A DNA stretch of 64,000 nucleotides from Trueperella pyogenes (lineage in GTDB: Bacteria > Actinomycetota > Actinomycetes > Actinomycetales > Actinomycetaceae), in NCBI RefSeq assembly GCF_900460345.1, contig NZ_UHHW01000002.1, forward strand, positions 1,178,001-1,242,000. Reading direction: 5' to 3'. The notes below the pieces were generated by a model, which saw only the letters and a program-made list of their open reading frames with translations, was not told the origin of the DNA and did no database searches. Within the stretch, counting starts at the first letter, position 1; every line of letters starts with the position of its first letter. The position numbers were made by a program, and so were the translations under genes. Below, in pieces: positions 1 to 64,000 of the stretch.

Positions 1-163
1 GAATTGACGTCAGTGCGCAGCTATAGTCACCCGCCGACATCAAGGTGGTCGTCGCGACAACCGCGCGCCACGCGAAGATAAGCGCACCCACCCCGAGGGT
101 GTAGATGAGCACGGATGGCCACCCGTGTGCACGGGTGCGCGTGTCGGTCAGCTTTCGGCTCAC
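1..163 (-). CDS. Hypothetical membrane protein, N-terminal part only
   Basis: The window edge cuts this gene; 54 codons are visible from a GTG at 163. The start is supported by a GAGGAGA ribosome site just upstream on the minus strand. The peptide begins VSRKLTDTRTRAHGWPSVL, a basic cytoplasmic tail followed by one hydrophobic segment at about residues 16-40, so an N-in membrane protein is likely. It is divergent from pepA. The family cannot be named from this fragment. Confidence 0.5.
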   Translation of the reverse strand, partial: MSRKLTDTRTRAHGWPSVLIYTLGVGALIFAWRAVVATTTLMSAGDYSCALTSI

Positions 164-263
164 GTCGTCTCCTCAACTCGTCTGCGTTACATTACTTTAG
201 CTCTTTGTACGCCAAGCGGTGCCATCACGCACGCCGGAGCAGAATTCCCTACCTCACCCGCCG

Positions 264-275
264 TATACTAGAACA
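264..275 (+). promoter_or_regulatory. -10 box for leaderless pepA mRNA
   Basis: TATACT at 264-269 is followed by only six bases before ATG 276, and no Shine-Dalgarno sequence precedes that ATG. This spacing puts the transcription start at or next to the A of the start codon. No convincing -35 hexamer is visible. Confidence 0.5.
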
Positions 276-1673
276 ATGACTGAGATCATTTCACAAGAAT
301 TTACACCCGACCTTTCGCGCAACCTCGCGCTGTTTGCCAGCAAGGATGGCGAGAGCTACACGCTCAATACCCTCATTGACGACGAGACGTTCACCTCCGG
401 CGTCGTTACCGCGCTTGACACCCTCAAGCCGGGTATCGGCGTTGCTCGCCTTGTCAATCCCGTCGACGCAACTAAGCTCGTGTTCGTCGTCGTGACCGAT
501 TCCACTGTGACAGTGCGCGACGCTTTCGGCGAACTCGCCCGCTGCGCCGCTGGCGTCACGCAGTTGCACGTGGCGACGGCGATCGACGCCGTCACCGACG
601 CCGTCGAGGGCGCGCTCCTCGGCGCCTACGTGTTTGACGAATATAAGGAGCCCAAGAAGGCGCCGCTCGGCACGCTCGTGCTGCCTGTCGACGATCACGA
701 CGCCGTGGCACGCGGCGAGATCCTGGCCGAAGCCGGCAACCGCGTGCGTGACCTGGTCAACCTCGCCCCCAACGACCTCTATCCGGAAGTCCTTGCGCAG
801 ATCGCCGAGGAAGAGGCTAGCGCGGCCGGCTGTTCGGTGACGATCTACCGCGACGAGGAACTGGCCGAGATCAATGCGGCGGGAATCATTCACGTTGGAC
901 GCGGTTCACGCAACCTCCCGCGCCTTGTGCGCATCGAGTGGGCTCCCCAGGGCGCGCCGGAGGAGACGATTGCGCTCGTAGGGAAGGGCATTACCTTCGA
1001 TACCGGCGGGTATTCGTTGAAGCCGTCGACGGCGATGACCGAGATGAAAACCGATATGGGCGGCGCCGCTACCGTGCTGGAGGTTCTTGTCGCGGCGGCC
1101 AGGCTTGGCGTCAAGCGCAAGGTGGTGGGCTGGCTGTGCATCGCGGAGAACATGGTCTCGGGGATCGCAGGCCACCCCGACGATGTCATCACTTATCGCA
1201 ACGGCACCTCCGTGGAGATCAACAACACCGACGCCGAAGGTCGCCTCGTCATGGCCGACGGCCTGCTCATGGCCAGCGCGGAGGGCTCGCACACCATCAT
1301 CGACATCGCCACCCTTACAGGCGCCCAGATGGTTGCCCTGGGCGAGCGCACCACGGGCATCATGGGCACGGATTTCGCCAAGACGCTCACGGAGATCGCC
1401 GGCCAGGTTGGCGAGGATGCCTGGCATATGCCGCTGCCCGCCCACCTGCGCGAGTCACTCGATTCGGATGTGGCGGATATGAAGAACTCCGGCTCGCGAT
1501 TTGGCGGCATGCTCGTTGCCGGCCTCTTCCTGAAGGAGTTTGTGGACGCTCCGAACTGGGCACACGTCGATATTGCGGGTCCATCCTTCAACCGCGGCAA
1601 GCCCTACGGAGTGATGCCTAAGGGTGCCACCGGTGTGATGGTGCGCACGCTGCTGGCAGCCGTGGAGGCTTAA
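276..1673 (+). CDS. pepA: Leucyl aminopeptidase (M17 family)
   Basis: Cytosolic M17 metallo-exopeptidase removing N-terminal residues from peptides. The C-terminal catalytic domain is clear: the GKGITFDTGG metal/lysine segment near residue 236 and the family signature NTDAEGRL near residue 315, followed by DIATLTGA. At 465 residues it is slightly shorter than many homologues because the N-terminal domain is compact. An in-frame GTG at 219 would add 19 residues, but that stretch is not family-like, and ATG 276 sits directly after a -10 box, so 276 is preferred as a leaderless start. It is followed by lpd, a common actinobacterial order. The convergent small gene overlaps its stop by four bases. 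Confidence 0.93.
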   Translation: MTEIISQEFTPDLSRNLALFASKDGESYTLNTLIDDETFTSGVVTALDTLKPGIGVARLVNPVDATKLVFVVVTDSTVTVRDAFGELARCAAGVTQLHVATAIDAVTDAVEGALLGAYVFDEYKEPKKAPLGTLVLPVDDHDAVARGEILAEAGNRVRDLVNLAPNDLYPEVLAQIAEEEASAAGCSVTIYRDEELAEINAAGIIHVGRGSRNLPRLVRIEWAPQGAPEETIALVGKGITFDTGGYSLKPSTAMTEMKTDMGGAATVLEVLVAAARLGVKRKVVGWLCIAENMVSGIAGHPDDVITYRNGTSVEINNTDAEGRLVMADGLLMASAEGSHTIIDIATLTGAQMVALGERTTGIMGTDFAKTLTEIAGQVGEDAWHMPLPAHLRESLDSDVADMKNSGSRFGGMLVAGLFLKEFVDAPNWAHVDIAGPSFNRGKPYGVMPKGATGVMVRTLLAAVEA

Positions 1674-1987
1674 CGCCGCTGAGCCCGCTTCGCCGACCAC
1701 TCGCGCATCGCGCGCGGGTAGCCACTGCGGGTCACTTCATATAGCTCAATCCCCAGATCTTGGGCGACGTCGACGGCGTCGGCCAGACTGGGGATTTTGC
1801 GTCGTGTCCACTCCCCGTCCATTGCGACGAGCACGAGCGCACTTGGATTATGCGTGCTCTCGGCCTCGTAGTAGGCAGCAACTCCCGCTCGGCTGGCGAC
1901 GAACTGGGAAAGATGTGCAATTGTCTCTTTCTTCGCACGGCGTTGGCTCGCCGAGCCACATGAATTCTTTTTCGCGAATAACCCCAT
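1670..1987 (-). CDS. Small conserved actinobacterial protein of unknown function
   Basis: Encodes 105 residues: a basic serine/lysine-rich N-terminus, a central segment resembling a small alpha/beta fold (ALVLVAMDGEWTRRKIP), and a basic C-terminus ending in KRAQRR. No signal peptide, membrane helix or catalytic motif is visible. It is convergent with pepA and overlaps its stop codon by four bases; it is divergent from lpd. Similar small proteins occur between pepA and lpd in other actinomycetes, which favours a real gene, but I cannot assign a role. Confidence 0.6.
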   Translation of the reverse strand: MGLFAKKNSCGSASQRRAKKETIAHLSQFVASRAGVAAYYEAESTHNPSALVLVAMDGEWTRRKIPSLADAVDVAQDLGIELYEVTRSGYPRAMREWSAKRAQRR

Positions 1988-2133
1988 CGTTTAAGCATAT
2001 ATCAGCTGCCGTTGTGGACTTTCCCCCAGTGGAATAATCCCCGCGAGAAGGAGAAATGTTGGAGACAACGTGGAATACTTATCTTGAATGGGTCTGGAAC
2101 ATCCGGGCCACTTAGATCTCGAGGGAGAGGTAA

Positions 2134-3507
2134 GTGACTGAAAAGGAATACGATGTAGTGATACTTGGTGCGGGCTCGGGAGGCTACGCTTGCGCCTTGC
2201 GATCCGCCCAACTCGGTATGACTGTGGCTCTCATTGAGGGCGACAAGGTCGGCGGCACCTGCCTCCACCGCGGTTGTATCCCCACCAAGGCTCTTCTCCA
2301 TGCAGCCGAGGTCGCTGACGAGATGCGTGAGGGACCATCCATCGGTGTGAAGGGCACCTTCGAAGGCATTGACATGGGGGCGCTTAACTCCTACAAGAGT
2401 GGCGTGGTTGAGAAGATGTTCAAGGGCCTGACTGGCCTGATCAACGCCGCCGGTATTGATACCATCGCGGGTTGGGGACGGCTGGTCGCACAGGACACGG
2501 TCGAGGTCAATGGCGAGCGCATCAAGGGCAAGAACATCGTGCTGGCCACCGGCTCGTATTCGAAGACGATCGGGCAGACGATCACCGATCGAGTCATCAC
2601 CTCTGACAAGGCGCTGACGATGGACACGGTTCCGGGTTCGGTCATCGTCCTCGGCGGCGGCGTCATCGGCTGCGAGTTCGCCTCCGTGTGGAACTCTTAC
2701 GGTGCGGACGTCACGATTATCGAGGGCCTGGATCGCCTCGTCCCGAATGAGGACGCGGACGTGTCCAGGATGCTGGAGCGCTCCTTCCGCAAGCGCAAGA
2801 TCGCCTTCAAGACCAAGACGATGTTCGACCGCGTTGAAGAGGATGCCAACGGCGTGCACGTCTTTACCCAGGACGGCAAGCAGTACGACGCCGAATACCT
2901 CCTCATCGCCATCGGTCGCGGCCCGTCCACAGCCAACCTCGGTTATGAAGAACAGGGCATCACGATTGACCGCGGCTTCGTCATCACAAACGAGCGCCTG
3001 CACACCGGCGTCGGCAACATCTATGCGGTTGGCGACATCGTCCCTGGCGTGCAGTTGGCACATCGCGGCTTCCTCCAGGGCCTTTTTGTGGCAGATGAGA
3101 TCGCGGGTAACAACCCGGCGCTCGTCAACGAAGACAACATCCCGAAGGTGACCTTCTCGAATCCCGAGATCGCCTCGGTGGGTCTGTCCCAGCAGAAGGC
3201 CGAGGAGAAGTACGGCAAGGATAACGTGGAGACCTCCACCTTCAACCTCGCCGGTAACGGTAAATCGCAGATGCTCGGAACTACTGGTTTCGTTAAGCTG
3301 GTTCGTGAAAAGGACGGCCCCATTGTGGGCTTCCACTCGATCGGGGCCCGGATGGGCGAGCAGGTCGGGGAAGGAATGCTCATGGTGGCTTGGGAATCCT
3401 ACCCGGAGGACTTCGACGGCCTGATCCACGCTCATCCCACCCAGAATGAGTCTGTTGGCGAGGCGATTCTCGCACTTGCTGGTAAACCGCTCCACACCCA
3501 CAACTGA
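2134..3507 (+). CDS. lpdA: Dihydrolipoyl dehydrogenase (E3)
   Basis: FAD-dependent disulfide oxidoreductase that reoxidises dihydrolipoamide on the E2 subunit of 2-oxo acid dehydrogenases, passing electrons to NAD+. The N-terminal FAD-binding Rossmann motif is GAGSGGYACALRSAQLG, followed by the redox-active disulfide CLHRGC at about residues 43-48. A second nucleotide motif, VLGGGVIGCEFA, lies near residue 172. The C-terminal dimer interface has the active-site HPTQNE segment. The length of 457 residues is typical. The GTG start follows a strong GAGGGAGAGG ribosome site. The E2 gene starts 14 bases after the stop, so the pair is an operon; the E1 subunit (aceE) lies apart at 30.9 kb. Confidence 0.95.
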   Translation: MTEKEYDVVILGAGSGGYACALRSAQLGMTVALIEGDKVGGTCLHRGCIPTKALLHAAEVADEMREGPSIGVKGTFEGIDMGALNSYKSGVVEKMFKGLTGLINAAGIDTIAGWGRLVAQDTVEVNGERIKGKNIVLATGSYSKTIGQTITDRVITSDKALTMDTVPGSVIVLGGGVIGCEFASVWNSYGADVTIIEGLDRLVPNEDADVSRMLERSFRKRKIAFKTKTMFDRVEEDANGVHVFTQDGKQYDAEYLLIAIGRGPSTANLGYEEQGITIDRGFVITNERLHTGVGNIYAVGDIVPGVQLAHRGFLQGLFVADEIAGNNPALVNEDNIPKVTFSNPEIASVGLSQQKAEEKYGKDNVETSTFNLAGNGKSQMLGTTGFVKLVREKDGPIVGFHSIGARMGEQVGEGMLMVAWESYPEDFDGLIHAHPTQNESVGEAILALAGKPLHTHN

Positions 3508-3521
3508 CCTAGGAGAGACAC

Positions 3522-5177
3522 ATGTCTGAACCCATTAAGATGCCCGCGCTGGGCGAGTCCGTCGATGAGGGCACGGTCACGACGTGGCTGAAGAATGTTG
3601 GCGACACCGTCGAAGCCGACGAACCCATCCTCGAAGTGTCCACCGACAAGGTCGACACCGAAGTTCCCGCTCCTGCCTCCGGCGTCCTCGAGTCCATTGA
3701 GGTCGGCGAAGACGAGACTGTCTCCGTTGGCACTGTCCTGGGTTACATCGGGGACGGCTCTAGTGCCGCTGCCCCTGCCGAGGCTGAGGCTGGATCAGCT
3801 GAATCTTCTGCAGAGGAACCTCCTGCTCCTGCTGCTGCCCCGACGTCGTCCGGCGCAAGCGGTGTTGAAGTTAAGATGCCCGCCCTGGGCGAATCCGTCG
3901 ATGAGGGCACCGTGACGACCTGGCTCAAGCAGGTCGGCGACGAGGTCAAGGAAGACGAGCCCATCCTCGAAGTGTCCACCGACAAGGTCGACACCGAAGT
4001 TCCCGCACCTGCGTCGGGCATCCTAACCGAGATCAAGGTCGGCGAAGACGAGACCGTCAGCGTCGGCACTGTCCTCGCCATCATCGGTGATGAGGTGCCG
4101 GCTGCCGAAGCGCCGAAGGAAGAATCCGCCCCAGCTCCCGAACCGGAGGCCGAGGCGGCACCGGCACCTGCGCCTGCTGCCCCCGCTGCGCCGGCGCCCA
4201 CAGTGACCCCATCCGATGGCAAGTCCGCATATGTGACTCCGATCGTCCGCAAGCTCGCCAAAGAGCTCGGGGTCGATCTTAGCGCCATCTCCGGAACTGG
4301 CGTTGGTGGCCGCATTCGCCGTCAGGACGTTGAGGCTGCCGCAGAAGCCGCTAAGGTCAGCGCGGAGGCTGCAAAAGCCGCCGCTGTCCCCGCTCCTGCC
4401 ACTCCTGCCGCTCCGGCCGACGGCGTCAAGTCGCAGATTGCCGAGAAGGCCAAGGAGTCCGCGTCGCTTCGTGGCACCCGCCAGAAGATGACCGGTGTGC
4501 GCAAGGCGATCGCCAAGCACATGATCGACTCGCTGCAGACCTCGGCGCAGCTGACCACGGTCATGGAGGTCGATGTCACCCGCATCGTCAAGCTCCGGGC
4601 ACAGGCCAAGGCGGGCTTCCAGGCTCGTGAGGGCGTCAATCTCACCTACCTGCCATTCTTCGTACAGGCAGCTACTGAAGCGCTCAAGGCTCACCCGATC
4701 ATCAACTCCTCCGTTGAAGGCAACGAGATCGTCTACCACGACGTCGAACATGTGGGTATCGCGGTCGACACCGAGCGTGGCCTGTTCGTTCCGGTAATCA
4801 AGAATGCCGGTGACCTCAATATCGCCGGCATCGCTAAGCAGATCGCCGACCTTGCAGCCCGTACGCGGGACGGCAAGATCAAGGGCGATGAGCTCTCCGG
4901 CTCCACCTTCACGATCACGAACACCGGTTCAGCCGGTGCCGTCTTCGATACCCCGATCATTAACCAGCCCAACGTGGCCATCATGGGTACGGGTGCCATC
5001 TTCAAGGCACCGGGTGTGGTCAAGGATCAGGACGGTAACGAGGTCATTGCCATCCGGTCGAAGTGCTTCCTGTCGATCTCCTACGATCACCGCATCATCG
5101 ACGGCGCTGTCGCCTCGCGTTTCTTGCGCGATGTGAAGTTCCGCCTCGAAGAGGGCGACTTCAACGAAGTCCTCTAA
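3522..5177 (+). CDS. sucB: Dihydrolipoamide acyltransferase (E2) with two lipoyl domains
   Basis: Core E2 acyltransferase of a 2-oxo acid dehydrogenase complex, 551 residues. Order seen: lipoyl domain 1 (residues 1-77), an Ala/Pro/Glu linker, lipoyl domain 2 (about 115-190), a second Ala/Pro linker, a peripheral subunit-binding domain starting [13 protein letters not shown] (about 235-270), and a catalytic domain ending with the HxxxD motif in YDHRIIDGA. Both lipoyl domains carry the lipoylation lysine in TDKVDTE. With only aceE-type E1 visible here, it most likely serves pyruvate dehydrogenase, although actinobacterial genes of this type are usually named sucB and may be shared with 2-oxoglutarate dehydrogenase. 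A strong terminator follows. Confidence 0.93.
3624..4006 (+). repeat. Direct DNA repeat within the two lipoyl domains
   Basis: The 47 bases at 3624-3670 recur without change at 3960-4006, both covering the lipoylation site. The conservation extends, less perfectly, across the two domains. It reflects domain duplication or gene conversion. Confidence 0.85.
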
Positions 5178-5179
5178 CG

Positions 5180-5213
5180 CTGTGTGGGCTCAGCTTATGC
5201 TGGGCCCACACAG
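5180..5213 (+). terminator. Hairpin after E2 gene
   Basis: CTGTGTGGGC (5180-5189) pairs with GCCCACACAG (5204-5213), and CAGC/GCTG extends the stem inside to a TTAT loop. It lies three bases after the stop. There is no T-run, as is common in actinomycetes. Confidence 0.75.
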
Positions 5214-5278
5214 TAACCCGTCTCGTCCCTAACTCCTGCACTTTTCGCCATATGACGGGCCGAGCCTCACCAAGGCGG

Positions 5279-5782
5279 CTATTTCGCAGAGGTTAGGGAC
5301 GCGCTGCTATGTGAGCCCGCAACCGGATCTTCTGGAGGCGCAGGGGTCTCCGTGCAAGGAGTCACGTCAACAATCTTGCCTTCTTTCATGCGCCAAAGAC
5401 GGCACATTCGCTGGCCCTCGTTGGCCGAGGCGGAGCCACGGATGTGGGCTCCGCTCTGATGGGAGATCACCGCCAAGATCGGGCCGTGCCGATCCACGAC
5501 GTCGGTGGCAATGACCTGCGTGGACATCGCCTGGATGCGAATATCGCGGGCTTGTAGCCATGATTTGAGCTTTTCGTCTTCCTCGCGGGCGGGCGATCCG
5601 GCCGCTGTTAGCTGTGCAAGAGCCTGCCAATCGCGCGAGACCAACGCCGTGTTCCGCGCATCAACCATCGTTTGGGCATATTCGTGCCAATTGGTCTTAT
5701 CTCCGGCGAGCCCAGTCCCGAATCCTGCTATGAGGGCAGAGACGATCGCCGCCAGTTGCCACAGCTGTGCATCCACTTTCAT
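5279..5782 (-). CDS. Hypothetical exported or membrane-anchored protein
   Basis: 167 residues beginning MKVDAQLWQLAAIVSALIAG, an N-terminal hydrophobic helix (residues 8-28) that is either a signal anchor or a signal peptide. The rest is soluble, with a helical stretch (WHEYAQTMVDARNTALVSRD) followed by a beta-rich region and a Pro/Ser-rich tail. Two cysteines (CRLW and PCTE) could form a disulfide outside the cell. The fold resembles small extracellular SnoaL/NTF2-like domains, but this is a guess. It is convergent with the E2 gene and divergent from the MFS gene. I do not recognise the family. Confidence 0.55.
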   Translation of the reverse strand: MKVDAQLWQLAAIVSALIAGFGTGLAGDKTNWHEYAQTMVDARNTALVSRDWQALAQLTAAGSPAREEDEKLKSWLQARDIRIQAMSTQVIATDVVDRHGPILAVISHQSGAHIRGSASANEGQRMCRLWRMKEGKIVDVTPCTETPAPPEDPVAGSHSSASLTSAK

Positions 5783-5864
5783 GCTCCCAGCCCATCACAT
5801 GAGCTATCCCTCATGTTTTGCTTTTCCACAGGCTCTGACATCTGCTCTCTTTTAGGATGGCTAA

Positions 5865-7055
5865 GTGAGCAGCTTGAGATCTTCATTCGGTGGGTACAGA
5901 GACCTCCCCAGGTTGGTTGGCTACCCTCACCTGATAGTTTCTTTCCTTGGTCGGCTCCCGATCCCGATGGTTATTATCGGCGTCCTTACTCTCGTGGTCG
6001 CAGAAACGGGTTCGGTTGCGATCGCCGCGTACTGTTCGGCGTCGCTCGCGATTGCCAATGGCATCGGCAACGTCGTGATTGGTCGGCTGACCGACCAATA
6101 CGGGCAACGCAAACCGCTTCTCGCTTTCGCCCCGCTCAACGTCACCTCGATGCTCTGTCTGCTTGCCGTTGCGCCCAACAATCCGCCGACTTGGCAACTC
6201 ATGTTCATCTCGGCCGCCATCGGCATGACGACCTCCCCCATCGGTTCGCTATCCCGCGTGCGCTGGTTCCCCATTGCCTCGCCACGCCAGCTCCTAGCAG
6301 CGATGTCTTGGGAGACCGTCAACGACGAGCTTATCTTCGTCCTCGGGCCTGCGGCTGTCGGTATCCTCGCGGCCACGGTTTCCCCCGGCGCTCCCATCGT
6401 TGTTGCCGCCGGGCTCGTTGCCACGTGCGTCATCCCTTTCGCGCTGTCACGTCATGCGCGTGGGCCTGCCGACGACGGCCGCGGCGTCCCGATCGCCAAC
6501 GTGTTCCGTCGCGTCCGCGCACCGTTTACCGCCATGCTGTTTATGGGCATGTTCTTCGGTGCGATGCAGACCACCGTCACAGCCTTCGCAGAAAGCAACG
6601 GTATGCCCGGCCTGGGCGGACTCATCTACTCAGCTCTGGGCCTATCCGCTGCCATCACCGCCCTCGGCGCCGTGGCGATCCCCGAACGCTTGAGCTTCAG
6701 TACGCAGATCGTGGCAGCCGGGGTGGGAATTACGCTGTTCGCCTCCTCGTGCGGGCTAGCCTCAAGCGGATGGGCGCTGGTTGGTCTGCTCTTCGTCACC
6801 GGACTTTTCATCGGACCAACCGGCGTGGCAATTTTTACGCTGGCAGGACGCCTTGCTCCGCGCGGTGGCGATGGATTAGCCAACACCGTCATGGTTTCGG
6901 CAAATGTATTGGGCGTGGCGAGCGCCTCCGCCGTCGTCGGCCGCTTCCTCGAGACGAACGTGAGTTTTGGCTTCCTCGCAGCCGGCATCTGTGGGATGGG
7001 GATGGCTCTGGTGGCGGCATTGCTCGGACGCCGCGACGAGCGCTTGATCGCCTGA
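5865..7055 (+). CDS. MFS transporter
   Basis: 396-residue major facilitator protein with about twelve hydrophobic segments. The A-like loop between helices 2 and 3 reads GRLTDQYGQRKPLL, matching the MFS motif GxLxDrxGrr. A longer hydrophilic loop near the middle (SRHARGPADDGRG) separates the two six-helix halves. The substrate is unknown; the general shape is that of drug or sugar efflux permeases. GTG 5865 lies six bases after TAGGAT, so the mRNA may be leaderless. It is followed by a separate promoter for DUF4191. Confidence 0.85.
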   Translation: MSSLRSSFGGYRDLPRLVGYPHLIVSFLGRLPIPMVIIGVLTLVVAETGSVAIAAYCSASLAIANGIGNVVIGRLTDQYGQRKPLLAFAPLNVTSMLCLLAVAPNNPPTWQLMFISAAIGMTTSPIGSLSRVRWFPIASPRQLLAAMSWETVNDELIFVLGPAAVGILAATVSPGAPIVVAAGLVATCVIPFALSRHARGPADDGRGVPIANVFRRVRAPFTAMLFMGMFFGAMQTTVTAFAESNGMPGLGGLIYSALGLSAAITALGAVAIPERLSFSTQIVAAGVGITLFASSCGLASSGWALVGLLFVTGLFIGPTGVAIFTLAGRLAPRGGDGLANTVMVSANVLGVASASAVVGRFLETNVSFGFLAAGICGMGMALVAALLGRRDERLIA

Positions 7056-7063
7056 CCCTATCT

Positions 7064-7092
7064 TTGAGCAAGTGACCCCGATCCACTAAACT
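7064..7092 (+). promoter_or_regulatory. Sigma-70 type promoter for the DUF4191 gene
   Basis: TTGAGC (7064-7069), a 17-base spacer, and TAAACT (7087-7092). The transcription start would be near 7099, leaving a short leader that contains the GAGGAAG ribosome site. Confidence 0.6.
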
Positions 7093-7122
7093 TTAGGATG
7101 TTCACCTATACGAGGAAGTGCA

Positions 7123-7821
7123 ATGGCTAGGGATAAGAAGAATAAACCCAAGAAGAAGCGGTGGTGGAGCTACCTGGCGGACGCGTATCGCGTCTCCAAG
7201 AATACCTACCCGTGGACGCTATGGGCTCTGCTAGGCGCGCTCGTCCTCGGCATCCTTGTGGGTGTCCTAGGTGGTTTGGCCACGCGCCTGTGGTGGGTGT
7301 GGATCCCCCTTGGCATATTCATGGGCGTCACTTTCGCCCTCCTCGTCCTCACCCAGCTCGTTCGCCGCGCGTCATACGCACAGATCGACGGCATGCCGGG
7401 CGCAGCCGCAGCAGTTCTAGGGCAGATCAAGCGCGGTTGGGTGATCGAACAAGAGCCCGTTCGTTTCAACGCGCGTAGCCAAGACATGCTGTTTCGTGCC
7501 ATCGGCCGTCCGGGCATCGTCCTTATCTCGGAAGGCCCCACTGAGCGAGTCAATAAGCTCATTACAGACGAGAAGAAGGCCATCAAACGCGCGGCTCCGT
7601 CCGTTCCCATCACGGTGATTAAAGTCGGCAACGCCGAGGGGCAGACCCCGCTCATCAAGCTCGAACGGCACCTGAAGAAGCTACCCAAGGTCATTTCGCA
7701 CCAGGAAGTGGCAGCTGTGACGGCCCGCATGAAGGCAGTCAAGACGAACGCTTTGCCTATCCCTAAGGGTATTGATCCGTTCAACGCGCGGCCAGACCGA
7801 CGCGCGATGCGCGGCCGGTAA
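7123..7821 (+). CDS. DUF4191 membrane protein
   Basis: 232 residues. A very basic N-terminus (ARDKKNKPKKKRWW) is followed by two adjacent transmembrane helices at about residues 31-52 and 58-80, then a cytoplasmic domain of about 140 residues with the conserved-looking segment RPGIVLISEGP near residue 128. This matches the actinobacterial DUF4191 family, usually found just before glnA as here. Its function is unknown. It has its own promoter and is closed by a terminator before glnA. Confidence 0.85.
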   Translation: MARDKKNKPKKKRWWSYLADAYRVSKNTYPWTLWALLGALVLGILVGVLGGLATRLWWVWIPLGIFMGVTFALLVLTQLVRRASYAQIDGMPGAAAAVLGQIKRGWVIEQEPVRFNARSQDMLFRAIGRPGIVLISEGPTERVNKLITDEKKAIKRAAPSVPITVIKVGNAEGQTPLIKLERHLKKLPKVISHQEVAAVTARMKAVKTNALPIPKGIDPFNARPDRRAMRGR

Positions 7822-7826
7822 GCATC

Positions 7827-7860
7827 GGGACACCGCCACATAGTGGCAGTGTCCCTTTCT
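7827..7860 (+). terminator. Intrinsic terminator before glnA
   Basis: GGGACAC-CGCCAC pairs with GTGGCA-GTGTCCC (7827-7855, with one or two non-Watson-Crick positions in the middle), followed by TTTCTTATTT. It is the clearest hairpin plus T-tract in the window. Confidence 0.8.
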
Positions 7861-7930
7861 TATTTCCGCCACGCCGTAGAATACTTTTCCGTGAGCACGA
7901 AGCTCACCCACCAACCGACAGGAGTTCCGC

Positions 7931-9349
7931 GTGTTTTCAAGCGTTGATGAGGCGACTAGGTTCATCGCTGAGGAAGGAGTCGAGTTCGTCGACGTCCGTT
8001 TCTGTGACCTACCTGGCGTCATGCAACACTTCTCCATCCCGATCGCTACTTTCGACAAGGAATCACTGGATGAGGGCCTGATGTTCGACGGTTCTTCGAT
8101 CCGTGGCTTTACCAAGATCCACGAATCGGACATGAAGCTCATGCCGGATCTGTCAACCGCCTTTATCGATCCGTTCCGCAAGCGCAAGACTCTCGTGCTG
8201 AACTTCTTCGTCGTCGACCCGTTCACCGGTGAGCCCTATTCGCGCGACCCGCGCAATATCGCCAAACGCGCCGAAGAGTATCTGCGTTCCACAGGTATCG
8301 CTGACACCGTCTACTTCGGCGCCGAGGCGGAGTTCTACATTTTCGATGACATCCGCTTTGACGATTTGCCACACAGGACGGGTTACGCCATCGATTCGCG
8401 TGAGGCATGGTGGAACACTGGCAAGGATGAGGAACCGAACCTCGGCCATAAGACCCGCGTCAAGGGGGGTTACTTCCCTGTCTCCCCCAACGATCAGATG
8501 GCTGACCTGCGCGACGAGATGACGGCGAAATGCCAGCAAGTGGGTCTTCAGATAGAGCGTGCTCACCATGAGGTGGGCGTGGGCCAACAAGAGATTAACT
8601 ACAGGTTCGACACCCTCCTTGCGGCTGCCGACGACGTCATGAAGTTCAAGTACGTCATCAAGAACACGGCTTTTGAGGCGGGCCGGACGGCAACGTTCAT
8701 GCCAAAGCCGCTCTTTGGCGACGCCGGCTCGGGCATGCACTGCCACCAGTCGCTGTGGAAGGACGGCCAGCCTCTTTTCCACGACGAACGCGGTTACGGC
8801 GGCTTGTCCGATATTGCCCGGTGGTACATTGGCGGTCTGCTTGCCCATGCGCCCTCGCTGTTGGCCTTCACCAACCCGTCGGTCAACTCCTTTCACCGCC
8901 TTGTTCCTGGTTTTGAGGCCCCGGTTAACTTGGTGTATTCAGCTCGCAACCGCTCGGCGTGCACGCGCATTCCCGTGACCGGCTCGTCGGCAAAGGCAAA
9001 GCGCATCGAGTATCGCACCCCGGATGCGTCGTCGAACCCGTACCTCGCTTTTGCCGCGCAGCTCATGGCCGGCCTTGACGGTATCCGCAACCGAATCGAG
9101 CCCCCGGCACCGATCGACAAGGATCTCTACGAGCTTCCGCCCGAGGAGCATGCGGACATCGAACAGTTACCGCAGTCCCTGGAGGACGCGTTGCGTGCCC
9201 TTGAAGAGGATCACGATTACCTCACTGAAGGCGGTGTGTTCGACGAGGACATTATCGAGACCTGGATCGCCTACAAGCGTGATAAAGAGATCGAGCCGTT
9301 GCGCCAGCGCCCGCATCCGTACGAATTTACGCTGTACTACGACTTGTAG
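7931..9349 (+). CDS. glnA: Glutamine synthetase type I
   Basis: ATP-dependent ligation of ammonia to glutamate; cytosolic dodecamer. 472 residues, typical of GSI-beta. The N-terminal beta-grasp segment with the DGSSI signature ([10 protein letters not shown]) lies near residue 55. The catalytic glutamates lie in AEAEFYIF and [16 protein letters not shown]. The adenylylation loop [10 protein letters not shown] is present near residue 398, so its tyrosine should be the target of GlnE, encoded 0.6 kb downstream on the other strand. GTG start with an AGGAG site upstream. It is expressed alone between two terminator regions. Confidence 0.96.
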
Positions 9350-9958
9350 TTAAGGCTTCAGGTGCATCCAAGCCTTGAGGTCGTAGCCCGCATCGAGGCT
9401 GCCCTCAAGGCGGACGATGCCGGTGTTGGCCAGCGGGACGAAGCTTTCTGGCGATATCTGCGCGTTGCGCGCGCGGGCTGCCACCCAGTAGGCGATCATG
9501 CCCCCATGTGAGAAGACGACGCTCGTCTCGTGGCCAGCGGTTTCGGCTGCGCGCACGGCGTCGTCAAATCGCTGGAGGATTGTGAGCCCGGTGACGGCGC
9601 TGTCTCCGCCCATGGGCACGCTGAGGTCTCCCCCGAGCCAGGTGAAGATCGTGCCGGTGTAGCCGCGGTAGTCATCTTCGGTGTTGCCGCCTTCGAAGCG
9701 TCCGGCGCCGATTTCGCGGAAGCCATCGTGGATCTGTATGTCTAGACCGAGGTGCGTGGCGAGCGGCGTGGCCGTTTGTTGCGTCCGAGTGAGGTTCGAG
9801 GCCCAGATAGCGCCCGGTTTCAGGGCGGCAAGTGTAGCGACGACGTCGTTGGCTTGCGTCCAGCCCTCTTCGGTCAATACAGCGCCCGGCGCCACCGTGT
9901 CGATGGTATGCGTGGCGTTCATGTAGGTTTGGCCGTGGCGGACCAAAATCAGTTGCAC
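9350..9958 (-). CDS. Histidine phosphatase family protein (phosphoglycerate mutase-like)
   Basis: 202 residues starting MQLILVRHGQTYMN. RHG is the phosphohistidine motif; the second conserved histidine is in VVFSHGGMIAY near residue 150. This identifies the superfamily, not the substrate, which could be a phosphosugar, phosphoglycerate or a nucleotide. The GTG start uses a GAGGAG site lying in the last codons of glnE, two bases after its stop, so the two are co-transcribed. The gene abuts glnA at its 3' end. Confidence 0.88.
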   Translation of the reverse strand: MQLILVRHGQTYMNATHTIDTVAPGAVLTEEGWTQANDVVATLAALKPGAIWASNLTRTQQTATPLATHLGLDIQIHDGFREIGAGRFEGGNTEDDYRGYTGTIFTWLGGDLSVPMGGDSAVTGLTILQRFDDAVRAAETAGHETSVVFSHGGMIAYWVAARARNAQISPESFVPLANTGIVRLEGSLDAGYDLKAWMHLKP

Positions 9959-9960
9959 AG

Positions 9961-12900
9961 TTACTCCTCGTAAATTATGTGTTCGACTACTTTGCGCGCC
10001 CGACGCGCGGCACGCAGGTAATCTTCCTCGATTAGGTGTCGTTCGCTCGCGTCGCGTCCGAGGACCGCTGCGATGAGTCCCAGGTCGCGCGCGCTATGTG
10101 GTAGGACGTCGAGCCTGGCACCGCGGGTCCGCCCGGTTGCGAGTACGTTCGCGTCGCGTAGGGCTGATGCGAACGACCATGCTTCCTTCAGCTTATCAGT
10201 GTCATCGACGCCGATTAGGCCTGCTTCGCTGGCAGCGTCGAGGGCGCCAAGCGTGCTGGTTGTACGCAGGGCGGGCAGTCGACCCGCATGGCTTAGTTGG
10301 AGGATTTGGGCGGCCCATTCCACGTCGGACAGGCCGCCGGGACCAAGTTTGAGGTGGCGATTCTTGTCGACGCCACGCGGGATCCGTTCCGCCTCGATCC
10401 GGGCTTTAATCCGGCGAATGTCTCGTAGGTCTTGAAGGCTCAGGCCCGCCGAGGGGTAACGCAATGGGTCAATAAGATTGATGAAGCGCGTCCCGACGCC
10501 CGTGTCACCGGTGAGGAAACGCGCGCGCAGGAGGGCTTGGCGCTCCCAGGTTTGGACCCATTGATCGTAGTAGGCCTGGTACGAGGCGAGACTGCGCGCG
10601 AGCGGACCGTTTTTCCCTTCTGGTCGCAGGTCGGCGTCTGCGGGAAATGCCGGTTCTGGGGCCGAGGCCGACAGCAGGGCGATGACGTTCTTTGCGATGT
10701 CGTTGGCGTACCTGCTCGCTTCTTGCTCAGGCAGGTCGCCGTGGTCGTAGACGAAAAGCAGATCCGCGTCGGAGATATAGGCCAGTTCTGCGCCGCCGAA
10801 CCTGCCCATGGCGATGATGGCAAAGCGCAGCTCCCGTGGCGCCTGGGCTTTGATTCGTGCGCCGCGCAGCGCCGCCTCCACCGCAATTTGCCCCGCATTC
10901 GAAATTGCCCGCTGGTGGTTTTTGCCCATGAGCAGGGTATCTGCCATCGACGTGCGCAACAGTTCCCGGCGCCGCAGGGCACGCCCGGCGATGGCGATGT
11001 CGGTAGGGTCGGTGCGGCGCGCCAGTAGCGCGTCGAGTTCGGCTGTGAGGTCGGCCGGATCGATCGGTTCCAGGAGTTCATCCGAATCGAGCCAGGCGAT
11101 TGCTTCGGCCAGCGAAGGCAACTCCTGAGCCACATACCGCGAGGTGGATACCAGCTTGGCAAGCCGTTCGGCAACCACGCGCGAGTCGCGAAGCAGCCTC
11201 ATGTACCACGACGTCGTCCCCAGCGCCTCAGAGATGTCCCGAAAGGAGGCCAATCCGCGGTCCGGCTCTGGACCTTGCGCGATCCATTCGAGCATCACAG
11301 GCATGATGTGGCGCGAAATTGCGGCCGTCCGGTTTAGCCCTGTCGTCAATGCGAGCGCGTTGGCGTATGCGGACGTGGGTTCGCCGTAGCCAATGGCCGC
11401 CAGGCGGGCTTTAGCCGCCTCCGGTTCGAGAGCGACGTTGTCTGTGGAGAGCTTCGCGGTGGCTGGCAGCAACGGCCGGTAGTAAATGTCGAGATGTTGG
11501 GCGCGTACTTCCTTGCGCACGCGTGCCCAGGCCTTTTCGAGTTCGTCGGCGGTATCTAGACCCTCGATCGCGCAGGATCGGGCGATGCGGCGCAAATCGG
11601 AATCGGCGCTCGGAAGTACGTGACTGCGGCGCACCCGATGGAGCTGGACGCGGTGTTCGAGTGTGCGCAGAAACCGGTAATTGGCGTCCATAGCTGCCGC
11701 ACAATGGCGTCCGATATAGCCGGCGTCGCGCAGTGCGGCGAGCGCTTCCAAGGTAGAGCGCTGGCGGACGCTCGGGTCGGTGCGGCCGTGAACGAGCTGA
11801 AGGAGCTGGACGGTGAATTCGATATCGCGCAGTCCCCCGCGTCCGAGCTTGAGCTGCCTGTCGGCCTCTCGCGTGGGAACGAGACTTTCGACTCTCCGAC
11901 GCATCGCGCGGGTCTCTTCCACGAATCCCTCTCGCCCTGCAGCGCTCCACACGAACGGAGCCACCGCGTGGACATACGCATCCGCCAATGCCCGATCCCC
12001 CGCGATCGGGCGCGCCTTGAGGAGCGCCTGAAATTCCCAGTTTTCCGCCCACCGCTCGTAGTAGGCCAGGTGGGAATCGAGTGTGCGCACGAGCGGGCCA
12101 TGTTTGCCCTCCGGGCGCAGCGCGGTATCGATGTTGAGAATCGCTGGTGTGTGGCCGGGCGCGCTCACGGCGTGCGAGATGAACTCGGCGAGTTTCGTGG
12201 CCGCAGGTAGGATGGCCTCGTCGTCGCCCGTGCGTGCGCCGGCGACATAGATGACGTCGACGTCCGAGATGTAGTTGACCTCCCGCGCGCCGGTTTTTCC
12301 CATCGCGATGACCGCAAGGGCCACGTTTTCGGCGTCGTACAGGGAGCGCCCGATAGCGAGTGCGGCCTCGAGCGCGCCACCGACGACGTCGGAGAGCGCC
12401 TGGACGACCTCGACCAGATGCTCTGGTCCAGGTCCGGCCGTCAGGTCGATGGACGCGATCTGGATCAGGCGATGCCAGTAATGTTGGCGCAGCGCCTCTA
12501 TCGCGCCGGTTTCGCCACCGAAAGACAGGTCAGCGTGTGGGCAGCGTCCGTCCGTTACGGCATGTACCGCGGCGAGCGCCGCACGTTGCTCAGACTCGAG
12601 CGTCGTGTCCAACCCGGCCCTGGCGATTCGCGCATCAGCGAGAATGTGGATCCGATCCGGGTGGGTAATGAGGTATTCAGAAAGGGTAACCGACATTCCG
12701 AGAATGGCGAAGAGCCGTGCGGCCGCCGTCGGCGTCGAGCAGATACTCGACAGTGCGCGCCGGGCTTGCTCGCCTGCCTGGATGGCCGCCTCCGCGAGGC
12801 GCACATACCCGAGCAGTGCCTGATCTGGATCGGCACTGACGCCAGCCTGGTCAATCAACCACTCGGCGTCGGTGTGGGCAAGCACGTCGCTGTTCAGCAA

Positions 12901-12963
12901 GCGCTGGGCGCGATCCACGCCCAAAAACCCTGCCCGCCGCAGCCGTGTCTTGTCCACAACCAT
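9961..12963 (-). CDS. glnE: Bifunctional glutamine synthetase adenylyltransferase/deadenylylase
   Basis: Regulator that adds AMP to, or removes it from, the adenylylation tyrosine of GSI. 1000 residues with the expected duplicated architecture. An N-terminal nucleotidyltransferase half contains GAREVNYISDVDVIYVA near residue 228; a central all-helical region follows; a second nucleotidyltransferase half contains GGAELAYISDADLLFVYD near residue 725. Each has the paired aspartates of the catalytic SDxD motif. Its stop overlaps nothing downstream, and its start overlaps the glnA2 stop by one base. The conserved glnA-glnE-glnA2 neighbourhood supports the assignment. ATG 12963 is used; no better alternative is evident. 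Confidence 0.95.
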   Translation of the reverse strand: MVVDKTRLRRAGFLGVDRAQRLLNSDVLAHTDAEWLIDQAGVSADPDQALLGYVRLAEAAIQAGEQARRALSSICSTPTAAARLFAILGMSVTLSEYLITHPDRIHILADARIARAGLDTTLESEQRAALAAVHAVTDGRCPHADLSFGGETGAIEALRQHYWHRLIQIASIDLTAGPGPEHLVEVVQALSDVVGGALEAALAIGRSLYDAENVALAVIAMGKTGAREVNYISDVDVIYVAGARTGDDEAILPAATKLAEFISHAVSAPGHTPAILNIDTALRPEGKHGPLVRTLDSHLAYYERWAENWEFQALLKARPIAGDRALADAYVHAVAPFVWSAAGREGFVEETRAMRRRVESLVPTREADRQLKLGRGGLRDIEFTVQLLQLVHGRTDPSVRQRSTLEALAALRDAGYIGRHCAAAMDANYRFLRTLEHRVQLHRVRRSHVLPSADSDLRRIARSCAIEGLDTADELEKAWARVRKEVRAQHLDIYYRPLLPATAKLSTDNVALEPEAAKARLAAIGYGEPTSAYANALALTTGLNRTAAISRHIMPVMLEWIAQGPEPDRGLASFRDISEALGTTSWYMRLLRDSRVVAERLAKLVSTSRYVAQELPSLAEAIAWLDSDELLEPIDPADLTAELDALLARRTDPTDIAIAGRALRRRELLRTSMADTLLMGKNHQRAISNAGQIAVEAALRGARIKAQAPRELRFAIIAMGRFGGAELAYISDADLLFVYDHGDLPEQEASRYANDIAKNVIALLSASAPEPAFPADADLRPEGKNGPLARSLASYQAYYDQWVQTWERQALLRARFLTGDTGVGTRFINLIDPLRYPSAGLSLQDLRDIRRIKARIEAERIPRGVDKNRHLKLGPGGLSDVEWAAQILQLSHAGRLPALRTTSTLGALDAASEAGLIGVDDTDKLKEAWSFASALRDANVLATGRTRGARLDVLPHSARDLGLIAAVLGRDASERHLIEEDYLRAARRARKVVEHIIYEE

Positions 12964-14297
12964 CAGTTCGATGCCATGAAAGCGCGCCGCTCAAATGGGG
13001 TCACCTGGTGACGATAGGCCTCCCACTCGTGACGCTTGTTGCGCAGGAAATAATCGAATGCGTCTTCGCCGAGCGTCTCCGCGACGAGTTCGGACTGGCG
13101 CATCTCCTTCAGCGCGTCAGATAACGAAGCCGGCAGTGGCTTGAGCCCCATGGCACGCCGTTCAAGCTCAGTGAGCTCCGCGACGTCGACGTCAAGATCC
13201 TCTGGCAATTCGTAGTCGCCTTCAATGCCTGCCAACCCGGCGTTTAAAATGACCGCGAAGGCGAGATAGGGGTTGGCCGCGGAATCGATGGCCCGGTATT
13301 CCACGCGCGCAGACTCCGGGTCATCCTGGATAAGCGCCGGGATACGCACAAGCGAGGTATGCGAGTTGCCCCACGAGATGTAGTTCGGCGCCTCGTAACC
13401 ATCCCACAATCGCTTGTAGGAGTTGACGTGCTGATTGGTGATTGCCGTGATCTCGGGGGCGTGGCGTAGCAGACCCGCGACGAATTTACGGCCGGTCTTC
13501 GATAGGTGGAAAGGGTCTAGCGGGTCGTAGAAAGCGTTCTTATTGCCTTCGAACAAGGAAAAATGGGTGTGCATGCCCGAGCCGGCAGAATCGATGAGCG
13601 GCTTGGGCATGAACGAGGCCATGACCCCTTGTGAGATCGCAACTTGTTCGACGATCACGCGCAGGGTCATGATTTGATCCGCCATCGTCAGCGCATCGGT
13701 GCGCCGCAAGTCGATCTCGTTCTGCCCTGGCCCGATCTCATGGTGCGAGAACTCCACCGAGATCCCCATATCCTCCAACGTCTTGACCGCCCGCGAACGG
13801 AACCCCTGCGCGATCGAGCGCGTCACATGGTCAAAGTAGGAGCCGTTGTCGATCGGTACTGGCACCTCGGTATCGTCCGTGGTCGGGTGGAAGAGATAGA
13901 ACTCGCACTCGGGTTGAGCGTAGAACGTAAAACCTAGTTTCGCAGCGCGCGCCTGAACCCGCTCGAGAACGGACCGCGGGTCGGATCTAGCGAGGTCGCC
14001 GTCGGGGGTATAGATCGAGCAGAACATGCGTGCAGAGAGCGTGTCCTCCTCGTCCCAGGACAGGAGCTGGAAGGTAGACGGATCCGGGCGCATGACCATG
14101 TCTGACTCGTGTCCGCGCGTCAGACCCTGGACAGCGGAGCCGTCAAAGGAGATGCCGCCCTCGAAGGCAGCTTCCAGCTCTGTGGGTGCAATAGCTACGG
14201 ACTTGAGGGTGCCCGTGATATCTGTAAACCACAAGCGAATGAAGCGCACATCGTGGTCGTCTACTTCCCGCAACACGTACTCCGACTGGGTATCCAT
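12963..14297 (-). CDS. glnA2: Second glutamine synthetase (GlnA2-like)
   Basis: 444-residue glutamine synthetase family enzyme. It has the VQGLTRGHESDM N-terminal segment, EFYLFHPTTDD, the HHEIGPGQNEIDLR catalytic motif and the MPKPLIDSAGSGMH ATP-binding region. At the adenylylation loop it reads DVDVAELTELERR, with no tyrosine in the expected place, so it is probably not controlled by GlnE, as known for actinobacterial GlnA2. ATG 14297 is preferred over the GTG at 14315 because AAGGAG lies eight bases upstream and TGATG couples it to the preceding small gene. It may make glutamine or ligate a related amine; the sequence does not decide. Confidence 0.9.
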   Translation of the reverse strand: MDTQSEYVLREVDDHDVRFIRLWFTDITGTLKSVAIAPTELEAAFEGGISFDGSAVQGLTRGHESDMVMRPDPSTFQLLSWDEEDTLSARMFCSIYTPDGDLARSDPRSVLERVQARAAKLGFTFYAQPECEFYLFHPTTDDTEVPVPIDNGSYFDHVTRSIAQGFRSRAVKTLEDMGISVEFSHHEIGPGQNEIDLRRTDALTMADQIMTLRVIVEQVAISQGVMASFMPKPLIDSAGSGMHTHFSLFEGNKNAFYDPLDPFHLSKTGRKFVAGLLRHAPEITAITNQHVNSYKRLWDGYEAPNYISWGNSHTSLVRIPALIQDDPESARVEYRAIDSAANPYLAFAVILNAGLAGIEGDYELPEDLDVDVAELTELERRAMGLKPLPASLSDALKEMRQSELVAETLGEDAFDYFLRNKRHEWEAYRHQVTPFERRAFMASN

Positions 14298-14512
14298 CAC
14301 CAGTTCTCCTTCCACTCCCGCTCGGCGACGTCGTCGGCATCGTCTTGCGCACGCGCCGCGGCGTCGGCCAAGGCGTTTCGCGCATCGGCGATGCGGAACG
14401 CGTTCAGCGCCGCAAACCTCGTCTCATAGGGCCCCATACGCACCGCTGCAGGAAAACATGGCGTGGTGGATTCGGCCACCTCGCCCGTCACGGCGTTGAA
14501 CCAAAATGCCAT
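14297..14512 (-). CDS. Small conserved protein coupled to glnA2
   Basis: 71 residues starting MAFWFNAVTGEVAES, then a GPYETRFAALNAF segment, then an acidic/alanine-rich helix ending EREWKENW. The MGPYxTxxxAxxAL-like core is shared by short actinobacterial proteins of unknown function. The last A of its TGA stop is the first A of the glnA2 start, so translation is probably coupled. The ribosome site CGGAG lies seven bases before ATG 14512. No cysteine cluster or membrane segment is visible. Confidence 0.7.
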   Translation of the reverse strand: MAFWFNAVTGEVAESTTPCFPAAVRMGPYETRFAALNAFRIADARNALADAAARAQDDADDVAEREWKENW

Positions 14513-14539
14513 GAATTCTCCGTCTCATGCCAGTGCGGT

Positions 14540-14572
14540 TTGAGCCCGCTTCACATAGGACTAAGCTTAGTC
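14540..14572 (+). promoter_or_regulatory. Promoter of map with a palindrome over the -10 box
   Basis: TTGAGC (14540-14545), 16 bases, TAAGCT (14562-14567), then seven bases to ATG 14575, so the mRNA is probably leaderless. The -10 lies inside the perfect 14-base palindrome GACTAAGCTTAGTC (14559-14572), which could bind a dimeric regulator or simply serve divergent -10 elements. Confidence 0.5.
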
Positions 14573-14574
14573 TC

Positions 14575-15483
14575 ATGCAAGCAAATCGCGCTCCCTTAGG
14601 TACACTTACGCCCGGAACAATTTCTCCTACCCGCCACGTGCCCGATTACATCGAGCGCCCGGAATACATGTTTCATGACGGACCCGAGGTGGTGACCGCG
14701 TCCGACGTCAAGTCCGCTGAGACGATCGAGAAGATCCGCGCAGCCGGCACCATCGCCGCGGATGCCCTCTACCTCGCCGGTGCCGCCATCAAGCCGGGGA
14801 TCACCACCGACGAGTTGGACGCTATCGCCCACGACTACATGATCTCCCAGGGCGCCTACCCCTCCTGCCTGGGCTACATGGGCTTCCCGAAGTCCATCTG
14901 CACCTCGATCAACGAGGTCATCTGCCACGGCATCCCCGACTCGCATCGTCTCGAGGAAGGCGACATCATCAACCTCGACGTCACCGCCTACAAAGACGGC
15001 GTTCACGGCGATACCAACGCCATGTTCTATGTCGGTGAGGTCGATGAGGAATCCCGCCTCCTGTGCGAGCGCACCTACACCGCGATGATGCGTGGCATCA
15101 AGGTGGCCAAGCCCGGCCGCGAGATTAACGTTATCGGACGCGTCATCGAATCCTATGCCAAGCGTTTCGACTACGGCGTGGTCGAGGACTTCACCGGGCA
15201 CGGAGTGGGTGAAGCGTTCCACTCCGGCCTCATTGTTCCGCATTACGACGCCGCCCCGCGCCATAACGAGATCATCGAACCCGGCATGGTCTTCACGATC
15301 GAGCCGATGCTCACGCTGGGCGAGATCGACTGGTTCCAGTGGGACGACGATTGGACGGTCTTGACCAAGGATCGCGGACGCAGTGCGCAGTTCGAGCACA
15401 CCATCGTCGTCACCGAAACCGGCGCCGAGATCCTCACGCTGCCCTCCATGGGGCAGACGACGCCGGCCATCCCCACTGCTTAG
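14575..15483 (+). CDS. map: Methionine aminopeptidase
   Basis: Removes the N-terminal methionine from nascent proteins after deformylation; cytosolic metalloenzyme. 302 residues from ATG 14575. The N-terminal extension [16 protein letters not shown] is typical of actinobacterial MetAP type Ic. The pita-bread fold residues include the substrate histidine in ICHGIPD, metal ligands in [17 protein letters not shown], the GHGVG motif and the final FTIEPM and QFEHTIVV segments. An upstream in-frame ATG at 14527 would add 16 poorly conserved residues and lies upstream of the predicted transcription start, so it is rejected. Confidence 0.95.
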
Positions 15484-15504
15484 ATTCTGCCGCCGGGACG
15501 TGTC

Positions 15505-16278
15505 ATGAAGAAAAAGTATCGCAAGGTGGCCATCGGCGTTGACGTCGGCGGTTCGGGGATTAAGGGCGCTCCGGTCGATCTTAAGACCGGGCAGTTCATC
15601 GATAAGCGCCTGCGTATCCCCACTCCTGGCGACGCCGCGCCCGCACAGATAGCCGAAATCATCGGGGAGATCGTCAATAGCTTTGGCCTGCCCGAAGAGA
15701 TTCCCGTGGGGGTGTCTTTCCCGGCGCCGATCGTGCGCGGGCAGATACCTTTCATCGCTAATCTCTCCCAGGAATGGGCTGGCATCTTCCCGGCTCGCTT
15801 CATTGCGGAAAACATCCAGCGCCCGGTCGCCGTCATGAACGATGCCGACGCGGCCGGATACGCCGAAGCGTATTACGGCGCCGCGCGCGGCCATCAGGGC
15901 ACAGTGCTGATGTTGACTCTCGGCACAGGCATCGGTTCGGCGCTCGTCTCGAAGGGCACGCTCGTACCGAATACGGAGTTCGGTCATCTCCTCCTGCCCA
16001 ACGGCATGGAGGCCGAGCGCTTCGCATCCTCGGCGGTATTCGAGCGTGAAGAGCTCAGCTATGAGGAGTGGGCTGCCCGGCTGCAGATGGTTTTTGGCCA
16101 CTACGAGATGCTCTTCTCCCCCGACCTCTTCATCGTTGGCGGCGGTATCTCCAAGAAGCACAAGAAGTTCGTGCCGTTGATCGACACGAACGCGCCGATC
16201 GTTCCCGCCGACCTGCTGAACACCGCAGGAATTGTGGGCTCGGCGCTATACGCCAAGCAGACCTTGCCCAAAGAATGA
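15505..16278 (+). CDS. ppgK: Polyphosphate glucokinase
   Basis: ROK-family kinase phosphorylating glucose with polyphosphate (and usually ATP), feeding glycolysis. 257 residues. The phosphate-1 motif is GVDVGGSGIKGAPVDL; the catalytic-base region reads VMNDADAAGYAE; LTLGTGIGSALV is the phosphate-2/glucose region. The absence of the ROK zinc-binding cysteine motif fits PpgK. Only a weak GGGA ribosome site precedes the ATG. It follows map by 21 bases and may be co-transcribed with it. A product of the amylopullulanase system (glucose from starch) could be its substrate, which is inference. Confidence 0.92.
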   Translation: MKKKYRKVAIGVDVGGSGIKGAPVDLKTGQFIDKRLRIPTPGDAAPAQIAEIIGEIVNSFGLPEEIPVGVSFPAPIVRGQIPFIANLSQEWAGIFPARFIAENIQRPVAVMNDADAAGYAEAYYGAARGHQGTVLMLTLGTGIGSALVSKGTLVPNTEFGHLLLPNGMEAERFASSAVFEREELSYEEWAARLQMVFGHYEMLFSPDLFIVGGGISKKHKKFVPLIDTNAPIVPADLLNTAGIVGSALYAKQTLPKE

Positions 16279-16281
16279 AGT

Positions 16282-16305
16282 AGTGGCCCGCTTTTGCGGG
16301 CCACT
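16282..16305. terminator. Bidirectional terminator between ppgK and rnpB
   Basis: AGTGGCCCGC (16282-16291), TTTT loop, GCGGGCCACT (16296-16305): a perfect 10-base-pair stem. It can close ppgK on the plus strand and rnpB on the minus strand. Confidence 0.75.
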
Positions 16306-16310
16306 GTGTG

Positions 16311-16658
<348 letters not shown>

Positions 16659-16660
16659 CT

Positions 16661-16693
16661 TTGGATTATACCGCCGGGGACGATATACATGAA
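16661..16693. promoter_or_regulatory. Overlapping divergent promoters of rnpB and yaaA
   Basis: Minus strand: TATAAT (complement of 16665-16670) for rnpB with a weak -35 near 16688-16693. Plus strand: TTGGAT (16661-16666), 17 bases, TATACA (16684-16689), then six bases to the yaaA ATG, so yaaA is probably leaderless. The yaaA -35 overlaps the rnpB -10 by two bases, so simultaneous polymerase binding seems impossible. Confidence 0.55.
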
Positions 16694-16695
16694 AC

Positions 16696-17472
16696 ATGCT
16701 CATTCTTCTTCCTCCTTCAGCCGGGAAAACGACGCCGCCCGCCGGGCCTGCTCTTGACCTGGACTCGCTGATCGCCCCGGAGCTTAACCCTGTGCGAGAA
16801 CGCGTCATCGCGCAGCTTCAGGAGGTATCGGCCTCCCCTGACGCCCTCAAGACGCTGAAAGTCGGCTCCTCGTTAGAGCCTGAGGTTCGCGCACAGATCG
16901 ATTTTTACGATCAGCCGTGTGCCCCTGCATGGCAGGTGTATACGGGTGTTCTGTATTCGGCAGCAGATTTTGCCGGGATGGATGCTCAACAGCTGCGGCG
17001 AGCCGACGGCGTCGTACGCATATTCTCCGGTGTTTTCGGCGTGACAGGGCCAACCGATCTCATCCCAAGTTACCGGCTGGCGATGAACACGAAACTGCCC
17101 GATTTCGGGGTTCAGCGGCTGTGGAAGATGGCTCTGTGGGAGGAGATTGCGGCGCTGAACCCGGACGGCCTGGTCGTCGACGCGCGGTCGAGTGAATACC
17201 GCGTGTGGGATCCGCCGTCCAGCGAACACGTGATGATCGGTGCCGCGCGAATCAAAGGCGGCAGACGCAGCGTCGTCTCCCATGCGGCAAAGTACTACCG
17301 CGGGCTGCTCATCGGAGCGCTCCTGCGCGCCACTAATCCGCCGCGCGACGTTATGGAGTTAGCGGAATTCGCCCACACCTTGGTAGACCGAGGTCACGTC
17401 ACCGGTGTTGAGATCGATCCGGCACACGGGCGCACGCCAGCTAAGCTCACACTTGTTGAGGATCTCGGCTAG
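16696..17472 (+). CDS. yaaA: YaaA-family peroxide stress protein
   Basis: 258 residues beginning MLILLPPSAGKTTP, the typical YaaA/DUF328 N-terminus. Other family features are YTGVLYSAADF near residue 75, RIFSGVFGVTGPTDLIPSYRL near 110, and a basic C-terminal part with SHAAKYYRGLL near 194. In E. coli YaaA lowers intracellular iron during peroxide stress and binds DNA. The role here is transferred by homology. No Shine-Dalgarno sequence precedes the ATG. It is divergent from rnpB. Confidence 0.88.
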   Translation: MLILLPPSAGKTTPPAGPALDLDSLIAPELNPVRERVIAQLQEVSASPDALKTLKVGSSLEPEVRAQIDFYDQPCAPAWQVYTGVLYSAADFAGMDAQQLRRADGVVRIFSGVFGVTGPTDLIPSYRLAMNTKLPDFGVQRLWKMALWEEIAALNPDGLVVDARSSEYRVWDPPSSEHVMIGAARIKGGRRSVVSHAAKYYRGLLIGALLRATNPPRDVMELAEFAHTLVDRGHVTGVEIDPAHGRTPAKLTLVEDLG

Positions 17473-17478
17473 TCCCAG

Positions 17479-18213
17479 CTAAGCGTCCAAGAGGACGACG
17501 ATGCATTGATAGTCCTCGGAAATGTGGATGTTTGCCGGATCGCCGTTCTTGATCTGGTTGACCTCGATAGGCGAAATCTGCACCCCTGCCGAAGTCTGAC
17601 CGTTGTGATGCAGCGCTATGACCGTCAAGCCGCCGGAGTGTTGCGCTCGCTCGTAGGCATTCTTCAGGTCGGCAGCGAGCGGATCGTAAAGGGCGTCGCG
17701 TTCCCGTCGAACGTCTTCCGACTCCCGTTTAATCTCCTCGATTGCTTCCTCTAGCTCCGCGCGGCCAGATACGATTCGCTCATTGAGGAGCGCCTGCTCG
17801 GCCTCGACGTCTAAGATCGCTTGTTCGGCAGCTTCGAGCGCTTCAAGAGCCGAAAACTCGGCATCGCTCGCATCGTCTAAGAGGGCCTGGTTGGTGTCGA
17901 TCTCACTTTGCAACGTGAGTAACTCACGCGAATCCATCCCAATTCCGGCGTTGAGCCGCTCGCGCTTGCCCTTCACTACGCTCGCCAGCTCGGCCGTGCG
18001 TCGTTCGGCGTCGTTGAGCACTTGCTGGGCAGACTCGAGTGCGGTCTTGGCTTCGATCAGCTCCCTGGCCTTGGCTGCCACAAGGTTCATCAGCTGGCCG
18101 ACCTCGGCACGAAGCGGATGGCGTTCATCCGCCGCCCGGAGCCGGGCAAGATGGGAGTCGAGCTCGGCGACCTGCAGGAGCTGGAGCTGGTCTTCGCGAG
18201 GTGCGCGCGCCAT
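17479..18213 (-). CDS. Coiled-coil protein of the C4-zinc-ribbon family, ribbon degenerate
   Basis: 244 residues, almost entirely a long coiled coil (about residues 10-180; many EALEAAEQ-type heptads), followed by a small C-terminal domain. Actinobacterial homologues beside Nif3 usually end in a C4 zinc ribbon with two CxxC knuckles. Here the equivalent region (ALHHNGQTSAGVQISPIEV to HISEDYQCIVVLLDA) has only one cysteine, so zinc cannot be bound in the usual way. Its ATG overlaps the nif3 stop (TAATG), so translation is coupled. The function of the family is unclear. Confidence 0.75.
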   Translation of the reverse strand: MARAPREDQLQLLQVAELDSHLARLRAADERHPLRAEVGQLMNLVAAKARELIEAKTALESAQQVLNDAERRTAELASVVKGKRERLNAGIGMDSRELLTLQSEIDTNQALLDDASDAEFSALEALEAAEQAILDVEAEQALLNERIVSGRAELEEAIEEIKRESEDVRRERDALYDPLAADLKNAYERAQHSGGLTVIALHHNGQTSAGVQISPIEVNQIKNGDPANIHISEDYQCIVVLLDA

Positions 18214-19010
18214 TAGATCCTCTCAATCCACGGGTCGGTGACGATGGTGGAAATGTATGTTTCCAGGCCGAGGGCGTCGGCGACGGCGTCGCGCATCTTA
18301 GGCAGCACCGGCCATTCCGAGGCGAAGTGCGTGGCGCCGATGAGTGCGCACCCGCCCGCCCACAGGTGGTCGGTAGCCGGGTGGTGGCGCAAGTCAGCGG
18401 TGATGTAGGCGTCTGCGCCGCACCGGTTGGCGGCATCGAGGAACGAATCGCCGGAACCTGGCGAGACGGCCACTGTCTTAACAATCTTGTCAGGCTCACC
18501 GCCGATAGTGATTCCGGCTGGCGTCTGTGGAATGAGGGCCTTGAGCCGATGTGCGAGCTCCCGGACAGTCATCGTCAGCTCGAGTTCGCCGACGCGCCCT
18601 AATCCGAGTTCTGGATGGTCCTTGTTGGGCTCGATCGGGCGGGTGTTCCTTAAACGCAAGAGTTCGGCAAGCGCGACCGCTGACCCGTTTGCTGCTGAGT
18701 CCGCGTTCGTGTGGGCGGCAAAGAGCGCAACCCCGTTGCGGATGAGCTTATGTACCCAGGAACCTTTCGCGGTGTCCGCCGCCACCGACGAGGTGCCCCG
18801 CAGGTAGAGCGGATGATGGGTGATGAGCATCTGCGCGCCACGTTCAATTGCTTCATCGACGCTGGCAGCGCACGGATCAACTGCGAAGGCAACCTTCGTC
18901 ACTTCCTCGGCAGGGTGGCCCGCGATCAGCCCGACTCGATCCCAGCCTTCTGCGAGCGAAGGCGGAAAATGCTCGTTCATTACTTTCACAACATCAGCGA
19001 CAGTGCTCAT
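18213..19010 (-). CDS. Nif3-like dinuclear metal centre protein
   Basis: 265 residues from ATG 19010. Family features: an N-terminal AEGWDRVGLIAG segment, the metal-ligand motif LITHHPLYLRG near residue 68, FAAHTNADSA near residue 105, and the C-terminal GATHFASEWPVL. The fold is a hexameric toroid with two metals; its biochemical role is unsettled (GTP cyclohydrolase 1 type 2 and NIF3 are annotation labels). An upstream in-frame start at 19130 is rejected because the added 40 residues overlap crcB and are not family-like. No ribosome site precedes ATG 19010, and TAGAGT lies seven bases upstream. Confidence 0.9.
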   Translation of the reverse strand: MSTVADVVKVMNEHFPPSLAEGWDRVGLIAGHPAEEVTKVAFAVDPCAASVDEAIERGAQMLITHHPLYLRGTSSVAADTAKGSWVHKLIRNGVALFAAHTNADSAANGSAVALAELLRLRNTRPIEPNKDHPELGLGRVGELELTMTVRELAHRLKALIPQTPAGITIGGEPDKIVKTVAVSPGSGDSFLDAANRCGADAYITADLRHHPATDHLWAGGCALIGATHFASEWPVLPKMRDAVADALGLETYISTIVTDPWIERI

Positions 19011-19017
19011 GACCCCA

Positions 19018-19052
19018 ACTCTACCGGAGTCGAATACGGTTAGGCTTGTTCC
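19018..19052. promoter_or_regulatory. Divergent leaderless promoters, nif3/crcB1
   Basis: Only 42 bases separate the two start codons. Minus strand: TAGAGT (complement of 19018-19023), seven bases, ATG 19010. Plus strand: TAGGCT (19041-19046), six bases, ATG 19053. The two -10 hexamers lie at about each other's -35 distance. No fluoride riboswitch can fit before crcB1. Confidence 0.4.
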
Positions 19053-19451
19053 ATGAACGCACTTCTCGTTGGAATCGGCGGAGGGATTGGCAGCGTCTTG
19101 CGTTACCTTTTGACGTTGGGGGCGAGCCATCCGATCGCCGTCGTCTTCGCCATTAACATCAGTGGCGCTTTTCTCCTGGGGGTAGTAACGATGATGACCT
19201 CAGGCAGATGCCGCCTCTTCTTGGGGACAGGCATTCTTGGCGGATTTACTACTTACAGTGCGTTTGCCGTCGATACGGTTCGGTTATTTCACGACGACGT
19301 CGTAGCCGGTCTCCTTTACCCCATCGGCTCGGTCATGGCCGGGATCCTGGCTACATGGCTCGGTATGCGTTGCACCACATGGGGTCGATCAACGCCGGCC
19401 GTGATTCGGGAGAGAAAGCGAAGGCCTGTTCGCGGAGGACCAGAGAAATGA
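19053..19451 (+). CDS. crcB1: Fluoride ion channel FluC, subunit 1
   Basis: 132 residues, four transmembrane helices. Begins MNALLVGIGGGIGSVLRYLL; contains the conserved FAINISGAFLLG (N of the GN/TxG motif) and GGFTTYSAFAVD, the phenylalanine/threonine track of the channel. FluC proteins expel fluoride as dual-topology dimers; a tandem pair usually makes an antiparallel heterodimer. The stop overlaps the start of crcB2 in ATGA. The C-terminal tail is basic (RERKRRPVRGG), favouring a fixed cytoplasmic C-terminus. Confidence 0.92.
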   Translation: MNALLVGIGGGIGSVLRYLLTLGASHPIAVVFAINISGAFLLGVVTMMTSGRCRLFLGTGILGGFTTYSAFAVDTVRLFHDDVVAGLLYPIGSVMAGILATWLGMRCTTWGRSTPAVIRERKRRPVRGGPEK

Positions 19452-19837
19452 TCGAGGCGGTGTGCGTTGCGTTAGGCGGTGGTATCGGTGCCGCTGCCCG
19501 CTATGGCATCAGTCGTGTTATTCCGAAACCGTGGGGAACGGTCACAGTGAACGCGATCGGATCGTTGATTTTAGGAGTCGTTGCCGGAGTGTTGTTACGT
19601 GGTGGCACGCTTCCTTCCCAGACCGCGACAGCCTATGCGTTCCTAGGAGCAGGATTTTGCGGCGGCTTAACCACGTTCTCCACTGCGTCGCTTGAATCTA
19701 TCCAGCTTCATGATGCCGACAGCAAACGCCGTAGCGTGATGTTTGCCCTAGGCATGGCAATCGGTTCGGTCTGCTGTGCTGCGGTTGGGCTGATTTGTGG
19801 AGGATACATCACGGCCCTGTTTTCACCAGCGAACTAG
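19448..19837 (+). CDS. crcB2: Fluoride ion channel FluC, subunit 2
   Basis: 129 residues, four transmembrane helices. MIEAVCVALGGGIGAAARYG, VTVNAIGSLILG and GFCGGLTTFSTASLE are the FluC signatures. Starts inside the crcB1 stop (ATGA overlap), so the two are made in equal amounts. The longer open frame from 19208 is a shadow of crcB1 and is rejected. It has fewer basic residues at its ends than crcB1, consistent with the opposite topology in a heterodimer. Confidence 0.92.
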   Translation: MIEAVCVALGGGIGAAARYGISRVIPKPWGTVTVNAIGSLILGVVAGVLLRGGTLPSQTATAYAFLGAGFCGGLTTFSTASLESIQLHDADSKRRSVMFALGMAIGSVCCAAVGLICGGYITALFSPAN

Positions 19838-19851
19838 CCCAAGATCAGCAA

Positions 19852-19884
19852 GGGCCGCCAGCTACATGGTATTGCTGGCGGCCC
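19852..19884. terminator. Hairpin between crcB2 and the surface-protein gene
   Basis: GGGCCGCCAGC (19852-19862) pairs with GCTGGCGGCCC (19874-19884), 11 base pairs. The convergent genes end on either side, so it probably terminates both. Confidence 0.75.
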
Positions 19885-19899
19885 CGACCGAGTTAGTTG

Positions 19900-22773
19900 T
19901 TAGTTACCACGATGGCGCGGCGTGTAACGCGAAGCGGCAACAATGCCCACACCGCCGAGGAGTGCAAACAAAGACAGCTTCAAAGCACCATCGGTGGTCG
20001 CACCGGTATGAGCAAGAGCCTTCTCCTGCTTAGGAGCAGGCTGCTTAGCAACAACCTCGCTAACAGCCGGAGGCGTGACCACCGGGTCAACCACAACCGG
20101 GTCAGCGGGCTTGGCCGGATCAGCGGGCTGAACCGGAGCCACTGGATCCGCGGGCTTGGCGCACTCTTCCAAAGCCCGTGCCTGAGCCAACTCCTTCTCA
20201 GCCTTCGCCGAGGCCTCCTCAGCTACCTTCAGACCCGATGCAGCACTATCAACAGCCTTCTTAGCACCCTGCAGAACCCGGTCAGCGTCAGCCACATATG
20301 CCTGACCAAGCTCACTCTTCGCCGAAGCCTCAGCAGCACCAGCCTGAGCACTCACAAGCTCCGCCTTCTTCGCCTCTAGCCCCTTAAGCGCATCAGCAAC
20401 CTTACCCGCCTTTGCGGCTTCCGCGTCGGCAGCATCCAACACCTTCTTGGCCTCGGCAGCCTTCTGACCAGCAGCAAACGCGGCCATCTTCTTTGCCTTC
20501 ATGTCCTGTTCGAGCTTAGCCACGCGCTCCGCGGCAGCCTTAGCCTCAGCAAGACGCTTGTCAGCGTTTTCCGGATCTGTAGCCTGGTAGGCGTCGTAGG
20601 CTTTCTGTGCTGCGGCGTCGGCTTCTTCCAGTGCCTTGTCTGCGGCTTGCGACGCCGTCAAAGCGTCTGCTGCAGCCTTATCAGCGGCCTTTTCAGCCTC
20701 GTCAGCTTCTTTGGCTAGCCCCGCGGCCTTATCGCTAGCGGCCTTAGCAGCTGCAGCCTTCTCGGCAGCCTCACGCGCCTCATCGGAAAGAGCCTTAGCC
20801 TTCTGGCCTGCTTCAATAGCAGCCTTATTCTTATCGGCCAAGTCCTTCTTCAGCACATTAGCCTTTTCCTCAGCGTCAACAGCAGCCTTATTCGCAGCAC
20901 GCATCGCCTTCTCAAGCTCAGCCACGCGAGCAGCCGCATCCTGCGCGGCCTTCAGATCGTTAGCGACACGATCCGGATTGGCGTCATTGTAGGCGTTATT
21001 TGCTTCCTCGTTAGCCTTATCGGCTGTTGCCTCTGCTTGCTTAGCGTCCTCCCAGGCCTTCTTCTTCGCCGCCACATCTTGTGCAGTGCTCTCAGCCAGA
21101 GCCTCAGCTTCGGCCAGCTCGCGGCGAGCCTCGTCCGCCTTTGCTGTGATCACGATGAAGGCGTTGTTGAGGACTTCCCACTTTTCATTGGCTCGTTTGA
21201 ACTCAGATCGCGCATCTTCGGCCAGCCGTTCGGCCTCTCGCAACTTTTTATCCTCATCAAGGAAGATCTTCTTTTCTTCTTCTAGATTCTTTTTCTCTCC
21301 CGTCAAAAGTTCTTCTACCTGACGAAGAGTTTCTCTAGCTCGGCCAGATCTCTCAGAAGGTTCTAAGATCTCCTGATTAACAGACCCGTCTTCCTTGAAC
21401 AGCGGATTAACTGTTTTAAAAGCACGTCGAAAATCTTCTAAAGCTTCCTCGTAATCCTTCCTTGCACTTTCCAAACGAGTCTCAAGTGACTTTACGGAAG
21501 TTTCTCGGTTATTGACATACCCCTGCCACTGATCATAAGTTCTCTTAGATTCTTTTTCCTTCGCGGACAGATCTTCAGCTTTCTTTTCAGCAGCTGACTT
21601 TTCCTCGAGTACTTTATTTAGCTGTTTGCGGGCTGGCTTAAGCTCTTCTTCAACAAGTTTCTCAATGACGTTCACAGCGTCTTTGCTCTTGAAAACTTCA
21701 GCCTTAGCCGCCGAGTATAAAGACTCGGCTTCCTCTAGATTATCCCAGGCCTCGCGCACAGCCTCTGCGGCGGCAACCGCTGCCTTGTTAGTCTCGCTTC
21801 GATCTGCGTCAAGTTTAGAAACGCGAGCGGCTGCGACTCCTGCGTCCTCGAGAGCCTTAGCCACTCCATCTGGATCTGCGGCCTGGTAGGCGTCATAAGC
21901 CTTTTGTGCTGCGGCGTCGGCTTCTTCCAGTGCCTTGTCTGCGGCTTGCGACGCCGTCAAAGCGTCTGCTGCAGCCTTATCAGCGGCCTTTTCAGCCTCG
22001 TCAGCTTCTTTGGCTAGCCCCGCGGCCTTATCGCTAGCGGCCTTAGCAGCTGCAGCCTTCTCGGCAGCCTCACGCGCCTCATCGGAAAGAGCCTTAGCCT
22101 TCTGGCCTGCTTCAATAGCAGCCTTATTCTTATCGGCCAAGTCCTTCTTCAGCACATTAGCCTTTTCCTCAGCGTCAACAGCAGCCTTATTCGCAGCACG
22201 CATCGCCTTCTCAAGCTCAGGTATGCGAGCCACTGTATCTTCGGCAGATTTGAGATCTGCGGCCACCTTATCTGGATCTGCTGCCTTGTATGCTTCCTCT
22301 GCGGCCTTAGCAGCTTTATTGGCCGCTTCCCCCGCCGCGCGCGCCTCATTCCACGCCTCAAGCGCTTCTTCAGCAGCCTTCTGTGCGGCTACAGCTGCCT
22401 CATAAGCTTTCTGCGCCTGTTTGACGGCCTCTTTTGCGGCGGTAACCTTGGCCGCGGCCTTATCGCGTGCCGATACTAAATCATCGGCACTCTTCTTTAT
22501 TCTGTCGAACTCAGCCTGAGCCTGATCTGCATGAGCCTTCGCCTGCTCAAGTGCAGCCGACGCCATAACTACCTCGTTACGCGCATGTTCCAAAGCGACA
22601 CGCGCAGCCTCAACCTTCTGAGCTTTCTCAGCGGGAGCCCAACAGACTAGTCTCTTAGCGTCCCCATCGGTGTTCGGGACCCCGAATGCTGGCCCCCCCC
22701 CCCCCGCAGCAACAACACCACTTAGCGTTGCAGCAAGCGCTACTTTCATCGCAAGCGAATTCGTCGCTTTCAT
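19900..22773 (-). CDS. Sortase-anchored Ala-rich coiled-coil surface protein, probably phase-variable
   Basis: 957 residues. Signal peptide at residues 1-30 (hydrophobic core VALAATLSGVVAAG), then a mature N-terminus, then about 830 residues of alanine/lysine/glutamate-rich heptads, a Pro/Asp/Ala/Lys stalk (PADPVAPVQPADPAKPADP), and the sorting signal LAHTG (complement of 20002-20016), hydrophobic helix and basic tail YTPRHRGN. Only two mature cysteines are visible, one at each end (LVCWAP and LEECAKP), which could join the ends of a long helical hairpin. The signal-peptide codons contain 13 consecutive G; the present length is in frame. A block of about 105 residues is duplicated exactly. 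It is probably a wall-anchored fibrous adhesin; the ligand is unknown. Confidence 0.85.
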   Translation of the reverse strand: MKATNSLAMKVALAATLSGVVAAGGGGPAFGVPNTDGDAKRLVCWAPAEKAQKVEAARVALEHARNEVVMASAALEQAKAHADQAQAEFDRIKKSADDLVSARDKAAAKVTAAKEAVKQAQKAYEAAVAAQKAAEEALEAWNEARAAGEAANKAAKAAEEAYKAADPDKVAADLKSAEDTVARIPELEKAMRAANKAAVDAEEKANVLKKDLADKNKAAIEAGQKAKALSDEAREAAEKAAAAKAASDKAAGLAKEADEAEKAADKAAADALTASQAADKALEEADAAAQKAYDAYQAADPDGVAKALEDAGVAAARVSKLDADRSETNKAAVAAAEAVREAWDNLEEAESLYSAAKAEVFKSKDAVNVIEKLVEEELKPARKQLNKVLEEKSAAEKKAEDLSAKEKESKRTYDQWQGYVNNRETSVKSLETRLESARKDYEEALEDFRRAFKTVNPLFKEDGSVNQEILEPSERSGRARETLRQVEELLTGEKKNLEEEKKIFLDEDKKLREAERLAEDARSEFKRANEKWEVLNNAFIVITAKADEARRELAEAEALAESTAQDVAAKKKAWEDAKQAEATADKANEEANNAYNDANPDRVANDLKAAQDAAARVAELEKAMRAANKAAVDAEEKANVLKKDLADKNKAAIEAGQKAKALSDEAREAAEKAAAAKAASDKAAGLAKEADEAEKAADKAAADALTASQAADKALEEADAAAQKAYDAYQATDPENADKRLAEAKAAAERVAKLEQDMKAKKMAAFAAGQKAAEAKKVLDAADAEAAKAGKVADALKGLEAKKAELVSAQAGAAEASAKSELGQAYVADADRVLQGAKKAVDSAASGLKVAEEASAKAEKELAQARALEECAKPADPVAPVQPADPAKPADPVVVDPVVTPPAVSEVVAKQPAPKQEKALAHTGATTDGALKLSLFALLGGVGIVAASRYTPRHRGN
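20606..20921 (-). repeat. 316-base direct repeat, copy 1
   Basis: Identical to 21905-22220 over the whole stretch as read by eye; both copies lie in the same orientation and frame (offset 1299 bases = 433 codons). It codes for the segment from about EKAMRAANKAAVDAEEKAN to EEADAAAQ. Recombination between the copies would delete 433 codons in frame. Confidence 0.9.
21905..22220 (-). repeat. 316-base direct repeat, copy 2
   Basis: Second copy of 20606-20921. Flanks diverge at once at one end (22221 onward) and gradually at the other, suggesting recent gene conversion or duplication. Confidence 0.9.
22693..22705 (-). repeat. Homopolymeric G13 tract in signal-peptide codons
   Basis: Thirteen C on the plus strand, read as GCG GGG GGG GGG GGG on the coding strand (residues 23-27). 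With 12 G the frame reaches TAG within about 16 codons after the tract; with 14 G it reaches TAA within about 13. Slippage would therefore switch the protein off. It is the longest single-base run noticed in the window. Confidence 0.9.
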
Positions 22774-22842
22774 AACATACCTTTCGTGTTAGGACATCGA
22801 AATCAAATCCGCATTATCGCGCAGAACATAGGCCGAAAATCC

Positions 22843-22860
22843 TGCCAATGTCAGTTGGCA
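22843..22860. promoter_or_regulatory. Inverted repeat upstream of the coiled-coil protein
   Basis: TGCCAA, six bases, TTGGCA, about 70 bases before the start codon. The 22774-22977 intergenic region is clearly AT-rich compared with the genes. The repeat could be an operator; no match to a named regulator is claimed. Confidence 0.35.
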
Positions 22861-22977
22861 ACATAATGCAAATTTCTTACAAAAATCTACCACTAAAACT
22901 GAAATCTATGGGTGTATCTAATCAAAGTAGATATAGAGCACACCTTTCGGTCTCCCTAATTACCGCGAACGCAGTGT

Positions 22978-25900
22978 TTACCTGCGCTTACGACGCCGAC
23001 CCAGCAGCAAAGCCGCTCCCACCAACACAGCAATGAGCGCCACATAAGCAAGTCCCATCACTTTCGCCCCTGTCCAGGCGAGGATATTCTGCTCCGCCTG
23101 GGCTACCGCCGGTGTCTCCTTTGTAGAAACGGCTGGCACAGGATCGGGCTGCGGAAGGATCGAATCGATTTCTTCGGCCGTCATCGCTCGGGTACGGGTT
23201 TCGGCCGTCACCTTGGCGTCCTTAGCAGATTCTTTCCACGCAAAGTCGCTTGGATCCCAAACGTACGGCGTCGTTATCACTTCACGCGATTCGGTGACCA
23301 CCTTTGCTTGGCTGTCTACAGAGGTGACTTTCCAATCACCTAGCTTCACAGAATCAATAGGCCTAAGTGTCCGAGCCTGGGCTTCTTCTGACGTCATCGG
23401 ACGCGTTCGCGTCTCAATTCGAGTCACTGCTTTAGGCTCATAAGTCCAGGTGGCCGTGGACCACACAAATTCAGTAGTGGTAACAGAACGCTCCTGAGTC
23501 ACTTCACGCTTATCAAGAACGAAAGCAACATCGATCCACTCTCCGACGACGACGGTCGACCCCGGCTCAAGCGTAAGGTCCATTGCCTCACGCTCAGTCA
23601 GGTCCCGAACTTGGGTTTCAACACTCGTGATCGATTGCGGCACATACGTCCCGGACTGCTCGTCCCACGCGTATTCGGTAGTTGTCACGATACGTTCCTG
23701 GGTCACTTTCCGAGTAGCTAGGTTGAATGCCTTGTCACGCCACTCAGTTGCCTCCACCGTAGTATCGGGCTGTGCCGGAAGTTCTACTGTGAACGTCCAC
23801 GACGATTCTGAACCCTCAGCGAGGACATAACCGGCAAGCGCTTCAGCTACTACTGTCAGGGACTGACCCGGCTTGACTATCAGCGAGCCGGTGACGGCCT
23901 TACCATCGGTCTTATAAATTACGCCCGCCACCGTCGGGATGAGAATCTCACCGTCAGACGCTGTAAAGCTGGGAGCCATAGGCGAAACAACCAGAGGCTC
24001 TGGTGCCGCCGTCGGTTCAGGGGTAGGCCCCGCCGTCGGTTCAGGTTGCACTGGATCAGGTGTGGGAGGGTCGGCAGGATCGTCACTCTTTTGCTTCTGA
24101 ACGAATACCACCGCAGAACGCGCCGGTATCTTCGCTGTACCGGAGTCGGAATCCCACGTGGCTTGCCCCAGGATCGGATCGTCGTCCACACCATCAGTCA
24201 GTATTGGAGAAAGCTCGAGCTCGAGTCCCTTCATTTCTGGAATGTGTTGGCGAATCTCCTCAGGCGAGGCATTGATAGCCACTAGCAAGCCGTCATAGTT
24301 CTTATCGACGTCCGTCCCCTTCGTGTCATCAACACGCATCAGGATCAGACCCGCCTGCTGGTCACGGCCGGCACCCGGAAAACTCACCTTTTCCTTAATA
24401 AGATCTGCTTTTCCGAGCGTAAGCAACGGGTATGCCTGCCGCATTCTGAGAAGTTCCAAGGCCTGCGAGTGTGCCTTGGCAAGATCCTCAGGTTTGGCCA
24501 CATTCCTGGAATTTGTGAGGAATGGCCGCATGGCCTCCCACTGCTCCTTATTGTCACGCTCTGGTGGAAGGCCTACACCGAAATTGTGCTTTTCTCCTGT
24601 CCAGTCGATTGCGTTGAAGTGATCTCCCGAATTATACGTGTTGCGATCCATGGACTTTGATCGCAACAAGTCCGTGCCAGCATGCCAGAAAGAGGGCGAC
24701 TGGCCGAGAGTAACAGTCGCCAGCGAGACCGTATTCATACGCACGCGCGTGTCCATAGTCGAATTTGCGGGCAACTTCCACATATTAGTGTCGTAAAGCG
24801 ACTCGTTATCGTGTGCGTCAACATAGTTGATACTTTCCTCCGGGCTGAGAGCATAGCCGGCCTTTTGGCTGTTATACATCAGCTGGTCACCACGCTTGAC
24901 CTCCCCAGAGCTAGTGAGGAACTCGTAGTCTTTGAGGTTTCCAGCCATTCCCAAGCGGATGAGGTCTTGGTTGTGGCGTAAGCTGCGCAACTGCTCATCA
25001 TTCTTTGAGTTCAGCTGATTGGGATCCGTGTACTGGCCAGTACCGAATCCTTGTCCCTGCGACTTATTCTTATCGAAACCATTTCCACCGTGTACCGCAT
25101 CACGCAGGCGATCATTGAATGAACCGATACCAGTTCCGTCTAGCTGCCCTTGCGCCGCTTGGTGGAAACGCTTGTTGTCCTTGACGTCGTCGCCAAAGTT
25201 CCACCCTTCGCCGTAGAGATAAATGCTCTTGCCGTCGATGCCGTCCTTGTCAAGGGTCAATTCGGACAGTGCCTTTTGGATAGCCTCCATGTTCGAACGC
25301 GAGTGATGACCCATCAGGTCAAAACGGAAGGCGTCGATGTGGTAGTCGCGTGCGAGCGTCACCACCGTGTCTACCATAAGTTGTTCGGCCATCGCGTTTT
25401 CCGTCGCCACGTTCTCACAGCAGGTCGACTTGGCCACTGTACCGTTGTAGTTCAACCGATGGTAGTAGCCGGGCACGACTTTATCGAGCACAGACTTCTC
25501 CCCTTGACCCGATTGCGCCGTGTGGTTAAATACCTGGTCAAGGATGACCTGGTATCCCATTTTGTGCAGGCCACCAATCATTTGGCGGAATGCTGCGGAG
25601 CGTCTACCTCCGTTTTGGTTACCTTCTGATGCATACGACCCTTCCGGCGTCATGTAGTGGTACGGATCGTAACCCCAGTTAAATCCGTCTTCGTCGGCTA
25701 CCGCCATCACAGCTGCCTGCTGATCCGCCGACGCCGGGGCGGCCGCAGGTATCTTCGCTACCTTCTGTTCAGCGCGCTTTTCGGGGATGGTCGCGATATC
25801 AAAGGTCGGAAGCAGGTGAATCATGTTCATGCCCGCTTTGGCCAGCTCCCTCAGATGCCTGACTCCCGCAGAATCGTCCAAAGCGAAAGCCTCGTACGTG

Positions 25901-28900
25901 CCACGCAGATGCTGCGGAACAGATTCGTCCTGGATAGAAAAGTCGCGTACGTGCAGCTCGTAGATGCTTCGCGACGCATCATTCCTCATACGCGGAGCCT
26001 TATTGGCTTTCCATATCTCTGGCATGAATGCTGGATCTTTAAGATCGACGACGACCGACTGCTTCGAGTCGACCGTCAATCCCACCGAATACGGATCCGA
26101 AACGATATTGTGCTCAATCTTTTCGGTTGTCGGAGCGAATACCTCGACGTCATAGAGGTAGGCGCGATTCTTCCAATCCGCCGCGCCCGTCAGTGTCCAG
26201 GTACCGTCAGACTGGCGTGTCATTTCCTTCGATGTCGGCGTACCCGTGCCCTTATCGCCGTCGAAAAGTTGAAGCGAGACGGATTTGGCCGTGGGTGCCC
26301 ACAGGGTGAAAGTCGGAATGCCCTCTTTAAATGTCAGGCCAAGATCCTTTCCTGCTCGAGCTTCGGTCGCATAAAGGGCATCGAGAACGCCCGGAATCTG
26401 CAGTCCTGTAAATGCAATTGGAGTACCAGAAAGGTCCTTGGCAAGGATTGCAAGGTTACCCTTGAGCGCCTCTTCGGCAGCTTCCCGAGACACATTGATC
26501 TTGAGCGTTTCAAAACCTTTCAGATGGTTGCGATTTTTCAGTCGATCGTCAGATAGACCAGCCTTGGAATGGGTCAAATCCGCGATTTTCTTTGCACCTT
26601 CGCCGACCACCTTGCCACCAGAAGGTGCAAGTTTCGCATTACCGCCCCAAAGCTCGAATTTCAGATCACTCCGCCCGCCGGTAAGGATGCCCGGCCAAGC
26701 GAAAGTCGTTTCATCCACCCAATAAGCGGTACGTTCGCCTTGTCCTGCCAGCGGGATCTCTCCTTGGCTAATATCGAGCAGATGGTTGCCGGAGTTGTAG
26801 GAAAAAGTGACTAGCTTATTATCCCCCACGGTGAACTGATAATTGCTGCCGTTTGCGCTGCCACCCTGGCCGTAGTTTTCAGACCAACTCTGGCCATGAG
26901 CCACTTTAACTTCATAGTTACCTTGCGGAATTCTGGCCGTGCTGAAGGTGTAATTCCCATCGGCCGTCGGGAACATAAGTGTGGCTAGACAGGCAGGGTT
27001 CCAGTCTTCTTTGAACTCACCAATAGGTTTGCACCCAAGTATCGAGTTGAAAGTCCCCGGCAAGGTGATTATCGGATCCGAAGCGGTATTGAAGAACTGG
27101 TGAGTGGTTGGGTTATAGAAGAAGGTCACGTCCTTTTCTTCATTCACTGTGTATTTGACATTGTCACCCTTAGGTTTTCCACCGGCACCATAGTCCACGT
27201 CCCAGCTTCCACCGATCGCGACCTTATACTCGTAGTCTCCCTTCGGAATTTTCCACGTCCCCCGATACAGGCCAGAAGCCCCATCAAGTGTCAGACGGGA
27301 GTCAACGCACGCAGGATCCCAGTTGTTTGAACACCCCATCGCTTGTTGGTGTGTGCCTGGAATAACGACGTCGTTCCGGCCAATTCCAGACGGAGCCGGT
27401 GTGGTAGATCCGAGATCTGTGCCGACGACGAGGAGAGTCGAATCAGCAACCTTCTTGCCTGCACTATCGGTGGAAACCGCGCGAACCTCAACCAGCGTTC
27501 CCGGCTCGTAGTTCAGTCGCGCAAATACACGCGGCTCGTCTCCTTCAGCGACGCCGAGAGGTGTGTACTCTTCCGTGCCCAGTGGCCGGTAGGAGAAAGA
27601 AGTCTCCGCCCAACGATGTTTAGTTATATCTGCCATAACAGGGGTCAAACCATCAACTGGTACGGCTGTGGTGACCTTGATAGTCTGCGTCTCTCCTGCA
27701 GGCGCAACCGTTTTATCGGCCTTGAGCACGATTGCCGACAGCGGTGGCACCTTGATGGTCACAGTGTCGTCAGCTTTGACCACATCCTTAGCACCATAAA
27801 GAGGCGTGTATGTGGCTCCCGGAGTCAACGTCGCAAAAGTGGCCTGCTTTTCCGAATCCGAATTATTGATGGCGATGATGTGCTCGATCTTCTCGTCACG
27901 ATCAACCCGAGCCGCAGCGAAAATGCCCGGACCGTTGTCATAATGCAAAGTGACCTGAGCGCCGGAAGATAGAGCTTTGTTCGCTGTGCGCAATTTGGCG
28001 AGCGCAGAGATATGTTCGCTCATATCCGTCTTGCCAAAACGCTCCTGCGAGCCCGCGACACTACCGTCAAGCATCTTATAGTTCTGGTATTCAACAGTCT
28101 GGGTGGCAAACAGAGATTCGCGAGCGCCCTTATCTTTATCATCTCCCACGAAACCCTGTTCATCACCGTAGTAAAGAACTGGCTGCCCACGCGTGAGATA
28201 CATGAGCGCATGAGCTAGTTTGGAACGCCCCATAGGATCGGAACTGTTACGCAAGAGCCAGCCAATGCGCCCCATGTCATGATTGCCTAGGAAAGTGGGC
28301 ATGGCATCGGCTGAAGAATGCGGAGTCGTGTAGTAGGAATCGGCCGCGAAAGCTGAGGCGAGGGCTTTCGCCGAGCCGCCGCCCGCATATCCTTCTGCCC
28401 ACGACTGGAAAGCGAAGTCAAGTACCGCGTTCATGTTGGTATCGCGCAGATATGGAGCCAGAAGCGTGGTCTGCGCGTCGTAGACCTCACCAAACATGAA
28501 GAAGTTGGGAGTCTTAGTCGACGTGGCGTAATCCCGAATCGCCTTGGTGAATTGCTGCCAGAATTCGAAGTTCACATGCTTGACTGTGTCAATGCGGAAG
28601 CCATCAACCCCGAAGTCAACCCATTTCTTATAAATGTCGATCATGCCGTCGCGGACTACCTTGTTCTCCGTCATGAGATCATCAAGATCTCCAAAGTCCA
28701 TGTTGGTGGCAGGCTCACCAGACGGCCACTTATCATCGAACCCGCGATTGTGGTACAGAGTCGGATCGTTGAGCCAATCGGGGAACTTCGCGTGTTCCAT
28801 TCCCTGAGGGATTTCCGGATCGTAGGGGAACGAGGATTTGTCTGGGTTCATCTCCGGGAAAGTCTCCGCACGGGCGTAATCTGCCGGATCGAATGACTGG

Positions 28901-29895
28901 CCGTTCTTATCCTTATACGGGTTGTCCTTCTTATAAACGTAAGGAGGATTCTGGTTCTCTAAGCCCGCGTAATAGATGATGTCAGCGGTGTGGTTGGCGA
29001 TGATGTCGAAGTAGACTTTCATGCCCTTCTCATGAGCCGCCGTGATAAAGTCCTTCAGCTCCTGATTCGTTCCGAAGTGCGGATCGATCTGAGTAAAGTC
29101 CGTGATCCAGTAACCATGGTAACCGGCACTTGCCTTGTCACCGATGCCCTGAACCGGCCGGTTGACGAAAGACGGAGTGAGCCAAATAGCAGTCTGGCCA
29201 AGAGCCTGGATGTAATCGAGTTTGTCCTGCAAGCCCTTTATATCGCCACCATGGAAGAAAGCACGATCCGTGGGATCGTATCCGGTCTTCATGCGATCAG
29301 TTTCATCGCAATTGACAGGCAACTTTCCATCATCACCAGCGTGCCCAGTCGCAATGCACTTATCGTTCTTCGGATTGCCATTGTTAAAACGATCGGTGAG
29401 AACGAAATACATGTTTTGACTTGCGCCCGGATCCCGATAAGGAGATTTGACCAGGGCATCGTCACGGTCAGAATACTCCCCAGGAAGATCCGGTGCCGTC
29501 ACCGAGACTTTTTTCTTCATCTCATCGAAGCTAAACTTGAGCTTTCGTTCCTTATCCAGGCGCAATGGGTAGTTGCCATCTTTGAAGCCTTCCATCCCGT
29601 AGGATCCTTCCCACGAGTTATTGACAGTGATCTTGAAAGCGTGCTCACCTGCGGGAATGGTGAGATCGGCAGTCCAGATCCTGTCTCCGTCGTCGTCCCT
29701 CAATGCGGTAACAGCACACGATTCGTCCCAGTCCTTCGAGCATCCCAATGCTTTTTGGAACGTTCCAGCGACCGTGACATTAGCTGTTGCGGTCACAGCG
29801 GGCGTGGCAGTGAGGCCGACGAAAGTCGGCAAGCTGACCACGAAAGCGAGCATCAAACCAATGAGGCGCGCAGGCCTCGTATGTGAAACTTTCAC
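22978..29895 (-). CDS. Sortase-anchored bifunctional amylopullulanase
   Basis: 2305-residue wall enzyme for starch/glycogen. Order: signal peptide (1-35); an X25-type starch-binding module (about 38-110); a first GH13 catalytic domain (about 155-725) with DIIANHTAD, DGFRIDTVKH, the acid GEVYD and FLGNHD; two more X25 modules (about 845 and 945, each with a GCxxxWxxxC-like core); pullulanase N-terminal domains (about 1048); a second GH13 domain (about 1310-1930) with DQVFNH, DAFRFDLMGHH, YLYGEGWNFG and YVDAHDN; a Pro-rich linker; three stalk repeats of about 65 residues (about 2050-2245, TTTEYxW/ETRTRxMT pattern); and LAWTG plus membrane helix and RRRKRR. Alpha-1,4 (first) and alpha-1,6 (second) hydrolysis are inferred. 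GTG 29895 is chosen for its GAGGGAG site. Confidence 0.9.
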   Translation of the reverse strand: MKVSHTRPARLIGLMLAFVVSLPTFVGLTATPAVTATANVTVAGTFQKALGCSKDWDESCAVTALRDDDGDRIWTADLTIPAGEHAFKITVNNSWEGSYGMEGFKDGNYPLRLDKERKLKFSFDEMKKKVSVTAPDLPGEYSDRDDALVKSPYRDPGASQNMYFVLTDRFNNGNPKNDKCIATGHAGDDGKLPVNCDETDRMKTGYDPTDRAFFHGGDIKGLQDKLDYIQALGQTAIWLTPSFVNRPVQGIGDKASAGYHGYWITDFTQIDPHFGTNQELKDFITAAHEKGMKVYFDIIANHTADIIYYAGLENQNPPYVYKKDNPYKDKNGQSFDPADYARAETFPEMNPDKSSFPYDPEIPQGMEHAKFPDWLNDPTLYHNRGFDDKWPSGEPATNMDFGDLDDLMTENKVVRDGMIDIYKKWVDFGVDGFRIDTVKHVNFEFWQQFTKAIRDYATSTKTPNFFMFGEVYDAQTTLLAPYLRDTNMNAVLDFAFQSWAEGYAGGGSAKALASAFAADSYYTTPHSSADAMPTFLGNHDMGRIGWLLRNSSDPMGRSKLAHALMYLTRGQPVLYYGDEQGFVGDDKDKGARESLFATQTVEYQNYKMLDGSVAGSQERFGKTDMSEHISALAKLRTANKALSSGAQVTLHYDNGPGIFAAARVDRDEKIEHIIAINNSDSEKQATFATLTPGATYTPLYGAKDVVKADDTVTIKVPPLSAIVLKADKTVAPAGETQTIKVTTAVPVDGLTPVMADITKHRWAETSFSYRPLGTEEYTPLGVAEGDEPRVFARLNYEPGTLVEVRAVSTDSAGKKVADSTLLVVGTDLGSTTPAPSGIGRNDVVIPGTHQQAMGCSNNWDPACVDSRLTLDGASGLYRGTWKIPKGDYEYKVAIGGSWDVDYGAGGKPKGDNVKYTVNEEKDVTFFYNPTTHQFFNTASDPIITLPGTFNSILGCKPIGEFKEDWNPACLATLMFPTADGNYTFSTARIPQGNYEVKVAHGQSWSENYGQGGSANGSNYQFTVGDNKLVTFSYNSGNHLLDISQGEIPLAGQGERTAYWVDETTFAWPGILTGGRSDLKFELWGGNAKLAPSGGKVVGEGAKKIADLTHSKAGLSDDRLKNRNHLKGFETLKINVSREAAEEALKGNLAILAKDLSGTPIAFTGLQIPGVLDALYATEARAGKDLGLTFKEGIPTFTLWAPTAKSVSLQLFDGDKGTGTPTSKEMTRQSDGTWTLTGAADWKNRAYLYDVEVFAPTTEKIEHNIVSDPYSVGLTVDSKQSVVVDLKDPAFMPEIWKANKAPRMRNDASRSIYELHVRDFSIQDESVPQHLRGTYEAFALDDSAGVRHLRELAKAGMNMIHLLPTFDIATIPEKRAEQKVAKIPAAAPASADQQAAVMAVADEDGFNWGYDPYHYMTPEGSYASEGNQNGGRRSAAFRQMIGGLHKMGYQVILDQVFNHTAQSGQGEKSVLDKVVPGYYHRLNYNGTVAKSTCCENVATENAMAEQLMVDTVVTLARDYHIDAFRFDLMGHHSRSNMEAIQKALSELTLDKDGIDGKSIYLYGEGWNFGDDVKDNKRFHQAAQGQLDGTGIGSFNDRLRDAVHGGNGFDKNKSQGQGFGTGQYTDPNQLNSKNDEQLRSLRHNQDLIRLGMAGNLKDYEFLTSSGEVKRGDQLMYNSQKAGYALSPEESINYVDAHDNESLYDTNMWKLPANSTMDTRVRMNTVSLATVTLGQSPSFWHAGTDLLRSKSMDRNTYNSGDHFNAIDWTGEKHNFGVGLPPERDNKEQWEAMRPFLTNSRNVAKPEDLAKAHSQALELLRMRQAYPLLTLGKADLIKEKVSFPGAGRDQQAGLILMRVDDTKGTDVDKNYDGLLVAINASPEEIRQHIPEMKGLELELSPILTDGVDDDPILGQATWDSDSGTAKIPARSAVVFVQKQKSDDPADPPTPDPVQPEPTAGPTPEPTAAPEPLVVSPMAPSFTASDGEILIPTVAGVIYKTDGKAVTGSLIVKPGQSLTVVAEALAGYVLAEGSESSWTFTVELPAQPDTTVEATEWRDKAFNLATRKVTQERIVTTTEYAWDEQSGTYVPQSITSVETQVRDLTEREAMDLTLEPGSTVVVGEWIDVAFVLDKREVTQERSVTTTEFVWSTATWTYEPKAVTRIETRTRPMTSEEAQARTLRPIDSVKLGDWKVTSVDSQAKVVTESREVITTPYVWDPSDFAWKESAKDAKVTAETRTRAMTAEEIDSILPQPDPVPAVSTKETPAVAQAEQNILAWTGAKVMGLAYVALIAVLVGAALLLGRRRKRR

Positions 29896-29943
29896 TTCTA
29901 GACTCCCTCGTCTGATCAAGACACAGCAACGTGCAAAGGTGTT

Positions 29944-29972
29944 GAAATAACTGTAGATAGCACATGCGTCAA
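29944..29972 (-). promoter_or_regulatory. Probable promoter of the amylopullulanase gene
   Basis: On the minus strand TTGACG (complement of 29967-29972), 17 bases, TATTTC (complement of 29944-29949). The -35 is strong and the -10 weak, as in regulated promoters. The start point would be near 29937, with a 40-base leader before GTG 29895. Confidence 0.5.
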
Positions 29973-29986
29973 AAAGACCCTGACGG

Positions 29987-30023
29987 CTGCAAGTTGCAAG
30001 TAAGACTTCGCAACGCTTTGCAA
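29987..30023 (-). promoter_or_regulatory. MalR/LacI-type operator candidates
   Basis: Minus strand, just upstream of the -35: tandem CTTGCAA-CTTGCAG (complement of 29987-30000), and an inverted pair TTGCAA, four bases, TTGCGA (complement of 30008-30023). LacI-family maltose regulators of actinomycetes use TTGCA-rich direct and inverted elements of this kind. The assignment is by resemblance only. Confidence 0.45.
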
Positions 30024-30041
30024 TTAAAGGGGCTGAACAGC

Positions 30042-30078
30042 AGAAACGCTCCCCGGATGGATCCGAAAGAGCGTTTCC
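30042..30078 (-). terminator. Hairpin after tRNA-Val
   Basis: GAAACGCTC (30043-30051) pairs with GAGCGTTTC (30069-30077); an inner CGGAT/ATCCG pair extends it. It lies eight bases beyond the tRNA 3' end on the minus strand. Confidence 0.6.
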
Positions 30079-30085
30079 TGCAACG

Positions 30086-30158
30086 TGGACCCTACCGGAC
30101 TCGAACCGATGACAACCTGGGTGTAAACCAGGTGCTCTACCAACTGAGCTAAGGGTCC
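30086..30158 (-). tRNA. tRNA-Val (anticodon TAC)
   Basis: 73-base cloverleaf on the minus strand: acceptor GGACCCT/AGGGTCC with discriminator A, D-arm GCTC-AGTTGGTAGA-GAGC region, anticodon stem CCTGG/CCAGG with TAC in the loop TTTACAC, and T-loop GGTTCGAGTCC. CCA is not encoded. It sits between the amylopullulanase operators and the DUF3052 gene. Confidence 0.95.
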
Positions 30159-30240
30159 GTCAGTTAGTGTAACGTGCCGTGACCCGGTTGGGAAATCGCC
30201 CGCGAACCACGCATGGCAGCGGGCGACGCGTCAGAACGGG

Positions 30241-30654
30241 CTAGTAGGAACGGCCGTGACTAACGACACGGAAAGCGTTCCATCCCGACGCAAGGTGGTG
30301 GGTAGTCGTCACTGTCAGTCCAGCAGTGTCCGCCGCCTCCTTGACGTCTTCCATCGGGACAGTCAGCTTTGCGCGCTGATCCGGGACGAAGAGCCAGATC
30401 GAGGCAGCCTCGTCAGCCAGCCCACCGGTACAATCAACGAATAGATCCGTGAGGTCGTCGACGTCGCCGTCATCGGCACGCCACCAGGCGATCACGCCGT
30501 CTACTGATCCGCGGTAGTCCTCGTCTTCGAGTTCCTCGCCCGTGATCTGCTCCACCTCGTTGCGAAGTGCCATGTCGACGTCGTCGTCGTAGCCAAACTC
30601 CTGAATAAGTTGGCTGGAGGTAAAACCCAAATCCTTACCGGTTAAACCGGACAC
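30241..30654 (-). CDS. DUF3052 family protein
   Basis: 137 residues, acidic, no membrane segment. Contains GFTSSQLIQEFGYDDDVD at the N-terminus, DEDYRGSVDGVIAWWRADDGD in the middle, and a C-terminal HHLASGWNAFRVVSHG segment. This fits the actinobacterial DUF3052 family, which is habitually divergent from aceE, as here. Its function is unknown; the linkage suggests some tie to pyruvate metabolism or its control. Confidence 0.85.
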   Translation of the reverse strand: MSGLTGKDLGFTSSQLIQEFGYDDDVDMALRNEVEQITGEELEDEDYRGSVDGVIAWWRADDGDVDDLTDLFVDCTGGLADEAASIWLFVPDQRAKLTVPMEDVKEAADTAGLTVTTTHHLASGWNAFRVVSHGRSY

Positions 30655-30802
30655 TGTTGCCGCCTTTCGCGAGTTGACATCTCATACACATTCTATGTGG
30701 CGAAGGGCGAACGTGCTAAATTTCACGACGTCGGCGCGAGATTCGTCGTTAAACGCTCAACCATGTGAGCAGTCACCCAATTCTGTCTCAGTAGAACTGG
30801 TG

Positions 30803-30852
30803 GGGTCTTTAGACCCAAACCGGTACGCTTGAGTTAGCGCATGTAGCATGCG
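30803..30852. promoter_or_regulatory. Two palindromes upstream of aceE
   Basis: GGGTCT-TT-AGACCC (30803-30816) and CGCATG-TAG-CATGCG (30838-30852), both perfect, in the 221-base gap between DUF3052 and aceE. The second lies 23 bases before the aceE GTG and could block transcription or initiation. The binding proteins are unknown. No clear -35/-10 pair was found. Confidence 0.45.
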
Positions 30853-30875
30853 GCCGATCATACAGAGGAGTAATC

Positions 30876-33632
30876 GTGAGTCAACAGCCAATTAGGCCTC
30901 TCATCAATGGCTTGCTCAGCCAGGTGCCGGACATCAATCCGGAAGAAACCCAGGAATGGATCGACTCGGTCGATGGATTGATTGACAGTCAGGGTGCTTC
31001 GCGAACCCGTTACCTCCTAACCGCCATGGCGAACCATGCCCGCCGAAAGGGCATCAGCCTTCCGCCTCAACTCGTCACACCCTACGTCAACACCATCGGC
31101 ATCGACGACGAACCCTACTACCCCGGCGACGAGTCCCTGGAAAGGGAAATCCGCCGGTGGACGCGATGGAATGCGGCCGTGATGGTCACGCGCCAGCAGG
31201 ATCCGGATATCGCCGTCGGCGGCCATATCTCCTCCTACGCGGCTCAGGCCACGCTCTACGAAGTTGGCTTCAACCACTTCTTCCGCGGCAAGAATGCCCC
31301 CGGTGGCGGCGATCAGGTGCTCTTCCAAGGCCATTCCTCCCCCGGCAACTACGCTCGCGCATTCCTCGAGGGTCGTCTGAGTGAGAAAGATCTCGACTCC
31401 TTCCGCCAGCAGGCCTCTCGCCGTTCGGGTGGCCGTGGCCTGCCCTCCTACCCCCACCCACGTCAAATGCCTGACTTCTGGGAATTCCCCACGGTTTCCC
31501 TCGGCCTTGGCCCGATCTCCGCTATCTACCAGGCGTGGTACAACCGCTACCTCCACGAACGCGGGCTGAAGGACACTTCCCAGCAACGTGTGTGGGCGTT
31601 CATGGGCGACGGCGAGATGGACGAAGTTGAGTCGCGCGGCGTGCTCCACCTCGCTGCAGGTCAGAACCTCGACAACCTCACCTTCGTTATCAACTGTAAC
31701 CTCCAGCGTCTCGACGGCCCGGTTCATGGCAACGGCAAGATCATCCAGGAGCTTGAGGCTCAGTTCAAGGGCGCTGGCTGGAACGTCATCAAGGTCATTT
31801 GGGGCCGCGAATGGGACGAGTTGCTGACTGCCGACAAGGACCGCGCGCTCGTCAACATCATGAACGAGACGCTCGACGGCGACTACCAGACTTTCAAGGC
31901 CAACGACGGCGCCTACGTGCGCGAGCACTTCTTCGGCCGCGACCCGCGCACCAAAGCCATGGTCGCCGACTGGTCCGATGAAAAGATTTGGGCGCTCAAG
32001 CGTGGCGGCCACGATTACCGTAAGGTTTACGCAGCTTACAAGGCCGCTACCGAGCACAAGGGGCAGCCGACCGTGATCCTCGCCCACACCATTAAGGGCT
32101 ACGCGCTCGGTTCAAACTTCGCGGGGCGCAACTCGACCCACCAGATGAAGAAGCTCAACTCCGACGATCTCAAGCTCCTGCGTGACACGCTCGAGCTCGA
32201 CATCGCCGATGACCAGCTCGACGATCCGTACACCGCCCCGTACTTCAAGCCGTCTCCGAAGAACCCTGCTCTCGAGTACATGCACGAGCAGCGCCGGAAA
32301 CTCGGTGGCTACCTGCCCGAGCGCCGCGTCGTTTCGCAGGGCGTGACGCTGCCGGCCGATAAGCATTGGGATATCCTCAAGTCCGGCTCGGGCAAGCAGA
32401 AGGTGGCCACCACCATGGCCTTCGTCCGCCTGCTCAAGGATCTGTTGCGCGACAAGGACTTCGGCTACCGATTCGTGCCGATCATCCCCGACGAAGCCCG
32501 CACATTCGGTCTTGATGCCATCTTCCCCTCGGCGAAGATCTTTAACGTTCAGGGCCAAAACTACACCGCAGTGGATTCAGATCTCTTGCTCAACTACAAG
32601 GAATCCCAGCAAGGCCAGATCATGCACACGGGCATCACGGAGGCCGGCTCGAACGCCGCCTTCACTGCCGTGGGAACCTCGTATGCCACGCACGGCCTGC
32701 CGATGGTGCCGATCTACATCTTCTACTCGATGTTCGGCTTCCAGCGCACGGGCGATCAGTTCTGGCACGCAGCAGACCAGATGGCACGCGGCTTCATCAT
32801 GGGTGCAACCGCCGGCCGAACCACGTTGACGGGTGAGGGACTGCAGCACATGGACGGACACAGCCATGTCATTGCCTCCACGAATCCGGCAGTGGTTCAG
32901 TACGACCCGGCCTATGCCTACGAGGTAAGCCACATCGTGCGCGACGGTATCGTTCGCATGTACGGCGACGGTTCCGACGGCCGCGACCAGAACGTCATGT
33001 ACTACATCACGATCTACAATGAGCCGATCCACCAGCCAGCTGAGCCGGAAAACCTCGACGTCGAAGGCCTCCTGAAGGGCATGTACAAGGTTGAACAAGC
33101 AGAAGGCGACGGGCCGCGTGTGCAGCTCTTCGCCTCCGGCGTCGGTGTTCCGTGGGCACGCGAGGCTCGCCAGATGCTCCGCGACGATTGGGGCGTCGCA
33201 GCCTCCGTATGGTCGATCACGTCGTGGTACGAGCTGCGCCGGGACGGCCTGGCGGTTGACGAATACAACTACCTCCACCCGATGGAAGAGCCTAAGAAGG
33301 CCTACCTCACCTCCAAGCTCGAGGGCGAACAGGGCCCGATCATTGCCACTTCCGATTGGGAAAAGCAGGTTCACGATGCGATCCGCCCGTGGATCAACGA
33401 GGCTTACTACACCCTCGGAGCGAACGGCTTCGGCATCGCCGATACCAGGGCCTCCGCGCGTCGTCACTTCCGTATTGATTCGGCATCGATGGTGGTGCGC
33501 GCCCTGCAGGCGCTCGCCGATCGCGGCGAGATCGATCGGGCGACAGTCCAGGCCGCAATCGATAAGTACGAGCTCCTCGATCCTCAGGCCGGCGACGACG
33601 GCGAGGCAGTTCCCGGTGAACCCGCAGTTTAG
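30876..33632 (+). CDS. aceE: Pyruvate dehydrogenase E1, homodimeric type
   Basis: Thiamine-diphosphate enzyme that decarboxylates pyruvate and acetylates the lipoyl group of E2. 918 residues, normal for the AceE family. The thiamine-diphosphate binding motif [12 protein letters not shown] lies near residue 245, with [20 protein letters not shown] completing it. HTIKGYALG near residue 405 and the pyrimidine-binding [11 protein letters not shown] region near residue 585 are family hallmarks. GTG start after a GAGGAG site. The matching E2 and E3 are at 3.5 and 2.1 kb. A terminator follows at 33654. Confidence 0.96.
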
Positions 33633-33653
33633 TCTCGCTTAGTTTTTCTCGAT

Positions 33654-33686
33654 CGGTGCCCCGCAGCTTTCCATTGCGGGGCACCG
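33654..33686 (+). terminator. Terminator after aceE
   Basis: CGGTGCCCCGCA (33654-33665) pairs perfectly with TGCGGGGCACCG (33675-33686), 12 base pairs with a nine-base loop. Confidence 0.8.
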
Positions 33687-33788
33687 TCGCGTTAATCTTC
33701 CACTTTTTCCCTTTGCGCTTGTATAACGCTTCGAAGTGTCGGTAGCCGGCTTTAGACTGTACCTATCGGTCAGAGCAAAGGACATACT

Positions 33789-35561
33789 GTGACTCTTATT
33801 CGTATCGGCTGGGATTATCTCAAGCGGAAGAAGGTGGCGTTCTTCGCCATTGTCTTGCTGCAAGTTGCCCAGATTCTCTTGAGCCTCGTCTTGCCTGCTA
33901 TCAATGCAAAGATTATTGACGACGGCATTGCGGCTGGAAATACTTCACTTATCTGGAGTTTAGGGGCCGTGATGCTCGGCATCGCGATTGTGCAGCTCCT
34001 CACGCTAGTCGGCGCCATCTACCTGGGCGCACGCATAGCGATGGATCTGGGCCGCGAATTACGCGGCCGAGCGTTCCGCCAGGTCCAGTCTTTCTCCGCA
34101 ACTGACCAGCATAAGTTCGGTGCCCCCACCCTCATCACCCGTGTGACCAATGACGTCACTCAAGCCCAGATGGTTATCCTCCTCACTTTTACAGTGATGA
34201 TTATGGCGCCCATCATGGGCTTTGGCGGCGTGTTCATGGCAATCCAGCAAAATGCGCGCCTTTCTCTCCTCCTTGTTATCATCGTGCCCGTCCTTGCGGC
34301 GCTCATTTTCTTCGTCATGCGTGCGCTCGCACCGCGCTACACCACCCAGCAAAAGCGCATTGACCGGATCAACACCCTTTTGCGTGAACAGTTGACGGGC
34401 GTGCGCGTCATCCGCGCATTCGTGCGTCAGCAGACAGTGCGTACCAAATTTGATCAAGCTAGTCTCGATCTGCGCCGTATTGGGCTCGAGATTGGCGTGT
34501 TGTGGGCGTTTCTTATGCCGGCGGCGTCATTCATCGTCGGCGCCTCATCTGCGGCAGTCGTCTGGTTCGCGGCGCACCTAATATCAGCTGGAACCATGCA
34601 GGTGGGCGCACTGACTGAGTTCATTAGCTACCTGATGATGATCATGGTTGCCGTCATGCTGTCGGGGATGATGGTCATTTTCTTCCCGCGCGGCGAAGTC
34701 TCAGCCAAGCGCCTCCAACGCATCCTCGACGTCACGCCCTCTATCACGGCACCGGCCAAGCCAGTTGCGCTCCCCAAGGATCAACTCACTTTTGAGCTCG
34801 ACGCCGTCGGCCTGCGCTACCCCGGCGCAGAGGAGCCTGTCCTTTCTGACATCACGATGCGGTTCGCGCCCGGCACCGAGTCCGCAGTTATCGGCTCAAC
34901 CGGTTCGGGCAAGTCCTCGATCATCCGCCTCCTGCCCCGCCTCATCGACGCCACATCGGGCGAGGTGCGTGCTGGCGGTATCCCTGTCAGCCAACTCGAT
35001 CCACAAGAGCTGCGCTCCCGTATCGCACTTGTACCGCAGAAAGCTTTCCTCTTCTCTGGCACAATCGCCACGAACGTGGCTGGTTCGGCTCGCCCGGATG
35101 CGGATTACGACGCCAACCGGGTCACGTTGGCTCTTCAGGCCGCACAGGCCTGGAATTTCGTGAGCAAGTTAGAAGATGGCATTGAATCGAAGGTCGAGCC
35201 CGGTGGAAAGAACTTTTCCGGTGGCCAGCGCCAACGTCTCACCATTGCTCGCGCGATCTACCGGTGCCTACCCGACGCGAACGGACATCGCCAAGCTGAC
35301 CTCCTCGTCTTCGACGATTCATTCTCTGCGCTAGATTTTTCAACGGACGCCCGGCTGCGCAATGGGCTGCGTTCATTCATCGGGGACATGGCCGTCGTGA
35401 TGGTCGCCCAACGCGTGTCAACTATCCGTAACGCCGATCAGATCTTTGTTCTCGACGACGGGCGGATCGTCGGCGTCGGGAAGCACCTCGACCTGTTGGA
35501 AAACTGTTCGACTTACCAAGAAATAGTAGCTTCGCAGCTGGACGCGGAGGAGACACGATGA
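33789..35561 (+). CDS. ABC exporter half-transporter, degenerate-site subunit
   Basis: 590 residues: six transmembrane helices (about 15-310) then an ATPase domain. Walker A is GSTGSGKSS near residue 375, the signature FSGGQRQR near 475, and Walker B LLVFDDSFSALD. An aspartate stands where the catalytic glutamate normally follows Walker B. This is typical of the first subunit of heterodimeric type IV exporters (TM287/288 or TmrAB-like), where one ATP site does not hydrolyse. Its stop overlaps the start of the next gene in ATGA. The substrate is unknown: lipid, peptide or drug. Confidence 0.9.
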   Translation: MTLIRIGWDYLKRKKVAFFAIVLLQVAQILLSLVLPAINAKIIDDGIAAGNTSLIWSLGAVMLGIAIVQLLTLVGAIYLGARIAMDLGRELRGRAFRQVQSFSATDQHKFGAPTLITRVTNDVTQAQMVILLTFTVMIMAPIMGFGGVFMAIQQNARLSLLLVIIVPVLAALIFFVMRALAPRYTTQQKRIDRINTLLREQLTGVRVIRAFVRQQTVRTKFDQASLDLRRIGLEIGVLWAFLMPAASFIVGASSAAVVWFAAHLISAGTMQVGALTEFISYLMMIMVAVMLSGMMVIFFPRGEVSAKRLQRILDVTPSITAPAKPVALPKDQLTFELDAVGLRYPGAEEPVLSDITMRFAPGTESAVIGSTGSGKSSIIRLLPRLIDATSGEVRAGGIPVSQLDPQELRSRIALVPQKAFLFSGTIATNVAGSARPDADYDANRVTLALQAAQAWNFVSKLEDGIESKVEPGGKNFSGGQRQRLTIARAIYRCLPDANGHRQADLLVFDDSFSALDFSTDARLRNGLRSFIGDMAVVMVAQRVSTIRNADQIFVLDDGRIVGVGKHLDLLENCSTYQEIVASQLDAEETR

Positions 35562-37375
35562 ATGGCCACGGCCAAGGCGGAGCAAATCCGTATGAAAACG
35601 ACACCCGCGATGCCAAAGGAGCCCTCAAACGGCTCCTGCGGATGATGAAGACTGAAAAACTGCGTCTCATTTCGATCATCATCCTCATGCTGTTCGCGGC
35701 GGCCGGGCAGGCCTTAGCGCCGAAGTTCCTCGGTGACGCCACCAACGTCGTCGTTGATGGCATGGGATTGAAGATCGATTTCGCCAAGCTCGCCCACGTG
35801 TTGGTGATAGTCGTCGTGCTCTATAGCGTGTCGTCGCTGGCGAATTTCTTCGCGGGATACATCATTCGCTACACCGTTCAGGACATTGGCTACGAGCTTC
35901 GTCGCCAGGCGCAAGCGAAGATCGACCGGCTCTCTCTAGCATGGCTCGACAAGCAACAACGCGGCGATCTCCTCTCCCGCGTCACTAACGACATCGACAA
36001 CGTCACTCAAACGCTCATGCAAACGCTGAGCCAAGCGATTTTGTCTTTCTACTTGCTCGTGGGCATCGTTGCGATGATGATTTGGGTATCGCCTTCGCTC
36101 ACCCTAGCCACATTTTTGGTTTTGCCTCTAGGCGTCATCGCGCTGGTACGCATCCTCAAGCAAGCCCGCCCGCATTTCCGCGCTCAGTGGACTAAGACCG
36201 GCGAAGTTTCCTCAATCGTTGAAGAGTCCTTCACTGGTCTCGAAGTCGTCAGCGCTTACGGCCTACAAGACGAGTTTGAATACATCTTCGACGGCTCCAA
36301 CCATGACCTGTTTGAGGCTGGATACAAAGGGCAGTTCATCTCGCAACTTGCCCAGCCCATCATGGGATTCATGGCCAACGTCGGTTTCATCATCGTCGCC
36401 GTCATGGGTGGCATGCAGGTCATCGCTGGTCACCTCACAATCGGCGGCATGCAGGCTTTCATCCAATACAGTCGCCAGCTGAACCAGCCGGTCTCCACCC
36501 TGGCCTCTATGACGGCAATGATTCAATCAGGTGCCGCATCAGCCGAGCGCATCTTCGATTTCCTCGACGCCGAAGAGATGGAACAAGACTCCGATCTGAG
36601 CCTTCGTACCATTGCCCCTGCAGATAAGCGCAAGGGCGATATCACGTTCGATAACGTTCAGTTTTCCTATAAGGAGGGGCGGCCCATCATCAATGGGCTG
36701 TCGCTATCGGTTCGCCGAGGTGATCAGGTGGCGATCGTGGGCCCGACGGGCGCCGGCAAGACCACCCTAGTCAACCTCCTGATGCGCTTCTACGAGATCA
36801 ATGCGGGCACGATCGCGATTGACGGCGTCTCGACCCGGCAATTCTCGAAAGACTCGCTGCGCGCCGAGATGGGCATGGTTCTCCAGGATACATGGCTGTT
36901 TGAGGGCACGATCGAGGAAAACATCGCGTTCGGTAAGGAGGGCGCCACACACGAGGAAGTGGTCGCTGCCGCAAAGGCTACGGGTGTGGATCGTCTCGTC
37001 CGGCAGCTGCCAGACGGGTACGACACGAAGATTGACGACGAGGGCGGGACCATCTCCGCCGGAGAAAAGCAACTCGTGACGATCGCCCGCGCCTACCTCT
37101 CCGATCCAGCGGTGTTGATTCTCGACGAAGCTACTTCGTCGGTGGATACCCGCACCGAAATGCTCCTCCAACGCGCCATGGGCGAACTGCGCGAAGGGCG
37201 CACTTCTTTCGTCATTGCCCACCGGCTATCGACGATCCGCGACGCCGATCTCATCATCGTGATGGTCGACGGCGACGTGGTGGAGCAGGGTTCACACGAA
37301 GAATTGCTCGCACACCGTGGCGCCTACTTTGACCTCTACCAGGCCCAGTTCAGCGGTCCGGAGATAACAGCCTAA
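35558..37375 (+). CDS. ABC exporter half-transporter, catalytic-site subunit
   Basis: 605 residues: six transmembrane helices and an ATPase domain with Walker A GPTGAGKTT near residue 395 and Walker B LILDEATSSVD with an intact glutamate. The signature is ISAGEKQL instead of LSGGQ, as expected for the partner that completes the degenerate site of the upstream subunit. Translationally coupled to the previous gene (4-base overlap). Together they make one heterodimeric exporter. Confidence 0.9.
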   Translation: MNGHGQGGANPYENDTRDAKGALKRLLRMMKTEKLRLISIIILMLFAAAGQALAPKFLGDATNVVVDGMGLKIDFAKLAHVLVIVVVLYSVSSLANFFAGYIIRYTVQDIGYELRRQAQAKIDRLSLAWLDKQQRGDLLSRVTNDIDNVTQTLMQTLSQAILSFYLLVGIVAMMIWVSPSLTLATFLVLPLGVIALVRILKQARPHFRAQWTKTGEVSSIVEESFTGLEVVSAYGLQDEFEYIFDGSNHDLFEAGYKGQFISQLAQPIMGFMANVGFIIVAVMGGMQVIAGHLTIGGMQAFIQYSRQLNQPVSTLASMTAMIQSGAASAERIFDFLDAEEMEQDSDLSLRTIAPADKRKGDITFDNVQFSYKEGRPIINGLSLSVRRGDQVAIVGPTGAGKTTLVNLLMRFYEINAGTIAIDGVSTRQFSKDSLRAEMGMVLQDTWLFEGTIEENIAFGKEGATHEEVVAAAKATGVDRLVRQLPDGYDTKIDDEGGTISAGEKQLVTIARAYLSDPAVLILDEATSSVDTRTEMLLQRAMGELREGRTSFVIAHRLSTIRDADLIIVMVDGDVVEQGSHEELLAHRGAYFDLYQAQFSGPEITA

Positions 37376-37403
37376 GGTTGGTGGCAGACGTCTGCCACCA
37401 ACC
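37376..37403. terminator. Perfect 28-base palindrome between convergent genes
   Basis: GGTTGGTGGCAGAC directly followed by its complement. It starts at the base after the exporter stop and ends seven bases before the gph stop, so it probably terminates both strands. Confidence 0.75.
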
Positions 37404-37410
37404 TATTCGC

Positions 37411-38115
37411 CTAGAATCCGTTTTTGCGGACTTCCCTGATCAGCTCAAGGAGTTCACCAGGCGAGGACACCGTGGCCCAGGCTTGCTCCCGCTCCCCTGG
37501 CCACGAGTCCGCCCACTCAACAAGGACCGTCCGCACACGATGCCGACCTGCACCCTCGATATCGAAAATCCGGTCCCCGACCATGAGAACATCATCGCGG
37601 AACGTCCGCGCTGGGAGCTGGTCTGCTAAGCCAGCTCCCGTCTCTACAATCCCTTGCTCGGCGAGCGCGTTGAGAGCCATCTCTACCACTTCGGACTTGC
37701 CGAAGAGGTTTTTCTCAGTAATATCCCCGCACAGGGCATGAAAGTACTGAGCGATATCGAGGCGCTCGCATACTTCCCGAGCCGTGTGCTGGAATTTCGA
37801 CGTCGCCAACGCCAGTCCTAGTCCCTCAGCCCGCACGTCGCGGAGCAGGTCGGTGACGCCCGCAAACAGCTGGGTGCGGTCTCCGACCAAGCTATAGCGC
37901 CGCCGATACTCGATGACGAAGGTGTGGACGTCGTCGTCGGGAATGCCCAAATCCCTAAAGCTCTCCTGAAGAGGCGGACCAAGGTACTTACGGTAGGCGC
38001 TCGCCGGGCGGTCAACGCCGGCCAGTTCACGCATAGTCGCTGCGAGCGTCTGGGTGACGACAGGAGCGGAGTCGGTCAGTGTGCCATCGAGGTCGAAGAG
38101 GACAGCTTTGAGCAT
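37411..38115 (-). CDS. HAD-family phosphatase (phosphoglycolate phosphatase-like)
   Basis: 234 residues. HAD motif I FDLDGTLTDS at residues 8-17 gives the nucleophile aspartate; motif II ALATSKFQHTA near residue 105; motif IV VLMVGDRIFDIEGA near residue 177. A helical cap lies between motifs I and II (C1 type), as in Gph/PpaX. Substrate specificity is not decided by sequence. Its ATG overlaps the yciO stop by one base, so the three genes 39355 to 37411 form an operon. Confidence 0.88.
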   Translation of the reverse strand: MLKAVLFDLDGTLTDSAPVVTQTLAATMRELAGVDRPASAYRKYLGPPLQESFRDLGIPDDDVHTFVIEYRRRYSLVGDRTQLFAGVTDLLRDVRAEGLGLALATSKFQHTAREVCERLDIAQYFHALCGDITEKNLFGKSEVVEMALNALAEQGIVETGAGLADQLPARTFRDDVLMVGDRIFDIEGAGRHRVRTVLVEWADSWPGEREQAWATVSSPGELLELIREVRKNGF

Positions 38116-38735
38116 TAGATATCAAACATCGAGATGTCGCCGGCGCCCTCGCGGGAAATGATGGCCTCGCCGCTTGAGAGGTTAATGACGGTTGTCGGGC
38201 CGCGCCCAACGGGGCCGTCCACGACGGCGTCGACCGCGTTGCCCAGCCGATCGTCGACGATCCAGCCCTCCTCCAGTGGTTCTTCCTCACCAGGCAGGAT
38301 CAGCGTGGAGGACAACAGTGGTTCGCCCAGTTCGCTCAGCACCGCCTGCGTGATGACATGATCCGGGATACGCACGCCAACCGTGTTCTTCTTCGGGTTC
38401 AGCGTCATCCGCGGGACTTCCTTGGTGCCCTTGAGGATGAAGGTGTAAGGGCCAGGGGTCAGCGACTTGATCAGACGGAAGAAGGAGTTATCCACGATAA
38501 CGAGCTGCCCGAGCTGGGCGAAGCTAGCGCACAGCAGCGTGAAATGGTGCTTATCCCCGACCTGGCGAATCGTCCGAATCCGGTCAAGGCCATCCTTATT
38601 GGCAAGAGTGCAGACGATGGCGTATCCAGAATCGGTTGGAAGTGCGACGACGTCGCCGCGCCGCAGCCGGTCTACTACTTTAGCCACAAGACGCGGTTGC
38701 GGATCCTTGGGGTGAATGTCAATAAAGGTCGCCAT
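38115..38735 (-). CDS. YciO/YrdC/Sua5-domain protein
   Basis: 206 residues with the YrdC fold: RRGDVVALPTDSGYAIVC near residue 27, the KHHFTLLC segment near 66, SLTPGPYTFILKG near 90, and the C-terminal STLILPG and TVINLSSG. This resembles YciO more than TsaC/Sua5. YrdC-fold proteins bind ATP and RNA and TsaC makes threonylcarbamoyl-AMP for tRNA t6A; YciO activity is less clear. Its start overlaps the upstream stop by one base. Confidence 0.85.
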   Translation of the reverse strand: MATFIDIHPKDPQPRLVAKVVDRLRRGDVVALPTDSGYAIVCTLANKDGLDRIRTIRQVGDKHHFTLLCASFAQLGQLVIVDNSFFRLIKSLTPGPYTFILKGTKEVPRMTLNPKKNTVGVRIPDHVITQAVLSELGEPLLSSTLILPGEEEPLEEGWIVDDRLGNAVDAVVDGPVGRGPTTVINLSSGEAIISREGAGDISMFDI

Positions 38736-39355
38736 CAGTTGGACTCCTCGGTAGCGATTGCGATGTTCAGATCGTCGACCAGTGCCCCAGCCGTGCCAGA
38801 TTGTTCAAGGATCTGCACGTAGCCGCGGGCGTCGGATAGTTTGCGTGCGGCCAGCGCGGCGCTGACCAGTTCTTCAGCGACTCCGGGACTCTGCTGTGCT
38901 GGTTTCCAGCGTCCAAGCCCGAGCTGGATCGCAGCCTCATATTGACCAGACTCGCGCAAGAGTTTGATGCCCTCCGCCAACGCCAAACCAGATTCTTCCC
39001 GATCTGCCGCCGTCTCGAGATAGCGTTGGGCGGCGTCAGAGTCCTCCGGACCCGCGAGACGCGCCAGTTGTATGAGTGGGTACCAGGCCCGTGGGTCTGA
39101 GCCAATTTCCTCACTCAATGCCCACAGCACCAGGTTCGGATCAGCTGGCCCGGCGTCGCCCGTGAGTGGGTCAGCGGGCACGCGCGTATGCGCGAAGCTT
39201 GTGATAAGTAAAGCAAGTTCTTCGAATGCGGCGATGTCATTGGGATCTTCGGCGAGCTTTTCGCGCAGCTCAAGCGCCTCCTCCACGACGCCCGGTTCCT
39301 CCGCCTCGTGATGTACCGCGTTGAAGAACTGACGCATGAGATCTAGAAATGCCAT
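38735..39355 (-). CDS. Hypothetical helical (TPR-like) protein
   Basis: 206 residues, acidic, almost wholly alpha-helical, with helix pairs such as EDPNDIAAFEELALLITS, DPRAWYPLIQLARLAG and ALAARKLSDARGYVQILEQ that look like tetratricopeptide repeats. No catalytic motif. First gene of the operon with yciO and the HAD phosphatase. ATG 39355 lies six bases after TAGGCT with no ribosome site, so it is probably leaderless. I do not recognise a family with a known function. Confidence 0.65.
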   Translation of the reverse strand: MAFLDLMRQFFNAVHHEAEEPGVVEEALELREKLAEDPNDIAAFEELALLITSFAHTRVPADPLTGDAGPADPNLVLWALSEEIGSDPRAWYPLIQLARLAGPEDSDAAQRYLETAADREESGLALAEGIKLLRESGQYEAAIQLGLGRWKPAQQSPGVAEELVSAALAARKLSDARGYVQILEQSGTAGALVDDLNIAIATEESN

Positions 39356-39421
39356 ACTCTTAGCCTAGCCGATTAACTAACAACACACGGATTGCCTTTC
39401 ATCTTCCGCTAAGGAGTAAAC

Positions 39422-39826
39422 ATGGTAGACCGCCACGACCTCGCACTTGCGCGCGCCCGAGTGCTCCTTGCCGATATCGCGCCGGAAATCCCAGACTCTG
39501 AGATCGTGCCTGATGCCCGCCTGGTCGACGACCTCAGGCTAGATCTCGTCTCCATATGGGCGCTTGCTACCGGTCTGGAGAAACTCGCGAAGGTCGAAAT
39601 CCTCGATGCCGACATTTGCTCAGCCACCACTCTGGGCGACCTGCTCGCCCACGCCCTCACCGAAGTTCCGGCGGGGTATCTATCCGCCGACGAGACGAGT
39701 TTCGCTGATTGCGTATCGACACCTTCCACCCCGGAGGAGGAACCGGGCGGCAAGGAAGATGAGGTTGCCTCAGCTGAAACGCTCGAATCGGCTATTCAGG
39801 ATCTGGCAGGCCTGTTCAAGAATTGA
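39422..39826 (+). CDS. Acyl-carrier-like protein without the phosphopantetheine serine
   Basis: 134 residues. Residues 5-80 have the four-helix acyl carrier pattern, with the helix II region reading DDLRLDLVSIWALATGLE. In a working carrier this reads DLGxDSLxxxEL; the serine that carries phosphopantetheine is leucine here. A Ser/Pro/Glu/Gly-rich linker and a C-terminal amphipathic helix follow (ESAIQDLAGLFKN). AAGGAG lies five bases before the ATG. It is divergent from the TPR-like gene and convergent with DUF3145. Perhaps a structural or regulatory partner of fatty-acid enzymes; the role is unknown. Confidence 0.75.
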   Translation: MVDRHDLALARARVLLADIAPEIPDSEIVPDARLVDDLRLDLVSIWALATGLEKLAKVEILDADICSATTLGDLLAHALTEVPAGYLSADETSFADCVSTPSTPEEEPGGKEDEVASAETLESAIQDLAGLFKN

Positions 39827-39847
39827 GACCTAGCCGGAGGATGCAGG

Positions 39848-40351
39848 TTAACCAACTCGGTGGAGCCAACGAACAGGCGCGCCCGCTCCCGCGTAACGGA
39901 ATACTTCCAGCTCGTCATCCCATGCCTGGCCAAGAGCCACATCCAGCAATCGGCGCAGCTCGGCAGCATCCCCGTGAGAATCCTCGATGGCTGCCCGGAT
40001 ACGATTCTCCGGCACCACGACATTTCCTAAAAGATCCGTTTGCGCGTAGAAAATACCGAGGCCTGGGGTGCACGACCACCGTCCGCCGTCGGTCATCGAC
40101 GTCGGCTCCTCGGTGACTTCAAAGCGCAGGTGCTCCCAGCCGCCGAGCGCGGAAGCGATCTGCGCACCCGTGCCCGCCTCGCCCGTCCACGACACCTCAC
40201 CGCGGTTCATGTTGGGTAACGCTGGCTGCTTGGTCCATTCAAAATGAACAGGGTAGCCAAGCACGCTAGTCACCGCCCATTCAACGTGCGGTTGAACAGC
40301 CGGTGTTACCGAATGAATAAATATGACGCCACGTGTGGCTTTATTGTTCAC
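39848..40351 (-). CDS. DUF3145 family protein
   Basis: 167 residues. TRGVIFIHSVTPAVQPHVEWA at the start, GEVSWTGEAGTGAQIAS near residue 51 and a C-terminal AWDDELEVFRYAG match the actinobacterial DUF3145 family. The function is unknown. GTG start with a TAGGAGG ribosome site. It stands alone between the convergent acyl-carrier-like gene and the downstream epimerase gene. Confidence 0.88.
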   Translation of the reverse strand: MNNKATRGVIFIHSVTPAVQPHVEWAVTSVLGYPVHFEWTKQPALPNMNRGEVSWTGEAGTGAQIASALGGWEHLRFEVTEEPTSMTDGGRWSCTPGLGIFYAQTDLLGNVVVPENRIRAAIEDSHGDAAELRRLLDVALGQAWDDELEVFRYAGAGAPVRWLHRVG

Positions 40352-40434
40352 CGTAACCTCCTACTTGGGTGAAATTCCCCTTGACACTCAAGTGAGGTTC
40401 GATATTTCAAGGATGCCACACCCTCTTGCGAAAG

Positions 40435-41355
40435 TCACCTCCTCATCGGTAATTCATGTTCAAAAACGTCCTCGACACGCGGAGCAAGGAACGTAAAGCC
40501 GTGTTCGAGAAGGACATCAGGAGACACTCGCTGTGAGGCCAGAATCGCCTCACGAGCCATCTCCCCTGCCAGCAGCCGTAATATCGAGCTCGGAACAGCG
40601 AGGAAAGCTGGGCGGCCAACGTGCCGGGCCAATAGTCGGTGCCAGTCTCGATTCCGAATCGGCTCGGGATTGACCATGTTCACCGGCCCCGAGATCTCCT
40701 GATTTGCGAGAATAAACAGCATTGCGCGCACATAGTCATCACGCGCGATCGTCGACATCCAGCTCATACCGCCGCCCAGTTTCGCACCCAATCCGATGCG
40801 ATAGGGATGTTGCAGCAGGCCGAGCATGCCGCCGTCAGCGCCCATGACGAGCCCCGTACGCACGAGCACTGTCCGCGCCCCGAGCTCCCCCGTCTCCAGG
40901 GCAGCCGACTCCCACGCGTTGCAAAGTTCAGCCAAGAAGCCCTCCCCGCGCGAGCTGCCTTCGCTCAGCAGCTCATCCCCGCGATCAGGACCGTAAAAGC
41001 CAATCGCCGAACCAGATATGAAAACCTGGGGAGTACACGTGCGCGCAAACGCCGTAACCAGCGTGCGAACGGAATTCAGCCGAGACCGCCACAAGGCCCG
41101 CTTGTACGACGCCGTCCACGGCCTATCGAGCAAACCCACCCCGTTGAGACAGATCACACCGTACGCGTCTGCAAGGGCGGCGTCGTCAATTGTGCCCGAC
41201 GCCGGATCCCACAGGAACTGCGTGACACCTGCGGGAGCCGGGCGATCGAAGCGGCGAACCAGCTGACGGACGTCGTAGCCCGCAAGCACCGCCGCCTCGA
41301 CGAGCCTAGCGCCAATAAAACCCGATGCGCCTGTGAGAACAAGGATGGGCTTCAT
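40435..41355 (-). CDS. TIGR01777-family NAD(P)-dependent epimerase
   Basis: 306 residues, extended short-chain dehydrogenase fold. Rossmann motif [15 protein letters not shown] at residues 8-22; SGSAIGFYG near residue 115 contributes the catalytic region, with [13 protein letters not shown] further on; a DUF1731-like C-terminal part [18 protein letters not shown] lies near residue 245. The family (SulA/YfcH-like) is common but its substrate is undefined. It overlaps the end of def by four bases, so both are translated from one mRNA. Confidence 0.88.
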
Positions 41356-41840
41356 CGCTGGTGCTCCCGCAGCTGGCGGAAAGCCTCACGACGCATCGCC
41401 CGGTCCAGGCGGTCGACGTAGAGGTGGCCATCCAGGTGGTCGACTTCATGCTGGATGAGCCGCCCCCAAATCTCCTCACCTTCAATCACCACGCGTTTTC
41501 CATCGAGATTAGTGCCCTCCGCACGCGCATACATAGAACGTGTGGTCGGGAACCACAGATCCGGTACCGAAAGGCATCCCTCCGGACCGTCTTGCGTTTC
41601 CTCAGAAAGCTCTACGATCACCGGATTGAGGATGTAACCGATATTCCCCTCAATATTCCACGAAAATGCCCTAAAGGAGACGCCAATCTGATTAGCCGCC
41701 AGACCCGCCCGGCCGTCCTCATTCACATTTTCCAGCAGATCCTCAACCAGTTGCTTAATCCCCGCAGTAACCTCGCGGATCGGATCACACGGAGTACGCA
41801 AAACTGGGTCGCCAACAATACGGATATCTCGATAAGTCAT
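41352..41840 (-). CDS. def: Peptide deformylase
   Basis: Removes the formyl group from N-terminal formylmethionine; cytosolic metalloenzyme. 162 residues with all three motifs: GLAANQIG near residue 45, EGCLSVP near residue 87 and QHEVDHLDG near residue 130, giving the Cys-His-His metal site and catalytic glutamate. ATG 41840 has no ribosome site; GATAAT (complement of 41847-41852) lies six bases upstream, so the mRNA is probably leaderless, like that of methionine aminopeptidase. Confidence 0.95.
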
Positions 41841-42440
41841 GAGGCCATTATCTCACGCACCTGCTTGGCTAGTGTGTACCCTCACCTGACCAAGCCGCAT
41901 CCGGTCCGCCGAAACCGGGTGTGCCTAGGGGGTGGGGACGGGGTAGGGGTTTGCGGGGTTCGGGTAGTGAGGGAGCCGTATAAGCGTAGGGCGCGTGCCT
42001 TGGCTTTTCTCACCGTGGCACGCGCCTTTAGGAGGGAGATGTTTAACCAGCATCGCCTTCCCCTGCTGAGATTGTCACAGATCCTAGCCACTTTCGACGC
42101 ACCCAGTCTCGTATATAGCCTGAGTAGCAACCTCAATGGGGTGGATCATCACGAAAGGATCTAGCCCAGGCACGGTTTTTGTTATGGGTACGACGAGCGT
42201 ACATCACGGCCTACTAGCCCCCTACCCGAATACCTGTTTATGCCCCCCCTGTAAAGCCATTCCAGGCCTATACAGGGGGCGAAAAAACGAGGGCTTAGGC
42301 GCACGCAGAACCATAACTGCTAACCAGCGGTTGTGCGGCTGATACCGGGGAGGGAGCACCCCGCCCATTCGCGGGCTATAGGACAAAATGTGTTGGTGTT
42401 GATTCATGGGTATCCAATGGGTATCTAAACCGGATATGAG
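41841..42440. other. Gene-poor region upstream of def with two hairpins
   Basis: About 600 bases with no credible gene. It holds GGCGCGTGCC/GGCACGCGCC (41990-41999 with 42017-42026) and CCCCCTGTA/TACAGGGGG (42245-42253 with 42271-42279). No tRNA fragment, integrase remnant or insertion-sequence end was recognised. It could contain a small RNA or be a decayed insertion next to tRNA-Asn. Confidence 0.4.
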
Positions 42441-42481
42441 AAAACCCCAGTTCTCGTTTTTCGTTGAGATTCCGGGGTTTT
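42441..42481 (-). terminator. Terminator after tRNA-Asn
   Basis: AAAACCCC (42441-42448) pairs with GGGGTTTT (42474-42481), with an inner TCTC/GAGA. On the minus strand it ends GGGGTTTTCTC, a short T-tract. Confidence 0.75.
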
Positions 42482-42484
42482 GAG

Positions 42485-42559
42485 TGGCTCCCGCGGTTGG
42501 ACTCGAACCAACAACCCTTCGATTAACAGTCGAATGCTCTGCCATTGAGCTACGCGGGA
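42485..42559 (-). tRNA. tRNA-Asn (anticodon GTT)
   Basis: Cloverleaf on the minus strand: acceptor TCCCGCG/CGCGGGA, discriminator G and encoded CCA (42485-42487), D-arm GCTCAATGGCAGAGC, anticodon arm TTCGACTGTTAATCGAA with GTT, and T-loop GGTTCGAGTCC. Confidence 0.95.
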
Positions 42560-42740
42560 AAGCGACGTGAATACTTTAACCGGAAGTGCACCCGAAAGTG
42601 AAATCCAGAAGGCAGTTTTTCAGGCAATGTGTGTTTCTACACAGCCACTATGGTTATCGGCGCGTCAGCATGCACAAGCTTCACATGCCACCTCTACAAA
42701 CGCCGCAGACGACCCGGAAAACCTGCTCTCATCAGCGTCT

Positions 42741-43232
42741 CTAATCGATCCCTACAGCTTCACGCAGTTCAGTGTCCAAAGTATCGAGCGCACGCTGATC
42801 GGCGTCGTCGATATCGACATCGACGATGATCTGCGTGAAGAGCGAATCGTCTGGGTTACGCCGAACCTGGCCACGTGCAACAGCGCCGCTAGGCAGCTCA
42901 GCCAGCTGCGTGTAGACGATCGATCGCTCAATCCTTTCTCGGATCATCATGATCGCCAACCCGTCAGCTTCGCGTGGAATTTTAAACACCAGGGGTTTAG
43001 TACGCAGGTCAACAAAAGTAAGTGTCAAGGTGTCCTGATCGTCGTCCCAAGTGCCTGTTTCAAAATCCGACCAGACATAGGTGCTCCGCTCCCCAGACTT
43101 TGACACCACAGCGAAGTAGCCGTCCCAGCCACCAATCCAGACTCCTTCCGAGACTGGCTCGACCGGCGTCGCCGCAGCGGGCATTCCAGAGGCGTCCGCA
43201 AGATATGCCGGGAATCTAGAGCGACCGAGCAT
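42741..43232 (-). CDS. Hypothetical acidic protein
   Basis: 163 residues, soluble. After a flexible N-terminus there is a beta-rich section (GVWIGGWDGYFAVVSKSGERS, DTLTLTFVDLRTKPLVF), then a helix (IMMIRERIERSIVYTQLAEL) and a very acidic C-terminus (IIVDVDIDDADQRALDTLD). No known motif is recognised. Its start overlaps the end of the small membrane protein gene by 17 bases, which suggests one operon (43446 to 42741). Confidence 0.6.
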   Translation of the reverse strand: MLGRSRFPAYLADASGMPAAATPVEPVSEGVWIGGWDGYFAVVSKSGERSTYVWSDFETGTWDDDQDTLTLTFVDLRTKPLVFKIPREADGLAIMMIRERIERSIVYTQLAELPSGAVARGQVRRNPDDSLFTQIIVDVDIDDADQRALDTLDTELREAVGID

Positions 43233-43446
43233 TGGTCACCTCCAGCATTACGCTAGCCCCGTCGCTGCCAATGTTCTGACCAGCTAAAAAACCCATAACG
43301 GCGAGGATCAGTCCGCCCACAATAGCAACGACGAGATTTCGTTTTTTCGCTCTCTGGAGCCGAGACATTTCCTCATCGGTTAACCCATACCCGTTTTTCA
43401 CTGCTGGCTCGCGCTCGCCATCGGGGCGCAGGTCGTCGTGTGACAC
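43216..43446 (-). CDS. Small single-pass membrane protein
   Basis: 76 residues from GTG 43446, chosen because AAGGA lies six bases upstream; the in-frame alternative at 43476 lacks a site. An acidic N-terminus (SHDDLRPDGERE), a basic stretch (LQRAKKRN), one transmembrane helix (LVVAIVGGLILAVMGFLAG) and a short outside tail. The positive-inside rule puts the N-terminus in the cytoplasm. Function unknown. Confidence 0.55.
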   Translation of the reverse strand: MSHDDLRPDGEREPAVKNGYGLTDEEMSRLQRAKKRNLVVAIVGGLILAVMGFLAGQNIGSDGASVMLEVTNARSL

Positions 43447-43503
43447 AGAACATCCTTCCGTTGGGGTTGTGACCACTACCAGTCTAATCGAACGACGCCG
43501 TCG

Positions 43504-44349
43504 CTAACGGTTCGCAACCAGTACCGCTTCTGCCTCCACAGCTGTGATAGGCATGCTGGTGGTGGATGTGACTGCGTCCCCTGGCACGTTATACCAGTTA
43601 TTTGTGCCGATCACCCGAATAGCGACATTCCACTTGATCCTCACGCCTGGAGTGAAGGTACCAGGCCGGGTGTAGACGTAGCTGGCACTGCCGTTGGGAT
43701 AAGGGCCGCCGGCGTCCTTGGTGACGAACGTATTGCCATCTCCCGGAAACCATTCGAACGTAGTAGGAGTAAAGGATAGTTCGAGGGGTGTACCAAGTAC
43801 CGTCACTGTATCTTTGTAAGCCCCAGCGCTAGAGGCAAAGTAGACGGCCTTGTTGATAATCACCTCCGGCGAGGCAGGCTGCCAGGTAAGCTTCCCGCCG
43901 CGAATAATTACTTGGGCATTCTCTCGAATGTAATGGCCGAGGTCGGCAAGCGTCATTTGCGGAGCTGGCGACTTCGCCGGATTAGAACTTGCTTCTTGAG
44001 GATCTTTATTCTCGCGGTACATGCAGTATTCTGCTAGCGGTCCAGACATACGCCAAGTCTCATAGTAAGCAACGCCAGTATTCGAACCGTAGTTCCTGAC
44101 GCACATTTCATCTAAAGTCAGCGAACGTAAACCGCCAAGGTTTCCATCGCGTGCCGGTGTGTCAGATCGAGATATCGGCGTTCCTGGAGCTCCAGTCACA
44201 GGCTTCAGTTGTTTATGCCTGCCACTTTCACCAACAATGGTTACCGTTCCGCCTTCAACTGTTTTGTTCCAATTGCCAAGGTCAGAATTGCTATCCTGAC
44301 CGGCATACATCGGCAAAAGGAGCAGAAACGAAGTCACTAATGGAATCAC
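43504..44349 (-). CDS. Hypothetical secreted protein
   Basis: 281 residues. N-terminal hydrophobic segment IPLVTSFLLLLPMYAG acts as a signal peptide or anchor. The mature part includes a two-cysteine stretch (DEMCVRNYG, LAEYCMYREN) and a C-terminal beta-sandwich-like domain (PTTFEWFPGDGNTF, ASYVYTRPGTFTPGVRIKW) that resembles PKD-type folds. Its GTG start overlaps the stop of the upstream lipoprotein gene in GTGA, so the products are probably co-translated and may work together at the cell surface. Confidence 0.7.
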   Translation of the reverse strand: MIPLVTSFLLLLPMYAGQDSNSDLGNWNKTVEGGTVTIVGESGRHKQLKPVTGAPGTPISRSDTPARDGNLGGLRSLTLDEMCVRNYGSNTGVAYYETWRMSGPLAEYCMYRENKDPQEASSNPAKSPAPQMTLADLGHYIRENAQVIIRGGKLTWQPASPEVIINKAVYFASSAGAYKDTVTVLGTPLELSFTPTTFEWFPGDGNTFVTKDAGGPYPNGSASYVYTRPGTFTPGVRIKWNVAIRVIGTNNWYNVPGDAVTSTTSMPITAVEAEAVLVANR

Positions 44350-44942
44350 GGCAATTCATCCTTACCAAAGAACGAGGAGCCGATGATATCAAAGGAACGT
44401 ACTAAAAGATGATTGTTTTCGTCTTTTATGCCCACTACTAAGGTATTCTGTCCAGATTCCAGCAATTCTTGTTCCGATGAACCGTGGTAAATCATTTTCC
44501 CTCGCTCAATGAGAAAATCGATTCTATAGTCAGCATTGCCTTTAAAAAAGAACTGAGCAGTGTCGAGGATGCCTAGTTTCATTTCGGTCCATGCACCTGT
44601 TTCATTATCATCAGCGGCACGCTCAGCAACCTTCCTACAAAACTCACACTCGGGATGAGCGTATTTCTCCCACAACGCCGTATCACCCGTTGCTTTAACG
44701 TACGGATAGAGTTCAAAGTAGAACTTAGCGAGCGCGTACGCGCTATCTATGTCAGTTCCCGTCAGGTTCGGTTCTTCTGGCGGTTGCAGCTGTGGTCGAG
44801 GTGGCAGCGTGTAAGAGGCGGTCGGGCTAGCGCTAGGCTCCGAAACGGATGGACTCGCCGTCACAGGCTCGCCTCCCGAACATGCTGACAAGCTGAGCAC
44901 AGTCCCTACGAGTGCTCCCACAAGAAGTATGCGCGTTTTCAT
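44346..44942 (-). CDS. DUF6318-like lipoprotein
   Basis: 198 residues with a lipoprotein signal peptide ending in the lipobox LSACSG (cysteine at about 21), a Ser/Pro/Thr spacer, then a domain with AYALAKFYFELYPYVKATGDTALW and CEFCRKVAERAADD. This matches the DUF6318 group of actinobacterial lipoproteins, whose fold suggests a small ligand-binding or scaffold role. It is coupled to the secreted protein gene downstream. It lies after the hmuV terminator, so it is probably separate from the haem operon. Confidence 0.75.
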   Translation of the reverse strand: MKTRILLVGALVGTVLSLSACSGGEPVTASPSVSEPSASPTASYTLPPRPQLQPPEEPNLTGTDIDSAYALAKFYFELYPYVKATGDTALWEKYAHPECEFCRKVAERAADDNETGAWTEMKLGILDTAQFFFKGNADYRIDFLIERGKMIYHGSSEQELLESGQNTLVVGIKDENNHLLVRSFDIIGSSFFGKDELP

Positions 44943-44994
44943 AGAAACAAGGTAGCTTCCTACCGCTTACCGATGTTCAAGTTATCCACAGATT

Positions 44995-45028
44995 GAGCTG
45001 TAGACCGCGTATCCACGGTCTACAGCTC
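44995..45028 (-). terminator. Terminator of the haem operon
   Basis: GAGCTGTAGACCG (44995-45007) pairs perfectly with CGGTCTACAGCTC (45016-45028), 13 base pairs, 12 bases beyond the hmuV stop. No T-run. Confidence 0.75.
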
Positions 45029-45039
45029 CGAGACTGGAT

Positions 45040-45810
45040 TCACTGTGGAAGAACGACGATTCGACCATCCGCAACTTGCATGACGTCGATAGGCCACTCG
45101 TAGACTTGTGTGAGCAACTCTCTTGTGAGCACCTCGTCCGGAGCACCCACACGCGCAATATTGCCACCAGATAGCAAAGCCAGCCGATCACAATGAGTTC
45201 CAGCAAGCTGCAAATCGTGCATCACCACGATTACCGCGTGCCCGTCGTCGGCCAACTTCCGGCAGACGTGCATGGTGCGTTCTTGATGCGAAATGTCTAA
45301 GGCCGCCGTCGGCTCATCGAGGAACACCACTCCGGCCTGCTGGGCCAACACGCGGGCGAGAGTCACGCGAGCTTTTTCTCCGCCAGAAATACGAGTCACG
45401 TCACGATCGTCGTAACCGACAACATCCGTTTTGGCCATCGCTTCGTCAATGACGACGTCGTCAGTCTCTTGATCAGTATCCCAACAGTGCCGACCCATGG
45501 CAACGATATCGCGTACGACGTACGAAAACGGAAATTCGTTGCTCTGCGGCATGACCGACCGTGTGCGCGCTAGCTGCTTACGGGTATGTGCTGCTAATTG
45601 AACGCCGCTGTATTCTACAGTACCCATCTGGGCAGTGAGATCTCCGGCCATCACTGCCATCAGCGTCGATTTACCCGCGCCGTTTGGCCCCAGCAAACCG
45701 ACAACTTCACCAAATGAAACGTCTAAAGACACGTGGGAAAGAATGGAACGCTGCCCGTACGAAAAACATATGTCGTGAGCGCTGACAGCATATGGTTTCA
45801 CATCACCCAT
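45040..45810 (-). CDS. hmuV: Haem ABC transporter ATPase
   Basis: 256 residues from ATG 45810, preceded by AAGGAG at eight bases; the in-frame ATG at 45834 lacks a site. Walker A GLLGPNGAGKST near residue 40, signature ISGGEKARVTLARVL near 140, Walker B GVVFLDEPTAALD. Hydrolyses ATP to drive haem or Fe-siderophore import with HmuU. Last gene of the htaA-hmuT-hmuU-hmuV operon; its context makes haem the likely substrate. Confidence 0.92.
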   Translation of the reverse strand: MGDVKPYAVSAHDICFSYGQRSILSHVSLDVSFGEVVGLLGPNGAGKSTLMAVMAGDLTAQMGTVEYSGVQLAAHTRKQLARTRSVMPQSNEFPFSYVVRDIVAMGRHCWDTDQETDDVVIDEAMAKTDVVGYDDRDVTRISGGEKARVTLARVLAQQAGVVFLDEPTAALDISHQERTMHVCRKLADDGHAVIVVMHDLQLAGTHCDRLALLSGGNIARVGAPDEVLTRELLTQVYEWPIDVMQVADGRIVVLPQ

Positions 45811-45836
45811 GAAGTCTTCTCCTTCTCCCCGCATCG

Positions 45837-46886
45837 CTATTTGCCCATGCGCAAACGCGTACGCAGCAAAATAAAGAACGTCGGGCCACCAACTAACGCA
45901 GTAAAAATACCGATGGGAAGATCGGCAAATGGAATGAGCGTACGCGCTGCGAGATCTGACGTAGTAATCAGCACAGCCCCAGCAAGCATTGAGCCTGGAA
46001 TCAGATACTTATTACGTGGCCCCAGTGCCAAACGCATGACGTGAGGAACGATAAGGCCAACGAATGCGATGACGCCAGCATGGGAAACCGCAGCGGCAGT
46101 CAGTAACGTGGATAAGAGAATAGCGACGAGTCGCAACCTACCGACATTGACGCCGACGTGTCCGGCGGCCTGTTCGCCCAACGATAACGTATCGAGCTTT
46201 TCAGCTAACGTGTGTGCACAGATGATGCCAGTGACGACGATTGCTGCAACGATCCACACATGCCTCCACACTGTGCCGTTGAGGGAGCCCATTTGCCAGA
46301 AAACAATGTGATCACGCACTGTAACCGGAGCAAGATACGTGGCGATCGACGCTAACGCAGAACACACAGCCGTTACCGCGATGCCGGTCAAAACTAAAAC
46401 GATTACGTCTGCTTTGCCGCCGGACCTCGCCAGTACATAAACCAGTGCCGCTGCGCCTAACCCAGACAGGAACGCGGCCATCGGCACAGAAAAACCACCC
46501 AATGCGTGCGGCGCGTAGACAAGAGCCAAGGCCGCCCCCACAGATGCTCCTGAAGACACTCCAATAATGCCCGGCTCGGCCAATGGATTGGAAAACACCG
46601 CCTGCATGAGCGCACCTGCTACAGCCAAACCTGCCCCGACGAGTATCCCCAGCGCTATCCGGGGAAATCGGATGTTCCATAGAGTTGAAAAAGCTGTCGG
46701 GTCTTCCGGATAGGCGGACAGGTTCAGTGGACCAAATAAGGAGCGGTAAACGTCACCGACGCCCACATGGTACTGGCCGAGCAGCGCAGAGATTAAAGTC
46801 GACAAGAGCAAGACAACCAGCACGCTGACAAATACGGCAAGAATTCGTAGACGCCGGCGAGTCGAAGAAACAGTATTTACTTTCAT
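45837..46886 (-). CDS. hmuU: Haem ABC transporter permease (FecCD family)
   Basis: 349 residues with about ten transmembrane helices. Typical FecCD features: GDVYRSLFGP near the N-terminus, NPLAEPGIIGVSSGASVGA near residue 110, and GVIAFVGLIVPHVMRLALGP near residue 270, the region that contacts the ATPase. It follows hmuT by 12 bases and precedes hmuV, so the three are co-transcribed. Confidence 0.93.
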   Translation of the reverse strand: MKVNTVSSTRRRLRILAVFVSVLVVLLLSTLISALLGQYHVGVGDVYRSLFGPLNLSAYPEDPTAFSTLWNIRFPRIALGILVGAGLAVAGALMQAVFSNPLAEPGIIGVSSGASVGAALALVYAPHALGGFSVPMAAFLSGLGAAALVYVLARSGGKADVIVLVLTGIAVTAVCSALASIATYLAPVTVRDHIVFWQMGSLNGTVWRHVWIVAAIVVTGIICAHTLAEKLDTLSLGEQAAGHVGVNVGRLRLVAILLSTLLTAAAVSHAGVIAFVGLIVPHVMRLALGPRNKYLIPGSMLAGAVLITTSDLAARTLIPFADLPIGIFTALVGGPTFFILLRTRLRMGK

Positions 46887-46898
46887 TCGTTTCTACGT

Positions 46899-47978
46899 TT
46901 ACTCAGGGACACCGTAAAGTGCTCGTGCAACTGCCAGCAGTGTTTGGGCGGTCTGCGGGCCGAAAGACAACGACAGCCCATCTGGGATTGCAATGACTCG
47001 CTGTTTTTGGCCTGCTCGCGTTTGGGCAACTCCCGGACGGGCAAGTAGACCTTGGAGACCTTCGGTAGATTCGAGGCCCCCGCTCATCGTGAAGATCACT
47101 TCCGGGTTGAGCTTCGCCAAGGCTTCAGCGTTTGCTGGAGTGACTCCGTTGATGCCCTGTTCAGTGGCAAGATCCTTTGCCCCCACAGCCCGGATGAGCG
47201 CAGTGGCTCCCTCTTTTTGACCGAGGATGAAGAAGACTCCCCCAGTACCGCGCACGTACAGGAATGCACCCTCGATCGGATCCTTAGGGATCCAAGTCTT
47301 AATCTTCTCTAATGCTTCTTGTGTTTCTCTTTCGGTGCGCTGAGCGAGGGCCTGACCAGCTTCCGCAGTACCTAGGGCTTGCGCCACGGACGTAATCAGC
47401 GCAGTATTCTTGTCTATTCCACGCGAGGGATCAACGAATACGACTGGGATTCCTGCAGCCTTCAGCTGATCTACCGCCTCTACAGGGCCGATGCTGCGAT
47501 CCATGATGATGACGCTTGGCTTAAGTCCGAGAATAGCCTCAACGTTAAGGCTGTGTCCGTTTTGTGTTACTACGGGAACATCCGCAAGCTGCTTCTCGGT
47601 CGACGACACAGTGCGGCCTACGATGTTACTTCCATATCCAAGAGCTATGACCGTCCTGGACAGCGTGCCTTCCAGATCCATAGCCAGAATCCTTGAAGTA
47701 TCCGTCACGGTGACGTTGTTTCCCTCAAAGTCAGTCACCGTTGCCGGCAGGTTTTGGGAGAACTTCTCCTTCAGTGGTTCCGGGTCTGCGATATCAGGCA
47801 CCACACTCAGTCCCGTAAGCTCGTGTGGATTTGGCAGGGCTACTGTGGCTGTTGGCGTGTTCTCTGTGGCCGTTGGCTGCGTCTGACCGAGCGTCGTATC
47901 CTGAGGATGCTGCGGTACAGAACATCCAGCCAGCCCAATCGCGAGCGCCAGCATTAACACAAATTTCTTGGACTTCAT
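46899..47978 (-). CDS. hmuT: Haem-binding lipoprotein of the ABC importer
   Basis: 359 residues. Lipoprotein signal peptide with lipobox LAGCS (cysteine 19), then a class III periplasmic-binding fold: DTSRILAMDLEGTLSRTVIALGYG near residue 92, a long connecting helix, and a second lobe with GVTPANAEALAKLNPEVIF. Tethered to the outer face of the membrane, it passes haem to HmuUV. Located just after the HtaA protein, its presumed haem donor. Confidence 0.92.
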   Translation of the reverse strand: MKSKKFVLMLALAIGLAGCSVPQHPQDTTLGQTQPTATENTPTATVALPNPHELTGLSVVPDIADPEPLKEKFSQNLPATVTDFEGNNVTVTDTSRILAMDLEGTLSRTVIALGYGSNIVGRTVSSTEKQLADVPVVTQNGHSLNVEAILGLKPSVIIMDRSIGPVEAVDQLKAAGIPVVFVDPSRGIDKNTALITSVAQALGTAEAGQALAQRTERETQEALEKIKTWIPKDPIEGAFLYVRGTGGVFFILGQKEGATALIRAVGAKDLATEQGINGVTPANAEALAKLNPEVIFTMSGGLESTEGLQGLLARPGVAQTRAGQKQRVIAIPDGLSLSFGPQTAQTLLAVARALYGVPE

Positions 47979-47997
47979 TTTTCCTCACGTCAAGGTC

Positions 47998-48031
47998 AGT
48001 ACGGAGCGCAACGCGTGTTGCGCTCCGTACT
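47998..48031 (-). terminator. Strong hairpin between the htaA-like gene and hmuT
   Basis: AGTACGGAGCGCAAC (47998-48012), loop GCGT, GTTGCGCTCCGTACT (48017-48031): a perfect 15-base-pair stem, no T-run, 20 bases before the hmuT start. It could attenuate hmuTUV relative to the surface protein or protect the upstream mRNA end. Confidence 0.65.
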
Positions 48032-48093
48032 ATGAATTGGCAGATGGAATTGGCGTTACTACATATCCATGCGCGATTTTTATCGCAGATGGA

Positions 48094-51000
48094 TTATTCG
48101 TGAACCGCGCTGTCGAGCTTACGACGACGGGCCACAACCAATCCCGCACCCATGACCAGCATGGTTAGTGCTGCAAGGATGACTGCAGGCAATTCGGCTC
48201 CGGTATGTGCCAGCTTCTTTCCGAATGCGTCGTACTCGACGAGCTCGCCCGTCTTCTGATCGCATGAGGTTGCTGGAACGAGGGTTGCTTTACCAGACAG
48301 TGGAGCCAAGGCTTCGCCAGCTTTGTAGAATCCAGCGAAGGCTTTTGCTCCAGCCGCCGTGAGCGTCACGGACGAAGCGCTGAAGTTAAGCGCAGTGTCA
48401 GTTGCGGAGATCTTATCGATCGCGGCGTTAGCAAAGTGAACACGGCCGAGATCGAACTTCTTTCCGCTCATGTCCGATCCGACGACGTTCATGTAGAGCG
48501 CCCCGGAGTTGCCGTTGATCGTCAAAGACGGGCGCGAGATCGTCAGATCAAGAACTCCATCGTGTCCAGTGAAGTGGACAGAACCGCTGTAGTAGATGGT
48601 TCCAGACTTGGTCTTGGTATTGAAAGTGCCGCCTGAGACAGGGAAATTGAAGTTGGTTCCGTCCCAGCTAGCGCCGTTTAGATCCCACTTTCCGTGGGCG
48701 ATCGCGCCGCGGATGTAGGTGGTGAAGGATGCGCGCAATCCCCAGCTCAGCGTTCCTTGTGTGACGCGCTTCTTATGCGGGTCGACGACGCACTGCTTAG
48801 CTGCCGCCTTATCCTCGGAGGTATTGTTATCCTTCGGTTCTGCCGCGCGCGGCGTATCGGCCTTCTCCTTGCCTTGTGGCTGTGGCTGGCCCGGTTTCTC
48901 GTCAGTCTTCGGCTTTTCTGCGCCGTCAGACATGCCCTTCGTGACCTTGATGGTCATCGGATCGAGCTCCTGGCCCTCCTTGTAGAAGTTAGCAAAGCTC
49001 TTTGCGCCTTCTGCGGTGAGCTTCACCGACCGGAAGTGGATCGTCTGCTCGTCGTTTGTGCCAGAGACCTCCGGCTCGCTCAAGGTCGCCAAGACAACGC
49101 GCTTAGTAGCGATCTTGGACTTATCGATCTTGATCTTTCCGGCCAAAGCATCGGCGATCTTGGACTTGTCGAATGGGTTAACGGCTACCGTCACGACGAG
49201 TTCCCAACCAGAGTTGCCCTTACGGACTGTCGGCTGCTCGATAGCCAGATCAAGGAGACCGTGGTGTGCAGTGAAATGCACCTTTCCAGCGAAATCAAGG
49301 TTGTCGTACTTACCCGGCGTAAACTGCTTCGGGTCCTTCAAGGGGAAGGAGAAGGTGCCCGTTGCGCCGTCAGAAAGCTCCCACTTACCTTTAGCGAAAT
49401 CACCAGAAACGTAATTTCGGAAGCTCTCCTTAAGACCCCAGTTCAGCTCCACCTTGCGATCCGTCTTGGTTTCGGTATCGGCAGGAGCCTGTGGAGTCTC
49501 TTTCTTTGCCTCAGGCTTGATTGCATTACGTTTTGCCTGCTCGTCCGCAATTTCTTTTTCTGAATTAAGATAGGTATCCTTGAGCGCCTTGGCCTCCTTG
49601 AGCAACGCTGCCAGGCTCTCTTGGCGCTTATCAGGTGTATCGTAGTCTATCTGCGGCTTCCTTACCTTTACTTCGATAGTTGGTAGGCCTTTTTCGTCTA
49701 GCTCAGGGAAATTGGAAATTTTATTCTTATAGACCTCAAGAGGCTTCCACGTAGTGAACGGGTTTCCCTCAATTTTAAGAGTCTTAAGCTGCTCTTGCAG
49801 TATTTCAGAAACAAGCTTCTCTGCGTCGGTGATCTTGTTCTGTTGAAGATTCAAATCCCTGATTGCACGCTTTTGCGCAATGCTACCTGCATCGGTAATC
49901 TCGTTGAACGAAAGATCTACCTTCGATGCAAATGGCGCGTAATCTTTATATTTACTAAGATCGCTGATCTTGTTATGGGAAAGGGACAGCTCAGAAAGCG
50001 TTCCGTCAGATTCAGGATTCAGTTGGGTTATATCATCAATGAGATTATGATCTAGTTCAAGATTAGTCAGCTTTGACAGGTTCTTAAGAGCAGAAATATC
50101 ATTCAGCAAGTTAAAATCTGCTTGTAGGATACTTATCTCTTTCAGGTCCTTTAGAGCATCAAGATTAGTTATGTAATTACTACCAACGTTAACGTCTTTG
50201 AGGTTGGTCAGCTTAGACAACGGGCTGAGATCAGTAATTTGGTTGTAGAAGAAATTAACATTTTCCAAGTTAATCGCATATTGCAGACCTTCGAGACTCT
50301 TGATCTGACTAGCCTGACACTTCAGCGTCCGAATTCCCTCAAGGTCAGTATTAGTAATCGGCAGTTCGCTCTTAACATCGAACTGTTCGCGAATACACTT
50401 CTCTAGTCCTTTGTCAGGTATACGTACCTCTTTTGTGGGGTTTCCACTGTAGGCAGGACCTGGTTTCCAGGTCGGATCGTGGAACACGCCTGGGAATATC
50501 TTCCACAGGATCGGCTCTGGTGCCTTATCACCTATCTTCAAGGGGACGGTGGCTACGAAGGGGGCTCCCGCTTCCCCCTTGTAGAAACCGACCAAGGCAC
50601 TCACATTTTCATTCAAAATCGTCTTAGTTGCCGAGATGACGGCGTAGCCGTCGCGCTGCTCAATCTTCAGATCTTTAAGATCTGCGACTGGCTTTTGCGT
50701 GAATTGGACAACGCCTTCTTTGGCCATTGTCCCCTTGGTGTAGCCATCGACCAAGATCTGTTTCTTCTCGAAGTCAATCGTCGGGTTAGCAATCCACACG
50801 TCGAGGATACCGCCGTACTTACGCCACGACACCTTGCCCCCAAAATGGAGTTTGCCCTTTGCACCGCTGAGGTCCAGTTTCTGGCCCGGCTTCGCCTTCC
50901 ACATCAGATGCGATTTGGGTTCGAGAAGCGTGACGCCGTCTTCACGTCGCTCGCCTTCTTGCGTACCTTCTCCCCACATCATCCCAACGTATTCACGGAA

Positions 51001-51171
51001 AGACCGGCGAAAATCCCAGTTGGCGTAAGTCTCACTAGCGTCGATTTCTTTTTGGCCTACCGCCGGCGAATTGGTGGGCTGATCTGCAGCGAAGGCGGTA
51101 ACGCCGTTGCTCGCAATCAAGCTCATCGCAAGCGTCACAGCTGCCGCTATGCGTTTGATGGGTCCCCCCAT
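48094..51171 (-). CDS. Sortase-anchored HtaA-LRR-HtaA-HtaA haem-binding protein
   Basis: 1025 residues. Signal peptide (1-29); HtaA domain 1 (about 46-235, starting NWDFRRSFREYVG); a leucine-rich-repeat block (about 247-477, eight or so repeats of the NLxxLxLxxNxIxDIxxL type); a helical linker; HtaA domain 2 (about 571-745, LNWGLKESFRNYVSG); a charged linker; HtaA domain 3 (about 801-971, LSWGLRASFTTYIRG); LAHTG sorting signal, membrane helix and basic tail. Domains 2 and 3 keep the histidine-bearing VHFTAHHGLLD and VHFTGHDGVLD segments; domain 1 has VSWRKYGGILD instead. Captures host haem on the wall and passes it to HmuT, by analogy with corynebacterial HtaA. ATG after GGAGG. Confidence 0.88.
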   Translation of the reverse strand: MGGPIKRIAAAVTLAMSLIASNGVTAFAADQPTNSPAVGQKEIDASETYANWDFRRSFREYVGMMWGEGTQEGERREDGVTLLEPKSHLMWKAKPGQKLDLSGAKGKLHFGGKVSWRKYGGILDVWIANPTIDFEKKQILVDGYTKGTMAKEGVVQFTQKPVADLKDLKIEQRDGYAVISATKTILNENVSALVGFYKGEAGAPFVATVPLKIGDKAPEPILWKIFPGVFHDPTWKPGPAYSGNPTKEVRIPDKGLEKCIREQFDVKSELPITNTDLEGIRTLKCQASQIKSLEGLQYAINLENVNFFYNQITDLSPLSKLTNLKDVNVGSNYITNLDALKDLKEISILQADFNLLNDISALKNLSKLTNLELDHNLIDDITQLNPESDGTLSELSLSHNKISDLSKYKDYAPFASKVDLSFNEITDAGSIAQKRAIRDLNLQQNKITDAEKLVSEILQEQLKTLKIEGNPFTTWKPLEVYKNKISNFPELDEKGLPTIEVKVRKPQIDYDTPDKRQESLAALLKEAKALKDTYLNSEKEIADEQAKRNAIKPEAKKETPQAPADTETKTDRKVELNWGLKESFRNYVSGDFAKGKWELSDGATGTFSFPLKDPKQFTPGKYDNLDFAGKVHFTAHHGLLDLAIEQPTVRKGNSGWELVVTVAVNPFDKSKIADALAGKIKIDKSKIATKRVVLATLSEPEVSGTNDEQTIHFRSVKLTAEGAKSFANFYKEGQELDPMTIKVTKGMSDGAEKPKTDEKPGQPQPQGKEKADTPRAAEPKDNNTSEDKAAAKQCVVDPHKKRVTQGTLSWGLRASFTTYIRGAIAHGKWDLNGASWDGTNFNFPVSGGTFNTKTKSGTIYYSGSVHFTGHDGVLDLTISRPSLTINGNSGALYMNVVGSDMSGKKFDLGRVHFANAAIDKISATDTALNFSASSVTLTAAGAKAFAGFYKAGEALAPLSGKATLVPATSCDQKTGELVEYDAFGKKLAHTGAELPAVILAALTMLVMGAGLVVARRRKLDSAVHE

Positions 51172-51200
51172 GAGTTGTTTCCTCCTTGCTCAAGGAACTA

Positions 51201-51246
51201 TTCATAATCATGAGTTAGGACGGCCTTAGTAAGGCGCGCCTAACTC
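51201..51246 (-). promoter_or_regulatory. Nested palindromic operator before the htaA-like gene
   Basis: GAGTTAGG (51212-51219) and CCTAACTC (51239-51246) are exact inverted arms; between them lies CCTTA-G-TAAGG (51224-51234). TTAGG/CCTAA halves recall iron regulators of the DtxR/IdeR family, although the spacing differs from their 19-base consensus. TATGAA (complement of 51201-51206) is a possible -10 just downstream on the minus strand. Confidence 0.5.
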
Positions 51247-51748
51247 CACAATGGTCACAGATAACCGGAGGCAAATACAAGGGTGAGCAGGCATATGCAG
51301 CGCACACCACTGAAAAAGATTAATTATACGCACGCATAAAACTATACAAATATTGCGACACGCCACACCACCAATCTAACCCTTAGCCGACACCAGTACC
51401 GCTAGTAACCCAGAACCGCTTATCGATGCGAATTACGTAGCGACACGTCCACGCAAAGAAATTATTCACTTCGCGACACTGCAGTTATCCGAACACAAAT
51501 CTGCCCTCTCGGCACATTTATTACCCGGCGCAGCCTCCGTCGGCAGGCGGAGTCGTTCTCATCCCCTACGCGGATGCTCCAGTTCACTTCCACGGCACAG
51601 ATAGGAACCAAGCAGTAGGCAACATCACAAGGGTTGAAGTTAATTCTCCGTCGACGCCGAAGGCCCAGCATCATCGCAGGGCATGTCCAGTAATGCCACG
51701 CCGTCCAGCATGCAGGCTGCTTCGCAGGCAACCGAAAAGAACACTGAG
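51247..51748. other. 500-base region without a recognisable gene
   Basis: Lies between the htaA-like gene operator and tRNA-Met. The first 200 bases are AT-rich with no gene; the second half is GC-rich and holds the short inverted repeat CTCCG-TCGGCAGG-CGGAG near 51535. The only long frame (51462-51779, minus) runs into the tRNA and has atypical composition. Confidence 0.4.
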
Positions 51749-51822
51749 TGCCCCCACCAGGACTTGAACCCGGGACCAAAGAATTATGAGTTCCCTGCTC
51801 TAACCATCTGAGCTATGGGGGC
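51749..51822 (-). tRNA. tRNA-Met (anticodon CAT)
   Basis: 74-base cloverleaf on the minus strand: acceptor GCCCCCA/TGGGGGC with discriminator A, D-arm GCTCAGATGGTTAGAGC, anticodon loop CTCATAA, and T-loop GGTTCAAGTCC. CCA is not encoded. An elongator methionine tRNA is likely; a CAT tRNA modified to read isoleucine AUA cannot be excluded from sequence alone. Confidence 0.9.
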
Positions 51823-51857
51823 TTGCTCGAACAGTGTACCAGTGCCGAGGCCGAGAT

Positions 51858-52715
51858 TTACACTTGACTCGGCGGCATCATCGAACCAAATGGATTGGCG
51901 GACCGATAGGCGCAAACCTGGCACATGTCCCCTTCTTCTGCAGGGTGCGGTGCACCACATCGGCTACATCTGGCGCTGGCGACCACCGCTAGCCGCCTAC
52001 GGGGATCGTCGAGAAGATCTGCCAATCGCATATCGCCCTGCACCCATAAAGCTTTGGCCGGGCACAGTTGCACGCAGTGCTGTTCACCACGGCACAATTC
52101 GGAATGTTGCCACAGAGTCGACCCGCCGCCGTCGTTTGTCAGCTCCAGTGCACGATGTGGGCACGCCTGCACACAGACTCCGCAAGCCGTACACCCCGTC
52201 GCGCCCAGGCGCAGACCGCCCAGCTTGGATTCCAGCCCCTCTCCCCTGCGGATCAGCCCACGCCCCGTCAGAAGTTCGATAGCGGCAAGCGTGCGTGTTG
52301 TGTCATCGGCTTTAATCGGGATCGGCTGGGTATCACGCAGCGCCAAACCAAGTACGACTCGCCGTGGCACCGGTATCTTCCCCAAAGTCAGCACGTCCGG
52401 CCCGCTAAACAGCCTCCGCTTGGGTGGCGTGGTGTCACCCACTAAGCCTGGCGTCAACGATTTCCAGCGCTCGACCTGATCACGCACTGCCGCTTCATCG
52501 ACTGGACAGGGCACCACACTGACGCGTTCGATGCCCAAGGCGAGCAGCTGCGCCGGCACGCCGATCGACGCGTCTTTCAGGCATCCCCGCCATTCCACGA
52601 CTTGACGCCGCCGTCCAGCTCTCACCTTTTCGGCGTGTTCACACGCAAGCACGACCTCTTTGGGCAGGTCATGGGCGTGTAACCAGCGCAAGAGCGCAGC
52701 AACGTCGTCAGTCAT
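51858..52715 (-). CDS. Ferredoxin-type iron-sulfur protein with C-terminal zinc-ribbon motif
   Basis: 285 residues, no membrane segment. An N-terminal domain of about 165 residues without known motifs (cysteines in LACEH, EWRGCLKD and VVPCPVDE) is followed by two cluster motifs: CTACGVCVQACP near residue 177, complete, and CRGEQHCVQLCP near residue 210, in which the second cysteine is glutamate. A C-terminal CSRCG...CQVC pair resembles a zinc ribbon. The gene overlaps the TorD-like chaperone gene by eight bases. Probably an electron carrier or maturation factor for a molybdoenzyme; the partner is not in this window. Confidence 0.78.
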   Translation of the reverse strand: MTDDVAALLRWLHAHDLPKEVVLACEHAEKVRAGRRRQVVEWRGCLKDASIGVPAQLLALGIERVSVVPCPVDEAAVRDQVERWKSLTPGLVGDTTPPKRRLFSGPDVLTLGKIPVPRRVVLGLALRDTQPIPIKADDTTRTLAAIELLTGRGLIRRGEGLESKLGGLRLGATGCTACGVCVQACPHRALELTNDGGGSTLWQHSELCRGEQHCVQLCPAKALWVQGDMRLADLLDDPRRRLAVVASARCSRCGAPHPAEEGDMCQVCAYRSANPFGSMMPPSQV

Positions 52716-53319
52716 CGTTGTTTGTCAATTCCTTAACCCCAGCCAACGCCGCCCGCGTCAGCTGGGCGACGGCGCGATAGGTTACCGTCGTCGCCGCCGC
52801 ATCAATGGCATCAAGCAATGTGTCCGCGTACTGATCGAGGTGGTCTGCACGGAACTGCGCGATCTCTGCGACGACGCCGTCGCCAGCCCGAACAACGAGA
52901 TGAGCGAGAAAGCCCAGTTCTACCGCTAGGTGATCGCGGGGGAAACCCTCCGTCTTCTGCGCGGAAAAGCCGGCAGCTTTGTACTGACGGGCGAGGCACT
53001 GGACGAGTGGCAGCGGATCCTTCCCCGTGATCTCCGACTCCGTCATCCACAGCGAACCGTCCGGGCCGAAGAGTGCGTTGAACTCGGCGTTGAGAACGAA
53101 GGCGCTCTCCCCCGCTGCTGCCAGGTCCGCAAGTGCCGCGAGCGAGGCGGCGTCGCGAAGCGGCCACGTGCTCGCCATATCAGGGTCTGTAAAACGCGCC
53201 AGCACATCAGAATGCGGGGATTCCACATAAAAGCGGGCAAGCGAGAACAACGCAGTTGCCAGCTGCACCGAACGCATCTTGCGCTGCGGAATCGAATCTT
53301 GCCACGACGGCGTAGTCAT
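52708..53319 (-). CDS. TorD/DmsD-family molybdoenzyme chaperone
   Basis: 203 residues, all helical. A TorD-like core motif is seen in EGFPRDHLAVELGFLAHLV near residue 125, close to the family E-x-P-D-H signature. Such chaperones bind the twin-arginine signal peptide and help insert the molybdopterin cofactor before Tat export. ATG 53319 is preferred (GGGAGG site seven bases upstream) to the in-frame start at 53337. It is divergent from tatB, a telling neighbourhood. Which enzyme it serves is not visible here. Confidence 0.8.
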   Translation of the reverse strand: MTTPSWQDSIPQRKMRSVQLATALFSLARFYVESPHSDVLARFTDPDMASTWPLRDAASLAALADLAAAGESAFVLNAEFNALFGPDGSLWMTESEITGKDPLPLVQCLARQYKAAGFSAQKTEGFPRDHLAVELGFLAHLVVRAGDGVVAEIAQFRADHLDQYADTLLDAIDAAATTVTYRAVAQLTRAALAGVKELTNNDD

Positions 53320-53404
53320 ATTTCCTCCCAAGGTCACGGCCTTACTCTACAGCGCGCACGGTGACGATCCGGACAATCACGTGGAGAAACGTTAAGATTC
53401 TTTC

Positions 53405-53713
53405 ATGGAATTTTTCGGTATCTCGGGCGGTGAGTTTTTCATCATCCTCGTCGTCGCTGTGCTGGTCTTAGGCCCAGAAGCAATTACGGGAGCATTGCGC
53501 GGATTTCGCAAGGCCGTAGACGCGGCGCGCGGTTTTTCGGCGCGCCTACGCGAAGAGACTACCCGAGATATGGAAAAGGCAGGACTTGAGGGCATTGACC
53601 TCTCCGCGTTCGACATGCGCGGCCTGGATCCGCGTCAGATAATCCGCGAGGCCGTCCACGAAGAGATGGAAGCCTGGGCTAAAACGAATGCGCTTCACCA
53701 GAAAAAGAAATAG
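53405..53713 (+). CDS. tatB: Sec-independent translocase protein TatB
   Basis: 102 residues. One N-terminal transmembrane helix (EFFIILVVAVLVLGPEAI) with the conserved glutamate at the start and the Gly-Pro hinge, then an amphipathic helix and a charged tail. The GP hinge, the length and the position before tatA and tatC favour TatB over TatA. It joins TatC to form the twin-arginine signal receptor. Short gap to tatA; same operon. Confidence 0.85.
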   Translation: MEFFGISGGEFFIILVVAVLVLGPEAITGALRGFRKAVDAARGFSARLREETTRDMEKAGLEGIDLSAFDMRGLDPRQIIREAVHEEMEAWAKTNALHQKKK

Positions 53714-53778
53714 TGCTGCCATAACCGTTAGAATGTGTGCACCGTGACCGTCCGGTGGCGCCTTGGAAAGGAATCACA

Positions 53779-54126
53779 ATGAAGCCTTGGCACATAATTG
53801 TCCTGATCGTCGTTCTCCTCATCGTATTCGGAACCGCAAAGCTTCCTGACATCGCGCGCTCTCTCGGACAGTCCGCCAAAGTCATGAAGAAAGAAATTCG
53901 CGAACTTCAAGACGACGAACCGCGCCCGCTTCCTCCCGCACCGCCTCAGCCTGGTCAGCAACCCGGCCAGCTCTATCAGTCGCCGCAAAGCCAGCAGAGT
54001 GGCTATCAACCTGGCACCGAGATACCGGGCCAACAGATACCGCAGCAACCCTTCCCCCAGAACCCGCAATACCCTGCCGATGGGCGCATCGACGATGGCG
54101 GCCAGCCTGGTCAATCACATCAGTGA
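53779..54126 (+). CDS. tatA: Sec-independent translocase protein TatA
   Basis: 115 residues from ATG 53779, with AAGGA just upstream. Starts MKPWHIIVLIVVLLIVFG, a transmembrane helix followed by the FGTAKLPDIARSLGQSAK amphipathic helix typical of TatA (FG hinge). The Pro/Gln-rich tail (QPGQQPGQLYQSPQSQQ) is unusual in length and composition. TatA oligomers form the passage for folded proteins. Its stop overlaps the tatC start. Confidence 0.9.
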   Translation: MKPWHIIVLIVVLLIVFGTAKLPDIARSLGQSAKVMKKEIRELQDDEPRPLPPAPPQPGQQPGQLYQSPQSQQSGYQPGTEIPGQQIPQQPFPQNPQYPADGRIDDGGQPGQSHQ

Positions 54127-54893
54127 GCGCTCGTAGGCGAAACCCTGAAGGAGTCATGCCAGTTCGTGCACATCTGCGCGAACTGCGCAAAAGGCTGATC
54201 TGGTCCATCCTCGGAATCGGCATCGCCGCGATAGCCGGTTGGTATCTCTATGACCGCGTCATGGACTTCATTACCGCACCTATTTGGGAGATGACGAACA
54301 AAGATGCGGTGCTCAATTTCGATACCATCGGCGCCGCCTTTGACCTTAAACTGCGCGTTTCTTTGTGGGTTGGCACAATTATTGCAAGCCCGTGGTGGGT
54401 CTTCCAGATCTTTGCCTTCATCTCCCCTGGCCTCAAGCGGCGCGAGCGGATCCACGTCGTCGTCTTCGGCCTAGTGGGCGTCATCTTGTTCGGCGCAGGA
54501 GTGGTATCGGGGATGCGGATGGCTCCCCTTGCGGTGGAGATCCTCACCAGCTTCAATCCGGACCACTCGGCGAGTTTTCTGCGCGCTACCACCTATGTTT
54601 CGTTCTACATGCATTTGGTCATGGCCTTTGGCCTGTCGTTCCTCGTCCCGGAAGTGCTCGTGGTGTTGAACTTCATGGGGCTGGTGGGTTGGAAGGTGAT
54701 GATTCGCAACTGGCGGTGGGCCGTGGTTCTCGCTTTTGTCTTCGCCGCGATTGCCAACCCGCTGCCGTCGCCGTGGCCGATGACGCTCCAGGCTTTCGTC
54801 CTCATCGGGCTGTATCTCCTGGCCGTGGCGGTTTCTTATATTCATGACAGACACTACGAAAAACGCTTTCCAATAAGGAGCAATAATGACTGA
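54123..54893 (+). CDS. tatC: Sec-independent translocase protein TatC
   Basis: 256 residues, six transmembrane helices. Begins with the typical VRAHLRELRKRLIWSILG and contains SPWWVFQIFAFISPGLKRRER near residue 85, plus FGLSFLVPEVLVVLNFMGLV near residue 165. TatC recognises the twin-arginine signal. GTG start in a four-base GTGA overlap with tatA. It overlaps the next gene by eight bases. Confidence 0.95.
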   Translation: MSARRRNPEGVMPVRAHLRELRKRLIWSILGIGIAAIAGWYLYDRVMDFITAPIWEMTNKDAVLNFDTIGAAFDLKLRVSLWVGTIIASPWWVFQIFAFISPGLKRRERIHVVVFGLVGVILFGAGVVSGMRMAPLAVEILTSFNPDHSASFLRATTYVSFYMHLVMAFGLSFLVPEVLVVLNFMGLVGWKVMIRNWRWAVVLAFVFAAIANPLPSPWPMTLQAFVLIGLYLLAVAVSYIHDRHYEKRFPIRSNND

Positions 54894-55143
54894 TGAAGCA
54901 ACAAAGATGGCGATTATGGCTAAGTGGCTTGGGGCTGTGGCTGAGGAGATCGACGCTGATCCGACGCTCATTGCTGAGCACCGCGACGAGCTGCTCGACC
55001 TCGTGAGCCAGATCGCCCACGGCCCGTCGCGCCCCGGCGCCCCCATGACCCTCTTCCTCCTCGGGCTGCGTGCAGGGCAGGGAGATGACGTGAGCGAACT
55101 CGTTGCGAAGGTGTCGGACCTGGTCAAGACCTACCAGGCGTAA
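54886..55143 (+). CDS. DUF6457-like small protein
   Basis: 85 residues, helical, beginning MTDEATKMAIMAKWLGAVAEEI and containing ELLDLVSQIAHGPSRPGAPMTLFLLGL. This motif is that of DUF6457, a domain that in actinobacteria is also found joined to MobA-like molybdenum cofactor nucleotidyltransferases. Here it stands alone as the last gene after tatC (8-base overlap; AAGGAG five bases before ATG). Its link to molybdoenzymes is inference but agrees with the TorD-like and ferredoxin genes nearby. Confidence 0.7.
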   Translation: MTDEATKMAIMAKWLGAVAEEIDADPTLIAEHRDELLDLVSQIAHGPSRPGAPMTLFLLGLRAGQGDDVSELVAKVSDLVKTYQA

Positions 55144-55177
55144 ACCCGCCGGAGCGGCGTCCCTCTGCGCTCAGATA

Positions 55178-57130
55178 TCACGTATCCGTCTCGTCGAAGG
55201 CCCGCCTCTGATTTTCCAGTTCGATCAGCCTGCCAAAAAGCACATCTTGGTCGGGCGATCCGGAGGCGGTTCGCCGCATTTGACCGCGCACTTCAGCAAT
55301 CTGGCGTGTGATGCCCTGGCGAATTAACGACATCAAGATCCCTCGCACATAGGGCCATTGGTCTTCGCGTCCGACTTCGGGTAGCGGCTCGACGGCAAGC
55401 TGCGTCACGGCCTGGGCGACGACGCCGTCTGCCTGCTCCAACACCCGGTCAAGATACCATGCCGCCGCCCGCGCCTCCGGAGCCGAGTCACCGGCCGCCC
55501 GCAGTTCTTCCAGGCGTTTTTCATAGATGACGACGCCGCCAGCCGCGCGGATCGCGTCGTGTACCGCCTGATGGGTCGCTACTGTGAAAGTTCGCGCGGG
55601 TAGCTCCTGGGCGTTGGCCACACGAGCTAGACCTGGCAGTTGGATCATGACCTCCAACGCCTGCCTCTCGACACGTTCAAGTGGGTCTTTGATCTGGTGG
55701 CGTGGCGGTAGCCCGGCCGCAATCGGCATTACACCGGTGCCATCGCCGTCATTAGCCTGTTGCGGCATTCGCCCCATGGCTCGAACGTTTTGCGCCACCA
55801 GCCGCTCATCCATGCCCAACCAACCGGCAAGTTCACGCACATATTCGCCGCGCAACACCCGATCGCGAATCGAATTGACGATCGGCGCTGTCGCCCGCAA
55901 ACCAGCGGTTCGTCCCTCAGCCGTATGCAACGGAAGGCCCGCGAGCATCGAGCGCAACACGAAAGCAAACAGCGGTTCGCGGTTATCAATCATCCGCCGC
56001 AAGGCCTCGTCGCCGTACGCAAGACGATAATCGCACGGATCCATGCCGTTGGCAGACACCGCGACGAAGGTTTGTGCCCCGAAGCTCTGGTCCTCGTGGA
56101 AAGCTCGCAGTGCGGCTTTCTGGCCGGCTTCGTCACCGTCGAAAGTGAAAATAACTTCGCCACCGAAGGCCTGCCCAGTGGAGAGGATGACACCCGCGGC
56201 GGGATTGGCGGCGTCTCCAAGGAGACGGCGCACGATCTTGACGTGGTCCGCACCGAACGCGGTTCCGCAGGTGGCCACCGCGTGCGGGATGCCTGCCAGG
56301 TGTGCGGCCATAACATCCGTATACCCCTCGACCACCACGATTCGGCGATCCTTCGCAATATCCTTCTTCGCCAGATCCAAGCCGTAAAGTACCTGAGATT
56401 TCTTGTAAATCATCGTCTCGGGGGTGTTGAGGTATTTGGGACCCTCCTCATCTGCGAGCTTGCGAGCACCAAAACCGATTGGATCGCCTGTAATTGAGCG
56501 GATAGGCCACATGACGCGGTTGCGGAAGCGGTCATAATGTCCGCGACTGCCCGCGCTCACTAGCCCGGAGGCGGAGATCTCTTTCTCGGTAAATCCTTTC
56601 CTGCGCAGCTCGTTGAGCAACGCGTCCCACGAATCAGGCGAATACCCCACACGGAAGTGGGCGATAGCGCTCTGATCAAAGCCACGCTCTTCCAATAATC
56701 TGCGCGCCGCCTCGCCTTCCGGTGTATGCAGTTGCTTGACGTAAAAATCCTCAGCTACCCGGTGGGCATCAATGAGGCGGGTTCGTGTGACGTCCCGCGG
56801 TCCGCGGTCGGACGTCTTCGCCCCTTCCTCATACATGAGGCTGACGCCGAATTTCTCCGCCAGATATTCGACAGCTTCCACGAACGAGATATGTTCTATT
56901 TTCTCGATGAAGGAGATCGCGTCCCCGCCTTCGCCACAGCCAAAGCAATGCCAGCGCCCGACGTGGGGACGAACGTTGAAAGAAGGCGTTTTCTCATCGT
57001 GAAACGGGCACAGTCCCTTCAGTGAGCCCACGCCCGCGCTTTTGAGCGTGACATACTGACCAACCACGTCTTCGATGCGCGCGCGGTAACGCACTTCCTC
57101 GATGCTATCTCTCTTAATCAGCCCTGCCAC
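55178..57130 (-). CDS. dnaG: DNA primase
   Basis: Synthesises RNA primers for replication. 650 residues. Zinc-binding domain with CPFHDEKTPSF and WHCFGCGEGGD (C-H-C-C) at about 40-65; RNA polymerase domain with VVEGYTDVMAAHLAG (the toprim glutamate) near 275 and TFDGDEAGQKAA near 325; a C-terminal DnaB-binding helical domain. The length is normal for actinobacteria. ATG 57130. Downstream of dgt with an 88-base gap, a classical actinobacterial pairing. Confidence 0.96.
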   Translation of the reverse strand: MAGLIKRDSIEEVRYRARIEDVVGQYVTLKSAGVGSLKGLCPFHDEKTPSFNVRPHVGRWHCFGCGEGGDAISFIEKIEHISFVEAVEYLAEKFGVSLMYEEGAKTSDRGPRDVTRTRLIDAHRVAEDFYVKQLHTPEGEAARRLLEERGFDQSAIAHFRVGYSPDSWDALLNELRRKGFTEKEISASGLVSAGSRGHYDRFRNRVMWPIRSITGDPIGFGARKLADEEGPKYLNTPETMIYKKSQVLYGLDLAKKDIAKDRRIVVVEGYTDVMAAHLAGIPHAVATCGTAFGADHVKIVRRLLGDAANPAAGVILSTGQAFGGEVIFTFDGDEAGQKAALRAFHEDQSFGAQTFVAVSANGMDPCDYRLAYGDEALRRMIDNREPLFAFVLRSMLAGLPLHTAEGRTAGLRATAPIVNSIRDRVLRGEYVRELAGWLGMDERLVAQNVRAMGRMPQQANDGDGTGVMPIAAGLPPRHQIKDPLERVERQALEVMIQLPGLARVANAQELPARTFTVATHQAVHDAIRAAGGVVIYEKRLEELRAAGDSAPEARAAAWYLDRVLEQADGVVAQAVTQLAVEPLPEVGREDQWPYVRGILMSLIRQGITRQIAEVRGQMRRTASGSPDQDVLFGRLIELENQRRAFDETDT

Positions 57131-57218
57131 GTGCCCATCCTAGCCGGTCAACGGCGCCGTCGTGGACACGCGAGCCTGCCACGAGAGACGCTACCCCGAA
57201 AAACTTGCCTGTGGAAAA

Positions 57219-58466
57219 CTAATGTCGCAACATTCCGCAGTATCGGGCGTGCCACATACGCGCGGATTGGTCGGTCAGCGAGGCGATCTGGTCGACGACG
57301 ACCCGCAACTGCTCGTCTTCCCCATTGGCCTCATCCCACTGCGCGAGGAACTGTCGCTCCAGGCGCTCTCGGGGATCTTCGCTGATCGCATCCACCAAAT
57401 CCATCAAGAGGGTGCGCTGCTCGAAGTAGACCGGTTCCACCTCGCGCGGCGCCATCACAAAATGGACGGCTAAACCCTTGAGGAACGCTATCTCAGCGAG
57501 CGTATCGCGTGGCACAGTCAAACCTGCGACCTGGCTATGGATCGGTTCGCCGCCGCTGGTTTCCAAGCTGGCTGCACTGACAGCCGACACGAAACGCCCG
57601 ATCAGGTCCGAGGTGAGATCCTTCAGCTGGGCGAGGTCGCGCAGGCTGCCACCGTACTGAGTGGGCCACGCGCGCTCCCTAAACAGCCGCTCAGAGGCCG
57701 CCACCAGCTCGTCTTGCGCGAACGCAGTCCCGTACCACTGCAGCGTTGAGGCGACGACGCCGTCCACCTGCCTTCCCCGCTCGGTCTGGAACACACTCGG
57801 GTCGAGTTTGCCGCGCACGATCGCATCTTCGATGTCGTGGACGGAGTAGCCGATATCGTCGGATAAGTCCATCATCTGGGCTTCCGCGCACTTGCCCTCC
57901 TTACCAGCGGCGCGAACCCAGGAAAACACCGGCTCGTCGTCCGCATAGAAACCGAATTTAGGGCTTTCCTTTCCTGCCGGCCCTGCGAAGCGTGACCAGG
58001 GATACTTGATCGTCGCGTCGATCGTGGCGCGCGTGAGGTTGAGGCCGGCCGGGCGGCCGTCGTCGTGAAAGCGCTTGGGTTCGAGGCGTGTGATGACACG
58101 CAGAGTCTGCGCGTTTCCCTCGAAGCCGCCGATACCTGAGCAGACGTCATCGAGGGCACGCTCCCCGTTGTGTCCGAAAGGTGGATGGCCAATGTCGTGG
58201 CATAGGCAAGCAGCCTCCACCAGGTCCTGGTCGGCGCCCAGATTTTTGGCCAGTGAACGCCCCACTTGTGCCACCTCGAGGGAGTGTGTCAACCGGGTGC
58301 GGATGAAGTCATTGGACTCCGGTCCGAGCACCTGCGTCTTCGCGCCGAGGCGACGCAGGGCAGACGAATGGAGGACGCGGGCGCGATCGCGCTCAAAGTC
58401 GGTGCGTGAGGAGCTCTTTTGCGATTCGCGCACCCACCGTTCGGTATCATTGGCGGAATAATTCAC
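57219..58466 (-). CDS. dgt: Deoxyguanosinetriphosphate triphosphohydrolase-like protein
   Basis: HD-domain enzyme splitting dNTPs to deoxynucleoside and triphosphate. 415 residues with RTRLTHSLEVAQVGRSLA near residue 57, the HD metal motif CHDIGHPPFGHNGE near residue 87, and SDDIGYSVHDIEDA near residue 200. It lies upstream of dnaG. Its 5' end overlaps the region before the glycosidase-like gene; the two start codons are 27 bases apart and divergent. Confidence 0.92.
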   Translation of the reverse strand: MNYSANDTERWVRESQKSSSRTDFERDRARVLHSSALRRLGAKTQVLGPESNDFIRTRLTHSLEVAQVGRSLAKNLGADQDLVEAACLCHDIGHPPFGHNGERALDDVCSGIGGFEGNAQTLRVITRLEPKRFHDDGRPAGLNLTRATIDATIKYPWSRFAGPAGKESPKFGFYADDEPVFSWVRAAGKEGKCAEAQMMDLSDDIGYSVHDIEDAIVRGKLDPSVFQTERGRQVDGVVASTLQWYGTAFAQDELVAASERLFRERAWPTQYGGSLRDLAQLKDLTSDLIGRFVSAVSAASLETSGGEPIHSQVAGLTVPRDTLAEIAFLKGLAVHFVMAPREVEPVYFEQRTLLMDLVDAISEDPRERLERQFLAQWDEANGEDEQLRVVVDQIASLTDQSARMWHARYCGMLRH

Positions 58467-58493
58467 GACCCAACTCTACCCCGCTGTGGCACA

Positions 58494-59537
58494 ATGGAAC
58501 ACGTGATAGCCTCTGAGGATTCCACAACGTCTATCCGGCCGCTGTACCGTGCCCCGCGCACGCAAGACCTGTGGTCGTCCCATAATCTGTGGTATCAGGC
58601 GCAGCCGCACGAGGTACACAACACCGACGTCGCAATCGGCTTGATCTGCGAATGTGCGCGCCTGGGTATGCACACCGTTGCGCTACCGGCGATCCTCGCA
58701 GATGACGATCCCGCCTATGTCGAAAGGGTGGCCCAAAAGGCGCAACGACGCGGCGTCCGCGTGCTGCCCCACGTGGGCAGCGCCGTCTTCGAGTGCGCCC
58801 CAAGCCTTCTGGCCGACCGCTACGCCGTGCTGTCGAAGTGGTTCGATCACGGCGCCCTCGGGGTGGAGCTGGGCACCATCGACCTCGATAGTAGCAACGA
58901 CGCCGGTGACCATGTTCACGCCGGATGGGACGGGCACGAGTTGCTCGCCTTCGTCAAGGGACTCAACTCGGATGCGATCGTCTCCGCAAACCTGCGCTCT
59001 GCGTCGATCGAGCATGCCGCTGCCCATGCGCTCGAACACTATCTCGATCTTGTTCGCTTTGAGACCAGCGCGCCCCGCGTGCTCGACCAACACAATTATG
59101 CAGACGAGATCTCTAGTTATCTCCAACTTTTCGAGGCCGCAGGGCTGTCACCCTCATGGAACTGTTCTGTTCCCACGCTGGACAATTATGCTGGCGTGCT
59201 CACTGACGGCGCCATCCTACTGGCAGCCGCTTTCTTCCCTGGATTCTTGCATTTCGAGCAAAACATTCCCGGCCGTTCGCCCTCGCTACGCCATGCCTTG
59301 CGCCTGCGCGATGCACTCGGTCTGCACCGTTCCAGCATCCTGCTCAATACCGAATTGGCCCAGGACGGATTCGTGTGGCTGGTCAACGACCAGCTCACCA
59401 TGCTGTTGAACTTTGGCCCCCACGCCTACGCCGTGCCCAACGACGGCAGCGTTATCGTCTCTTCCCTTATTGAGCTTCCTGAAGAAGATGGGGGCCTCAT
59501 CATTCCGCCGGGAGAGGCGGCTTGGCTACGGCGCTAG
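58494..59537 (+). CDS. GH13-like protein lacking obvious catalytic residues
   Basis: 347 residues from ATG 58494 (GTG 58503 is also possible, since CACAAT lies seven bases before it). The sequence follows a TIM-barrel/alpha-glucosidase plan: DLWSSHNLWYQAQP, a central GALGVELGTIDLDSS strand where GFRxD would be expected, a late VPTLDNYAGVLTDGAILL region, and a C-terminal beta domain (MLLNFGPHAYAVPNDGSVIV) as in alpha-glucosidases. No Asp-nucleophile or Glu-acid motif can be identified, so it may be a non-catalytic relative. The family assignment is tentative. Convergent with dusB. Confidence 0.6.
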   Translation: MEHVIASEDSTTSIRPLYRAPRTQDLWSSHNLWYQAQPHEVHNTDVAIGLICECARLGMHTVALPAILADDDPAYVERVAQKAQRRGVRVLPHVGSAVFECAPSLLADRYAVLSKWFDHGALGVELGTIDLDSSNDAGDHVHAGWDGHELLAFVKGLNSDAIVSANLRSASIEHAAAHALEHYLDLVRFETSAPRVLDQHNYADEISSYLQLFEAAGLSPSWNCSVPTLDNYAGVLTDGAILLAAAFFPGFLHFEQNIPGRSPSLRHALRLRDALGLHRSSILLNTELAQDGFVWLVNDQLTMLLNFGPHAYAVPNDGSVIVSSLIELPEEDGGLIIPPGEAAWLRR

Positions 59538-60815
59538 TCATCCACCCGAGATACCGAGCTCTGCCTCGTGAATCCGGGCGCGCTGTTCCTCTGAAAGTTC
59601 ATGGGAGTCTAACCAGAATTCTGGCAAGTGGGGTTGTTTTTCACCACCGGCGCGGCCACGCGGACCGCTGGCCGCCGCTGGATAGTCTTGTGTGAGATCC
59701 AGCTGGTTGAGCTTTTCGCGCAGGTCAGCGACCGTATCGATGAGGCCAAGATCGCGGCGCAGCTGACCGCCGACAGCAAACCCGCGCATGTACCATCCCA
59801 CATGCTTACGCATCTCACGCATCGCACGCCGTTCATCAGAAAAATGCACGACTGCCAATTCGGCGTGTCGCATAATGATGTCACACACCTGCGCCAGGTT
59901 CGGCCGCATTCTCAGCTCGCAGCCCCGCAGGGCTGCGACAAGATCGTAAAAGAGCCACGGCCGCCCCTGGCAGCCGCGCCCCACGACGACGCCGCTGGCA
60001 CCCGTGCTCTCCAGCATCGCCAACGCGTCCTCGGCTTCAAATACGTCCCCGTTGCCGAAAACCGGCAGGCTCGATTCTGTGACAAGTTCGCTGATGTACT
60101 CCCAGCGCGCTGTGCCCGAGTAATGCTGCGCAGTGGTTCGTGCATGGAGAGTAAGGCCGGCAACCCCCGCCTGCTCACAGATGCGGGCGGCGTCGCGGAA
60201 CGTCTCGTGATCGTCGTCGATGCCGATACGGATCTTGGCCGTTACCGGAACCGTACCGCCCGAAGCCTCATCGGCCGCTTTCACTGCGGTGTCGACGATG
60301 CCGCCGAAGAGATCGTGCTTCCAGGGCAGAGCAGAGCCGCCACCCTTGCGTGTAACTTTAGGGACCGGACAGCCGAAGTTGAGATCGATGTGGTCCGCGT
60401 AGCCGTTTCCCACAACAAGCCGGATGGCCTCCCCCACGGCTTTAGGCGCCACGCCGTAGATCTGGATGGAACGCACGGGATCGCCCAGATCCGGCTCGAT
60501 CATGCGCATACTCTCCGGGGAGCGCTCTACGAGCGCCCGCGACGTAATCATCTCGCACACGTACAGGCCTGCCGGGGCAAATCGTCCGCTCGGATGCACA
60601 TGTGCGTCTTGCGCGCTGCCCAGCTCACCCGCCTTGACCATATCCGCCAACGCCAGCTCGCCGAACTCGCGGCACAGTTGCCGAAAAGGCGGATTGGTCA
60701 CGCCAGCCATCGGGGCAAGCATGAGCGCCGTGCCGAGTCCGAGCCCGCCGAGCATGACGGTCGGCGTTCCCCGCTGCGGTCCAGTTGTCCGCGCGGGAGC
60801 CGGAGGGAAGCTCAT
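59538..60815 (-). CDS. dusB: tRNA-dihydrouridine synthase
   Basis: Flavoenzyme reducing uridines in the tRNA D-loop. 425 residues from ATG 60815 (AAAGGTG site). N-terminal LMLAPMAGVTNPPFRQLC; the catalytic cysteine lies in HIDLNFGCPVPKVTRKGG near residue 140; GLTLHARTTAQHYSG near 220 and FGNGDVFEAEDAL near 255 are FMN-binding parts. The open frame extends upstream to 61520, but that part is a shadow of yibE/F. Its ATG overlaps the yibE/F stop (ATGA). Confidence 0.93.
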   Translation of the reverse strand: MSFPPAPARTTGPQRGTPTVMLGGLGLGTALMLAPMAGVTNPPFRQLCREFGELALADMVKAGELGSAQDAHVHPSGRFAPAGLYVCEMITSRALVERSPESMRMIEPDLGDPVRSIQIYGVAPKAVGEAIRLVVGNGYADHIDLNFGCPVPKVTRKGGGSALPWKHDLFGGIVDTAVKAADEASGGTVPVTAKIRIGIDDDHETFRDAARICEQAGVAGLTLHARTTAQHYSGTARWEYISELVTESSLPVFGNGDVFEAEDALAMLESTGASGVVVGRGCQGRPWLFYDLVAALRGCELRMRPNLAQVCDIIMRHAELAVVHFSDERRAMREMRKHVGWYMRGFAVGGQLRRDLGLIDTVADLREKLNQLDLTQDYPAAASGPRGRAGGEKQPHLPEFWLDSHELSEEQRARIHEAELGISGG

Positions 60816-61996
60816 TCGATCACCTTTCGAGCAGGTGCGACGGGCGCGAGGAGGGTCGCGATCGCTGTCGTCATCGGGATGGCAAGCACCAGGCCGATCG
60901 AGGCAACCAAGGTGCGCACAATCTCTTCCGCGATCTGCCCAACGGCGAGCAAATCGAGGAAGCCTCGGTCGACAAGAGCGGCGCTCATCAGCAGCGGAAG
61001 CGACGTGCCTACGTATGCGAACGCAAGCGTGTACACCGTGGAGGCGATGTGATCCCGGCCGATGACCATCGCCTGTTGGAATACTCGTATGCGGCTCGCC
61101 GCAATATTGGCCGAATGCAGCTCCCATACCGTGGAAACCTGCGTGATCGTCACGTCGTTGAGCGCGCCCAGACCGGCAAGAATAATTCCGCACAGCAGAA
61201 TATCGCTCATCTTCAAATAATTCAGGTGCCCGGCCAACGATATTGCGTCCTCCGACAGCGTGCCGGTCAAGTTGTTTGCGCTCACCGCCCACACGGCCAA
61301 GACACCCGTGATCACGAGGCCGCCAAGGGTGCCCAACACCGCCGTCGTCGTCCGAATGGACACGCCGTGGGCAAAGTAAATCGAAGCGAACATCATCGCC
61401 GAAGCCCCCACGATCACCACCGCAAGAGGCGAGTGGCCCACCATGAGCGCTGGAAGCATAAACGCACCGACGACTGCGAGGGAGGCGCCTAAGCCGAGCA
61501 GCGCCGCGAAGCCCTTCCACCTCGCCACTGCGATAACGACGACGACGTACACGATCAACAGCGCTGAAAGCGGAATTCCCCGAACGAAATCGACAAAGAT
61601 ATAAGGCGCGCCAGCATCGACTGAGCCAGGGTTAAACATGGCTTTAACCGTGTCGCCCACGTCCAGGCCATTTCCAATGATCTCAAAGGGGACGTGAAGA
61701 GGCACCTCCACCCCGTCAACCTTCATCGTCACCTTGTGCTGGCCAAGATCATCAACCGCACTGACCGACGTTATCTCGCCGACAACCATCGACACGCCAG
61801 AGTGGTTCAACGGAAGCGAGCCCACCGGCGTGGCTCCACGCGGCCAGAGCAAGACCAGCCCAACGATCGTCGCAATAGCGAGCGGCACAACGATCGCCGC
61901 CAAAATCACCTGAACACGACGGCGATCCTTCGGAGCCAGGTCAAGGTGGGCCGCGTGCGAATGCACGTGGCCCACCGGGCTTTCTGCGCTAGCCAA
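60812..61996 (-). CDS. YibE/F family membrane protein
   Basis: 394 residues, about eight transmembrane helices. A soluble N-terminus with histidines (GHVHSHAAHLD) and one helix, an extracytoplasmic beta domain with GEITSVSAVDDLGQHKVTMK, then a helix-rich region with ISLAGHLNYLKMSDILLCG and GALNDVTITQVSTVWELHS, the YibE/F signature. Function unknown. TTG 61996 follows the glyS stop directly; GTG 13 codons further in cannot be excluded as the start. Middle gene of the glyS-yibE/F-dusB operon. Confidence 0.85.
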   Translation of the reverse strand: MASAESPVGHVHSHAAHLDLAPKDRRRVQVILAAIVVPLAIATIVGLVLLWPRGATPVGSLPLNHSGVSMVVGEITSVSAVDDLGQHKVTMKVDGVEVPLHVPFEIIGNGLDVGDTVKAMFNPGSVDAGAPYIFVDFVRGIPLSALLIVYVVVVIAVARWKGFAALLGLGASLAVVGAFMLPALMVGHSPLAVVIVGASAMMFASIYFAHGVSIRTTTAVLGTLGGLVITGVLAVWAVSANNLTGTLSEDAISLAGHLNYLKMSDILLCGIILAGLGALNDVTITQVSTVWELHSANIAASRIRVFQQAMVIGRDHIASTVYTLAFAYVGTSLPLLMSAALVDRGFLDLLAVGQIAEEIVRTLVASIGLVLAIPMTTAIATLLAPVAPARKVIE

Positions 61997-63391
61997 TTAA
62001 CAACCAACCAGCTTCTCAGCCAAGAAAGACTTGATCTCGGCGAGTGGCATTCGTACCTGCTCCATCGTGTCGCGATCGCGTACCGTGGCAGCCTTGTCCT
62101 CTAGAGAGTCGAAATCGAGCGTAATGCAGTAGGGCGTGCCAATCTCATCCTGGCGCCGATAGCGGCGGCCTACGGCCCCGGCGTCGTCGTAATCGACATT
62201 CCAGAACTTGCGCAATTCGGCGGCCAGCTCCTTGGCAGGACCGGTCAGCTCCTCCTTGCGTGACAGCGGCAAAACCGCGGCCTTTACCGGAGCCAAACGC
62301 GGATCCAGCTTGAGAAGAACGCGCTTATCGACGCCGCCCTTCGTATTGGGCGCCTCATCCTCCGCGTAGGCTTCCACGAGGAAGGCCATTAGCGAGCGGG
62401 TCAGACCGGCCGAAGGTTCGATGACGTAGGGGATGTACCGCTCGCCTGTCTGCTGATCGAAGTATTCGAGCTTCTTGCCAGACTCCGCAGAATGCGCTCC
62501 GAGGTCAAAATCCGTGCGGTTAGCGATGCCTTCGAGCTCGCCAAACTCGTTATTTTGGAAACCGAAGCGGTACTCGATGTCAACCGTGCGCTTGGAGTAG
62601 TGCGACAGCTTCTCCTGCGGGTGCTCGTAAAGACGCAAGTTCTCGGAGCTAATACCGAGATCCGTGTAAAAAGCGACGCGGTCATCAATCCACTTTTGGT
62701 GCCACTCCTCATCCTCACCCGGCTTGACGAAGAACTCGATCTCCATCTGCTCAAACTCGCGAGTGCGGAAGATAAAGTTGCCCGGCGTGATCTCGTTGCG
62801 GAAAGACTTGCCCGTCTGCGCGATGCCAAACGGAGGCTTCATACGAGCCGAGGTCATGACGTTGGCGAAATTGACAAAAATGCCCTGAGCGGTCTCCGGA
62901 CGAAGATAGTGCAGCCCGGCTTCGTCGTCGACAGGGCCAAGGAAGGTCTTCAGCATGCCGGAAAACGCGCGCGGCTCGGTCCAGTTACCCCGGTTGCCGC
63001 AGTTCGGGCACGCCACATCGGCCATCGTCACTTCGGACTCTGGCAGTCCGTTTTTCACCGCATACTGCTCAATAAGCTCGTCTTCGCGCAGACGCTTGTG
63101 ACACTCAAGGCACTCGACCAGCGGATCAGAGAAGGTGTCCACGTGGCCGGAAGCGTGCCACACCTGGCGAGGCAAGATAATGGATGAATCGAGGCCGACA
63201 ACGTCCCCGCGCCCCTGCACGTTGCGCTTCCACCACTGGCGTTTGATGTTTTCCTTGAGCTCGACGCCGAGCGGCCCGTAATCCCACGCGGAACGCGTAC
63301 CACCGTAAATCTCACCGGAAAGGTAGACAAAGCCACGGCGCTTAGCTAGAGAAATAACTTGGTCGAGACGCGAAGGTGCCGGTTTGGCCAC
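61997..63391 (-). CDS. glyS: Glycyl-tRNA synthetase, dimeric type
   Basis: Class II enzyme charging tRNA-Gly. 464 residues, the one-chain alpha2 type. Motif 1 region [23 protein letters not shown] at the N-terminus; motif 2 [25 protein letters not shown] near residue 200; motif 3 [14 protein letters not shown] near residue 335. A zinc-binding-type insertion with CLECHKRL and CPNCGNRG lies near residues 95-135. AAAGGAG lies seven bases before ATG 63391. A structured leader of about 100 bases precedes it. Confidence 0.96.
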
Positions 63392-63500
63392 TGTTTCGCT
63401 CCTTTCTTAACCGCATCTGGATGATGCGGGTCCACTTTCCGCAGCTGGCTGCTGCGGATCACCGGAAACCCGGTGGCCAGACATCAAAGTCACTATTATC
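63392..63500 (-). promoter_or_regulatory. glyS promoter and structured leader
   Basis: GATAAT (complement of 63495-63500) is a -10; transcription would start near 63488, giving a 97-base leader. It contains three hairpins: CACCGG/CCGGTG (63460-63475), CCGCAGC/GCTGCGG (63439-63457) and CCGCATC/GATGCGG (63411-63429). Between the last two the RNA reads AAAGTGGACCCGC, which partly resembles a T-box core (UGGNACCGCG) with the A expected for glycine tRNA, but two positions differ and no specifier stem is evident. Confidence 0.45.
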
Positions 63501-63557
63501 CTACGATGGTTCATCTTCTACAGACCGCTTCCCTCATGTGCGAGGCATCACTGGACA

Positions 63558-63585
63558 TTGACTTTCATTTTCAAGATGTAAGAAT
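63558..63585 (+). promoter_or_regulatory. Promoter of the metal-binding lipoprotein with a Zur-like palindrome
   Basis: TTGACT (63558-63563), 16 bases, AAGAAT (63580-63585), then seven bases to ATG 63593, so the mRNA may be leaderless. TGACTTTCATTTTCA (63559-63573) between the hexamers resembles the AT-rich actinobacterial Zur box; this is by eye only. Confidence 0.45.
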
Positions 63586-63592
63586 TGCCCGT

Positions 63593-64000
63593 ATGAGACA
63601 CAAACTGTTGCCATTGATTTTCGCAAGCGCTTTAGCACTATCTGCTTGCACATCCACGCCTAACAATGCAGCTTCCTCTTCCGCTCCGGCAGACAAGCTC
63701 AAGGTGACGACGTCGTTTTATCCGCTGACCTACCTCACCGAGAAAATCGGTGGTGAGCGCGTCAGCGTCACTGACCTCACTCCGCCGGGCGCCGATGCCC
63801 ACGGCGTAGAGCTCTCCCCGAAAGAGGTTGCCGCATTGAGTGAATCCGACCTCGTACTCTATGTTGCCAAGCTCTCGCCCGCTATCGACGACGCAATCAA
63901 GGCATCCGGTGTTTCCGCCCTCAATATCGGCGATCACGTCAACCTTCTCCCCTTCGATAAGCTCGGCGGAGATCCGCACGGCCACGACGGCCACGACCAC
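63593..64000 (+). CDS. Metal ABC transporter binding lipoprotein (ZnuA-like), 5' part
   Basis: 136 codons visible, running off the window. Lipoprotein signal peptide with lipobox LSACTS (cysteine about 18), then VTTSFYPLTYLTEKIGGERV, DLTPPGADAHGVELSPKEVAALSESDLVLY, the conserved start of zinc/manganese-binding cluster A-I proteins with a likely metal-ligand histidine in ADAHG. It ends entering a histidine/aspartate-rich loop (PHGHDGHDH), typical of zinc-specific members. Binds metal outside the cell for an ABC importer presumably encoded downstream. Confidence 0.85.
   Translation, partial: MRHKLLPLIFASALALSACTSTPNNAASSSAPADKLKVTTSFYPLTYLTEKIGGERVSVTDLTPPGADAHGVELSPKEVAALSESDLVLYVAKLSPAIDDAIKASGVSALNIGDHVNLLPFDKLGGDPHGHDGHDH

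What the first reader, a model, noticed from the sequence alone, without database searches (positions are those of the whole stretch)
22693..22705. G13 tract in signal peptide: likely ON/OFF phase-variable surface protein
Thirteen consecutive G encode GGGG in the signal peptide of a 957-residue sortase-anchored coiled-coil protein. I translated both slipped forms: 12 G leads to TAG and 14 G to TAA soon after the tract, so single-base slippage would abolish the protein. Poly-G switching is well known in Campylobacter, Neisseria and Helicobacter but rarely described in actinomycetes. The reading frame here is ON. A sequencing miscount is possible, although the tract would still be long.
Basis: partly seen in the sequence, partly recalled or inferred. 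Interest (0 to 1): 0.88.

Follow-up and report, generated by a model that had tools for sequence, protein, structure and literature searches.

The report
Poly-G switch in Trueperella surface protein
A run of thirteen Gs in the secretion signal of a cell-wall protein of the livestock bacterium Trueperella most likely lets cells switch that protein on and off by copying slips, and it is one of several such runs placed at surface genes in this genome.

Summary
The minus strand at 22693-22705 carries 13 G, coding GGGG in the signal peptide of an intact 957-codon, LAHTG-anchored, helical surface protein; 12 G ends at TAG and 14 G at TAA within 43 nt. Chance is unlikely: the genome has five G tracts of 11 or more where Markov models of order 2-5 expect at most 0.2 (order 1: 1.1), and no A/T run of 8 or more. 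All five lie in or upstream of secreted-like, sortase-anchored or pilin genes. The best new evidence is a natural length change: two paralogous coiled-coil genes share a 471-bp block at 96.8% identity whose one gap is the tract, G11 (out of frame) against G7 (in frame). The genus lacks MutS (0 of 9) and has NucS (9 of 9), which does not repair indels in mycobacteria. Poly-G of 10 or more occurs in 8 of 9 genus genomes. Switching within one strain was not testable, and the assembly looks single-molecule, so the length is uncertain by about one base. New member of a known kind: C. acnes and Gardnerella have such tracts.

The parts
22693..22705 (-). G13 tract (C13 on + strand), codes GGGG, residues 24-27
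19900..22773 (-). 957-aa Ala-rich helical, sortase-anchored surface protein gene, in frame (ON) as assembled
   Evidence: no Pfam family, no PDB relative
22681..22773 (-). signal peptide coding region; tract lies just before the likely cleavage site (cleavage inferred by eye from alignment with homologues, no predictor run)
22780..22785 (-). Shine-Dalgarno-like GAAAGG ahead of the ATG
   Evidence: read; inference
22591..22593 (-). internal TTG (residue 61), where the T. pyogenes homologue P0001 is annotated to start
19903..20016 (-). cell-wall sorting signal: LAHTG at 20002-20016, hydrophobic stretch, RYTPRHRGN tail
20510..20809 (-). internal direct repeat, copy 1
21809..22108 (-). internal direct repeat, copy 2 (88% identical)

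Best explanation
The tract is the switch of a simple-sequence contingency locus. During replication the polymerase slips on G13 and adds or loses Gs; the genus has no MutS, and its NucS repair is expected not to fix indels. Any change that is not a multiple of three puts the sequence after the tract out of frame, translation stops within about 43 nt, and no anchored protein is made. A later slip can restore the frame. A population thus holds cells with and without this rod-like cell-wall protein, and, because other surface genes of the genome carry similar tracts, many combinations. Shown: tract, frame logic, excess over chance, tract-length difference between sister genes, placement at surface genes, absence of MutS. 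Inferred: slippage itself, its rate and reversibility, the effect on surface display, and its benefit (host immune or adhesion heterogeneity).
For: Frame consequences. Excess of long G tracts and no A/T run of 8 or more. All 5 of 5 G tracts of 11 or more in this genome lie at surface or secreted-like loci: this gene; a LAYTG-anchored coiled-coil paralogue, out of frame (L049); the signal-peptide-like start of a small ORF before a thioester-domain, LARTG-anchored gene (L047); a signal-peptide-like start next to an IS, out of frame (L048); 373 bp upstream of a SpaA pilin gene with a sortase gene after it (L050). Paralogues L049 and L084 share a 471-bp block at 96.8% with one gap, at the tract, G11 against G7, and differ in frame. 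The homologue of L049 with the same neighbour gene in G006 (L083) and the closest homologue of the window gene in G006 (L082) have no tract. Orthologous SpaA-domain proteins in G002 (L051) and G003 (L053) carry the tract at the same place, in frame in one and out of frame in the other, with 831 aligned codons after it at dN/dS 0.40. P0001, a T. pyogenes homologue 96% identical over the overlapping N-terminal part, is annotated from the internal TTG, as expected if its upstream ATG is out of frame. MutS 0 of 9, NucS 9 of 9; NucS does not repair 1-2 base indels in M. smegmatis (PMC11551767, passages).
Against: No second allele of this very gene's tract was seen at DNA level; the two protein searches with this gene returned only P0001, which lacks the tract region, and only the 7991 and 7998 best word-sharing candidates were scored. 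The P0001 start is an annotation choice, not proof of a frameshift. The assembly seems to be single-molecule, so 13 may be 12 or 14. In C. acnes most such tracts follow clades, arguing for slow change there. Poly-G of 12 or more is common in a phylum sample, 95 of 296 genomes, against 103 of 200 in the family sample, so presence alone is not special. Under a first-order Markov model the excess of tracts is modest (P 0.005). Beyond this genome only about half of the genus tracts are at surface-type genes.
Confidence: 0.8

Rival explanations
1. Slow, clade-level variation or decay: the tract changes length over lineages, not within a population, and the gene is simply lost in some strains.
For: In C. 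acnes, in most cases strains of one clade had the same tract length (PMC4746626 section 17). Tract-free homologues exist.
Against: Out-of-frame relatives keep long open frames (725 codons after the tract in L049; 834 in L053, with dN/dS 0.40 against its in-frame orthologue), which is not decay. Sister paralogues differ by 4 G in otherwise near-identical DNA.
Confidence: 0.13
2. Homopolymer length error in the assembly: the tract is real but the length, and so the ON state, is not reliable.
For: Contig C4 is palindromic and differs from C2 mainly by indels: 49 and 11 gap letters with 1 and 0 mismatches in two alignments.
Against: The 957-aa frame is intact as assembled; an error of 1 would not remove a tract of 12 or more, and would not explain G11 against G7 in paralogues or tracts in 8 of 9 genus genomes.
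Confidence: 0.05
3. Frame is tolerated: polymerase or ribosome slippage on the run makes some full-length protein whatever the tract length, so it tunes amount and is no switch.
For: Long homopolymers are known to cause transcriptional slippage in some bacteria (recalled).
Against: No data here for or against; most reported effects are on A/T runs (recalled).
Confidence: 0.02

Closest known systems
Cutibacterium (Propionibacterium) acnes homopolymeric tracts, e.g. dermatan-sulphate adhesins (PMC4746626; abstract, passages and section 17 seen)
   Same: Actinobacterium; variable tracts 96% G/C; putative surface proteins with tracts in the 5' UTR or coding sequence; frameshift effect; one tract placed between -35 and -10
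   Different: There 72% of tracts are intergenic and most vary by clade; the tract here lies in a signal peptide and its variation within the species is unmeasured
Gardnerella homopolymer tracts, e.g. a GA-module protein (PMC11287997; passages seen)
   Same: Actinobacterium; tracts at proteins with LPXTG and other surface motifs; length variation between colonies of one strain shown for one tract
   Different: A/T tracts outnumber G/C there (medians 38 and 20); here there is no A/T run of 8 or more in the genome
Poly-G contingency genes of Neisseria, Campylobacter and Helicobacter (recalled)
   Same: Mechanism: slippage in a G tract toggles frame or promoter spacing of surface genes
   Different: Unrelated bacteria and proteins; here sortase-anchored Gram-positive proteins
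Homopolymer phase variants of Mycobacterium tuberculosis ESX-1 (PMC11898584; search listing and abstract start only)
   Same: Actinobacterium, indels in homopolymers
   Different: Different genes; a secretion system, no set of anchored surface proteins

Membership tests
Homopolymer contingency (phase-variable) locus | Repeat tract longer than chance gives | tested here: met
   (weakest under a first-order model, P 0.005)
Homopolymer contingency (phase-variable) locus | Placed so that a change of one unit abolishes the product | tested here: met
   12 G stops at TAG, 14 G at TAA
Homopolymer contingency (phase-variable) locus | Length differs between close alleles of the same gene | tested here: inconclusive
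   Shown for a sister paralogue pair, G11 and G7; for this gene only an annotated internal start in T. pyogenes P0001
Homopolymer contingency (phase-variable) locus | Reversible switching within a clone, with matching expression | not testable with these tools
   no reads, no strains, no expression data
Homopolymer contingency (phase-variable) locus | Repair background permissive for indels | tested here: met
   MutS_V in 0 of 9 genus genomes, with 11 of 14 control genomes positive; NucS 9 of 9; NucS indel blindness taken from M. smegmatis, PMC11551767
Sortase-anchored (LAXTG) surface protein | C-terminal LXXTG motif, hydrophobic stretch, basic tail | tested here: met
   LAHTG...RYTPRHRGN; LAXTG proteins and sortase E are reported from the T. 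pyogenes surface proteome (PMC7350218, passages)
Sortase-anchored (LAXTG) surface protein | N-terminal signal peptide | tested here: inconclusive
   By eye from alignment with homologues; no predictor was run
Sortase-anchored (LAXTG) surface protein | A housekeeping sortase E in this genome | not tested
   two sortase-domain genes were seen beside pilus loci; sortase E was not sought

The most novel reading that the evidence does not exclude
Trueperella, and perhaps much of the Actinomycetaceae, uses poly-G as its general random switch: in each species a different small set of genes, many of them sortase-anchored rods, adhesins and pilins but also a Type ISP restriction-modification enzyme, is switched by G tracts placed in signal peptides, coding regions or between promoter boxes, so that the reported mixture of fimbriated and bare T. 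pyogenes cells is genetically programmed.
Probability: 0.4. Interest if true: 0.68.

Novelty: new member of a known kind. Interest (0 to 1): 0.5.

Why it matters
Trueperella pyogenes causes abscesses, metritis and mastitis in livestock (PMC6600626, abstract start), and its surface proteins are being sought as vaccine targets (PMC7350218, abstract start). If surface proteins switch at random, a protein missing from one culture or isolate may still be in the repertoire, and single-strain proteomes mislead. It might also bear on the report that about 10% of cultured cells carry fimbriae (Yanagawa and Honda, as cited in PMC6134790, passages). The sequence gives a cheap test: count Gs.

Tried and rejected
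Identification by named genomes: the one genome-contig scan, with the neighbouring pullulanase gene, gave three loci, two Microbacterium and one Propionibacteriaceae; names came instead from P0001 and P0002 (both Trueperella pyogenes) and an exact match of a published fimE primer in this genome. P0002 is closest, among the proteins compared, to the G006 gene (88% over 187 aa), so the name T. pyogenes may cover both G000 and G006. Strain variants: three protein searches returned only P0001 and P0002; about 8000 candidates each were scored because the sequences are Ala-rich. Family-wide enrichment of poly-G was weak (103 of 200 against 95 of 296) and is not used as proof. The three tracts of G001 (L064, L065) are counted but not interpreted: a G11/C13 palindrome and a contig end in a draft of 150 contigs. 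A promoter role for the L050 tract (between -35 and -10) was not supported. Pfam and PDB gave nothing for the window protein. The dN/dS values of the coiled-coil genes against G006 rest on saturated sites (pS 0.72-0.75) and are not used. Print: the searches (open PMC papers only; one search listed 20 of 41) listed no paper whose title or abstract start treats poly-G switching in Trueperella or Arcanobacterium; listed papers were not opened except those cited.

Full report
What is there. The coding (minus) strand reads G13 at 22705-22693. The ORF 22773-19900 is 957 aa: MKATNSLAMKVALAATLSGVVAA-GGGG-PAFGVPN..., then an Ala-rich sequence (28% Ala, 12% Lys, 12% Glu) modelled as nearly all helix (low confidence, single sequence), then LAHTG, a hydrophobic stretch and a basic tail. 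With 12 G the ATG frame ends at TAG after 41 codons, with 14 G at TAA after 39. The gene stands between a convergent CrcB gene and a 2313-aa pullulanase gene with a sortase-type C-terminus on the same strand.

Organism. The only homologue found for this gene, P0001, is from Trueperella pyogenes, and the published T. pyogenes fimE forward primer (PMC6134790, passages) matches this genome without mismatch at C2:134675; of the other eight genus genomes one (G006) matches with two mismatches and seven have no match within three. I take it as T. pyogenes or a very near species.

More than chance. G000 (2.31 Mb) has nine G/C runs of 8 or more: two each of 8 and 9, none of 10, two of 11, one each of 12, 13 and 14. 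It has no A or T run of 8 or more. Markov models of order 1 to 5 expect 1.08, 0.19, 0.15, 0.04 and 0.0001 runs of 11 or more. Order 1 is the least favourable (P of five or more 0.005); it also predicts 66 runs of 8 or more where nine exist, so it overstates long runs.

Where the tracts lie. The five of 11 or more are: this gene; L049 (C2:1449125, G11), in the signal peptide of a LAYTG-anchored coiled-coil paralogue, out of frame as assembled; L047 (C2:30500, G12), at the signal-peptide-like start of a 112-codon ORF just before a 428-aa gene with a thioester domain and LARTG anchor, state unclear because no ATG stands upstream in frame; L048 (C2:294791, G14), after 12 codons of a signal-peptide-like start, out of frame, next to an IS with an integrase core; L050 (C2:2037976, G11), 373 bp upstream of a SpaA pilin gene (334 bp from its longest ORF start) followed by a sortase gene. 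So 5 of 5 touch secreted-like or anchored proteins or a pilin locus; 'secreted-like' is by eye. Of the two G9 tracts, one lies 85 bp upstream of the ATG of a secreted-like protein (76 bp from an in-frame GTG) at the head of the gene row that leads to fimE (L087), and one lies in frame in a gene with weak helix-turn-helix matches, all below the Pfam cut-offs, beside a pilin-sortase operon (L089). The two G8 runs have no clear gene relation.

Natural length change. L049 and L084 (C2:190-196 kb) are paralogues. Their 5' blocks share 471 bp at 96.8% with 11 mismatches and one gap, and the gap is the tract: G11 against G7; a second block of 439 bp at the 3' end is 89.7% identical with six gaps, and the middle differs. 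L084 reads through as 676 aa; L049 is out of frame. The G006 homologue with the same upstream neighbour (L083) and T. pyogenes P0002 have ATEGD in place of the glycines, and the closest G006 homologue of the window gene (L082, 37% identical) has AGTVAS there. The tracts thus look young and labile (inference). P0001 matches our residues 61-643, the first part at 96%, and begins exactly at our internal TTG; an annotator would do so if the ATG were out of frame. Its 3' end falls in the second copy of the internal repeat in reading order, probably a contig end (inference).

Genus. Pattern search found 24 tracts of 10 or more in 8 of 9 genomes (G000 5, G001 3, G002 3, G003 2, G004 1, G005 7, G006 2, G007 0, G008 1). 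I looked at all 24. Ten lie in or upstream of anchored, secreted-like, lipoprotein-like or pilin genes (window, L047, L048, L049, L050, L051, L053 first tract, L055, L058, L052 first tract). Four lie in or at other genes named by Pfam: a Type ISP restriction-modification enzyme split between its nuclease-helicase and its coupler-specificity parts (L057), an RNase_T exonuclease (L054, G19), a TetR regulator (L062), an ABC ATPase with the tract 4 bp before its likely start codon (L061). One is 98 bp from the start of a galactokinase-like gene (L063; named by eye). The other nine are intergenic or unclear, three of them in draft contigs of G001. L051 and L053 are orthologues in two species with the tract at the same place, in frame in one and out of frame in the other, while 831 aligned codons after it show dN/dS 0.40. 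L055 lies upstream of a pilin gene similar to that of L050, and is flanked by TTGACG and TTTAAT at a spacing of 20 with 13 G: a possible spacer-length switch; a consensus match is not proof.

Repair. MutS_V was found in 0 of 9 genus genomes (11 of 14 control genomes positive), NucS in 9 of 9 (7 of 14 controls positive). In M. smegmatis NucS does not repair 1-2 base indels (PMC11551767, passages).

Limits. Contig C4 is an 11-kb palindrome of a C2 stretch with 49 and 11 gap letters but 1 and 0 mismatches, a mark of single-molecule reads, so the tract length and the ON state are provisional. No population data were available. In C. acnes most tracts vary by clade; in Gardnerella one tract varied between colonies. 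Poly-G of 12 or more is found in 103 of 200 family and 95 of 296 phylum genomes. I therefore hold the switch at 0.8 and make no claim about rate.

Verdict. The mechanism is known from other bacteria, including actinobacteria, so it is a new member of a known kind.

Noticed in passing
L057:6654-6663 (G005): G10 splits a Type ISP restriction-modification enzyme (Mrr_cat_2 and ResIII before, ISP_coupler and Type_ISP_C after): candidate phase-variable R-M system.
   Followed up: partly
L055:6286-6298 (G005): G13 upstream of a pilin gene lies between TTGACG and TTTAAT, spacing 20: candidate promoter-spacer switch of a pilus.
   Followed up: partly
L087:5260-5268 (G000 C2:130259): G9 85 bp upstream of the ATG of a secreted-like protein at the head of the gene row leading to fimE.
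   Followed up: partly
L054:6647-6665 (G004): G19 splits an RNase_T exonuclease gene with a weak GIY-YIG match; could be a sequencing artefact.
   Followed up: no
L094 (G000 contig C4): 11-kb palindromic contig duplicating C2, almost only indel differences: assembly artefact that also carries extra NucS matches.
   Followed up: yes
window 20510-20809 and 21809-22108: 300-nt direct repeat within the surface protein gene, 88% identical, a possible site of length change by recombination.
   Followed up: no
L085:1537-2650 (G000 C2:814 kb): Another coiled-coil relative, interrupted in its frame without a G tract of 8 or more; described only.
   Followed up: no
window 22978-29919: 2313-aa protein with alpha-amylase and pullulanase-type domains and a LAWTG sorting-signal-like C-terminus, directly upstream of the surface protein gene.
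   Followed up: no
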